Below the pieces are notes generated by a model that did no database searches, was not told the DNA's origin, and saw nothing but the letters and a program-made list of their open reading frames with translations. A stretch of 32,835 nt of DNA from the IMG/VR virus record IMGVR_UViG_3300027833_003644, positions 1-32,835 of that record; one strand, 5' to 3'. Source of the DNA: a virus. A program made the translations under genes and the position numbers. Positions within the stretch are counted from its first letter, which is position 1. Each line of letters opens with the position of its first letter. Below are positions 1 through 32,835 of the stretch, piece by piece.

Positions 1-285
1 ATGAAACTGAAGGACTTTCAATTATTGGAAACTGATGTACCAAAAGGTGTACAAGCAATATTAAATTTTGCCAAATACGAACTCAGTATTATACAAAATG
101 AATCTTCATATGGTAACAAACAGGGCTTGTACGAAATTGCTGTTTTTGAAGGAGGCAGCCAAATTGAACTTCCTGGTATTACGGCACCCGGTGATACGAT
201 AAAAGGATACTTGACAGAATCAGATGTTGATGCTATACTAACTAAAATGTACACAATAACAGGCACAGAAGGCAAACAACTATGA
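1..285 (+). CDS. Small hypothetical protein upstream of ligase
   Basis: I do not recognise a family for this 94-residue protein. It has a mixed composition with no signal peptide, membrane segment or cysteine motif. The second half contains a PGIT-x-PGDTIKGYLTE stretch that looks like a compact folded domain ending in a short helix. The reading frame begins at the first base of the window, so the true start could lie upstream. Its stop overlaps the ligase start by 4 bases (ATGA), which implies translational coupling with the ligase and an expression time shared with it. Function unknown; a role linked to DNA metabolism is only guilt by association. Confidence 0.7.
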   Translation: MKLKDFQLLETDVPKGVQAILNFAKYELSIIQNESSYGNKQGLYEIAVFEGGSQIELPGITAPGDTIKGYLTESDVDAILTKMYTITGTEGKQL

Positions 286-1589
286 AAACACAACCACAAG
301 ACATTATTGCACAGTTAGAAGCTGACAACAGCAAACTAGCTAAACAAGCAATCCTAAAAGCAGCACACGAAGAAGGCTTGCCAGAGTTCTTCGAAGGCAT
401 TACAATGGCACTTGATCCACTTGTAACATTTGGTGTTAAGAAAGTGCCAGAGCATTCAGGTGTAATTACAGGACAAGGTCTTATTTGGAGAGATTTCAAA
501 GTACTTGCCGATCAACTTATTAACCGTGAACTAACAGGACATGCGGCTCGTGATGCAATTGAACTTACAATGGGCGTTGCTACTACTGAACAGTGGAATG
601 GCTTTTATCGCCGTATCTTAATCAAAGACCTGCGTTGTGGTGTAAGTGAAAAGACTGTAAACAAAGTAGCACCAGGTACAGTACCTGTGTTTACTTGTAG
701 CCTAGCACATGATTCAGCTAACCACGAAAAGAAAATGGTTGGTAAGAAACAGATAGAAATCAAACTAGATGGTGTTCGTGTTATTACTATTATCCAAGGC
801 GATAAAGTAGAAATGTTTAGTCGTAATGGTAAACAGTTTCATAACTTTGGACACATCATTGCAGAGATTGAAGCTGTAATTAAAGATCATCCTGTACCTT
901 ATCCGCTCGTATTAGACGGAGAAGTAATGAGTGCTAACTTCCAAGACTTAATGAAGCAAGTACATCGCAAAGACGGTAATCAATCAACTGATGCTGTACT
1001 ACACTTGTTTGATACTATTCCATTAGGGTGTTTCCAAAACGGATCTTGGGACAAGCCACAGAGCTTTAGGAGTCTTATTACTAACCATTGGGTACGTGAT
1101 CATAAAGACGCCTTAGCGCACGTACAAGCGTTGGACTGGGAAGATGTTGACTTGGACACACCAGAAGGACAAGAACGCTTTGTAGCGTTAAATAAGCAGG
1201 CTGTAGACGGTGGTTACGAAGGTGTTATGATTAAGGACGTTGATGCTCCTTATGAGTGTAAGCGTACACACGCTTGGCTTAAAGCAAAGCCATTTATCGA
1301 AGTAACTTTGGAGGTTGCAGATGTTGAAGAAGGAACAGGAAGAAACGAAGGACGACTTGGTGCAGTTGTATGTGAAGGCGTTGATGACGGAAAGAAAATT
1401 AGTGTTAATGTCGGTAGCGGCTTTAGTGATACTAATCGTGACGAGTTTTGGAATAGTCGCACTGATATCATCGGTCAGCTTGTAGAAGTAAGAGCAGACG
1501 CTGTTACACAAAACCAAGACGGCACATATAGCCTACGCTTTCCACGTTTTAAAACCTTCCGCGGATTTAAAGTAGGAGAAAAGATATGA
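282..1589 (+). CDS. 30: ATP-dependent DNA ligase (T4 gp30-like)
   Basis: This 435-residue protein seals nicks in duplex DNA during phage replication, recombination and repair. The nucleotidyltransferase motifs are present in order: motif I KLDGVR at 161-166 with Lys161 as the predicted AMP-accepting lysine, motif III around LVLDGEV (209-215), motif IV EGVMIK (313-318) and motif V at WLKAKP (332-337). A C-terminal OB-fold follows from about residue 340 (EVTLEVADVEEGTG onward), ending in a basic FPRFKTFRGFK segment. The N-terminal 140 residues correspond to the DNA-binding region of T4-type ligases. Length is close to T4 gp30 (487 aa) but shorter. The start overlaps the upstream gene by ATGA and the stop overlaps the next gene by ATGA, so it sits inside a coupled operon. 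The gp30 assignment rests on motifs and phage type, not on alignment. Confidence 0.93.
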   Translation: MKTQPQDIIAQLEADNSKLAKQAILKAAHEEGLPEFFEGITMALDPLVTFGVKKVPEHSGVITGQGLIWRDFKVLADQLINRELTGHAARDAIELTMGVATTEQWNGFYRRILIKDLRCGVSEKTVNKVAPGTVPVFTCSLAHDSANHEKKMVGKKQIEIKLDGVRVITIIQGDKVEMFSRNGKQFHNFGHIIAEIEAVIKDHPVPYPLVLDGEVMSANFQDLMKQVHRKDGNQSTDAVLHLFDTIPLGCFQNGSWDKPQSFRSLITNHWVRDHKDALAHVQALDWEDVDLDTPEGQERFVALNKQAVDGGYEGVMIKDVDAPYECKRTHAWLKAKPFIEVTLEVADVEEGTGRNEGRLGAVVCEGVDDGKKISVNVGSGFSDTNRDEFWNSRTDIIGQLVEVRADAVTQNQDGTYSLRFPRFKTFRGFKVGEKI

Positions 1590-1780
1590 GTAGTATGAGC
1601 TCTATACCAAATAAAAAAGATGACGAAGTAGAACGAATGAAGGCAGAGTTTCTTGCTAAAGGCGGCACAGTTACAAAAGGCAAAACAAAGCCTATGCCGC
1701 ATGAACTCGGACTTAGCAATAGTAGTTGGGGTAATAAACTAACTAAAGCTGAGAAGGATGCAAAGGAAGATAAGAAATGA
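1586..1780 (+). CDS. Small KGG-motif basic protein
   Basis: This 64-residue, strongly charged protein carries EFLAKGGTVTKGKTK at about residues 21-35. A second protein at 31460-31648 has the matching element EYLNKGGEITQC in a similar position, so the two look like members of one small family. The pattern is an amphipathic helix (hydrophobic FLAKGG end) followed by a basic segment. It has no membrane segment or cysteines. It is joined to both neighbours by 4-base ATGA overlaps. I know of no assigned function; a short DNA-, RNA- or protein-binding accessory peptide is plausible but is inference. Confidence 0.72.
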   Translation: MSSMSSIPNKKDDEVERMKAEFLAKGGTVTKGKTKPMPHELGLSNSSWGNKLTKAEKDAKEDKK

Positions 1781-2313
1781 ATCGAGAGAATTTTTGGAAA
1801 GAAGTTAACGAAGCTAGAGCAAGAAATGAAAGTAGGCTGTGGAAAGGAGTGTTCCCTGAAGCAAGTATACTAGACATGAATGTACTGTGTGATATAAATC
1901 AATATCTAACTTCAACTTCTGGAACAAATGCGTTTGAAGGTAGTGGACCTATGGTTTCTCCCGTACACGGAGATCCAAGAGTAAAACCGTTTTATACTGA
2001 GTTCATAAACAATCTTACTAGAGTAGGTACTGAAATTAATTGGAACAGTTTGTTCTTTTTCAGTCTTTGTGATACACACAATTCTTTTCCGTTACATGGA
2101 GACACGGAAACGGTATTCCTAATACAAGGATACGGCGATGTAGGAATGATAACTGTAAACGAAGATGGCAGTGATAAACAACTACATCACATGAGTACAG
2201 GTGATGCACTATTGCTCCCACCATTATATAATCATAAGCCTATACCAATGGGACCTAGAGTAACTCTAAGTCTTGGAGCTCTTCCTAAAGCACACGAAAA
2301 TCCAGGTATGTAA
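1777..2313 (+). CDS. Cupin-like (double-stranded beta-helix) protein
   Basis: The protein has 178 residues. The C-terminal half reads as a cupin or jelly-roll fold. A PLHGDTE segment (H107, D109) is followed by strand-like sequence, then STGDALLLPPLYNH with H153, and a final RVTLSLG strand. An H-x-D...H arrangement is the usual facial triad of Fe(II) or 2-oxoglutarate cupins, and the TGD-x-LLLPP turn is typical of the fold. It lies immediately upstream of two 2OG-Fe(II) oxygenase-like genes, separated from the first by 1 base, so the three are probably co-translated and may act on related substrates. No substrate can be named. It could instead be a non-enzymatic sugar- or metal-binding cupin. 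Confidence 0.6.
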   Translation: MNRENFWKEVNEARARNESRLWKGVFPEASILDMNVLCDINQYLTSTSGTNAFEGSGPMVSPVHGDPRVKPFYTEFINNLTRVGTEINWNSLFFFSLCDTHNSFPLHGDTETVFLIQGYGDVGMITVNEDGSDKQLHHMSTGDALLLPPLYNHKPIPMGPRVTLSLGALPKAHENPGM

Positions 2314-2314
2314 T

Positions 2315-2926
2315 ATGCAGATTATACCATTATTTGGAACACATGTAGGAGTTGCTAAACTTGAAAGTTTAGACGTAGACAAGGCATTGACTCATGTAAA
2401 GACACTTGAGACTTTTACTAAGCCTGGCCACGCACATAATACAGTAACAATGAGATTGTTACACGATCCTTTTTTTAACGATGTTAAACAAGAGTGTGAA
2501 GAACTATCGAAGCAATATGTAAATATACAAGGATACGAAGTTGACAAAGTTAAAGTAACAGCATCCTGGGGCAATGAACTACAAAAAGACGATCCAGTAA
2601 ATGTACACAACCATCCTAACAGTTTTGTTAGTGGAGTATTTTACTTAACTAATGGTTCACCTTTAAACTTCCATAACCCGCTTTCAGCAGAAGACCTATT
2701 TACGTTTAGACTAAAACTTATACATGACGATGAGAATCAGCATACTTGGCAAGTACTTAAACTACCAATAGAACCAGGGTACTTGATATTGTTTCCTTCT
2801 AAAGTTATGCATCATGTTGACCCTAATGAAAATAATTATCGTTATTCTGTTGCCTACAATACAGTGCCATTAGTAGAGTATGAATTTGGCTTGGGCAACG
2901 AAATGAATATTAACACAATAACATAA
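2315..2926 (+). CDS. 2OG-Fe(II) oxygenase-like protein, copy 1
   Basis: This 203-residue protein resembles the phage 2OG-FeII_Oxy_5 (TIGR02466-like) family of putative hydroxylases. Visible signature elements are ASWGNEL (about 83-89), VHNHPNSFVSGVFYL (97-111; candidate iron ligands H98 and H100), FPSKVMHHV (160-168; H166/H167) and RYSVAYN (176-182; R176 as candidate 2-oxoglutarate anchor). The start is taken at 2315, directly after the upstream stop at 2311-2313. An ATG further upstream at 2273 would force a 41-base overlap and add residues that the paralogue at 2938 lacks. It is clearly homologous to the next gene, with the same MQ-IP-FG start and the same block order. Such enzymes hydroxylate proteins or small molecules; the substrate here is unknown. 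Confidence 0.78.
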   Translation: MQIIPLFGTHVGVAKLESLDVDKALTHVKTLETFTKPGHAHNTVTMRLLHDPFFNDVKQECEELSKQYVNIQGYEVDKVKVTASWGNELQKDDPVNVHNHPNSFVSGVFYLTNGSPLNFHNPLSAEDLFTFRLKLIHDDENQHTWQVLKLPIEPGYLILFPSKVMHHVDPNENNYRYSVAYNTVPLVEYEFGLGNEMNINTIT

Positions 2927-2937
2927 GGAACAATACA

Positions 2938-3552
2938 ATGCAGATGATACCAATATTTGGAGCATATGTAGGTGCCGCAAAACTTGAAAGTTTAGATGTA
3001 AACGCTGCACTAGAATATGTAAAAACATTAGATGAAAAAGATGCATACGGCGGCGATAACGGTGCTGTTACTATAACTCAGCGATTGCTCGATGCACCAA
3101 TGTTTAGCGAAGTTAAGAAAGAATGTGAACACTTAGCTAAAGCATATGTTGAAGTACAAGGGCACACAGTAGATCAAGTACAAATAGCAAGCTCTTGGGG
3201 TAACACACTAAGAAAGGATGAACCAATACATCCTCATACGCACCCTAATAGTTATATAAGCGGAGTACTTTACCTAACTGGAGGTTCTTCATTAAATTTT
3301 CATCATCCACTCGTAACAGAAGACTTGTTTACATTTAGACCAGTAGTAGTTTGGGACGCTGAAAATCCACATACGTGGCAAGTAATGAGTATGAATCCTG
3401 AACCAGGAGCATTGTTCTTATTTCCTTCAAAACTTAAACACCATGTTGATAATAACGAAAATGATTTCCGTTATTCAATTGCATTTAATACGTTGCCAAC
3501 AGGACCAATTGGCGATAATACTAAAGAAATGAATATAGCTACAGTAAAATAA
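2938..3552 (+). CDS. 2OG-Fe(II) oxygenase-like protein, copy 2
   Basis: This 204-residue tandem paralogue of the gene at 2315 keeps every block: SSWGNTL (85-91), HPHTHPNSYISGVLYL (98-113; H100 and H102 as candidate ligands), FPSKLKHHV (162-170) and RYSIAFN (178-184). It differs mainly in the 33-45 region (a DAYGGDNGAV insertion) and in the C-terminal tail. An AAGGA ribosome-binding site stands about 8 bases before the start. The spacing of ligand motifs is the same in both copies, so both are probably active, perhaps on different substrates or as a heterodimer. That last point is inference. Confidence 0.78.
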   Translation: MQMIPIFGAYVGAAKLESLDVNAALEYVKTLDEKDAYGGDNGAVTITQRLLDAPMFSEVKKECEHLAKAYVEVQGHTVDQVQIASSWGNTLRKDEPIHPHTHPNSYISGVLYLTGGSSLNFHHPLVTEDLFTFRPVVVWDAENPHTWQVMSMNPEPGALFLFPSKLKHHVDNNENDFRYSIAFNTLPTGPIGDNTKEMNIATVK

Positions 3553-3555
3553 TAC

Positions 3556-3584
3556 TTGACTTCTGTATTCAGAGGCTATATACT
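3556..3584 (+). promoter_or_regulatory. Sigma70-type promoter (TTGACT-17-TATACT)
   Basis: TTGACT at 3556-3561 and TATACT at 3579-3584 are separated by exactly 17 bases, each one mismatch from the bacterial consensus. The promoter begins within a few bases of the preceding stop codon and lies about 30 bases before the 3614 start, leaving room for the GGAG ribosome-binding site. The sequence before the -35 box (AATACTTGAC) is shared with the promoter at 30788. It probably drives early expression by unmodified host RNA polymerase. Confidence 0.75.
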
Positions 3585-3613
3585 ATTATTAAATTGTTTA
3601 GGAGAACTATGAC

Positions 3614-4921
3614 ATGGCTACGGCAAAATCAATAGCAAAGAAGCCCAAGAAGAAAGTTGTACGAGGTACACCACGCATTAAGCGAGGAGCAAAACTTACT
3701 GAACCTAGCTGGGAAGGCTGGGAAGAATGGACTGGCGAACAACTTCATAGATTCCGCAGAAGTACACACTCGTGGTACTACGAACACTTTAAACCTGCAG
3801 ACTTGTATGGCAATGTTCCTGTGTGGATGGAAGCAAACGGTTATACTAAAGATGACATCAAGGCAGTAAAGAACGCTCCTAACAGTGCATTAAGTATAAC
3901 AGCAGGTATAGTAGCACGTATGGATATTAAAGGTGCTCCTAGGCTAAACAAGAAAGAAGCAGATCATTGGCTAAGCATGAAGGGCACTAGTGGAGAACTA
4001 ACTTGTAGTATTGAACGTTTCCTAAAAGGCAAAATTACAGACGCAATTGAAAAAGGCAAACTAGTAGTTGAAATAAAACAAGAAGTTGAAAAGGTAGAAG
4101 GCAAGAAGTATGTGCCTTCTATCCAAGAACGTATTCGAGAGCAAGCAGCAACAATGTCTGAAGGTATCGACGAATGGTTAGATGCCTGGACAGAAAATCC
4201 AAAGAAATTTGATCCTACTAGTTTTGATATTAAGGCACACATTAAAAAAGTACAGCCTACACAAGCACATGCTCGTAAGATGCGAGCAATGTGGGAAGGA
4301 GATCTAGTAGATTTTGATGAGCTAGAACGTATGCCAACAAAAGGACAGTTGGCTAAAATGAGCGAATTAGATGCTGACATGTGGGCACAACTTAAAGAAG
4401 GTTATGCACATATTAAGAAAGCAGACATTGCCAAGTACCGCAAAGCAATTGAAGCTGTAAATGCAGAACTAGACTTTATTATTGATCAAGCAAAAGCAAC
4501 ACGTAAACCACGTAAGCCTAAACAGCGTTCAGCAGCTAAGGTAGTAGAGAAGCTGAAGTTTAGTAAAGCAGATCCTAAGTATTCACTTGCATCAATTGAT
4601 CCTACACTAATTGTAGGCGCAAACGAGCTTTGGGTATTTAATGTTAAGACACGCAAGCTAGGCAAGTACATTGCAAGTAATGTTGATCCAAAAGGTCTTG
4701 CTAGAGATGGTACAGGACTCGGTGTTAAAGGCACTACTATTATAGGCTTTGATGAAAAAGCAAGTATTCAAAAGACATTGCGTAAGCCAGCAGATCAACT
4801 TAAAGAGTTTAAAAACTCTGGTAAAGTAGCATTGCGTAAGTTCTTGGATGAAATCCCAACTACAGATACAAAACTCAATGGTCGATGCAATCCTGATACA
4901 GTGCTTCTTAAGATAGTCTGA
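3614..4921 (+). CDS. Hypothetical 435-aa basic protein, probably early
   Basis: I do not recognise the family. The N-terminal 27 residues are very rich in Lys and Arg (for example KKPKKKVVRG), suggesting nucleic-acid contact. A tryptophan-rich stretch follows (WEGWEEWTGEQLHRFRRS, about 33-50). A central, mostly helical and charged part runs to about 290, then a second basic linker (TRKPRKPKQR), then a C-terminal globular segment with GANELWVFNVKTRKLG. There are no membrane segments or Cys motifs. The start at 3614 has GGAG about 9 bases upstream; a closer ATG at 3609 is in another frame. It stands alone behind a strong sigma70-like promoter, and its stop codon is embedded in the late promoter of the next gene. 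A DNA- or RNA-associated early protein is a reasonable inference, no more. Confidence 0.8.
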   Translation: MATAKSIAKKPKKKVVRGTPRIKRGAKLTEPSWEGWEEWTGEQLHRFRRSTHSWYYEHFKPADLYGNVPVWMEANGYTKDDIKAVKNAPNSALSITAGIVARMDIKGAPRLNKKEADHWLSMKGTSGELTCSIERFLKGKITDAIEKGKLVVEIKQEVEKVEGKKYVPSIQERIREQAATMSEGIDEWLDAWTENPKKFDPTSFDIKAHIKKVQPTQAHARKMRAMWEGDLVDFDELERMPTKGQLAKMSELDADMWAQLKEGYAHIKKADIAKYRKAIEAVNAELDFIIDQAKATRKPRKPKQRSAAKVVEKLKFSKADPKYSLASIDPTLIVGANELWVFNVKTRKLGKYIASNVDPKGLARDGTGLGVKGTTIIGFDEKASIQKTLRKPADQLKEFKNSGKVALRKFLDEIPTTDTKLNGRCNPDTVLLKIV

Positions 4922-4928
4922 TAAATAC
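4920..4928 (+). promoter_or_regulatory. T4-type late promoter box GATAAATAC
   Basis: GATAAATAC overlaps the stop codon (TGA, 4919-4921) of the upstream gene and lies 35 bases before the start of the fibre-like gene at 4955. It matches the T4 late consensus TATAAATA in seven of eight positions and is identical to the box at 11294. Confidence 0.7.
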
Positions 4929-4954
4929 TGTTACAAAATGACAGGGAAATTTAG

Positions 4955-6037
4955 ATGACCAATATACGAAATGCTCTTAATGATCTCGGATCCGTAATAG
5001 AAGATCTACAAAATAAAACACATTCAGTAGTTATTAAAGAACTATCAGGTGATAAAGTTAGTGGCGGAACTATTACAAACTTCGCTAGTACAGGGATCAA
5101 TGACGAAGCATCTAATACTGTAGTTGTAGTAAGAAATGACGGTATACATCTTGAAACACTACATGTAGATTATATAGCAGGACCATTATCTGTAACAGGC
5201 AATCTAACTGTAGCAGGCGATATAACAGCCGATAAACTACATGTAAAAGAACTAATAGCAGATGTTAAAAGCGAACGCTTAGAACCAGTATCTTTTGTAT
5301 CTAAAAACAAAAAGAATACAGCATACGGAAAAGGACTAGTATGGCCAGGCGGTGAATACACTAAACAGTTCTTGTTAATGGAACGTCCGGACAGATTCTT
5401 TGCTACAGAAAGCATTGAGCTACGTGCTAATAAAATCTATATGATTAACGGTCAAAACGTACTATCACAAAATGCGTTAGGTAATACTGTAACACAAAGT
5501 AATCTTAGAAGTGTTGGTACACTAGAGAGCTTAGACGTTGAAACAAATTTAACTGTTGATAACTTCCTACACTACAATGCAAATACACAAGGACTTGGGC
5601 TTGGAACTGATAGTCCAAATGGTGCGCTTGGTATTTCTAGTTGGGATCACGAATTTATTGTAGCTGGCACTGATGATAGAAAATTTAAAATAGGTACGTA
5701 TACAACAGGTGCCTTGCAAATCATTACAGATGATACACCACGCATAACTATTGATGCTACTGGTGCAATTACAGCACATAAAAAAGTAGTAATAGAAGAG
5801 TCATTAGGAGTAGGAGTTAAGAACTATGCTACTGATGCAGATATAACCACAGCAGGGCCAGTACGCTTTCAAAATAAGAAATTTGAAGTAGCAGGAAGTG
5901 CTCCTGAATCAGGCAATTATATATTAGGCGATGTAGTTTGGAACGATACACCTACACCAAACGGGTACGTAGGATGGATCAATACAAAGTCAGGGACACC
6001 CGGTACTTGGAAGCCATTTGGGCAGATTGCATCATAA
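4955..6037 (+). CDS. Tail-fibre-like structural protein
   Basis: This 360-residue protein is rich in short beta-strand repeats, Gly, Thr and Asn, as in phage fibre shafts. It contains GPLSVTGNLTVAGDITADKL (about 76-95), SVGTLESLDVETNLTVDNF and the segment GLGLGTDSPNGALGISS, a pattern common in fibres that carry repeated trimeric beta modules. The N-terminus (MTNIRNALNDLGSVIEDLQ) is a short helix likely to be the attachment or trimerisation element. The C-terminus has YILGDVVWNDTPTPNGYVGW, a frequent tip or cap motif in marine phage fibres. It is preceded by a late promoter box, as expected for a virion protein. I cannot say whether it belongs to long fibre, short fibre or baseplate. Confidence 0.75.
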   Translation: MTNIRNALNDLGSVIEDLQNKTHSVVIKELSGDKVSGGTITNFASTGINDEASNTVVVVRNDGIHLETLHVDYIAGPLSVTGNLTVAGDITADKLHVKELIADVKSERLEPVSFVSKNKKNTAYGKGLVWPGGEYTKQFLLMERPDRFFATESIELRANKIYMINGQNVLSQNALGNTVTQSNLRSVGTLESLDVETNLTVDNFLHYNANTQGLGLGTDSPNGALGISSWDHEFIVAGTDDRKFKIGTYTTGALQIITDDTPRITIDATGAITAHKKVVIEESLGVGVKNYATDADITTAGPVRFQNKKFEVAGSAPESGNYILGDVVWNDTPTPNGYVGWINTKSGTPGTWKPFGQIAS

Positions 6038-6065
6038 ACCTGTAACTTTACATAATATCTAACAC

Positions 6066-6074
6066 TATAAATAC
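6066..6074 (+). promoter_or_regulatory. T4-type late promoter box TATAAATAC
   Basis: TATAAATAC is a perfect match to the T4 late core. It ends only 3 bases before the ATG at 6078, whereas five other boxes here sit 27-29 bases before their starts. If used as in T4, transcription would begin at or next to the start codon and give a leaderless message. Confidence 0.55.
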
Positions 6075-6077
6075 AGT

Positions 6078-6389
6078 ATGGATAAAGTTAGAAATCAAAA
6101 AATTGCAAAACAAGTTGAACGCTGGGATCTATTCGCACGTTTAACTCCTACTCTGTTCTTGCTGACATCGCTATTTCTAGTAGTGTTTGATATAGTACCT
6201 CTGGAATACGCATTTTACATTGGTCTAATAGGCTTTGCTATCACAGCAGTTAGTTGGTGGTGGTGGGCAATCTTTACTATAAGATACTTAATAACTATCC
6301 TATCTAGGGCTAGTTCCAACTTGACAGAAGTCAACGATGAAATTAAGATAGTCAAGAAAGAATTAGAGGACTTAAAAGATGAAGGATAA
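6078..6389 (+). CDS. Small two-transmembrane-segment protein
   Basis: This 103-residue protein has two hydrophobic segments, about residues 23-42 (LTPTLFLLTSLFLVVFDIVP) and 45-71 (containing the unusual WWWW run at 60-63). They are separated by a very short turn, so both ends face the same side. The N-terminus is basic and the C-terminus (about 80-103) is a charged coiled-coil-like helix. The size and hairpin topology resemble class II holins, but the gene is not next to a recognisable lysin and other membrane roles are possible. It overlaps the next gene by 11 bases. No good ribosome-binding site is visible before the start. Confidence 0.68.
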   Translation: MDKVRNQKIAKQVERWDLFARLTPTLFLLTSLFLVVFDIVPLEYAFYIGLIGFAITAVSWWWWAIFTIRYLITILSRASSNLTEVNDEIKIVKKELEDLKDEG

Positions 6390-6855
6390 GACATACCGTT
6401 TGGTAAAAGCAGCAACTAATATAATCAGTGGACTAAGTATGGCAACACTTATTGTCCTAGGAGTATCGTTTGTAAGTTTTAATAATGCATTTGTGTTTAA
6501 CAACGCAGGAATTGCAGTAACAAACAATCCGGTAACTGGCGATCAGATTAATTTTATTCTAGAAGGCAGTCGACGTCACGAATGTACACTAACAAGAGTA
6601 CACTCAGATGCATATAATGATGAAACTGGCGAAAAATTTGAACTTGACTTTGCTAGAAAAATATATATAAGATCAGATGACTATCTTGGCTCAGAAACAG
6701 GCATAGTAGATCATCAATGGGCAATGCCTGTACCAGATGGTATGGGTCCAGGCGTGTATAGAGTTACTCTATACAGCGAGTTTGATTGTGTGTACTTACT
6801 TTTCAAAACATCTAAAGTCCAGATGTTTGATAACATCGCACTCATCATAGAGTAA
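6379..6855 (+). CDS. Membrane-anchored protein of unknown function
   Basis: The protein has 158 residues. Residues about 10-36 form a hydrophobic signal anchor (ATNIISGLSMATLIVLGVSFVSF) with a basic N-terminus, so the rest is predicted to be periplasmic. The soluble part is beta-rich with a Cys pair (ECTL near residue 68 and DCVYL near 137) that could form a disulfide. A GAGGA-like site lies about 7 bases before the ATG, inside the upstream gene. The 11-base overlap suggests the two membrane proteins are made together. A role in host-envelope change, lysis timing or superinfection exclusion is possible; the sequence does not decide. Confidence 0.66.
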   Translation: MKDKTYRLVKAATNIISGLSMATLIVLGVSFVSFNNAFVFNNAGIAVTNNPVTGDQINFILEGSRRHECTLTRVHSDAYNDETGEKFELDFARKIYIRSDDYLGSETGIVDHQWAMPVPDGMGPGVYRVTLYSEFDCVYLLFKTSKVQMFDNIALIIE

Positions 6856-6863
6856 ATACATGT

Positions 6864-7460
6864 ATGTATGTATTTGGTAATGGTGAAAGTCGCACCTCTG
6901 TAAACATTGATAAATTAGACAGTCCGAAAGTTGGATGTAACGCTCTTTGGCGAGACTATTCTGTTGACTATCTAGTGTGTGTAGATAAACGTATGATAGA
7001 AGAATGTATACGCGGTGATGTAAATATAAATGGCACACTAATATACACTCGAGAAGACTGGTACTCTAGATACAAAGGATTGCGGATTAGAAAGTTACCA
7101 TCTTTACCATACACCGGAACAGAAAGATGGGACGAGCCCTTTCAATGGGGTAGTGGACCATATGCTGTCCTTATTGCAGCTATGTATGCAAAAGAAAAAT
7201 ATGTTAATTTAATAGGTTTTGATTTACACAGTAAGACTAATACTGTTAACAATGTTTATAAAAGCACACCTAATTATGATAACGAATCTAAACGTGCTGT
7301 TGATCCTAGATATTGGATACATCAAATTGGAATGGTGTTTAACTGTTTTCCTAAGATACAATTTACAATATATCAAGACAATTGGGAGTTACCCAAAGCC
7401 TGGAATTACCCTAATGTAATGGTTGACACTATAAGTAATATAAGTTATAATAAAGTATAA
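6864..7460 (+). CDS. Sialyltransferase/DUF115-like Rossmann protein
   Basis: This 198-residue protein has FGNGESR at residues 4-10, GCNALWRDY at 24-32, DYLVCVD at 35-41 and SGPYAVLIAAMYA at 97-109, followed by IGFD at 117-120. This order matches the GNGPS...CN...G-x-x-x-AIA...GID layout of bacterial GT42 sialyltransferases and of the DUF115/Maf-like superfamily. It suggests binding of a nucleotide-activated sugar. The start at 6864 is one of three overlapping ATGs (6860, 6864, 6868); only 6864 opens this frame. It lies 8 bases after the upstream stop and heads a group with a PTPS-like protein and a glycosyltransferase. The fold assignment is moderately supported; the exact reaction is not. 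Confidence 0.6.
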   Translation: MYVFGNGESRTSVNIDKLDSPKVGCNALWRDYSVDYLVCVDKRMIEECIRGDVNINGTLIYTREDWYSRYKGLRIRKLPSLPYTGTERWDEPFQWGSGPYAVLIAAMYAKEKYVNLIGFDLHSKTNTVNNVYKSTPNYDNESKRAVDPRYWIHQIGMVFNCFPKIQFTIYQDNWELPKAWNYPNVMVDTISNISYNKV

Positions 7461-7528
7461 TTTAACAAGGACTTGGCGTCAACCCTTCTAACTCTGCCGC
7501 CCATATAAGTTATTAATAGGAGAATATT

Positions 7529-7978
7529 ATGGGAAAACATTATAGCACAAAACATTACGGACACAACATTGGGTTGAGTGCAGTGTTTAGACAACCAAAT
7601 GCAGATCATTCACACTGTCACTTACTACATGGCTACAGTTTAGCATTTACATTTACATTTGGATGCACAGAACTAGACAATAAAAATTGGGCTGTAGACT
7701 TTGGTGGACTAAAACCGCTTAAAGCATGGCTAGAAGATCACTTCGATCATAAAGTAGCTGTAGACTCAGAAGATCCAGAAATGGAAACTATGCTGATGCT
7801 ACAAAACTTAGGATTAGCAGAGATTAGAATATTTGAAGGTGTGGGTGCAGAGAAGTTTGCTGAACACGCATTTAACTTTGCAGATAACCTTATACGTGAA
7901 GCAACAGATAATCGTTGTTATTGTGTACGTGTAGAATGTGCAGAACATGGAGCAAACTCAGCGATATACGAGGCATAG
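7529..7978 (+). CDS. PTPS/QueD-like protein with altered metal site
   Basis: This 149-residue protein aligns by eye with 6-carboxytetrahydropterin synthase (QueD) and 6-pyruvoyltetrahydropterin synthase. It retains Cys30 in the CxxLHG segment, H34, the WAVDFGGLK strand (54-62), FDHK (D73, H74) and a C-terminal VECAEH with E136. Two of the three usual zinc histidines are not in place: the FxAAH position reads LSAVF, and HGHS reads HGYS (Y36). Extra histidines at 27, 29 and 31 might compensate. QueD acts in 7-deazaguanine (queuosine/preQ0) synthesis, used by some phages for DNA or tRNA modification. No QueC, QueE or transglycosylase is visible here. AGGAGA at 7518-7523 is a strong ribosome-binding site. 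Confidence 0.78.
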   Translation: MGKHYSTKHYGHNIGLSAVFRQPNADHSHCHLLHGYSLAFTFTFGCTELDNKNWAVDFGGLKPLKAWLEDHFDHKVAVDSEDPEMETMLMLQNLGLAEIRIFEGVGAEKFAEHAFNFADNLIREATDNRCYCVRVECAEHGANSAIYEA

Positions 7979-8804
7979 TTTGGTCAAGAAATATGTTGAC
8001 GGTGAAACAAAAGAAGAACGCAAAACACGCAAAGCCTTAGAACAAGCGCAGAAAAGTGTAGAAGATGTTCAAATTTTGCCGCAGAAAAGTGTAGATAATA
8101 ATTATATTTTGTGTCTGAAACATGGCACAAAGTATAGTGCTGATTACGTTAATACATTGTATAGAATGGTAAAGCGCCACTGTACAGTAGAATTCACTTT
8201 TGTTTGTCTAACTGACGACACCACTGGAATCAATCCTAACATAAAAACTATACCATTACCTGACTACTTACAAGGCTGGTGGTGTAAGCCATATATGTTT
8301 TCAAATGATCTAGGATTAGTTGGCAATGTATTGTATATGGATCTAGATGTTGTAATTGCAAGAAACATTGATCACCTGTTTTTGTACGAAGTTGGTAGCT
8401 GGTGTACAATACGTGACTTCACTAGAAAGATGCGTCCTAGTTGGCAAAAGTATAATAGTTCTATTGTACGTTTTAGAGCAGGATACTTAGCACACTTTTG
8501 GGAAGACTTTGTAAAGGACCAAAAGAATATACAGCGTCGATGGCATGGTGATCAGGATTGGTTATATGATGTGTCAATACGTACTCAGACAAAAGCAAAA
8601 TTATTCCCTGACAATTGGATACTCAGTTGGAAGTGGGAAATTAGAAAAGATAAAACATTTAAACAAGGCACGCCGAGAGGCAAACGACAATTAAGAACAA
8701 TTGAACATGTTGTGCCACCAAATGAATGTTGTATATGTGTATTCCATGGAGATCCTAATCCGGAAAATTGTTTGGATCCGTGGGTAATTAATAACTGGAA
8801 GTAA
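7947..8804 (+). CDS. DxD glycosyltransferase (GT8-like)
   Basis: This is a predicted nucleotide-sugar glycosyltransferase of 285 residues. The core begins near ILCLKHGTKYSADYV and contains VEFTFVCLTDD, WWCKPYMF and YMDLDVVIARN, in which D-L-D (about 132-134) is the metal- and nucleotide-binding DxD. Later HGDQDW and a C-terminal VFHGDPNPE supply further metal or substrate ligands typical of the GT-A fold. The N-terminal 45 residues are charged and helical. The start is uncertain: ATG 7947 overlaps the upstream gene by 32 bases, GTG 7938 is slightly earlier, and TTG 7980 sits just after the upstream stop with GAGG 6 bases before it. TTG 7980 may be the real start. The acceptor could be a virion protein, host envelope or DNA. 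Confidence 0.8.
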   Translation: MEQTQRYTRHSLVKKYVDGETKEERKTRKALEQAQKSVEDVQILPQKSVDNNYILCLKHGTKYSADYVNTLYRMVKRHCTVEFTFVCLTDDTTGINPNIKTIPLPDYLQGWWCKPYMFSNDLGLVGNVLYMDLDVVIARNIDHLFLYEVGSWCTIRDFTRKMRPSWQKYNSSIVRFRAGYLAHFWEDFVKDQKNIQRRWHGDQDWLYDVSIRTQTKAKLFPDNWILSWKWEIRKDKTFKQGTPRGKRQLRTIEHVVPPNECCICVFHGDPNPENCLDPWVINNWK

Positions 8805-8814
8805 AGGAACTATT

Positions 8815-9249
8815 ATGTTATTAGAATTAAACTCAACTCTTGTTAGTGATATTGTCGAAGACGATCCTGTGCGTCCGCACATTAGCGCAGACTGGCGTAC
8901 ACGAAGTGGTAGACAAGTGTATGGCCTATATGCCGATGAGAGCTTTGAAGAGCTACGAGCGGTCATCTGTGTAGCTTATACAGACGAAGTGCCTACGTGC
9001 GAACGTGATCTAGGATGGGTAGGAACAGAGATTGCAAATTTCTATACTGTATGGAGTTACGATCGTGGCGCTGGAAGAGAAATTGTATTTGAAGTAGCAG
9101 ACCACATCAAGAAGACAAATCCAGATGTAAAACGATTTGTTACACTTAGTCCTTTAACAGAGATGGCAAAGAATTTTCATCTAAAGAATGGTGCAAAGTT
9201 TTTGAACAAACATATGGATTGTCAAAACTTTGAATATACACTTGACTAA
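8815..9249 (+). CDS. GNAT-like acetyltransferase
   Basis: The protein has 144 residues. The central part ANFYTVWSYDRGAGREI (74-90) gives a strand followed by an R-G-x-G-R turn of the kind that binds acetyl-CoA pyrophosphate. It is followed by RFVTLSP (107-113) and FHLKNGAKFL (121-130), a GNAT-like C-terminal layout also reminiscent of the malonyl-CoA decarboxylase GNAT domain. There is an AAGGAA ribosome-binding site in the 10-base gap before the start. Its position after two transferases suggests a shared modification pathway, although self-standing acetylation of a host protein is equally possible. Its stop codon overlaps the -35 box of the promoter for the next gene. Confidence 0.62.
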   Translation: MLLELNSTLVSDIVEDDPVRPHISADWRTRSGRQVYGLYADESFEELRAVICVAYTDEVPTCERDLGWVGTEIANFYTVWSYDRGAGREIVFEVADHIKKTNPDVKRFVTLSPLTEMAKNFHLKNGAKFLNKHMDCQNFEYTLD

Positions 9250-9270
9250 CTTTAAAAAACGTGTTATACT
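9242..9270 (+). promoter_or_regulatory. Sigma70-type promoter (TTGACT-17-TATACT)
   Basis: TTGACT at 9242-9247 overlaps the last codons of the GNAT-like gene. TATACT at 9265-9270 follows after exactly 17 bases. Both hexamers are identical to those at 3556-3584. It would give a leader of about 110 bases before uvdE. Confidence 0.7.
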
Positions 9271-9391
9271 TGCTATACAATGGTACAAACAACTCAGGCA
9301 ACATCCACACTATGCATGGTACAACTGTATAGCGTGGGCAATTTACAACTCAGGCACACACGAACTCGACGGGAGTTATAGAAAATGGTAA
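9242..9391 (+). CDS. Possible short aromatic-rich ORF without ATG
   Basis: One frame of the 135-base gap before uvdE stays open for 49 codons from TTG 9242 to TAA 9389-9391. The translation looks protein-like, with many Trp and Tyr (for example HPHYAWYNCIAWAIYNSG). It would overlap the upstream stop and the uvdE start. No ATG or clear ribosome-binding site exists in this frame and the start region doubles as a promoter. It may be a real small gene with a TTG start, a decayed gene remnant, or chance. Confidence 0.27.
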   Translation: MTNFKKRVILAIQWYKQLRQHPHYAWYNCIAWAIYNSGTHELDGSYRKW

Positions 9392-10479
9392 CACAACGCA
9401 TAGGCTTTGCATGTAAGTACATGCACCCAGATCAAACACAGAAGAAAAAACTACTAGAAGAAATTCAACGGCCACTAAATACTCGTAGCACCACAGTACA
9501 GTGGCTTAATAGACAGACACGTGATGTTGCAGAAGAACGCTTGTGGGACATCATGGTGCATAACATTCAGTCATACTACAACTTGATTGAATACGTAGGG
9601 AGTTTACCACATGAATTACGAATGGTTCGACTTGGCAGTGATGTCCTTCCTGTATACACTCAGCCTGACTGGTGCTATTATTGGAAACTACCTGCTGTGG
9701 TTGCATATTGCGAAAAGCATTTCGCAAGGGTCGGCGAGCTTGCAAGGCAGTTGGATGTTAGGTTGTCTATGCATCCTGGTCAGTTTACTGTGCTTGCATC
9801 TGACAACCCTGATATTGTAGATAGGAGCATAGAAGAATTTGAATATCACACCGATGTCATCCGCTATATGGGTTACGGAAAACAATTCCAAGACTTCAAG
9901 TGCAATGTACACATCTCCGGTCGTCAAGGTCCAGCCGGTATCAAACACGCAGTTAACAACAGGCTTTCTCCAGAAGCGAGAAACACGATTACGATCGAGA
10001 ACGACGAAAACAAATGGGGACTCGAACACAGTCTCGAACTTGTTGACACCTGCGCACTCGTTCTTGACATACACCATCACTGGTGCCGCGAAGGTGAATA
10101 CATACAGCCCACCGACGATAGATTTGCTCGCGTAATAGATAGCTGGCGTGGTGTGCGTCCTGCAATACACTACAGTTACAGTAGAGACACAGCACTACCC
10201 GAAGGCTTTGCACATGACACAATGCCTAATTTTCCAGCACTACTAGAAGCAGGACACAAGAAAGGCAAACTACGAGCGCACAGTGATTACTATCCCAATC
10301 AACTTGTTAATGACTGGGCATTGAGTTTCTTGCCTTACACAGATATTATGTGCGAGAGCAAGTGTAAGAATCTTGCTAGTATTGACCTATATAAATACAA
10401 AGAGGAGTTAAAACACTATGAGCTATTTGAACAAAATGTACGGGCGTCAGTCCAAGAACACAGCGCCATCAGCGGATAA
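9385..10479 (+). CDS. uvdE: UV-damage endonuclease (UvdE/UVDE family)
   Basis: This 364-residue TIM-barrel endonuclease nicks DNA 5' to UV photoproducts and starts alternative excision repair. Signature blocks in order are RIGFACKYM (5-13), RLGSDVLPV (82-90), RLSMHPGQFTVLAS (126-139; H130), NVHISG (174-179; H176), ITIENDE (202-208; E205), LVLDIHHHW (225-233; D228, H230-232), IHYSYS (261-266; H262) and LRAHSDYY near 292-299. Together they provide the metal-binding residues of the family. The length is typical of bacterial UvsE/UvdE. The middle of the gene (9961-10080) is about 48% GC by hand count and uses many C-ending codons, unlike the neighbouring genes. The 3' end contains the promoter, ribosome-binding site and first 62 bases of the next gene. 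A function in repairing sunlight damage suits a surface-ocean phage. Confidence 0.92.
   Translation: MVTQRIGFACKYMHPDQTQKKKLLEEIQRPLNTRSTTVQWLNRQTRDVAEERLWDIMVHNIQSYYNLIEYVGSLPHELRMVRLGSDVLPVYTQPDWCYYWKLPAVVAYCEKHFARVGELARQLDVRLSMHPGQFTVLASDNPDIVDRSIEEFEYHTDVIRYMGYGKQFQDFKCNVHISGRQGPAGIKHAVNNRLSPEARNTITIENDENKWGLEHSLELVDTCALVLDIHHHWCREGEYIQPTDDRFARVIDSWRGVRPAIHYSYSRDTALPEGFAHDTMPNFPALLEAGHKKGKLRAHSDYYPNQLVNDWALSFLPYTDIMCESKCKNLASIDLYKYKEELKHYELFEQNVRASVQEHSAISG
10390..10398 (+). promoter_or_regulatory. Late promoter box TATAAATAC inside uvdE
   Basis: A perfect TATAAATAC occurs within the uvdE coding sequence, 28 bases before the ATG of the nested gene at 10418. This is the spacing seen for most late boxes in this window. 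A GAGGAG ribosome-binding site (10402-10407) lies between them. Confidence 0.6.
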
Positions 10480-10702
10480 GAATCCAAACAGAGTTACTGG
10501 TGGTCTAAAAGCCCAAGGCGTTGATCGTTTTACTATGCTTGGTGAAGATGGTACACAACAAGAGGTGCCGTCACTTCAGTATGTAACTAGTTTGGAAGAA
10601 CAATCAAGAAAACAGCGAGCAGCAATTACTACATTAGAGCGTAAGCTAACTCGCTTAGATACAACTGTTGAACAATTAAAGAACGTTATTTCAAGATCTT
10701 AA
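10418..10702 (+). CDS. Small coiled-coil protein overlapping uvdE end
   Basis: This 94-residue protein overlaps uvdE by 62 bases in another frame. The N-terminal half is basic and Asn/Gly-rich (MSYLNKMYGRQSKN..., GGLKAQGVDRFTMLGEDG). Residues about 58-91 form a predicted coiled coil (LEEQSRKQRAAITTLERK). The start is well supported by GAGGAG about 11 bases upstream and by a late promoter box at 10390. The late box suggests a virion or assembly role, which is inference. It ends 17 bases inside the convergent minus-strand gene. No family recognised. Confidence 0.78.
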   Translation: MSYLNKMYGRQSKNTAPSADKNPNRVTGGLKAQGVDRFTMLGEDGTQQEVPSLQYVTSLEEQSRKQRAAITTLERKLTRLDTTVEQLKNVISRS

Positions 10703-10910
10703 TTAATGCAGCTTTGTTCATACTTGCGTTGGCTTTAACGCCAGTTTTCTTAGCATGAGCCAACAAGTCTTTCTTAGACATACTATCTAAATCAACTTTA
10801 GGCGCCTTTTTCTTAGGTGCTGCTTTCTTTGATTTTGGTTCTGCAAACACTTCTGCCATTACGTCAACCGGTGCTCCAGATCCTAAAATTTTTGATAACC
10901 ATTTAAACAT
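10686..10910 (-). CDS. SAP-like basic small protein
   Basis: This 74-residue minus-strand protein has a hydrophobic N-terminus (MFKWLSKILGSG), a Lys/Ala/Pro-rich linker (SKKAAPKKKAPK, about 27-38) and a C-terminal two-helix unit (LDSMSKKDLLAHAKKTGVKA, then NKAALIKILK). The spacing of Leu and Lys in the last 35 residues resembles SAP or Rho-N-like helix-extension-helix DNA-binding motifs. A strong AGGAGA ribosome-binding site lies upstream on the minus strand. It is convergent with the coiled-coil gene and overlaps it by 17 bases. A DNA-binding role is likely from composition and fold, but its target is unknown. Confidence 0.75.
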   Translation of the reverse strand: MFKWLSKILGSGAPVDVMAEVFAEPKSKKAAPKKKAPKVDLDSMSKKDLLAHAKKTGVKANASMNKAALIKILK

Positions 10911-10972
10911 ATTTTTCTCCTATATTGGAATACTTATTTAATGTCTTGCTGTACACATTAACCTAAATGTGA

Positions 10973-11258
10973 CTACATCTTACTTATTGGCATATCACTA
11001 CTAGCACTCATATTCCATACTTGTTTACGTTCTACGCCCTTCTTTTGTGCAAATTTCTTACTATCACAGGTCTTACATACGTGAAAGTAATTATTACTTA
11101 GTCGCTTTGGATCCATGCTTCCTCTTGGACGATCAAACTCTGTATTACAATTATCACAACGGAACTGGCAAATAGTCTGTTCACGCTTATAGGCGTGTTC
11201 CTTACCGGTTTTACTAATACGTGTGTGCCGGGTTTGCTTTTTAAATTCTCTTATAAAC
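10973..11258 (-). CDS. Zinc-ribbon protein, minus strand
   Basis: From the ATG at 11258-11260 the protein has 95 residues and carries two Cys pairs, FRCDNC and VCKTC, about 33 residues apart, forming a probable zinc ribbon. The N-terminus is highly basic (FKKQTRHTRISKTGKEH) and the middle has FDRPRGSMDPKRLSNN. This pattern is common in small phage nucleic-acid-binding proteins and in zinc parts of HNH enzymes, but I see no HNH catalytic motif. A longer reading from TTG 11290 adds ten residues without a ribosome-binding site, so the ATG is preferred. With the SAP-like gene it forms the only minus-strand unit in the window. Confidence 0.72.
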
Positions 11259-11293
11259 ATAACTATATTTACATTAAGATTATAAAACAATAC

Positions 11294-11302
11294 GATAAAT
11301 AC
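11294..11302 (+). promoter_or_regulatory. T4-type late promoter box GATAAATAC
   Basis: GATAAATAC lies 29 bases before the IscA-like start, with AAGGAAAGG as ribosome-binding site in between. It probably serves both the IscA-like gene and the giant fibre gene, since no other good box precedes the latter. Confidence 0.72.
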
Positions 11303-11322
11303 TGATAAGGAAAGGTAAATTC

Positions 11323-11682
11323 ATGACAATTTGTACATTAACTGAGGCTGCTAAACAGCAAATAGACTTACTTTGCAAAGAAAATAGTAAGTTTGGAGTA
11401 TCTTTAAACATTAAAGGTGGCGGCTGTGCAGGTTTTGAATACGAATGGGGTTTACTTTCAGAAGAAGAAGTTGATGATGAGAGTGAAGTTCTTAACGCTG
11501 GTACTGGTAACTTAGTTATTGCGCCACATAGTTTAATGTTTCTTGTAGGTACTGTAGTAGATTACAAGAAAGATATTATGGGTTCAATGTTTGATATACA
11601 GAATCCAAACGCACAATCAAGTTGCGGTTGTGGTGTTAGCGTGAACTTTGATATGGATAGCATTCCACAAATAATAGGATAA
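11323..11682 (+). CDS. iscA: IscA/HesB-family Fe-S cluster carrier
   Basis: This 119-residue A-type Fe-S carrier has the three invariant cysteines: C35 in GGGCAGFEYEW and C101/C103 in SSCGCGVS. The length is standard for the family (105-120 aa). Such proteins accept Fe-S clusters from the assembly machinery and pass them to apo-enzymes in the cytoplasm. The gene lies directly behind a late promoter box and 15 bases before the giant fibre gene, so it should be expressed with virion proteins rather than early metabolic genes. Phage-borne IscA/HesB genes are known in marine T4-like phages. The client here is unknown: it could be a host enzyme or a virion component. Confidence 0.9.
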   Translation: MTICTLTEAAKQQIDLLCKENSKFGVSLNIKGGGCAGFEYEWGLLSEEEVDDESEVLNAGTGNLVIAPHSLMFLVGTVVDYKKDIMGSMFDIQNPNAQSSCGCGVSVNFDMDSIPQIIG

Positions 11683-11697
11683 TCGGAGCATTTATAA

Positions 11698-14600
11698 ATG
11701 GCAAAACTAGATATTGATATTGGTGTAGAGGGTAATGACGGTACAGGCGATAGTATTCGCGAGTCATTCCGCAAAGTAAACGAAAACTTCCAAGAGCTGT
11801 ACGCGGCCTTTGGCGTTGGAGGTAACATTAGCTTTACTACACTAGGTGACACACCAAATGCGTTAGAAGGTGACAAGGTACTATACACAGTACCAACAGC
11901 AGATGGTCCACAAGTAGGACTATTTAATCTTGTTAGTGATGTTGCTGCAGGTGACAGTGATACAGATAGTATTACTATCGAACGAGATGGTGCAAACCTA
12001 ATTCTTAAAACATCATTTAGAAGTGTTGCAAATGATGATAGACCAGCACTAGGTGGCGGACTCAATGCTCAAGGATACGGAATTGCCGGCGTAGGAATTG
12101 ATCAAGCAGCTGTTACTGATTGGAATAGTAAACATAACTTCTCACCAGAACGTGCAGACATTACTGTAGACGATCTTGTAATTACAAAAGGATACGCTGA
12201 TTCTAGATATGTAGCTGGTGACAGACCATTACGTATTGGTGACGAGCCTGCAACAATAGAAGATACAGACTACATCGTAACAGTACAAAGCTATGCTGAT
12301 GGTAATATTGTACTTCCTGGACATGGATATACAAAAACAGTTGACGGAACACCGTTTATATTTAAAGCAGAAGATACAGATCCTACAGGGATTGTAAGTG
12401 GCGACACTTATTATCTAAGATTTGTAAATGCTGACGAACTTAGTGTACACAGAACACAAGAAGGCGGATTACAGAATACTGACAAAGCATACATCACACA
12501 TACTATTGATGTAGACGATATTCATAAATTTACTGACGCAGCATATAATACAGACTTAGCCGGCCTTTGGTTAGACAATCAAGCAATACCAAGAAAGAGT
12601 ATTGTAAGACGCCAAGGCGACACAATGGAAGGGCCGCTAATACTTAGTGATAGCCCAGGAGAACTAGCAGGATTAACTACCAGTGAAGAAGACTTACAAG
12701 CCGCTACTAAATTTTATGTAGATAACACTTCTTATAGTTCACCGACTAACATTTATGTATCTACATCAGGTGACGATACTATGCGTGGTGTTCCATCAGG
12801 CAAAGAAGGTACATCGCCAAGTTATGCATACCGCTCAATTAATGCAGCGGCGCAACGTGCAGAAGAAATGATGAAAGCTTCTACTATTGAAGCAGGTCCA
12901 TACATGCAAACTATCACTAGAGATGGTGGTACAGCAAACGCTGAAGTTGTTAGTGCAGAGATTGACGGTGCGTTGTTTAATGAAACACGTACACTTATTA
13001 CAAACAACAGAGCATTCTTAATTAAAGAACTTACAGCATACTTAAAATTTAAATATCCTGAATTCGAATACGATGTTGATCTTTGCGAAAGAGACACAGG
13101 CTTAATGCTTGACGCTGTAGCATTTGACATGAACAGAAGTCAAAGTGCTGTATTAGCAACAGCAAATAGTTTAACACGTATTGCAGGTGAACGCTACTAT
13201 GCTAGTGCAAGTGCTAGAATAGCAATTACACGACAGTTAACACAAACAGTAGATCACATTGAAACACTACGTGATTATTTGGCTGACTATGTATTATTAA
13301 ATCGTCCTTACAAGCAAGTTTCAATTAGTGGTGTTAGTCAGGATTTAATCTGTAGAGTTACAACATCACTAGCACACGGATTTGAAAGCAAGAACATTGT
13401 TAAGATGACTGACATTGTAGGAATGACAGAAGTTAATGATACGTTCTACTATGTAAAACCAGTATCGTCTACACAGTTTGAAATCTTTACAGACGAAGCA
13501 TTAGAAATACCAGTTAACAGTCTTGCGTTTTCAGCATACTCAAGTAGTGGTGTTGTAGGACAAGTTTTCCAAACAGACGACAAACAATTTTCAGATTCTG
13601 TTGCACTTCCAACAGGAACACTTGAGCGTCAAGAAGTTAGAAACAGATTTGACTTAATTGTTGAAATTGTATCAGACGGTATAGATGCTGGATCTCGTAC
13701 AGTACAAGGGCGCACATATAACTTAAAAATTAACAATGGATCGCTAACAAACTTAGATCAGTTCTTAGACATTAGACCAGGTAAAGTTATCTTTGGTAAA
13801 ATATCCGGTGCGCAAGGGCGTATTGTAGAAACTATAACAGAAACAGATGGTAGTGGCGGAAACTTTGATTTAATAAAATTACATCTATTAAAAGCAATTG
13901 ACTTCATTGAAGGCGAAGGACTAGAGTTTGGTAACTTTGTGTATCAGAAGCAAATTGGTATTATGGTAGAAACAGGACAGTACGAAGAAGACTATCCAAT
14001 TAAGATTGCTCCAAACGTTACTGTTAGAGGTGACGAGTTTAGACGTGTAATTGTGCGTCCGAAGCGCAGAGTATCACAATCTAAGTGGGCAAAAACATAC
14101 ATTTATCGTGATAAAGAATTTGACGGCATTGAAACAGCATCAGCTGGATCACGTTTTTATAACCAAACAGGTGATTGGCAAGGGTACTTTGGTTATCACT
14201 ATCTAACTAATCCTGAAAAAGAAGAAAACGTTGGCATTAAGGTAACTAATGTTGGAGAATACTTAGCGTCAGCTGCTATACTTAAAGAAAACAAACTGTT
14301 TATTACTGAAGAAGTAATTAGCTACATTGATAATAATACAGCAGATATACTTTATGATAAAACACAATTTGGTGATGACTTATTTGCTTTAATAACAGGT
14401 ATTACATACGATGTTGTATTTGGCACTAACTTTAATGCAAGATACTTTGGACAACGTTTCCAACGTTCAAGTAGCATATACTTAGATCCAGCATTACAAA
14501 CATTATGGGTATTTGGTCTTACAGAAGCAAGGTCAATTATTACAGGATTACCAGCTGTTGCTAGTTCATCAGATGCTACTACAAGAGCAACTAATGCTAT

Positions 14601-17600
14601 AAATGAAATTATTGATATTATTAATAACGGTACAGTAGATACTGATATTGCTGTTGATGCACTAACACTACCTACTCCTACAACACCTTTAACAGCAAGC
14701 GCACCAGCCGCTGTAGTAAGACTACAAAACAACAGAGACTTTTTAGCAGCTGAAGGTTTAGCATATCTACAATCAATTGCTCCTAGAAAGTATTTCAACG
14801 ATGCTATTAGAATTAGAGACTTTAAAGAACTAGTTGACGGTGTTAGTTATGACGTATTGTATGGTGGTAACTTTGGTACTAGAGAATTTGCTAAAAACTT
14901 ATTTGTTGACGGCGTACTTCGCTTAGAACTAACTACTAGACAAGAAACAATTGACACACTTACTAGATTAATTAGTGTAACAAGTGATATCCTTTTAGGT
15001 AATTCTGTAACTCCTACAACTGGCAATACAGAATCTGTTATTGGAACGGGTTCTAATGCAACAAGTGCAGAAGTTAATAATGTTACAACTTATATTACTA
15101 TTGTAAAAACACAACTTGAAAACAACAACCTTCTTAGCTTAAACTCTAGCACGTTACCAAACCTTGTTAACGAAGCTGTAACACTAACAGATGCTAAAAA
15201 TGAAATTGATGGTGCAACACCAACAATTAATACTAACGCTATTGCTGTAATGGATACAAACGCTGGCCTAAACTATAGAAGAGAAAAATGTCGCAGAGAT
15301 GTTGGATTAGTTGTAGACGCACTAATTAGAGACTTGTTAAATGGCGGAGACGAATTTAGTACAGAAACACAAGGACAGTACTACGACAGCTACGTTGCAC
15401 AAACAAGTTTAGGTGGCTTTAGCGGCCAAGAGAACGCAACTAAAAATGCAATTAAGTACATTGGTACAATTGCAGGAAGATTGATACAAGGTGCTTATGA
15501 TCCATTACTAATTGAACAAACAGTAAGTGACGCAAGTTATGTTGAACCAGACTTTAGATACGGAGCAGGTGAAGTACAGACTAGTACAATTGTTACTAAT
15601 TTAATTAACAAGATTGTGTTTGCATTTGATCGTAGATACAATCCACCAAAGCGTAATGATGAACTAGATGTGTTCTTAATGAACGATGCTACTAGAATCC
15701 AAAACATGACTGTTCAAGGACACGGCGGCTTTATGGCAGTGCTTGACCCTGAAGGTCAAATTCTTACTAAGTCTCCATATATCCAAGTTGGTTCAAGTTT
15801 CTCTAAGAGTATTAACAAGAAACACTTTGCTGGTGGTATGTTTGTTGATGCGTATGTTGGTAACTTACCTGCATATGTTCCGGCAACAATTGATCCAGAA
15901 GGCGACGGAAGTTCAATATCAGGTAAAGTAAACAACTTTGAAATATGGGTACGTTCAGAAGAAGGACAAGGACTGTTTAACAGAGAACCAGAACTACCAT
16001 GTCCGTTCTATGTAGAAGGTAGACGTTTCCAAGTAAATGCTATATCAGATTACGATAGCGGCAACGGTTGGTGTAAACTTTATCTTGATAAAAACTCAAA
16101 CGCAGGTGCGGGTTATGACGAAACACAGTTTGAAGAAAACCCAGGACAAATAGCAAGAACTGTATATTTACAAACAGCTGGTAACAGAAGTATACTAGGC
16201 AACGACTTTACACAAATTAACGACTTAGGTTATGCACTTGTAACAAACAACGGTGCGTTCTCTGAGATGGTTAGTATGTTTACATATTACTGTCAGGCTG
16301 CATATTATGCTAAGAACGGCTCAGAGATTAGATCAACAACAGGTTCAAATGGCTATGGTAACTTTGGCTTAGTTGCTGAGGGTGCTGATCCAAACGAAAT
16401 TCCAGATCAGGTAACATATGAATATAATATGTCAAATCCTGCAAAGACTGTAACGTTTTTACAAGGCGGCGGCGACACTAACATTCTTGATGCTAGTAGT
16501 ATATATGTATATGATTTAAAATCTGTACCATTTGCTGGGTCAGAGTTTGTTGTACATCATCCAGGAAGTGCAGGATCACTAAGCTATAAAGTTAGTGCTG
16601 TTTCGATTGATACTACAGTAACTAAAACCGACGGTGTATACGATAATACTATTTACAGATTACAAATACAAGGTACAGCAGACGGTGACGGTGGACAATA
16701 CTTTAACAAACTTAAAGAAACTGTAGCAGACGGTACATTCATTGAATATAGATACGGTACTGTACACCAGTTTGATGGCCTTAGAGATCAACAGAATATT
16801 AAAACAAGACCAAGTACCGCTATTAACTTTGATGAAAGCGATGACGTAACATATCGTTCAATTGCATTTGCAAGTAATGATAACTTTGGTACACCAGTTG
16901 ACAGTGATAGTATTATTGCTACATTTGATGAAACATATGACATCATTGAACTAATAACTGATCCAGATAACATTACCGGAAATGGTAACAGTGTAGGCGA
17001 TACAACACTTGCTATTAGAACTACAGTAGGCGAAGCTACAAAACTTATTGATGCAGACATACTACGTCTAACAAGAGACATTGCAGGCAAACAGCCAGGT
17101 GATGCAGGATATGCAGGCGGATTGATATTTACATGGGCAGGACGTACACACCAAATATCAAACTTTGCCCTAGACACAACAGCAATAGATCCTGTAAACT
17201 TTAGTACAGACGGTAGAAGATATAAAATTACAGTCCTTGGTAACACTGACTGGAATGCTGTGGCAGGAACTAGCGGAGTTGTATATGCTGTAGACGATAT
17301 TATACGTCCAACATCAGCGTCAAATGCAGGAACAACAGGTAGAGGAACAGACCAAGGCGCAGGTATACTTACAATTGAATCAGCAGCAATAACAGATATT
17401 ACATCAGGTGGTACTGGTATCGCAACAGCATTGCCAGGAACAGCAATACCGTTAGTTGCTGCACTACCTGCATTAGCTACAGCTGAAATTACTGTAGCAA
17501 TATCATTGTGTAGAGCTACGTCACATGACTTTACACAAATTGGTTCAGGTGGATTTAACGACAGTAACTATCCAAATGTACTATTAGGTCAACCAGTTAA

Positions 17601-20600
17601 CTCACTGGCAGCATTTTACTCAGATGCTCCGGGTGCTGAGAAAGCACAAGTTTGGGAAAGACGCAAAGGGCGTGTGTTCTGGATGGCAACTGACCAATAT
17701 GGATTCTTCCGTGTAGGTAAGTATTTCAATGTTGACCAAGCACAAGGTTCAATCAGTTTCTCCGGCGAACTTACAATTACTAATGCTAACGGCTTAGGAT
17801 TTAAGAAAGGTGTCGAAATTGACGAGTTCTCAATTGATGACAATATGGCAGATGAATCAGAAGGTGCTGTACCTACAGAATTTGCTGTAGTTAATTACAT
17901 CAATAAACGTTTAGGCAGAGATAAAAACGACAATGTAGTTGCAGGTGCGATTACTCCTGGTTACTTACCATTATCAGGTAGTGCAGAAATGTCTAACTCT
18001 TTACGCTTAGGTAATAACAAAATACAAAATGTTGCAACACCTACAGCAGGAAGTGATGCATCAACTAAAGCATATGTAGACGCAAGAGTACTTGAGTTTG
18101 ATAGTTATGAAGCATTAAGAAACACTACAGATAACAGACCAGAAGGCGGCGATGTAGTTGTATACACAGGTATTAAGAAAGTATTAATTGAAGTACCTAG
18201 TGATTCAGCTGGTAGTCAAACATTTGTAGTTGGCGATCTAATAACAGATCCGAGTGGTACAAAGTCTGCAAGAATTGTAGACCTAGTACAAACAACTGAT
18301 GCAATTGTAGGCGAAAACGAGCCAGGGCAGAATATATGGATTGTGTTCTACGAACTACAAGGCGTAAGCGGCGACTTCCTACTAACAGATAACTTAATCA
18401 AAGGTGTAACAACAAAAGCAACTGTTAGTGCAGCAATGCTTAGAGGACCATTTGAAGAAGTTGGTCACGCAAGAGAAGCATCAACTAGTGTAATTAACTA
18501 CACTGTTACACGAACTGATAGTGTACTTGATGATGCACTAGTAGGACCAATTGCAGAAGTTGATTTCCAAATTCAAAATGACTCGATTGTTAATGCTGAT
18601 ATTAACTCATCTGCTAGTATACAACAAAGTAAACTATTACTAGAACGTGCTAAACCACGTTCAACAAGTTCAGGACTATTTGGAAGTAATAATGCAGTTG
18701 GCCAAGGAAACAGAGGACTAGCATCGTTTGATGACGATAACTTATCACATGAGATAGAAGTAACTGTAAACTTAGGTGTAACTATTGTTGCAGGAGATTA
18801 TATATACCAAGGATCTAAAATTGGTACTGTTGTAAATAGTATTTCTAATGGAACTATATTTGTAATTAGAACATCAGACGCATTTACAGTTGATGGTTCA
18901 ACTATCCTACAGAAAGCATCGTTTACTGGCGGAGTAGAAGGTTCAAAAATAGCACTAGGTGCTACAATAACTAACATCAACGAAAGTGGATATATTGGTC
19001 TAAAAGATAGAGCATTAGGTTATAACAAACTAGAAACAATTGCAAGCGAAAACTTATTAGGACGCTATAATGCTCTTACAGGTGATATTGAATCAGTACC
19101 ATTTGAAAGAGTTATTGATCAAGGTTTTGGTATTCAAGATACTGACTTTGTTAACAGCGAAAACACGGTGATTACAGGACAAGTACTTACATTTGGTACA
19201 AACGTAAGTTTAGACAATGGTGAAACACTAGTACAAAACCAGGGTGCTGGTATTATTGTTGAAGGTACTGTACAAGGTGCTGTTGTTTCTGAGAAGAAAG
19301 TATATGTTATAAATGTTATTAGACAAGGTACATCAACAGCAGCTGCATTTAATGCATCAGCAGGTATAGTAGACAGTAATAGCAATGCTGTAGGAACACC
19401 TACAGAAATTACAGGCTCCACACAAAACATTAGTGGTAAAGCAATGGTACAACTTCAAGAAGGTGTATATGCTACAACACAAATTAGTAGTGGTTCAGCA
19501 AACGATAGTATTGCTAGAAGGTCACCAACAGGTGGGCTACAAGCTAACACATTTGCTGTTGGTGGATCTGCTGATAACATTGTATTGTCAGATTCAGGCA
19601 ACACGCTAACACTTAGTACAGTACAAGGCGGCGTAATATTAACAGCAGCAGGCACAACTAATCCTACTGTAGAAATACCGGGTAACATTGATCAAGGTGC
19701 AACTAACGTAACACAAAGTAATTTCCAAGCTGGTAGTAGCTTTAACAATGATCCAATGCTGTCAACTAACTGGATATATGCTCCGTTTATTGAGGCGCCA
19801 GGAGAAGGTGATTCAGGTAGTACAGGTATTGGTATTGGTGCTGGGGGTGGCTTTACAAATTCAGCAGCTGATAGAATACTATTAGTTACTGGCGGTAATG
19901 AAAGACTTAGAGCACAAGACACTGGAGTAGTAGTTACTGGATCATTAGTAGCTGGTAGTTATTCAGGAGGCACTGTAAGTGGTACATCAGGAACATTTAG
20001 TGGTGCTGTAAGTGGTACAACTGGTACATTCAGTAGTACCGTAAGTGGTACATCAGGAACATTTAGTGCAGGCGTAAGTGGTACAACAGCATCATTTACA
20101 GGCAATGTTGATTTAGGTAATGCATCAGCTGATACTATATCAATGAATGGTAGTGTTGATACTAATATTATTCCAACTGGAACACGTAATATCGGTAGTG
20201 CAACAAGTACTTGGAGTACTGTATACGCTACAACATTCTCAGGTACAGCTACTACAGCAAGATATGCTGACTTAGCAGAAAACTACTTAGCTGATGGCAA
20301 GTACGAAGCAGGTACTGTTATTGCACTAGGCGGATCAGCAGAAGTAACAGCTACAGTTACTATGAAGGATCATAGAGTAGCAGGCATTGTTTCAACTAAC
20401 CCAGCACACTTAATGAACTCGCACTTAGAAGGTGAGCATGTAGTTGCTGTTGCGCTAACAGGGCGTGTACCATGTAAAGTGATTGGTAAAGTTGCAAAAG
20501 GTGATATGCTAGTTTCTAGTAATGTGCCAGGATATGCTATGGTAGACAACGATCCAAAACTTGGTACACTGATTGGTAAAGCAATTGAAGGCAAAGTAGA

Positions 20601-20640
20601 CGACGGCAAAGGTGTTGTTGAGGTATTAGTCGGTAAGTAA
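11698..20640 (+). CDS. Giant modular tail-fibre protein (2,980 aa)
   Basis: This very long fibre or adhesin has a clear modular order. Residues 1-38 hold the module GNDGTGDSIRESFRKVNENF, shared with the protein at 23456. Phage-fibre repeats follow: GDTMEGPLILSD near 306 and AATKFYVDN near 336. INIYVSTSGDD-like sequence near 351 resembles the entry of a right-handed beta-helix. CERDTGLMLDAVAFD near 463 and CRRDVGLVVDAL near 1198 are related repeats, as are GITYDVVFGTNF near 901 and GVSYDVLYGGNF near 1048. MTVQGHGGFMAVLDPEGQ lies near 1335 and PLSGSAEMSNSLRLGNNKIQ near 2092. Four 11-residue SGT repeats occupy 2758-2801. The C-terminal domain from about 2854 (ARYADLAENY, RVAGIVSTNPAHLMN, VGK end) is typical of marine T4-like fibres. 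A CGGAG site precedes the start. It probably forms a host-contact fibre; its exact position on the virion is not shown. Confidence 0.87.
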   Translation: MAKLDIDIGVEGNDGTGDSIRESFRKVNENFQELYAAFGVGGNISFTTLGDTPNALEGDKVLYTVPTADGPQVGLFNLVSDVAAGDSDTDSITIERDGANLILKTSFRSVANDDRPALGGGLNAQGYGIAGVGIDQAAVTDWNSKHNFSPERADITVDDLVITKGYADSRYVAGDRPLRIGDEPATIEDTDYIVTVQSYADGNIVLPGHGYTKTVDGTPFIFKAEDTDPTGIVSGDTYYLRFVNADELSVHRTQEGGLQNTDKAYITHTIDVDDIHKFTDAAYNTDLAGLWLDNQAIPRKSIVRRQGDTMEGPLILSDSPGELAGLTTSEEDLQAATKFYVDNTSYSSPTNIYVSTSGDDTMRGVPSGKEGTSPSYAYRSINAAAQRAEEMMKASTIEAGPYMQTITRDGGTANAEVVSAEIDGALFNETRTLITNNRAFLIKELTAYLKFKYPEFEYDVDLCERDTGLMLDAVAFDMNRSQSAVLATANSLTRIAGERYYASASARIAITRQLTQTVDHIETLRDYLADYVLLNRPYKQVSISGVSQDLICRVTTSLAHGFESKNIVKMTDIVGMTEVNDTFYYVKPVSSTQFEIFTDEALEIPVNSLAFSAYSSSGVVGQVFQTDDKQFSDSVALPTGTLERQEVRNRFDLIVEIVSDGIDAGSRTVQGRTYNLKINNGSLTNLDQFLDIRPGKVIFGKISGAQGRIVETITETDGSGGNFDLIKLHLLKAIDFIEGEGLEFGNFVYQKQIGIMVETGQYEEDYPIKIAPNVTVRGDEFRRVIVRPKRRVSQSKWAKTYIYRDKEFDGIETASAGSRFYNQTGDWQGYFGYHYLTNPEKEENVGIKVTNVGEYLASAAILKENKLFITEEVISYIDNNTADILYDKTQFGDDLFALITGITYDVVFGTNFNARYFGQRFQRSSSIYLDPALQTLWVFGLTEARSIITGLPAVASSSDATTRATNAINEIIDIINNGTVDTDIAVDALTLPTPTTPLTASAPAAVVRLQNNRDFLAAEGLAYLQSIAPRKYFNDAIRIRDFKELVDGVSYDVLYGGNFGTREFAKNLFVDGVLRLELTTRQETIDTLTRLISVTSDILLGNSVTPTTGNTESVIGTGSNATSAEVNNVTTYITIVKTQLENNNLLSLNSSTLPNLVNEAVTLTDAKNEIDGATPTINTNAIAVMDTNAGLNYRREKCRRDVGLVVDALIRDLLNGGDEFSTETQGQYYDSYVAQTSLGGFSGQENATKNAIKYIGTIAGRLIQGAYDPLLIEQTVSDASYVEPDFRYGAGEVQTSTIVTNLINKIVFAFDRRYNPPKRNDELDVFLMNDATRIQNMTVQGHGGFMAVLDPEGQILTKSPYIQVGSSFSKSINKKHFAGGMFVDAYVGNLPAYVPATIDPEGDGSSISGKVNNFEIWVRSEEGQGLFNREPELPCPFYVEGRRFQVNAISDYDSGNGWCKLYLDKNSNAGAGYDETQFEENPGQIARTVYLQTAGNRSILGNDFTQINDLGYALVTNNGAFSEMVSMFTYYCQAAYYAKNGSEIRSTTGSNGYGNFGLVAEGADPNEIPDQVTYEYNMSNPAKTVTFLQGGGDTNILDASSIYVYDLKSVPFAGSEFVVHHPGSAGSLSYKVSAVSIDTTVTKTDGVYDNTIYRLQIQGTADGDGGQYFNKLKETVADGTFIEYRYGTVHQFDGLRDQQNIKTRPSTAINFDESDDVTYRSIAFASNDNFGTPVDSDSIIATFDETYDIIELITDPDNITGNGNSVGDTTLAIRTTVGEATKLIDADILRLTRDIAGKQPGDAGYAGGLIFTWAGRTHQISNFALDTTAIDPVNFSTDGRRYKITVLGNTDWNAVAGTSGVVYAVDDIIRPTSASNAGTTGRGTDQGAGILTIESAAITDITSGGTGIATALPGTAIPLVAALPALATAEITVAISLCRATSHDFTQIGSGGFNDSNYPNVLLGQPVNSLAAFYSDAPGAEKAQVWERRKGRVFWMATDQYGFFRVGKYFNVDQAQGSISFSGELTITNANGLGFKKGVEIDEFSIDDNMADESEGAVPTEFAVVNYINKRLGRDKNDNVVAGAITPGYLPLSGSAEMSNSLRLGNNKIQNVATPTAGSDASTKAYVDARVLEFDSYEALRNTTDNRPEGGDVVVYTGIKKVLIEVPSDSAGSQTFVVGDLITDPSGTKSARIVDLVQTTDAIVGENEPGQNIWIVFYELQGVSGDFLLTDNLIKGVTTKATVSAAMLRGPFEEVGHAREASTSVINYTVTRTDSVLDDALVGPIAEVDFQIQNDSIVNADINSSASIQQSKLLLERAKPRSTSSGLFGSNNAVGQGNRGLASFDDDNLSHEIEVTVNLGVTIVAGDYIYQGSKIGTVVNSISNGTIFVIRTSDAFTVDGSTILQKASFTGGVEGSKIALGATITNINESGYIGLKDRALGYNKLETIASENLLGRYNALTGDIESVPFERVIDQGFGIQDTDFVNSENTVITGQVLTFGTNVSLDNGETLVQNQGAGIIVEGTVQGAVVSEKKVYVINVIRQGTSTAAAFNASAGIVDSNSNAVGTPTEITGSTQNISGKAMVQLQEGVYATTQISSGSANDSIARRSPTGGLQANTFAVGGSADNIVLSDSGNTLTLSTVQGGVILTAAGTTNPTVEIPGNIDQGATNVTQSNFQAGSSFNNDPMLSTNWIYAPFIEAPGEGDSGSTGIGIGAGGGFTNSAADRILLVTGGNERLRAQDTGVVVTGSLVAGSYSGGTVSGTSGTFSGAVSGTTGTFSSTVSGTSGTFSAGVSGTTASFTGNVDLGNASADTISMNGSVDTNIIPTGTRNIGSATSTWSTVYATTFSGTATTARYADLAENYLADGKYEAGTVIALGGSAEVTATVTMKDHRVAGIVSTNPAHLMNSHLEGEHVVAVALTGRVPCKVIGKVAKGDMLVSSNVPGYAMVDNDPKLGTLIGKAIEGKVDDGKGVVEVLVGK
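19969..20100 (+). repeat. Four tandem 33-bp repeats in fibre gene
   Basis: Four in-frame 33-base units at 19969, 20002, 20035 and 20068 encode 11-residue repeats with consensus xxVSGT(S/T)GTFS; the last copy has degenerated to VSGTTASFT. Copies 1 and 3 share an identical 24-base stretch (gtaagtggtacatcaggaac and onward), so unequal recombination could easily change the copy number. Confidence 0.85.
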
Positions 20641-20647
20641 CAAACAC

Positions 20648-20656
20648 GATAAATAT
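20648..20656 (+). promoter_or_regulatory. T4-type late promoter box GATAAATAT
   Basis: GATAAATAT lies 8 bases after the giant fibre stop and 28 bases before the 20676 start, with TAGGAAA as ribosome-binding site between them. Confidence 0.7.
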
Positions 20657-20675
20657 ATAAAATAGGAAACGAAAC

Positions 20676-22571
20676 ATGGCAAACAGAATACCGTTAGTAT
20701 TTGATACAGTAGCAAATAAGATTAAAGAGTTACCAACTGGTGATAATCTTAATATGTCTAGTAGTAGTATTAATGATGCTATTAATATTAGTGCATCAGG
20801 CACAGTGTCGGCTAATACAGTTAGCACAGTCAACTTAAATATTGCAGGAACGCCTATAGGTGAAGTAGCAAAAACAAACAGCTACACTGACTTATCAAAT
20901 CTTCCTACACTATTTGATGGAGATTATAATAGCTTAACTAATAAGCCTTCAGCTATTGTAGCAGCATGGGCAGATATAACTGGCAAACCAGTTATCGCAT
21001 CTAGTTTAAGCCAGTTAGTAAACGACACTAATTTTGTAACAAATGCACAAGTAACAATACAATCAACTCAAGTAGCTGGACTAGCAGCTGTTGCAACAGG
21101 TGGTTCTTATCTTGATCTAACAGACGCAGCACAACTTATATCAAGAGCAGAAATAGCTGGTGGAACATTAACAATTGATGTAAACAACACTGGTGACTTA
21201 GAAGGTAGTGTGTTTAGCACAGATGGCGGCACAAAACTTATAGACGGAGTTACAAAAAGTGCGTCACTTGTAAACTTAGATGCAACTGGTACTATTACTG
21301 GTAACTTAACTGGTAACGTAACTGGCGATCATACAGGTACACATATTGGTGATGTATATTCTCAAGACGGAATAAAACAAGTATTGTTCTCAGGCAACAC
21401 GTTTGAAGATGATGCGTTATTTAAAGGCAATGTTTCAGGACAATTATTTTCACCGGACTTATCAACAATGCTAGTTGATCAAGATGGTAACTTCTTTGGC
21501 GATTTTAAAGGATCATTATTTGGAGATGATAGTTCTGTAATAGTTGACGCTATTACTAATAGTGTATATGCAGGAACAATAACAGCATCTACTAAGTTCG
21601 TTGGTAATGTAGAAAGCACAGCAACACTAACTCTTACAGCACAAAACGGTATTACACTTTCACCAGCTGGTCCAGTAAACGTACCAAACGCTAGTACAAT
21701 TTCATTAAGTGCAACAAGTACTATTGCTATTGGAGCAACAGATGATTTAACACTATCATCAAACACAGGTAAAGTAAAAATTACAGGTGCAGTTGACTTT
21801 ACAGGTGCTACTTCAATTGATTTCAATACAGCAACAATTAACAATTTAGAATTTGCAGATATTTCTACAACACCAACTACATTGGCAGGTTATGGGATTA
21901 CAGATGCTTACACACAAACACAAGTTGATACCGCTATTACAAATGCAACTTCTAGTATTGTTATCCCAAGCGGTTCATCACAATCAATTGATGTTGTTGC
22001 TGATGATTCAACACTACTAGTTGATAGTGTAAACGGAACACTGAACGCCACAACACTTACAGGTGCTCTACCCGCAATAGATGGTAGTTCATTAACAGGT
22101 GTTACAACAGCATTTTCAAACATTACAAGTACACCAACAACACTTGCTGGCTATGGAATTACAGATGCGGTAGACCCTTCAGCAGAAACAACATTTACAG
22201 CAGACGTAAAATTTGACACAGGTGTTGAAGAAAAGTTTGCTACACTAACAGGCAGCACTGGAGTCACAGCAATGGATTGTGCTAATGGACACGTTCATTA
22301 TCTAACAGGTATGGATGGCGATATCACAGCAAACTTTACAAACTTAGGTTTGACTGCCGAATACGCCACAAACCTAACAGTAATTATTAACCAAGGTGCT
22401 ACACCTCGTGAAGTTACCGCTGTCCAGATAGGAGGAGCGGCACAAACCATAGAATGGCAAGGTGGCGTGGCTCCTACAGGAAATGCAAACGGAATTGATT
22501 CATTCTCATTTACGATACTAAATGATGGTGGTGCTTACGTTGTGCTTGGACAGATGGTAGACTTCACATAA
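20676..22571 (+). CDS. Tail-fibre-like structural protein (631 aa)
   Basis: The N-terminus (MANRIPLVFDTVANKIKEL) is of the kind that opens many marine phage fibres. It is followed by SYTDLSNLPTLFDGDYNSLT and WADITGKP repeats (about 69-110), characteristic of fibre shafts. A duplicated module, TPTTLAGYGITDA, appears near 400 and 485. Central regions carry GNLTGNVTGDHTGTHIGDVY, a short-strand repeat typical of trimeric beta structure. The last about 100 residues form a compact beta-sandwich cap (NGHVHYLTGMDGDI ... WQGGVAP) that also occurs, diverged, at the end of the 26875 protein. The HVH could bind metal. It overlaps the next gene by one base (TAATG) and follows a late promoter. Confidence 0.8.
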   Translation: MANRIPLVFDTVANKIKELPTGDNLNMSSSSINDAINISASGTVSANTVSTVNLNIAGTPIGEVAKTNSYTDLSNLPTLFDGDYNSLTNKPSAIVAAWADITGKPVIASSLSQLVNDTNFVTNAQVTIQSTQVAGLAAVATGGSYLDLTDAAQLISRAEIAGGTLTIDVNNTGDLEGSVFSTDGGTKLIDGVTKSASLVNLDATGTITGNLTGNVTGDHTGTHIGDVYSQDGIKQVLFSGNTFEDDALFKGNVSGQLFSPDLSTMLVDQDGNFFGDFKGSLFGDDSSVIVDAITNSVYAGTITASTKFVGNVESTATLTLTAQNGITLSPAGPVNVPNASTISLSATSTIAIGATDDLTLSSNTGKVKITGAVDFTGATSIDFNTATINNLEFADISTTPTTLAGYGITDAYTQTQVDTAITNATSSIVIPSGSSQSIDVVADDSTLLVDSVNGTLNATTLTGALPAIDGSSLTGVTTAFSNITSTPTTLAGYGITDAVDPSAETTFTADVKFDTGVEEKFATLTGSTGVTAMDCANGHVHYLTGMDGDITANFTNLGLTAEYATNLTVIINQGATPREVTAVQIGGAAQTIEWQGGVAPTGNANGIDSFSFTILNDGGAYVVLGQMVDFT

Positions 22572-23428
22572 TGCCTTTATTATCAACAGCAACAGGTAGT
22601 TTTTTCGCAGGACGTAGAGCAACAGCATTTAGTAGCACGCCGCCGGCGGCTTGGGATCCTTCAACAGATATAACTTCTGCTATTTGGTTTGATGCTAGTG
22701 ACACCGGCAGTTACACACTAAGTGGATCAAATGTAACAGCACTAACAGACAAAGCAGGAAACGCAACCGTAAGCATAACAGGCACACCAAACACTGGCAA
22801 CACACTAGACAGCAAAAATGTTTTTACATTCTCAGGCAGTGAAGATTTCACAACCGACGAAGTTGCACAAGCCAACAATGGTAATCACTGGGCCATTGGA
22901 GTAATGCAATGGAATCAACGTAACGACTCACAGGATAGTTTTTGGAGCACAGAAAACAATAGTGGGTCTATACTAAACAAAAGAGATTATGCTATCAGTG
23001 CTGGTGCCAGCAACTTTGACGGTGAGTTAGATTTAGATGGACTGTCTTCAGGCAGGATTTCAACAACTATAGGAAATCTACAAGAATTTGATTCAGGTAT
23101 AGCACAGAACACTTGGGTTATAATGGTTGTTATATTCAACAAAACAGGCAACCAAATCGCACTAAGAGTAAACGGAACAGATGCGTTTACACCTGTAAAT
23201 GACTATGATAACTCACTAGACACTCTTATGGATCTACGCATAATGCGTAACAGAGCAAACGAACGAATGAGCGGCAGAATGGCAGAATTTTTCTCAGTAG
23301 CAGACGTTCCTGGCACAGGCAGCACAGACATCTCAACTGTAATACAAGCAGAAGGTTATCTTGCTCACAAATGGAATTTAGCAGGCAATTTACCATTGGA
23401 TCACACATATAAATCGTCAGCACCGTAA
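22571..23428 (+). CDS. LamG/concanavalin-like adhesin
   Basis: This 285-residue protein looks like a lectin-fold (LamG or concanavalin-like) domain. ITSAIWFDASDTGSY (about 34-48) is followed by GSNVTALTDKAGN and a jelly-roll of strands with FTFSGSEDF, WVIMVVIFNK and QIALRVNGT. It ends in EGYLAHKWNLAGNLP near residues 259-273, a typical terminal strand of such domains. The first 30 residues are Ala/Ser/Thr-rich and may tether it to the fibre. Its start shares one base with the stop of the upstream fibre gene, so the two are probably co-translated. The lectin protein is then likely the tip or accessory adhesin of that fibre. The glycan target is unknown. Confidence 0.72.
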   Translation: MPLLSTATGSFFAGRRATAFSSTPPAAWDPSTDITSAIWFDASDTGSYTLSGSNVTALTDKAGNATVSITGTPNTGNTLDSKNVFTFSGSEDFTTDEVAQANNGNHWAIGVMQWNQRNDSQDSFWSTENNSGSILNKRDYAISAGASNFDGELDLDGLSSGRISTTIGNLQEFDSGIAQNTWVIMVVIFNKTGNQIALRVNGTDAFTPVNDYDNSLDTLMDLRIMRNRANERMSGRMAEFFSVADVPGTGSTDISTVIQAEGYLAHKWNLAGNLPLDHTYKSSAP

Positions 23429-23437
23429 GATAAATAT
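23429..23437 (+). promoter_or_regulatory. T4-type late promoter box GATAAATAT
   Basis: GATAAATAT begins directly after the upstream stop codon (23426-23428) and stands 27 bases before the 23456 start, with TAGGAAAG between them. Confidence 0.7.
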
Positions 23438-23455
23438 TACAAATAGGAAAGAAAA

Positions 23456-24154
23456 ATGGCAATTACATACATTAACACAGGAACAATCGCAAACGACGGA
23501 ACTGGTGATGATCTTCGTGAAGCATTTATAAAAATAAATGATAACTTTGAAGAATTAGATTTAAGAATTATAGAAGAAACAGTTATACAAAACAATGGCA
23601 GTATAGGCGAAAGTTTATACACAGGTAAAGATGATAGTATACACGGTTTTAAAAGACTCAATGCAGGAAGCAATGTTACACTAACAACAACTGACAATAC
23701 TATTACTGTTAGTGCAGCTGAAGCATTAGATTCTTTAATTGTCGTAAGTGATAGCGGAACAATAACTGTAGCACAAGGTCAGACTATGAGTGTTCATGGC
23801 GGCGAAGGTGTCGGTACTAGAGTTAACGGACAGCAATTAATTATTGACCTTGACACTACTGGAATTGTTGCAAGAGATTCAGCACCATCACTAAGTGGAA
23901 CACTATCAGCAAACAATAATAACATTATTGGTGCAGGTACAATAACAGCTACAACAGTTAATGCTTATATTGAAGGTCTAGTATATGGGTACGATATTAG
24001 AACATTTGGTCCGTATCTAAGTGGATTTGATTTTGGTAGCTTTAGAAATACTTACAATAATGGTTTAGAGTTTATCTTAGCTACAGTAGATCTTGACTTT
24101 GGTGCAATAACACCTGAAACTGGAGACACTGTGGACCTAGGCTTTATTGTATAA
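23456..24154 (+). CDS. Structural protein sharing fibre N-terminal module
   Basis: This 232-residue protein begins with INTGTIANDGTGDDLREAF and KINDNFEELD, the same NDGTGD...REF-x-K-x-N-x-NF-x-EL module that opens the giant fibre. A beta-rich body follows (GSNVTLTTTDNTITVS; SLSGTLSANNNNIIGAGTIT, the latter a common fibre repeat). The C-terminal region (YLSGFDFGSFRNTYNN...) is of unknown fold. The shared head suggests that it docks to the same virion platform, probably the baseplate or a collar of fibres. It is expressed from its own late box and is 13 bases upstream of the Ig-like protein. Confidence 0.72.
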   Translation: MAITYINTGTIANDGTGDDLREAFIKINDNFEELDLRIIEETVIQNNGSIGESLYTGKDDSIHGFKRLNAGSNVTLTTTDNTITVSAAEALDSLIVVSDSGTITVAQGQTMSVHGGEGVGTRVNGQQLIIDLDTTGIVARDSAPSLSGTLSANNNNIIGAGTITATTVNAYIEGLVYGYDIRTFGPYLSGFDFGSFRNTYNNGLEFILATVDLDFGAITPETGDTVDLGFIV

Positions 24155-24167
24155 TAAGGAATAAAAT

Positions 24168-26843
24168 ATGGCGAATCTATGGAGTCAACCTTCAGGAACA
24201 TTACTTGCTAACTTAGAAGAAAATGTTACTATAACTATACCACTACCGGTACTTAACAGATCAACTGTTAGTTTGATCAGTGGTTCGTTACCTCCTGGAA
24301 CAAGACTATCTGGCAATTCAATAATTGGTACACCATACGAAGTATCAAGAAAAATAGAATATAGATTTGTACTAAGAGCTACACTTGATAAAACTATAAA
24401 CGATCGTACATTTAAATTATCAGTAGTTGGTGAAGATGCGCCAGACTGGGTTACAGATCCAGGACTACTTCCAGTAGGTAACAATGATACATTTTATATA
24501 TTAGATAGTTCACCTATTGAATTCCAACTGTTAGCAACTGACGAAGACATTGCTGCAGGACAAACATTAGAATACTTTATTGGAGATGGTGATGGCGAAT
24601 TACCACCCGGTACAGAACTAACAGCTGATGGACGTATTATTGGTATTGTTGATCCTATACTAGCAATTGAAAAAGGTTTGTTATACAGTTACGGAACATA
24701 CGACACAGCACCATACGATATTATCAATGGTGGCTACGACTTTGGTATTAAAAGTTCAAACGGATTTGATAGTTTCTATTATGATACAACAACGTGGGAC
24801 TTTAGTTATAGTGAAAAACCTCCTAAGAAATTAAACAGATATTATCAATTTACAGTTAATGTAAGTGATGGGGACACAATATCAAGACGTACATTTAGAA
24901 TTTTTGTTGTTGGCGACGATTTCTTTAGAGCTGATAACACTATACTACAAGTTGGTTCAGGAACATTTACAGCAGACAACACAAACCTTAGAACACCTAT
25001 ATGGATTACACCAGGGGACTTAGGCGTTAAACGTGCTAATAACTACGTTACTGTTCCTTTGGATATTATTGATACAAACACACAAATTGGATTTGTTAGT
25101 TATAGCATTGTTGATACTAATGATGACGGAAGTGCAAGTACGTTGCCTCCAGGTATGAAATTAGATCTATCAAGCGGGGAAATTGCCGGCAGAGTTCCTT
25201 ATCAAGGTGCAGTATCAAAAGAATATAAATTTACTATTAGAGCTACACGTTATACACCTGACCAAGTTGATGAAAACGTAAGTTCAAGAAAAACTTTTAC
25301 ACTAAAATTATTAGGCGAGTTTAATTCAAATACAACGTGGGTTACTACAAGTGACCTAGGCACTATTAATTCAAATGTTATAAGTGTACTAAGAGTTAAC
25401 GCAACAACAGATGTTCCTAATGCAAGGCTTTTATATAGTTTAAGTAGTGGCAGATTGCCGCCAGGATTACAATTAAGTTTTGACGGAGAAATTGTTGGCA
25501 AAGTAAATGCATTTGGACAAAACTTTTACCGTAGTATTTGGAGAGGCGGTAGAAACTATAAAGCAGGAGACGTTGTAAAAAACAACGGACAACTATACAC
25601 AACTAACAGTGATCACCTAAGTGCTAGTTCAGGAGTATTTAACGATGATACTACACTGTGGATAGAATTTGCATATGTAAGATCAGGCTTAACAGTTTTT
25701 GATCGCGATGCCTTTACTACTGATGGTACAGAAACAACATTTGACAGATTGTACAAATTTACAGTAAACGCTGAAGATCAATACAAGTACACGATAGCAA
25801 ACCGTGAATTTCAAATACGTGTAAGAGATCCGGAAACTACACGTTATAGTAATCTTTATCTAAAACCTTTCTTTAAAGAAAACGTTAGACAAGAGTACAA
25901 CGCATTTATTTCAGATCCTGAAATCTTTATACCAGAAAACATATATCGTCCGCAAGATCCAAACTTTGGTATTCAAAATGAAGTTAAGGTTCCTGTGTAC
26001 TATGGCATTGAAACAAACAAACTAGATACCTTTGTAAGTGCTATTGCAACTAATCATAAAAGAAAACAATATCGCATTGGCGAATTAAAGACAGCGGTTG
26101 CAAATGAACCTGGAACTAACAATGTTGTATACGAAGTAATATACTTAGAAGTTGTTGACCCAGCTAATCCTACAACAGGCAGAACTAATAAAAAGATTAC
26201 AATAGGATCAAATAAAAAGATAACTGTAGATTCTGTATCATATACACCAGAAGATATATATTATGATTGGCCTGAAAAACCTTCATTTTGTTTGCAGACT
26301 AGATCTAAAAACATAACAGTTACATTAGGCGAAGATTTTGAAATAGTTACTAAAGAAGATGGAATTATTAAACTAGACTGGGCTAATGGTTTAGAAATAG
26401 ACGGAAGAACTGAAGATAAACTACTTGCTATTCTTCAAGGACTAGGTCCTACAATGATACTACGTCCTGAATTTGAAAATACTATCAAAGCAGATACGAG
26501 TGTAGTTAATGCATCACAGTCTAATGACAGTGTGAAGTATATAAGTAACCTTTCTAATATGCGAGATAATATTAGAAACACAGGAGAGTCTGACAGAAAC
26601 TTTATTCCATTATGGATGAGAAGTTCACAACCTGGAAGCGTCAACGAATTAGGTTATACTAGTTCGATAGTGTTATGCTATTGTAAGCCAGGTACAAGCA
26701 ATACGATTAAAAGTGCTATTAATGCAAATGGATTTGACTTTTCAAAGTTTAATCTAGATATAGATAGATATATTATTGATAGTACCGATATTACAAGCGA
26801 GCCGCAATACTTGTTGTTCGCAAATTACAGATACAACGTTTAA
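24168..26843 (+). CDS. Ig-like (He_PIG-type) virion protein
   Basis: This 891-residue structural protein has at least four putative Ig/cadherin-like repeats. Each is marked by LPPG-x-x-L...G-x-I-x-G: LPPGTRL near 41, LPPGTEL near 145, LPPGMKL near 326 and LPPGLQL near 430. Between the last repeat and the C-terminal half lies IWRGGRNYKAGDVVKNNGQLY (about 455), which resembles a chitin/cellulose-binding CBM5/12-type fold. The C-terminal 350 residues (from about 560; FKENVRQEYNAFI..., then a linker region) are not recognisable. AAGGAA lies 7 bases before the start. It has no late box of its own, so it probably depends on the one at 23429. The likely role is a baseplate or fibre-network component that touches surface glycans. 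Confidence 0.78.
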   Translation: MANLWSQPSGTLLANLEENVTITIPLPVLNRSTVSLISGSLPPGTRLSGNSIIGTPYEVSRKIEYRFVLRATLDKTINDRTFKLSVVGEDAPDWVTDPGLLPVGNNDTFYILDSSPIEFQLLATDEDIAAGQTLEYFIGDGDGELPPGTELTADGRIIGIVDPILAIEKGLLYSYGTYDTAPYDIINGGYDFGIKSSNGFDSFYYDTTTWDFSYSEKPPKKLNRYYQFTVNVSDGDTISRRTFRIFVVGDDFFRADNTILQVGSGTFTADNTNLRTPIWITPGDLGVKRANNYVTVPLDIIDTNTQIGFVSYSIVDTNDDGSASTLPPGMKLDLSSGEIAGRVPYQGAVSKEYKFTIRATRYTPDQVDENVSSRKTFTLKLLGEFNSNTTWVTTSDLGTINSNVISVLRVNATTDVPNARLLYSLSSGRLPPGLQLSFDGEIVGKVNAFGQNFYRSIWRGGRNYKAGDVVKNNGQLYTTNSDHLSASSGVFNDDTTLWIEFAYVRSGLTVFDRDAFTTDGTETTFDRLYKFTVNAEDQYKYTIANREFQIRVRDPETTRYSNLYLKPFFKENVRQEYNAFISDPEIFIPENIYRPQDPNFGIQNEVKVPVYYGIETNKLDTFVSAIATNHKRKQYRIGELKTAVANEPGTNNVVYEVIYLEVVDPANPTTGRTNKKITIGSNKKITVDSVSYTPEDIYYDWPEKPSFCLQTRSKNITVTLGEDFEIVTKEDGIIKLDWANGLEIDGRTEDKLLAILQGLGPTMILRPEFENTIKADTSVVNASQSNDSVKYISNLSNMRDNIRNTGESDRNFIPLWMRSSQPGSVNELGYTSSIVLCYCKPGTSNTIKSAINANGFDFSKFNLDIDRYIIDSTDITSEPQYLLFANYRYNV

Positions 26844-26847
26844 CCAA

Positions 26848-26856
26848 GATAAATAA
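26848..26856 (+). promoter_or_regulatory. T4-type late promoter box GATAAATAA
   Basis: GATAAATAA lies 27 bases before the 26875 start with TAGGAGA as ribosome-binding site. The final base differs from the C or T seen in the other boxes. Confidence 0.65.
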
Positions 26857-26874
26857 AACGTAGGAGAAAACAAC

Positions 26875-27459
26875 ATGGCAGATAGTGCAATTACATATAC
26901 AGGAATCGACGAAGAGTTTCCGGTACCAGGACAGGATAATGATAGTCAAGGCTTCCGTGATAACTTCTCGCAAATTAAAACAGGGCTTGAAACAGCTAAA
27001 CTAGAACTAACAGACTTGCTTACTTCGGTAGCACGTACAGACACAGCTAATGACTTTAACGGTAATAATATTGAAGATGCAAACTTAATTGCTGTATCTG
27101 GAGCAATTTATCAACCTGCAGATCTTGTTAGTGATACACAAGTTGAATGGAATGATGGCGTAGCACAAAAGTTTAATATTACTAGTGGGCTTACACTAAC
27201 ATTTACTAATTTTCCAACTGGTGGTCAAAAGTATGCTTCAACAAGATTAATACTAAAAGGCAATGGCGGAACACACACTGTTAACTTTGAAACAGGTGGC
27301 AACGGAAACTTGTATATCAGTAACTTAGCAGCAGCTCTTGATAGCAACGGAGACTTTGTTGTATCTGATACTAGTCAGCCACATGTACTCGATGTATGGT
27401 CTGATAACGGACTTGACATTTATATTGACTATATTGGTCAATTTATGCTACAGGCGTAA
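26875..27459 (+). CDS. Small virion protein with fibre-type cap
   Basis: This 194-residue protein opens with a short strand (AITYTGIDEEFPVPGQDND) and a SQGFRDNFSQIKTGLE helix, a diverged version of the attachment module of the giant fibre and of the 23456 protein. The rest is one beta-sandwich cap (VEWNDGVAQKFNIT, LTFTNFP, DVWSDNGLDIYIDYIGQFML) resembling the end of the 20676 fibre. It therefore looks like a minimal fibre made of head plus cap without a shaft. It has its own late promoter. The stop is 1 base before the next gene. Confidence 0.72.
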   Translation: MADSAITYTGIDEEFPVPGQDNDSQGFRDNFSQIKTGLETAKLELTDLLTSVARTDTANDFNGNNIEDANLIAVSGAIYQPADLVSDTQVEWNDGVAQKFNITSGLTLTFTNFPTGGQKYASTRLILKGNGGTHTVNFETGGNGNLYISNLAAALDSNGDFVVSDTSQPHVLDVWSDNGLDIYIDYIGQFMLQA

Positions 27460-27460
27460 T

Positions 27461-27700
27461 ATGTTTCATCCACTAGCAAATATGAGCGGCTTATCTGATT
27501 CAGACCTTGAAAACAAGATATCTGAATTAGGCCGCAAATATTTTCAATCATCAAACCCTGGCGTACAATCACAAATTGCTACGCTACTTGAACAATACAA
27601 AGAAGAATCATCTACAAGAAGAATTATTGCTGCACAACGAGCAAAAGAAAATGCAGAAAACGGCGATAATTCACTTGACAATTTAATAAATGTAAGTTAA
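27461..27700 (+). CDS. Small helical protein of unknown function
   Basis: The frame is open from 27338, but ATG 27461, 1 base after the upstream stop, is the sensible start and gives 79 residues (MFHPLANMSGLSDSDLENKI...). The protein is almost entirely helical and charged (ELGRKYFQSSNPGVQSQIATLLEQYK; RRIIAAQRAKENAENGD). It fits a small assembly, scaffold-like or tail-tube accessory protein, but I recognise no named family. Because it is tightly coupled to the cap protein, late expression is expected. Confidence 0.72.
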   Translation: MFHPLANMSGLSDSDLENKISELGRKYFQSSNPGVQSQIATLLEQYKEESSTRRIIAAQRAKENAENGDNSLDNLINVS

Positions 27701-27709
27701 AATAAGTGT

Positions 27710-28267
27710 ATGCTTATGAAGACAGATGAACTCGGTATCCCACGATTTACAAACAAAGACTTAGTTGACATGATCTATAGTGGTCATGTTGACAAGTGTC
27801 ACGTTGTACTATGTGACCCTAGTGATGACATAGATCAGTTTAACACAGCAATGCGTGAGCAACACTTACCTGAACTTAAACAATATATCCCAATAGATGT
27901 AGACGAAAAGACTTTTGACAGTGCGTTACAGAGTGAATGGTTTATGCCTGATGAATATAAAGAGATTAATCCAAATAAATGGTTAGAAGCAAAACTAATG
28001 GAAAAACTACAAATACAAGATCCTGTAGCTTTGCGTGATACACAAGAATGGATCCGTGTAACCGAAGAACTTACAGAATACTTTGGTCGTGGTATGTATC
28101 CATTATTACAGTATATGATATATTTGGTAGACTTCATGCGTGAAAATGACATTGTATGGGGTGTAGGTAGAGGATCAAGTGTAGCAAGTTATGTGTTATA
28201 TTTAATAGGCGTACATAAAATTAATTCCATCCAGTTTGACCTGGATTGGCGAGAGTTCTTGAGATAA
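27710..28267 (+). CDS. DNA polymerase III alpha-like fragment (stand-alone)
   Basis: This is a 185-residue protein. Residues about 113-185 align by eye with the entry to the palm of C-family polymerases (DnaE/PolC): RVTEELTEYF, PLLQYMIYLVDFMRENDIVW, GVGRGSSVASYVLYLIGV (151-168, with GRGS at 153-156) and FDLDWREFL at the end. In DnaE the same strand continues to RFLNPER and then to the catalytic D-x-D (PDFDIDF), but here a stop codon follows REFLR. The polymerase residues are therefore absent. The first 110 residues have no matching motif. It is too well conserved to look like random decay. Possible roles are nucleotide or primer binding, a dominant-negative interaction, or a fold reused for another function. 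Confidence 0.65.
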   Translation: MLMKTDELGIPRFTNKDLVDMIYSGHVDKCHVVLCDPSDDIDQFNTAMREQHLPELKQYIPIDVDEKTFDSALQSEWFMPDEYKEINPNKWLEAKLMEKLQIQDPVALRDTQEWIRVTEELTEYFGRGMYPLLQYMIYLVDFMRENDIVWGVGRGSSVASYVLYLIGVHKINSIQFDLDWREFLR

Positions 28268-28298
28268 GTAAGTATATAATAATTATTAGGAGAAAATA

Positions 28299-28637
28299 AT
28301 GGTACAAAGAATTAAAGGTGCAAAAGTTTATAAAACTATGCAAGGCAAAACCGTTGATATGGATATGCTACGCAAACGTAATGAAATGACACCTGCTGTA
28401 GGCAATGCTAGAGTAAACGCTCGTGGCGATGAACTAGGTGCAGGTGGACAAATTGTTCGTAAGAAAGAAGATGTCGTAAAAGAGTATTATGAAAATTCTA
28501 AAGGCGTTGTTGACGAAGCTGCTGTTAGACAATCTACAGGTGATCAAACTGAACTAGATGCTAATGGCAAAGACATTACCGATGACGATGACTGGATTGA
28601 AGACGAAGACGGCAATTTTGTAAAAAAAGGTGAATAA
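28299..28637 (+). CDS. Conserved-looking hypothetical acidic protein
   Basis: The 112-residue protein has a basic N-terminus (MVQRIKGAKVYKTMQGKTV), a central RNEMTPAVGNARVNARGDEL block (27-46) and an acidic C-terminus (DITDDDDWIEDEDGNFVKKGE). The central block resembles a recurring element of small T4-like marine phage proteins that I cannot name. The ribosome-binding site TTAGGAGAA precedes the start. The stop overlaps the GroES-like start by one base (TAATG). A separate promoter is not clear; TATAAT at 28275-28280 lacks a partner at the right distance. Confidence 0.72.
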   Translation: MVQRIKGAKVYKTMQGKTVDMDMLRKRNEMTPAVGNARVNARGDELGAGGQIVRKKEDVVKEYYENSKGVVDEAAVRQSTGDQTELDANGKDITDDDDWIEDEDGNFVKKGE

Positions 28638-29041
28638 TGGCTATTAATATTAATACTATTAAATCTAATGGTTTGCGGGCTATTGGAAATCGTGTACTAG
28701 TTACAGATATGTTCTTTGGTGAACAAACTACAAAGAGCGGCTTAATTATTAGTTCCGACGATGGTACAGAAAGAGGAATTTATCCTCGCTGGGCTAAAGT
28801 ATTACACAAAGGCCCCGAAAACAATGATACATATGATATTGGTCATTGGATACTTGTAGAACATGGTAGATGGACACGCGGCATGAACATAGATGTCGAA
28901 GGTGAAGCACTAGAAGTTCGAATGGTAGAAACAGAAAGCATTCTTGCATACGCAAGTGAGAAGCCAGATGGGTTAACTATTGGCAATACATCAGAGCATG
29001 GAACAGTCAAGGACATGCCAACATTTAATGGAGTAATATAA
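28637..29041 (+). CDS. GroES-like co-chaperonin (T4 gp31-like)
   Basis: This 134-residue protein has a GroES-type beta-barrel: an opening AIGNRVLVTDMFF (15-27), a loop GEQTTKSGLII (28-38) whose hydrophobic LII matches the IVL of the GroES mobile loop, then WAKVLHKGPEN (52-62), DIGHWILVEHGRW (67-79) and MVETESILAY (96-105). A C-terminal extension (about 108-134) is not part of the fold. T4 gp31 replaces GroES so that the major capsid protein can be folded by host GroEL, and the same use is likely here. It sits in a coupled cluster with the MazG- and SGNH-type genes. Confidence 0.68.
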   Translation: MAININTIKSNGLRAIGNRVLVTDMFFGEQTTKSGLIISSDDGTERGIYPRWAKVLHKGPENNDTYDIGHWILVEHGRWTRGMNIDVEGEALEVRMVETESILAYASEKPDGLTIGNTSEHGTVKDMPTFNGVI

Positions 29042-29398
29042 ATGACAAATGTATTTAAAGATATTGATAAATTTGCAGTAGCCTGCGATCAAGCACCGAG
29101 CGAGGATAACTATGAGTTATACCTTAACCTTATTGCTGAAGAATACGGAGAGCTTGTAGATGCAAAAGCATACGGCAACAAAGTTGCTCAACTTGATGCA
29201 CTAGTAGATATCCTAGTTGTAACTATTGGCGCTATACGTGCAGGTAATATGGACGGCGAAGGCGCTTGGAAAGAAGTAATGGACACAAACTTTGCTAAGA
29301 TTGATCCAGATACTGGTAAAGTTGAGAAGCGTGAAGACGGCAAAGTGCTAAAACCAGAAGGTTGGGTTGGCCCCGAGTTAGAACAGTTCATTAGATGA
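29042..29398 (+). CDS. MazG-like NTP pyrophosphohydrolase, copy 1
   Basis: This 118-residue all-alpha NTP-PPase-like protein has IAEEYGELVDA (31-41; E33, E34, E37) and LDALVDILVV (51-60; D52, D56), which together supply the metal-binding EExxE and DxxxD of the MazG/PRA-PH/dUTPase-2 superfamily. A C-terminal FAKIDPDTGKVEKREDGKVL segment and KPEGWVGPEL are common to phage members. These enzymes remove non-canonical nucleotides or lower alarmone levels, but the substrate is uncertain here. It starts directly after the GroES-like stop and overlaps the SGNH gene by ATGA. A second MazG-like protein lies at 31655. Confidence 0.75.
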   Translation: MTNVFKDIDKFAVACDQAPSEDNYELYLNLIAEEYGELVDAKAYGNKVAQLDALVDILVVTIGAIRAGNMDGEGAWKEVMDTNFAKIDPDTGKVEKREDGKVLKPEGWVGPELEQFIR

Positions 29399-30063
29399 GC
29401 TTGTGGGTCTTTGGCGATAGTTACTGTATAGAAACTCAAGCACAAGATGAAACACATTGGAAGTATGAACACAACTGGATGGACCTAGTATCGCAAGGAC
29501 TAGGTGATAATGATATTATTCCAATATCACAGTTTGGTGTTTCAAACGACTGGATCTTTAAGTTCTTTTTAGAACATACTTCAAAATTTAAACCCGGTGA
29601 TAGTGTTATTGTACAACTAACTAGCGCCGGGCGTAAATGGTTCCTGCCAAACGAGCCACAGAAAAGTAATATATTTTATTCTCAGGGATGGACACAAAAA
29701 GTTTCAAATGCAATTGATCAATATCGCGAACACTTACACAACGATCAGTTAGACAACATTCAGTATACGTCATACGTATATGCAATTATGTTTATGACGC
29801 ATTCTATAAAAGATGTTAATTTTTTAATCGTGCCAGGATTTGATTCAGTGCCAGGTGTTATTGGTAATTTAACATCTGACATTTGTAACTTTGAATTAGG
29901 CAACGGACAAAAAGATTTCTTTGAAAAGCACAACGGATTTGATCCTAGACTAAATCATATGTCAATAGAGAATCATATAGTCCTTGCAGACAAAATAGTA
30001 GACTATTTTAAAAACGGTACTGTGTTAGATCTTACTACAGGATTTAAAGGAGACATGTATTAA
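29395..30063 (+). CDS. SGNH-hydrolase-like protein, copy 1
   Basis: This 222-residue protein has WVFGDSYC (4-11; Ser9 in the GDS nucleophile block), QFGVSNDWIF (46-55; N51), DSVIVQLTSAGR and DPRLNHMSIENH (183-194; H188), a layout matching GDSL/SGNH esterases with Ser and His at both ends. It may hydrolyse an acyl or acetyl ester on a glycan or lipid, but the substrate is unknown. Like the next gene it lacks a signal peptide, so it either acts inside the cell or is carried in the virion. It overlaps the upstream gene by ATGA and the next gene by TAATG. Confidence 0.7.
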   Translation: MSLWVFGDSYCIETQAQDETHWKYEHNWMDLVSQGLGDNDIIPISQFGVSNDWIFKFFLEHTSKFKPGDSVIVQLTSAGRKWFLPNEPQKSNIFYSQGWTQKVSNAIDQYREHLHNDQLDNIQYTSYVYAIMFMTHSIKDVNFLIVPGFDSVPGVIGNLTSDICNFELGNGQKDFFEKHNGFDPRLNHMSIENHIVLADKIVDYFKNGTVLDLTTGFKGDMY

Positions 30064-30779
30064 TGTTACATGTATTTGGTTGTAGTTTTTCAGTAGCACA
30101 TGATCATAAAAATGATCTAATAGGTGAGGGTGGAATGAATCCAACCTTTGTTCCTATAGAACATACTTGGACTGAACTTGTTAGCAAACATTTAATTGGT
30201 ACTACTGAACACAACAATACCGCACTTTGCGGCGTTGGTAACGATTATATATTTGACACATTTACAAATACATTACCAAAGATACAAAAAGGTGACTATG
30301 TTATAGTACAACCTACTTCTTTTTTAAGAGAATGGTTGTTTGAAGATAGGCCTGAAATGGCTAATTTCTTATCAGCAAAATACGAAGTTGGCTTACATAT
30401 TAATCAACCAGAGTCTGATGCATTAGAGTTATACAGAAATCATCTGTATTCTGAACATAAACAAAAGATAGTGTACAACGCTTTCATGCAAGCATTTTTT
30501 AGTTGGGCAATACCATTTGGTGAAATAAATGTTAGAATGTTAATTCTTCCAGGGTTTCATACCGTTGATGGCGTTGAAGGTGCTTTAATTGATCCAAGTC
30601 ATAGAGAAATTGGTAACGACAAAGCTGTACAGAAACATATGGCAAGAACAGGTGGTGATAATAGATATAATCACTTTTCAGAAGTTAATCACAAAGTACT
30701 AGCAAACAAGGTTATCGACTTTTTTGATAACGCCGCTCAAGTAGATCTTACTACAGACTTTATTACCAATATAGTTTAA
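30063..30779 (+). CDS. SGNH-hydrolase-like protein, copy 2
   Basis: This 238-residue paralogue of the preceding gene has HVFGCSFS (3-10) with Cys replacing Asp before the putative nucleophile Ser8, GVGNDYIF (57-64; N60), GDYVIVQPTSFLREW and DNRYNHFSEVNH (199-210; H204). The C-terminal 40 residues match the first copy in length and spacing, ending in a shared VDLTTxF. The N-terminus carries an extra stretch (DHKNDLIGEGGMNPT). The GDS-to-GCS change leaves the Ser and His in place, so activity is not excluded. Tandem duplication followed by divergence is clear. Confidence 0.7.
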   Translation: MLHVFGCSFSVAHDHKNDLIGEGGMNPTFVPIEHTWTELVSKHLIGTTEHNNTALCGVGNDYIFDTFTNTLPKIQKGDYVIVQPTSFLREWLFEDRPEMANFLSAKYEVGLHINQPESDALELYRNHLYSEHKQKIVYNAFMQAFFSWAIPFGEINVRMLILPGFHTVDGVEGALIDPSHREIGNDKAVQKHMARTGGDNRYNHFSEVNHKVLANKVIDFFDNAAQVDLTTDFITNIV

Positions 30780-30787
30780 AATAATAC

Positions 30788-30816
30788 TTGACAACTCTGT
30801 CTAAGTTTGCTATAAT
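30788..30816 (+). promoter_or_regulatory. Sigma70 consensus promoter (TTGACA-17-TATAAT)
   Basis: TTGACA (30788-30793) and TATAAT (30811-30816) are both exact consensus hexamers with a 17-base spacer. The tRNA begins 20 bases after the -10 box. It is likely a strong early promoter for the tRNA and the downstream dexA group. Confidence 0.85.
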
Positions 30817-30835
30817 AACACTATAATTAATTCAA

Positions 30836-30912
30836 GCGCCTGTAGCTCAGCTGGATAGAGTGTCGGTCTACGAAACCGAAGGTCAAAGGTTCGAATCCTT
30901 TCAGGCGCACCA
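30836..30912 (+). tRNA. tRNA-Arg (anticodon ACG), CCA encoded
   Basis: A complete 77-base cloverleaf is visible: acceptor GCGCCTG/CAGGCGC, D stem GCTC/GAGT, anticodon stem TCGGT/ACCGA with loop CTACGAA (anticodon ACG at 30870-30872), a 5-base variable loop, T stem AAAGG/CCTTT with loop TTCGAAT, and an encoded 3' CCA at 30910-30912. It would read CGT and, if A34 is deaminated by host TadA, CGC and CGA. CGT is common in the replication-type genes of this window. Confidence 0.95.
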
Positions 30913-30926
30913 AAGAGGAAATAAAG

Positions 30927-31463
30927 ATGGCTACACATGGCACTATTGATTTAGAAACTATTGACACATGTCCACAAGCAACTGTATTATCACTAGGTGC
31001 TGTTAAATTTAATCCATTAAATGACAGCGAGCCACACTCAGAACTATACCTTAAAATTAATATCGACGAACAAGATCAGCTAGGTCGTACAGCTAGTGAC
31101 AGCACTATTGAGTGGTGGAGCAAGCAAGATCCAAAGATCATGGACGAAGCGTTCGACCAAACAGGTGCTGTTAGCGTAGATGAGGCTTTACGTCAAATTA
31201 GCAAATGGGTTGTTGGTGTTGATACATTATGGGGACAAGGATACGGTTTTGACTATACCATACTGGAAGACATGTTCCGCCGCTGCGGAAAGCCTATTCC
31301 GTGGAACTTCTGGATTATACGGGATTCTAGAACGCTTTTTGGCTGTTGTCAAGCAGATCCTCGCAAAGCATTTCAAACAGATTTACACAACGCATTAGCA
31401 GATGCATATTTTCAATCAAAAGCAATACAAGTTGCATATAAAGAGTTAGGACTTAAAAGATGA
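30927..31463 (+). CDS. dexA: DexA-like 3'-5' exonuclease
   Basis: This 178-residue DEDD-type exonuclease has IDLETID (7-13; D8, E10), STIEWWSKQDP (59-69, matching the STIEWW-x-x-Q-x-P element of T4 DexA), GFDYTILEDMF (107-117; D109) and LHNALADA (153-160; H154, D159). It should degrade DNA 3' to 5', aiding host DNA breakdown or recombination. At 178 residues it is shorter than T4 DexA (227 aa), mainly by missing an insertion before the last motif. The start lies 15 bases after the tRNA with GAGGAA in between, so it probably shares the tRNA promoter. The stop overlaps the next start by ATGA. Confidence 0.85.
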   Translation: MATHGTIDLETIDTCPQATVLSLGAVKFNPLNDSEPHSELYLKINIDEQDQLGRTASDSTIEWWSKQDPKIMDEAFDQTGAVSVDEALRQISKWVVGVDTLWGQGYGFDYTILEDMFRRCGKPIPWNFWIIRDSRTLFGCCQADPRKAFQTDLHNALADAYFQSKAIQVAYKELGLKR

Positions 31464-31648
31464 GCATGTCACCAGTACCAAGGAATAAAACTACACAAGA
31501 AAATCAATTAGTACAAGAGTACTTGAATAAAGGTGGTGAAATTACACAGTGTGAAAGCGGTGCCCGTACTGAAAACATTGAGTACAAAGGCGGCTTTTAT
31601 GCAAAACGCAGAAAGAAAAAAGAAGCTGAAGAGAAAGATAAAACATAA
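31460..31648 (+). CDS. Small KGG-motif basic protein, second copy
   Basis: This 62-residue relative of the protein at 1586-1780 has VQEYLNKGGEITQCESGART (18-37), KGGFYAKRRKKKEAEEKDK at the end and one Cys. The first KGG element aligns with FLAKGGTVTKGK of the other copy; the basic tail is unique to this one. It overlaps dexA by ATGA, so it is part of the early coupled cluster. No function can be assigned; nucleic-acid contact is possible from the basic tail. Confidence 0.72.
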   Translation: MSMSPVPRNKTTQENQLVQEYLNKGGEITQCESGARTENIEYKGGFYAKRRKKKEAEEKDKT

Positions 31649-31654
31649 TTAGAA

Positions 31655-31933
31655 ATGAAAAATAGTCCTATTAATACACTACAACAACTAATGTGCATTA
31701 CAATGGAAGAGTGTGGTGAACTAACACAACGCTGTTCAAAGATGATGCGTAAGTTTAGTACAATCGACGAAGCAACAGAAGACCAACGTGTTAAACTGTT
31801 AGAAGAAGCAGGCGATGTGTTGTGTATGATTGAACTAATGGTAGAACACGGCCTCTTGACAAATGACGAATTACGTGTTAGAATAGATGTAAAGCGAGAT
31901 AAACTTAAAAAATGGAGTACGTTAATTAAATGA
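31655..31933 (+). CDS. MazG-like NTP pyrophosphohydrolase, copy 2
   Basis: This 92-residue protein is a single-domain MazG-like fold: MEECGELTQRC (17-27; E18, E19, E22) followed by LLEEAGDVLCMIEL (48-61; E51, D54), the EExxE...ExxD pattern of the superfamily. It is shorter than copy 1 and lacks its C-terminal PEGWVGPEL extension, so the two may prefer different substrates. It overlaps the clamp-loader gene by ATGA, consistent with coordinated nucleotide clean-up and replication. Confidence 0.75.
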   Translation: MKNSPINTLQQLMCITMEECGELTQRCSKMMRKFSTIDEATEDQRVKLLEEAGDVLCMIELMVEHGLLTNDELRVRIDVKRDKLKKWSTLIK

Positions 31934-32835
31934 AAGACTTATGGGTAGAAAAGTATCGTCCGAAAACAGTAGATGGCTACGTATTTCGTGATGACGCACA
32001 GCGCAACCAAGTAAACACTTGGATTAAGGAAAACACTATTCCGCATTTGCTGTTTAGTGGCAACGCTGGCATTGGTAAAACTACACTTGCTAAATTATTG
32101 TTTAACGAATTAGATCTTAATCCACTAGATATCTTAGAGATTAACGCAAGTCGAACAAACTCAGTAGATGATGTACGTGATAAGATTGTTAACTTTGTAC
32201 AAATGATTCCGTTTGGTGACTTTAAAGTTGTATTGTTAGACGAGGCAGATTACTTGTCAACAAACGCACAAGCGGCATTGCGTGGCGTGATGGAAGAGTA
32301 TCATACTACAGCAAGATTTATTTTAACATGTAACTATCCAAATAAAATTATTCCAGCACTACACAGTCGTTGTCAAGGCTTTCACATTGCTAAGATTGAT
32401 CAGACTGAGTTTACAGCAAGAGTTGCAGAGATTCTTATTACAGAAGGTGTAACTCCAGACTTAGACACACTTGACACATATGTAAAAGGTACGTATCCGG
32501 ACTTGCGTAAGTGTATCAACACAGTGCAGATGAACAGTGTAGACGGAGCACTTACAAAACCCAATGAAGGTGACACAGGCGAAACTGATTGGAAGTTGAG
32601 CATGGTGGAATTATTCAAAGCAGGTAAGATACAAGAAGCACGTAAACTATTGTGTGGCACAGTGCGTACAGAAGAAATGGAAGAAGTGTATCGTTGGTTG
32701 TATGACAACGTTGATTTGTTTCCAGATCCAGATCAAGCTGTGCTAGTTATTAAACAAGGGTTAGTAGATCACACCCTAGTAGTTGATCCTGAGATTAACT
32801 TAGCCGCGGTGCTAATCAAACTAGCGAGGTTATAA
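31930..32835 (+). CDS. 44: Sliding-clamp loader large subunit (gp44-like)
   Basis: This 301-residue AAA+ ATPase loads the sliding clamp (gp45) onto DNA for the phage polymerase. Visible motifs are WVEKYRPKTVDGYV at the N-terminus, Walker A GNAGIGKT (44-51), Walker B VVLLDEAD (100-107), sensor 1 FILTCNYPNK (130-139) and the SRC motif (146-148) that contacts the neighbouring subunit's ATP. Length is close to T4 gp44 (319 aa). The stop TAA ends exactly at the last base of the window, so the gene is complete. The usual partners gp62 and gp45 are not in the window. Confidence 0.92.
   Translation: MKDLWVEKYRPKTVDGYVFRDDAQRNQVNTWIKENTIPHLLFSGNAGIGKTTLAKLLFNELDLNPLDILEINASRTNSVDDVRDKIVNFVQMIPFGDFKVVLLDEADYLSTNAQAALRGVMEEYHTTARFILTCNYPNKIIPALHSRCQGFHIAKIDQTEFTARVAEILITEGVTPDLDTLDTYVKGTYPDLRKCINTVQMNSVDGALTKPNEGDTGETDWKLSMVELFKAGKIQEARKLLCGTVRTEEMEEVYRWLYDNVDLFPDPDQAVLVIKQGLVDHTLVVDPEINLAAVLIKLARL

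What the first reader, a model, noticed from the sequence alone, without database searches (positions are those of the whole stretch)
27710..28267. Stand-alone DNA polymerase III alpha fragment that stops before the catalytic aspartates
Residues 113-185 resemble the DnaE/PolC palm entry including GRGS, and the protein ends where DnaE continues to its D-x-D. A free-standing C-family fragment placed among phage tail genes is unusual. It may be a reused fold rather than a decayed gene, since the frame is intact and has a normal-looking start.
Basis: partly seen in the sequence, partly recalled or inferred. Interest (0 to 1): 0.7.

Follow-up and report, generated by a model that had tools for sequence, protein, structure and literature searches.

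The report
N-terminal half of split phage polymerase
This gene encodes the front half of a very small bacterial-type (DnaE) DNA polymerase that large phages make as two separate proteins, with the catalytic aspartates on a second protein encoded far away; the arrangement was described in 2021, its activity appears untested, and this window adds a marine example.

Summary
ORF 27710-28267 (185 aa) is a C-family (Pol III alpha) palm fragment with an invariant GRGSS, and it stops just before the catalytic D-x-D. It is not decay, and it is probably not a repurposed stand-alone fold. The stop lies at the same residue (0 or +1) in 216 of 216 IMG/VR homologues, and median dN/dS is about 0.19. Every complete relative checked carries a second ~190-aa protein, encoded tens to hundreds of kb away, that begins at the missing residues (typically MPDIDIDF...) and carries all three catalytic aspartates plus a reduced fingers region. 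AlphaFold models of the two proteins map to E. coli Pol III alpha 270-393 and ~401-784, so the break falls just before D401. All 60 GenBank phage records listed with the N-half also have the C-half. The best close relative (236.8 kb marine contig, N-half 83% identical) has both. The C-half is not in this 32.8-kb window, which is a genome fragment. This is the N-unit of the split 'minimal Pol III alpha' reported for group 2.2 jumbo phages by Iyer et al. 2021 (PMC7824862; PHROG 11127 and 11778). It is a new marine member of a known family. Assembly into an active polymerase is inferred; I found no report of a test.

The parts
27710..28267 (+). N-terminal subunit of the split minimal DNA polymerase III alpha (185 aa)
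   Evidence: PF07733 4.5e-9; PHROG 11127 4.6e-37; stop position conserved in 216 of 216; median dN/dS 0.19; AlphaFold model aligns to E. coli Pol III alpha 270-393, Z 11-12
27905..28264 (+). residues 66-185: first part of the Pol-beta-like palm, the part with structural equivalents in Pol III alpha
   Evidence: VIA-align to 5lew Z 13.1, 4jom Z 12.0, PolC 9qrn Z 12.5
28160..28180 (+). GVGRGSS motif (residues 151-157), the presumed dNTP-triphosphate-binding GS motif of the palm
   Evidence: G151, G153, R154, G155, S156 and S157 invariant in 217 of 217 sequences
27710..27904 (+). residues 1-65: phage-specific N-terminal extension in the place of the PHP domain; conserved, function unknown
   Evidence: no Pfam match; dN/dS of residues 1-110 as low as in the rest; pLDDT roughly 60-85
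27461..27700 (+). conserved small protein directly upstream (79 aa, phrog_15348), same operon
   Evidence: present in 74 of 79 marine and 65 of 80 freshwater loci, median gap 13 nt; phrog_15348 2.8e-5
28299..28637 (+). conserved 112-aa protein of unknown function directly downstream (phrog_14844)
   Evidence: present in 76 of 77 and 78 of 78 loci with room
28637..29041 (+). GroES-like co-chaperonin (phrog_931/3188)
   Evidence: present in 71 of 72 and 72 of 72 loci with room
31930..32835 (+). T4 gp44-type clamp loader ATPase, conserved downstream neighbour
   Evidence: phrog_168 1.9e-75; 26 of 28 loci with room

Best explanation
The 185-aa protein is the N-terminal subunit of a heterodimeric, minimal C-family DNA polymerase. 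It supplies the first helices of the Pol-beta-like palm and the GRGSS (GS) motif, which in Pol III alpha contacts the incoming dNTP triphosphate (established for the family, not tested here). The phage is expected to encode, elsewhere in its genome outside this fragment, a ~190-aa C-terminal subunit beginning MPDIDIDF that carries the catalytic strands (D-x-D and the third Asp) and a reduced fingers region. The two would associate non-covalently: the chain break lies in the loop just before D401, and neither protein has room for a split intein. The complex lacks PHP, most or all of the thumb, HhH, OB and tau-binding parts and totals about 375 residues. It would work beside a T4-like family B replicase, probably in a specialised or distributive role such as lagging-strand, gap or repair synthesis. 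Shown: homology, complementary boundaries, co-occurrence, selection. Inferred: physical assembly, polymerase activity, biological role, and the presence of the C-half in this particular phage.
For: Profile membership. The predicted N model matches only C-family polymerases well: 18 chains at Z>=8, E. coli 270-393, M. tuberculosis 303-413, PolC 816-964. The C-half model (pLDDT 91.5) matches E. coli ~400-784 in colinear order, and its profile hits M. tuberculosis DnaE1 at MPDIDIDF 413-424, then 567-663, then 774-788. The C-half is in 8 of 8 complete jumbo phages examined. All 60 phage records listed with the N-half also have the C-half (lists compared by hand). Alishewanella phage Slicko01, an apparent C-only exception, proved to carry a divergent N-half (E=1.3e-15) 11 kb away. 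Marine relatives with both: G038 (N 83% identical to the window, gap ~121 kb), G027, G040. Two C-only long contigs, G039 and G013, also lack the clamp loader and are therefore likely incomplete. D3, D5, D7, K63, D65 and H31 are invariant in 159 of 159 C-halves, and the longest ORF starts exactly 2 residues before D-x-D-x-D in 120 of 158. N-half stop conserved in 216 of 216. Median dN/dS 0.19. Family B polymerase in 8 of 8 isolates and 6 of 6 large contigs. The same conclusion was reached independently in PMC7824862.
Against: The C-half is not in this window, so its presence in this phage is inferred. The two genes lie tens to hundreds of kb apart and are not co-transcribed. I could not model the complex. 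No activity data were found. Without thumb, HhH and clamp-binding parts, affinity for DNA may be poor.
Confidence: 0.85

Rival explanations
1. The N-half is a repurposed stand-alone protein (nucleotide- or DNA-binding, or structural) that no longer takes part in polymerisation.
For: It sits in an operon with a GroES-like and other small proteins next to tail genes; its first 65 residues are phage-specific.
Against: Strict co-occurrence with a catalytically intact C-half that starts where it ends; the conserved stop within 8 residues of the DnaE catalytic motif; invariant GRGSS.
Confidence: 0.08
2. The two halves do assemble, but into a nucleotidyltransferase that is not a templated replicative or repair polymerase (for example template-independent addition, primer or end processing).
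For: The Pol-beta superfamily contains many non-replicative enzymes; the thumb and other DNA-binding domains are lost; a family B replicase is already present.
Against: The C-half keeps the fingers segment and the conserved R-P-x-K and KKxH residues typical of Pol III alpha.
Confidence: 0.15
3. A decaying remnant of a full-length DnaE.
For: It lacks catalytic aspartates and most domains.
Against: dN/dS ~0.19 over 62 unique sequences; identical end in 216 of 216; partner protein conserved.
Confidence: 0.01
4. A mature full-length polymerase is made by split-intein trans-splicing or by RNA- or DNA-level joining.
For: The break is sharp, and bacterial DnaE is known (general knowledge) to be split by a split intein in cyanobacteria.
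Against: The N-half stops at ...EFLR and the C-half usually starts at MPD with no room for intein segments; the genes are far apart.
Confidence: 0.01

Closest known systems
Split minimal DNA polymerase III alpha of group 2.2 jumbo phages (Iyer et al. 2021, PMC7824862); PHROG 11127 (N) and 11778 (C); e.g. RaK2 ORF162, Atu_ph07 gp316, 121Q gp56, XacN1 ORF245
   Same: Same N-unit: homologous, same end before the D-x-D, same operon neighbours (small phrog_15348-type protein in several, 112-aa phrog_14844-type protein, GroES-like protein, gp44 clamp loader); relatives have the distant C-unit and a family B polymerase
   Different: The window sequence is from a marine lineage about 33-57% identical to the isolates over the aligned part; in this lineage the C-half usually starts MPD directly on the catalytic motif; the C-half itself is outside the window
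Bacterial DnaE / PolC (DNA polymerase III alpha, C family)
   Same: Palm segment with GRGS, equivalent to E. coli residues 270-393
   Different: No PHP, catalytic Asp triad, thumb, fingers, HhH, OB or tau-binding parts in this chain; a phage-specific 65-residue N-terminus instead
Full-length phage DnaE (PHROG 405; e.g. Enterococcus phage 9183)
   Same: Same C-family palm motif
   Different: One long polypeptide (the 9183 gene is 3,855 bp) with the catalytic parts in one chain
Marine jumbo phage cluster PGC_A (Weinheimer and Aylward 2022, PMC9123017)
   Same: PF07733 domain protein reported as the gene unique to the cluster that is present in 51.9% of members
   Different: The passages read there report a Pfam hit only, not the split; I did not test whether this window belongs to PGC_A

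Membership tests
Split minimal Pol III alpha, N-unit (group 2.2 jumbo phages) | Stand-alone protein with the Pol III palm N-part and GRGS, ending before D-x-D | tested here: met
Split minimal Pol III alpha, N-unit (group 2.2 jumbo phages) | Separate C-unit with D-x-D, third Asp and template-binding part encoded at a distance in the same genome | tested here: inconclusive
   Absent from this 32.8-kb fragment; present in 8 of 8 isolates and in the closest large relatives G038, G027 and G040
Split minimal Pol III alpha, N-unit (group 2.2 jumbo phages) | Family B DNA polymerase and T4-like clamp loader in the same genome | tested here: inconclusive
   Clamp loader present at 31930-32835; no Pol B in the fragment, but present in relatives
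Split minimal Pol III alpha, N-unit (group 2.2 jumbo phages) | Forms an active polymerase with the C-unit | not testable with these tools
   Complex modelling and biochemistry not available
DNA polymerase III alpha (DnaE/PolC) as a complete enzyme | Catalytic Asp triad, fingers, PHP and HhH in one chain | tested here: not met
   185 aa matching PF07733 positions 21-94 of 260 and TIGR00594 292-391 of 1022 only
Pseudogene | Relaxed selection, disrupted frames | tested here: not met
   median dN/dS 0.19; 216 intact homologous frames with the same end

The most novel reading that the evidence does not exclude
A two-protein C-family polymerase of about 375 residues, far below the ~900-residue bacterial catalytic core, works as a second polymerase beside a family B replicase across a very large marine and freshwater phage clade, including phages below jumbo size. 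Its chain break lies next to the catalytic aspartates, so activity would depend on assembly of the two halves and could be a natural on/off control.
Probability: 0.3. Interest if true: 0.7.

Novelty: new member of a known kind. Interest (0 to 1): 0.38.

Why it matters
If the pair is active it is among the smallest C-family polymerases and the only one known to me that is split at its active site without an intein. That would make the minimal catalytic core of Pol III directly testable, and would bear on why these phages keep a bacterial-type polymerase beside a family B replicase. The family itself has been in print since 2021; what is added here is a sharp definition of the break, near-perfect co-occurrence, selection data and the large marine/freshwater range, including a 141-kb non-jumbo phage.

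Tried and rejected
The C-half was sought in the window by D-x-D-x-D motif scan and by homology, and not found. TIGR00594 found only weak second pieces in XacN1 and Phosso; those led to the C-half family. Ten related contigs of 41-72 kb had no C-half, explained by distance and fragmentation. G039 and G013 looked like C-only genomes but lack the clamp loader too, so they are probably incomplete. Slicko01 looked like C-only, but a profile search found its N-half. PA5oct gp214, annotated 'DNA polymerase III' (257 aa), was not pursued as a third piece. The upstream 27338-27700 ORF (real start probably ATG at 27461) was considered as a missing polymerase piece; it is a short protein with no polymerase match. 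Residues 1-65 of the N-half gave no recognisable family, which does not exclude one. Decay and split-intein explanations were rejected on dN/dS and on the absence of any extra sequence at the break.

Full report
Check of the observation. The ORF at 27710-28267 (+) is intact, 185 aa, ATG to TAA. Pfam PF07733 matches residues 111-184 (4.5e-9, over its cut-off), PHROG 11127 'DNA polymerase' matches nearly the whole protein (4.6e-37), and several DnaE models match residues ~89-184. GVGRGSS lies at residues 151-157. No other C-family match and no D-x-D-bearing partner is in the window.

It is not decay. 240 IMG/VR loci (some fetched twice) hold relatives of the query; in all 216 whose frame could be read completely, the stop falls at the same residue (204) or one later (12). 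GRGSS is invariant in 217 sequences. Among 62 unique coding sequences the median pairwise dN/dS (Nei-Gojobori) is 0.19, the same in residues 1-110 and 111-185. Even isolates only 33-57% identical end within two residues of the same point.

The missing half exists. Searching complete jumbo phages with a Pol III profile gave faint second hits in XacN1 and Phosso. Reading those ORFs showed ~190-aa proteins beginning with D-I-D-I-D. A search with one of them found a homologue in 8 of 8 complete phages examined. An alignment of eight shows the D-x-D, the third Asp, R-P-x-K and H invariant. In IMG/VR over 400 stretches encode relatives. In 159 of 159 sequences D3, D5, D7, K63, D65 and H31 are invariant. 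In 120 of 158 the longest possible reading frame begins exactly two residues before the motif, typically MPDIDIDF. Bacterial DnaE has a continuous chain here, and M. tuberculosis DnaE1 reads MPDIDIDFDDRR at 413-424. The two phage proteins therefore abut at a break just before the catalytic strand.

Structure. AlphaFold models (N: 89 sequences, pLDDT 83.5; C: 97 sequences, pLDDT 91.5) match solved Pol III alpha structures. N residues 66-185 align with E. coli 270-393, M. tuberculosis 303-413 and PolC 816-964 at Z 8-13, with unrelated folds at Z 2. The C model aligns with E. coli ~400-784 at Z 6-9, with unrelated folds at Z 3.4 and below. Only 58 residues separate the D-x-D from the third Asp in the phage C-half, against about 150 in E. 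coli (D403 to D555, general knowledge), so the thumb must be largely gone (inference). Residues 1-65 of the N-half are conserved but have no recognised relative.

Co-occurrence. All 60 phage records listed with an N-half also have the C-half (lists compared by hand). Of 63 records with a C-half, the three not listed with an N-half are one 109.5-kb Klebsiella phage record (PP728206), whose completeness I did not check, and two Alishewanella records. I read one of the latter, Slicko01 (141 kb, complete), by profile and found its N-half at E=1.3e-15, ending at about the same place, 11 kb from the C-half. Among IMG/VR contigs, G011, G012, G014, G027, G032, G038 and G040 carry both. G038 (236.8 kb) has an N-half 83% identical to the window's and a clamp loader 89% identical. 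The gap between the genes is 11-226 kb as measured along the records. A family B polymerase is present in 8 of 8 isolates and in 6 of 6 large contigs.

Neighbourhood. The gene order small protein (phrog_15348) - N-half - 112-aa protein - GroES-like protein, with a gp44 clamp loader a few kb further, is nearly constant in marine loci, and its first four genes likewise in freshwater loci. It is recognisable in RaK2, 121Q, Atu_ph07, XacN1, Phosso and others. The N-half thus sits at a junction between tail genes and replication genes.

Known or new. Iyer et al. [quoted passage not shown] PHROGs annotates both halves as DNA polymerase. The Atu_ph07 paper calls gp316 a DNA polymerase III alpha subunit. 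A 2022 survey reports PF07733 as the distinguishing gene of a marine jumbo cluster. I found no biochemical test (only open-licence papers were searchable). The window's gene is therefore a new member of a known family.

Most likely mechanism. Non-covalent assembly of two short chains into one Pol-beta-type active site: the N-half brings the triphosphate-binding GS motif, the C-half the metal-binding aspartates and fingers. Homology, boundaries, co-occurrence and selection are shown; assembly, activity and role are inferred.

Noticed in passing
11698-20640: A single 2,980-codon ORF with tail-fibre matches (phrog_9851, 22593, 19602).
   Followed up: no
2273-2926 and 2938-3552: Two adjacent paralogous ~200-aa proteins with an H-x-H...H pattern resembling 2-oxoglutarate/Fe(II) oxygenases; a third, shorter relative may be 1777-2313. 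Judged by eye only.
   Followed up: no
29395-30063 and 30063-30779: Two tandem, apparently paralogous ~230-aa proteins starting WVFGDSY / HVFGCSF, possibly SGNH-hydrolase-like; no Pfam hit. The first is found in only 3 of 61 related marine loci and 0 of 60 freshwater loci with room, so it looks like an insertion in this operon.
   Followed up: partly
29042-29398 and 31655-31933: Two separate MazG/PRA-PH-type pyrophosphohydrolase-like ORFs within 3 kb.
   Followed up: no
30927-31463: DnaQ-like exonuclease (PF16473, 7.1e-35) between the polymerase N-half and the clamp loader, found in 26 of 35 related loci with room; a candidate proofreading partner, untested.
   Followed up: partly
L453 (OQ508956 67573-68181 and 79023-79538): Alishewanella phage Slicko01, a complete 141-kb genome, carries both polymerase halves 11 kb apart, so the split enzyme is not confined to jumbo phages; its N-half was missed by tblastn and is very divergent.
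   Followed up: yes
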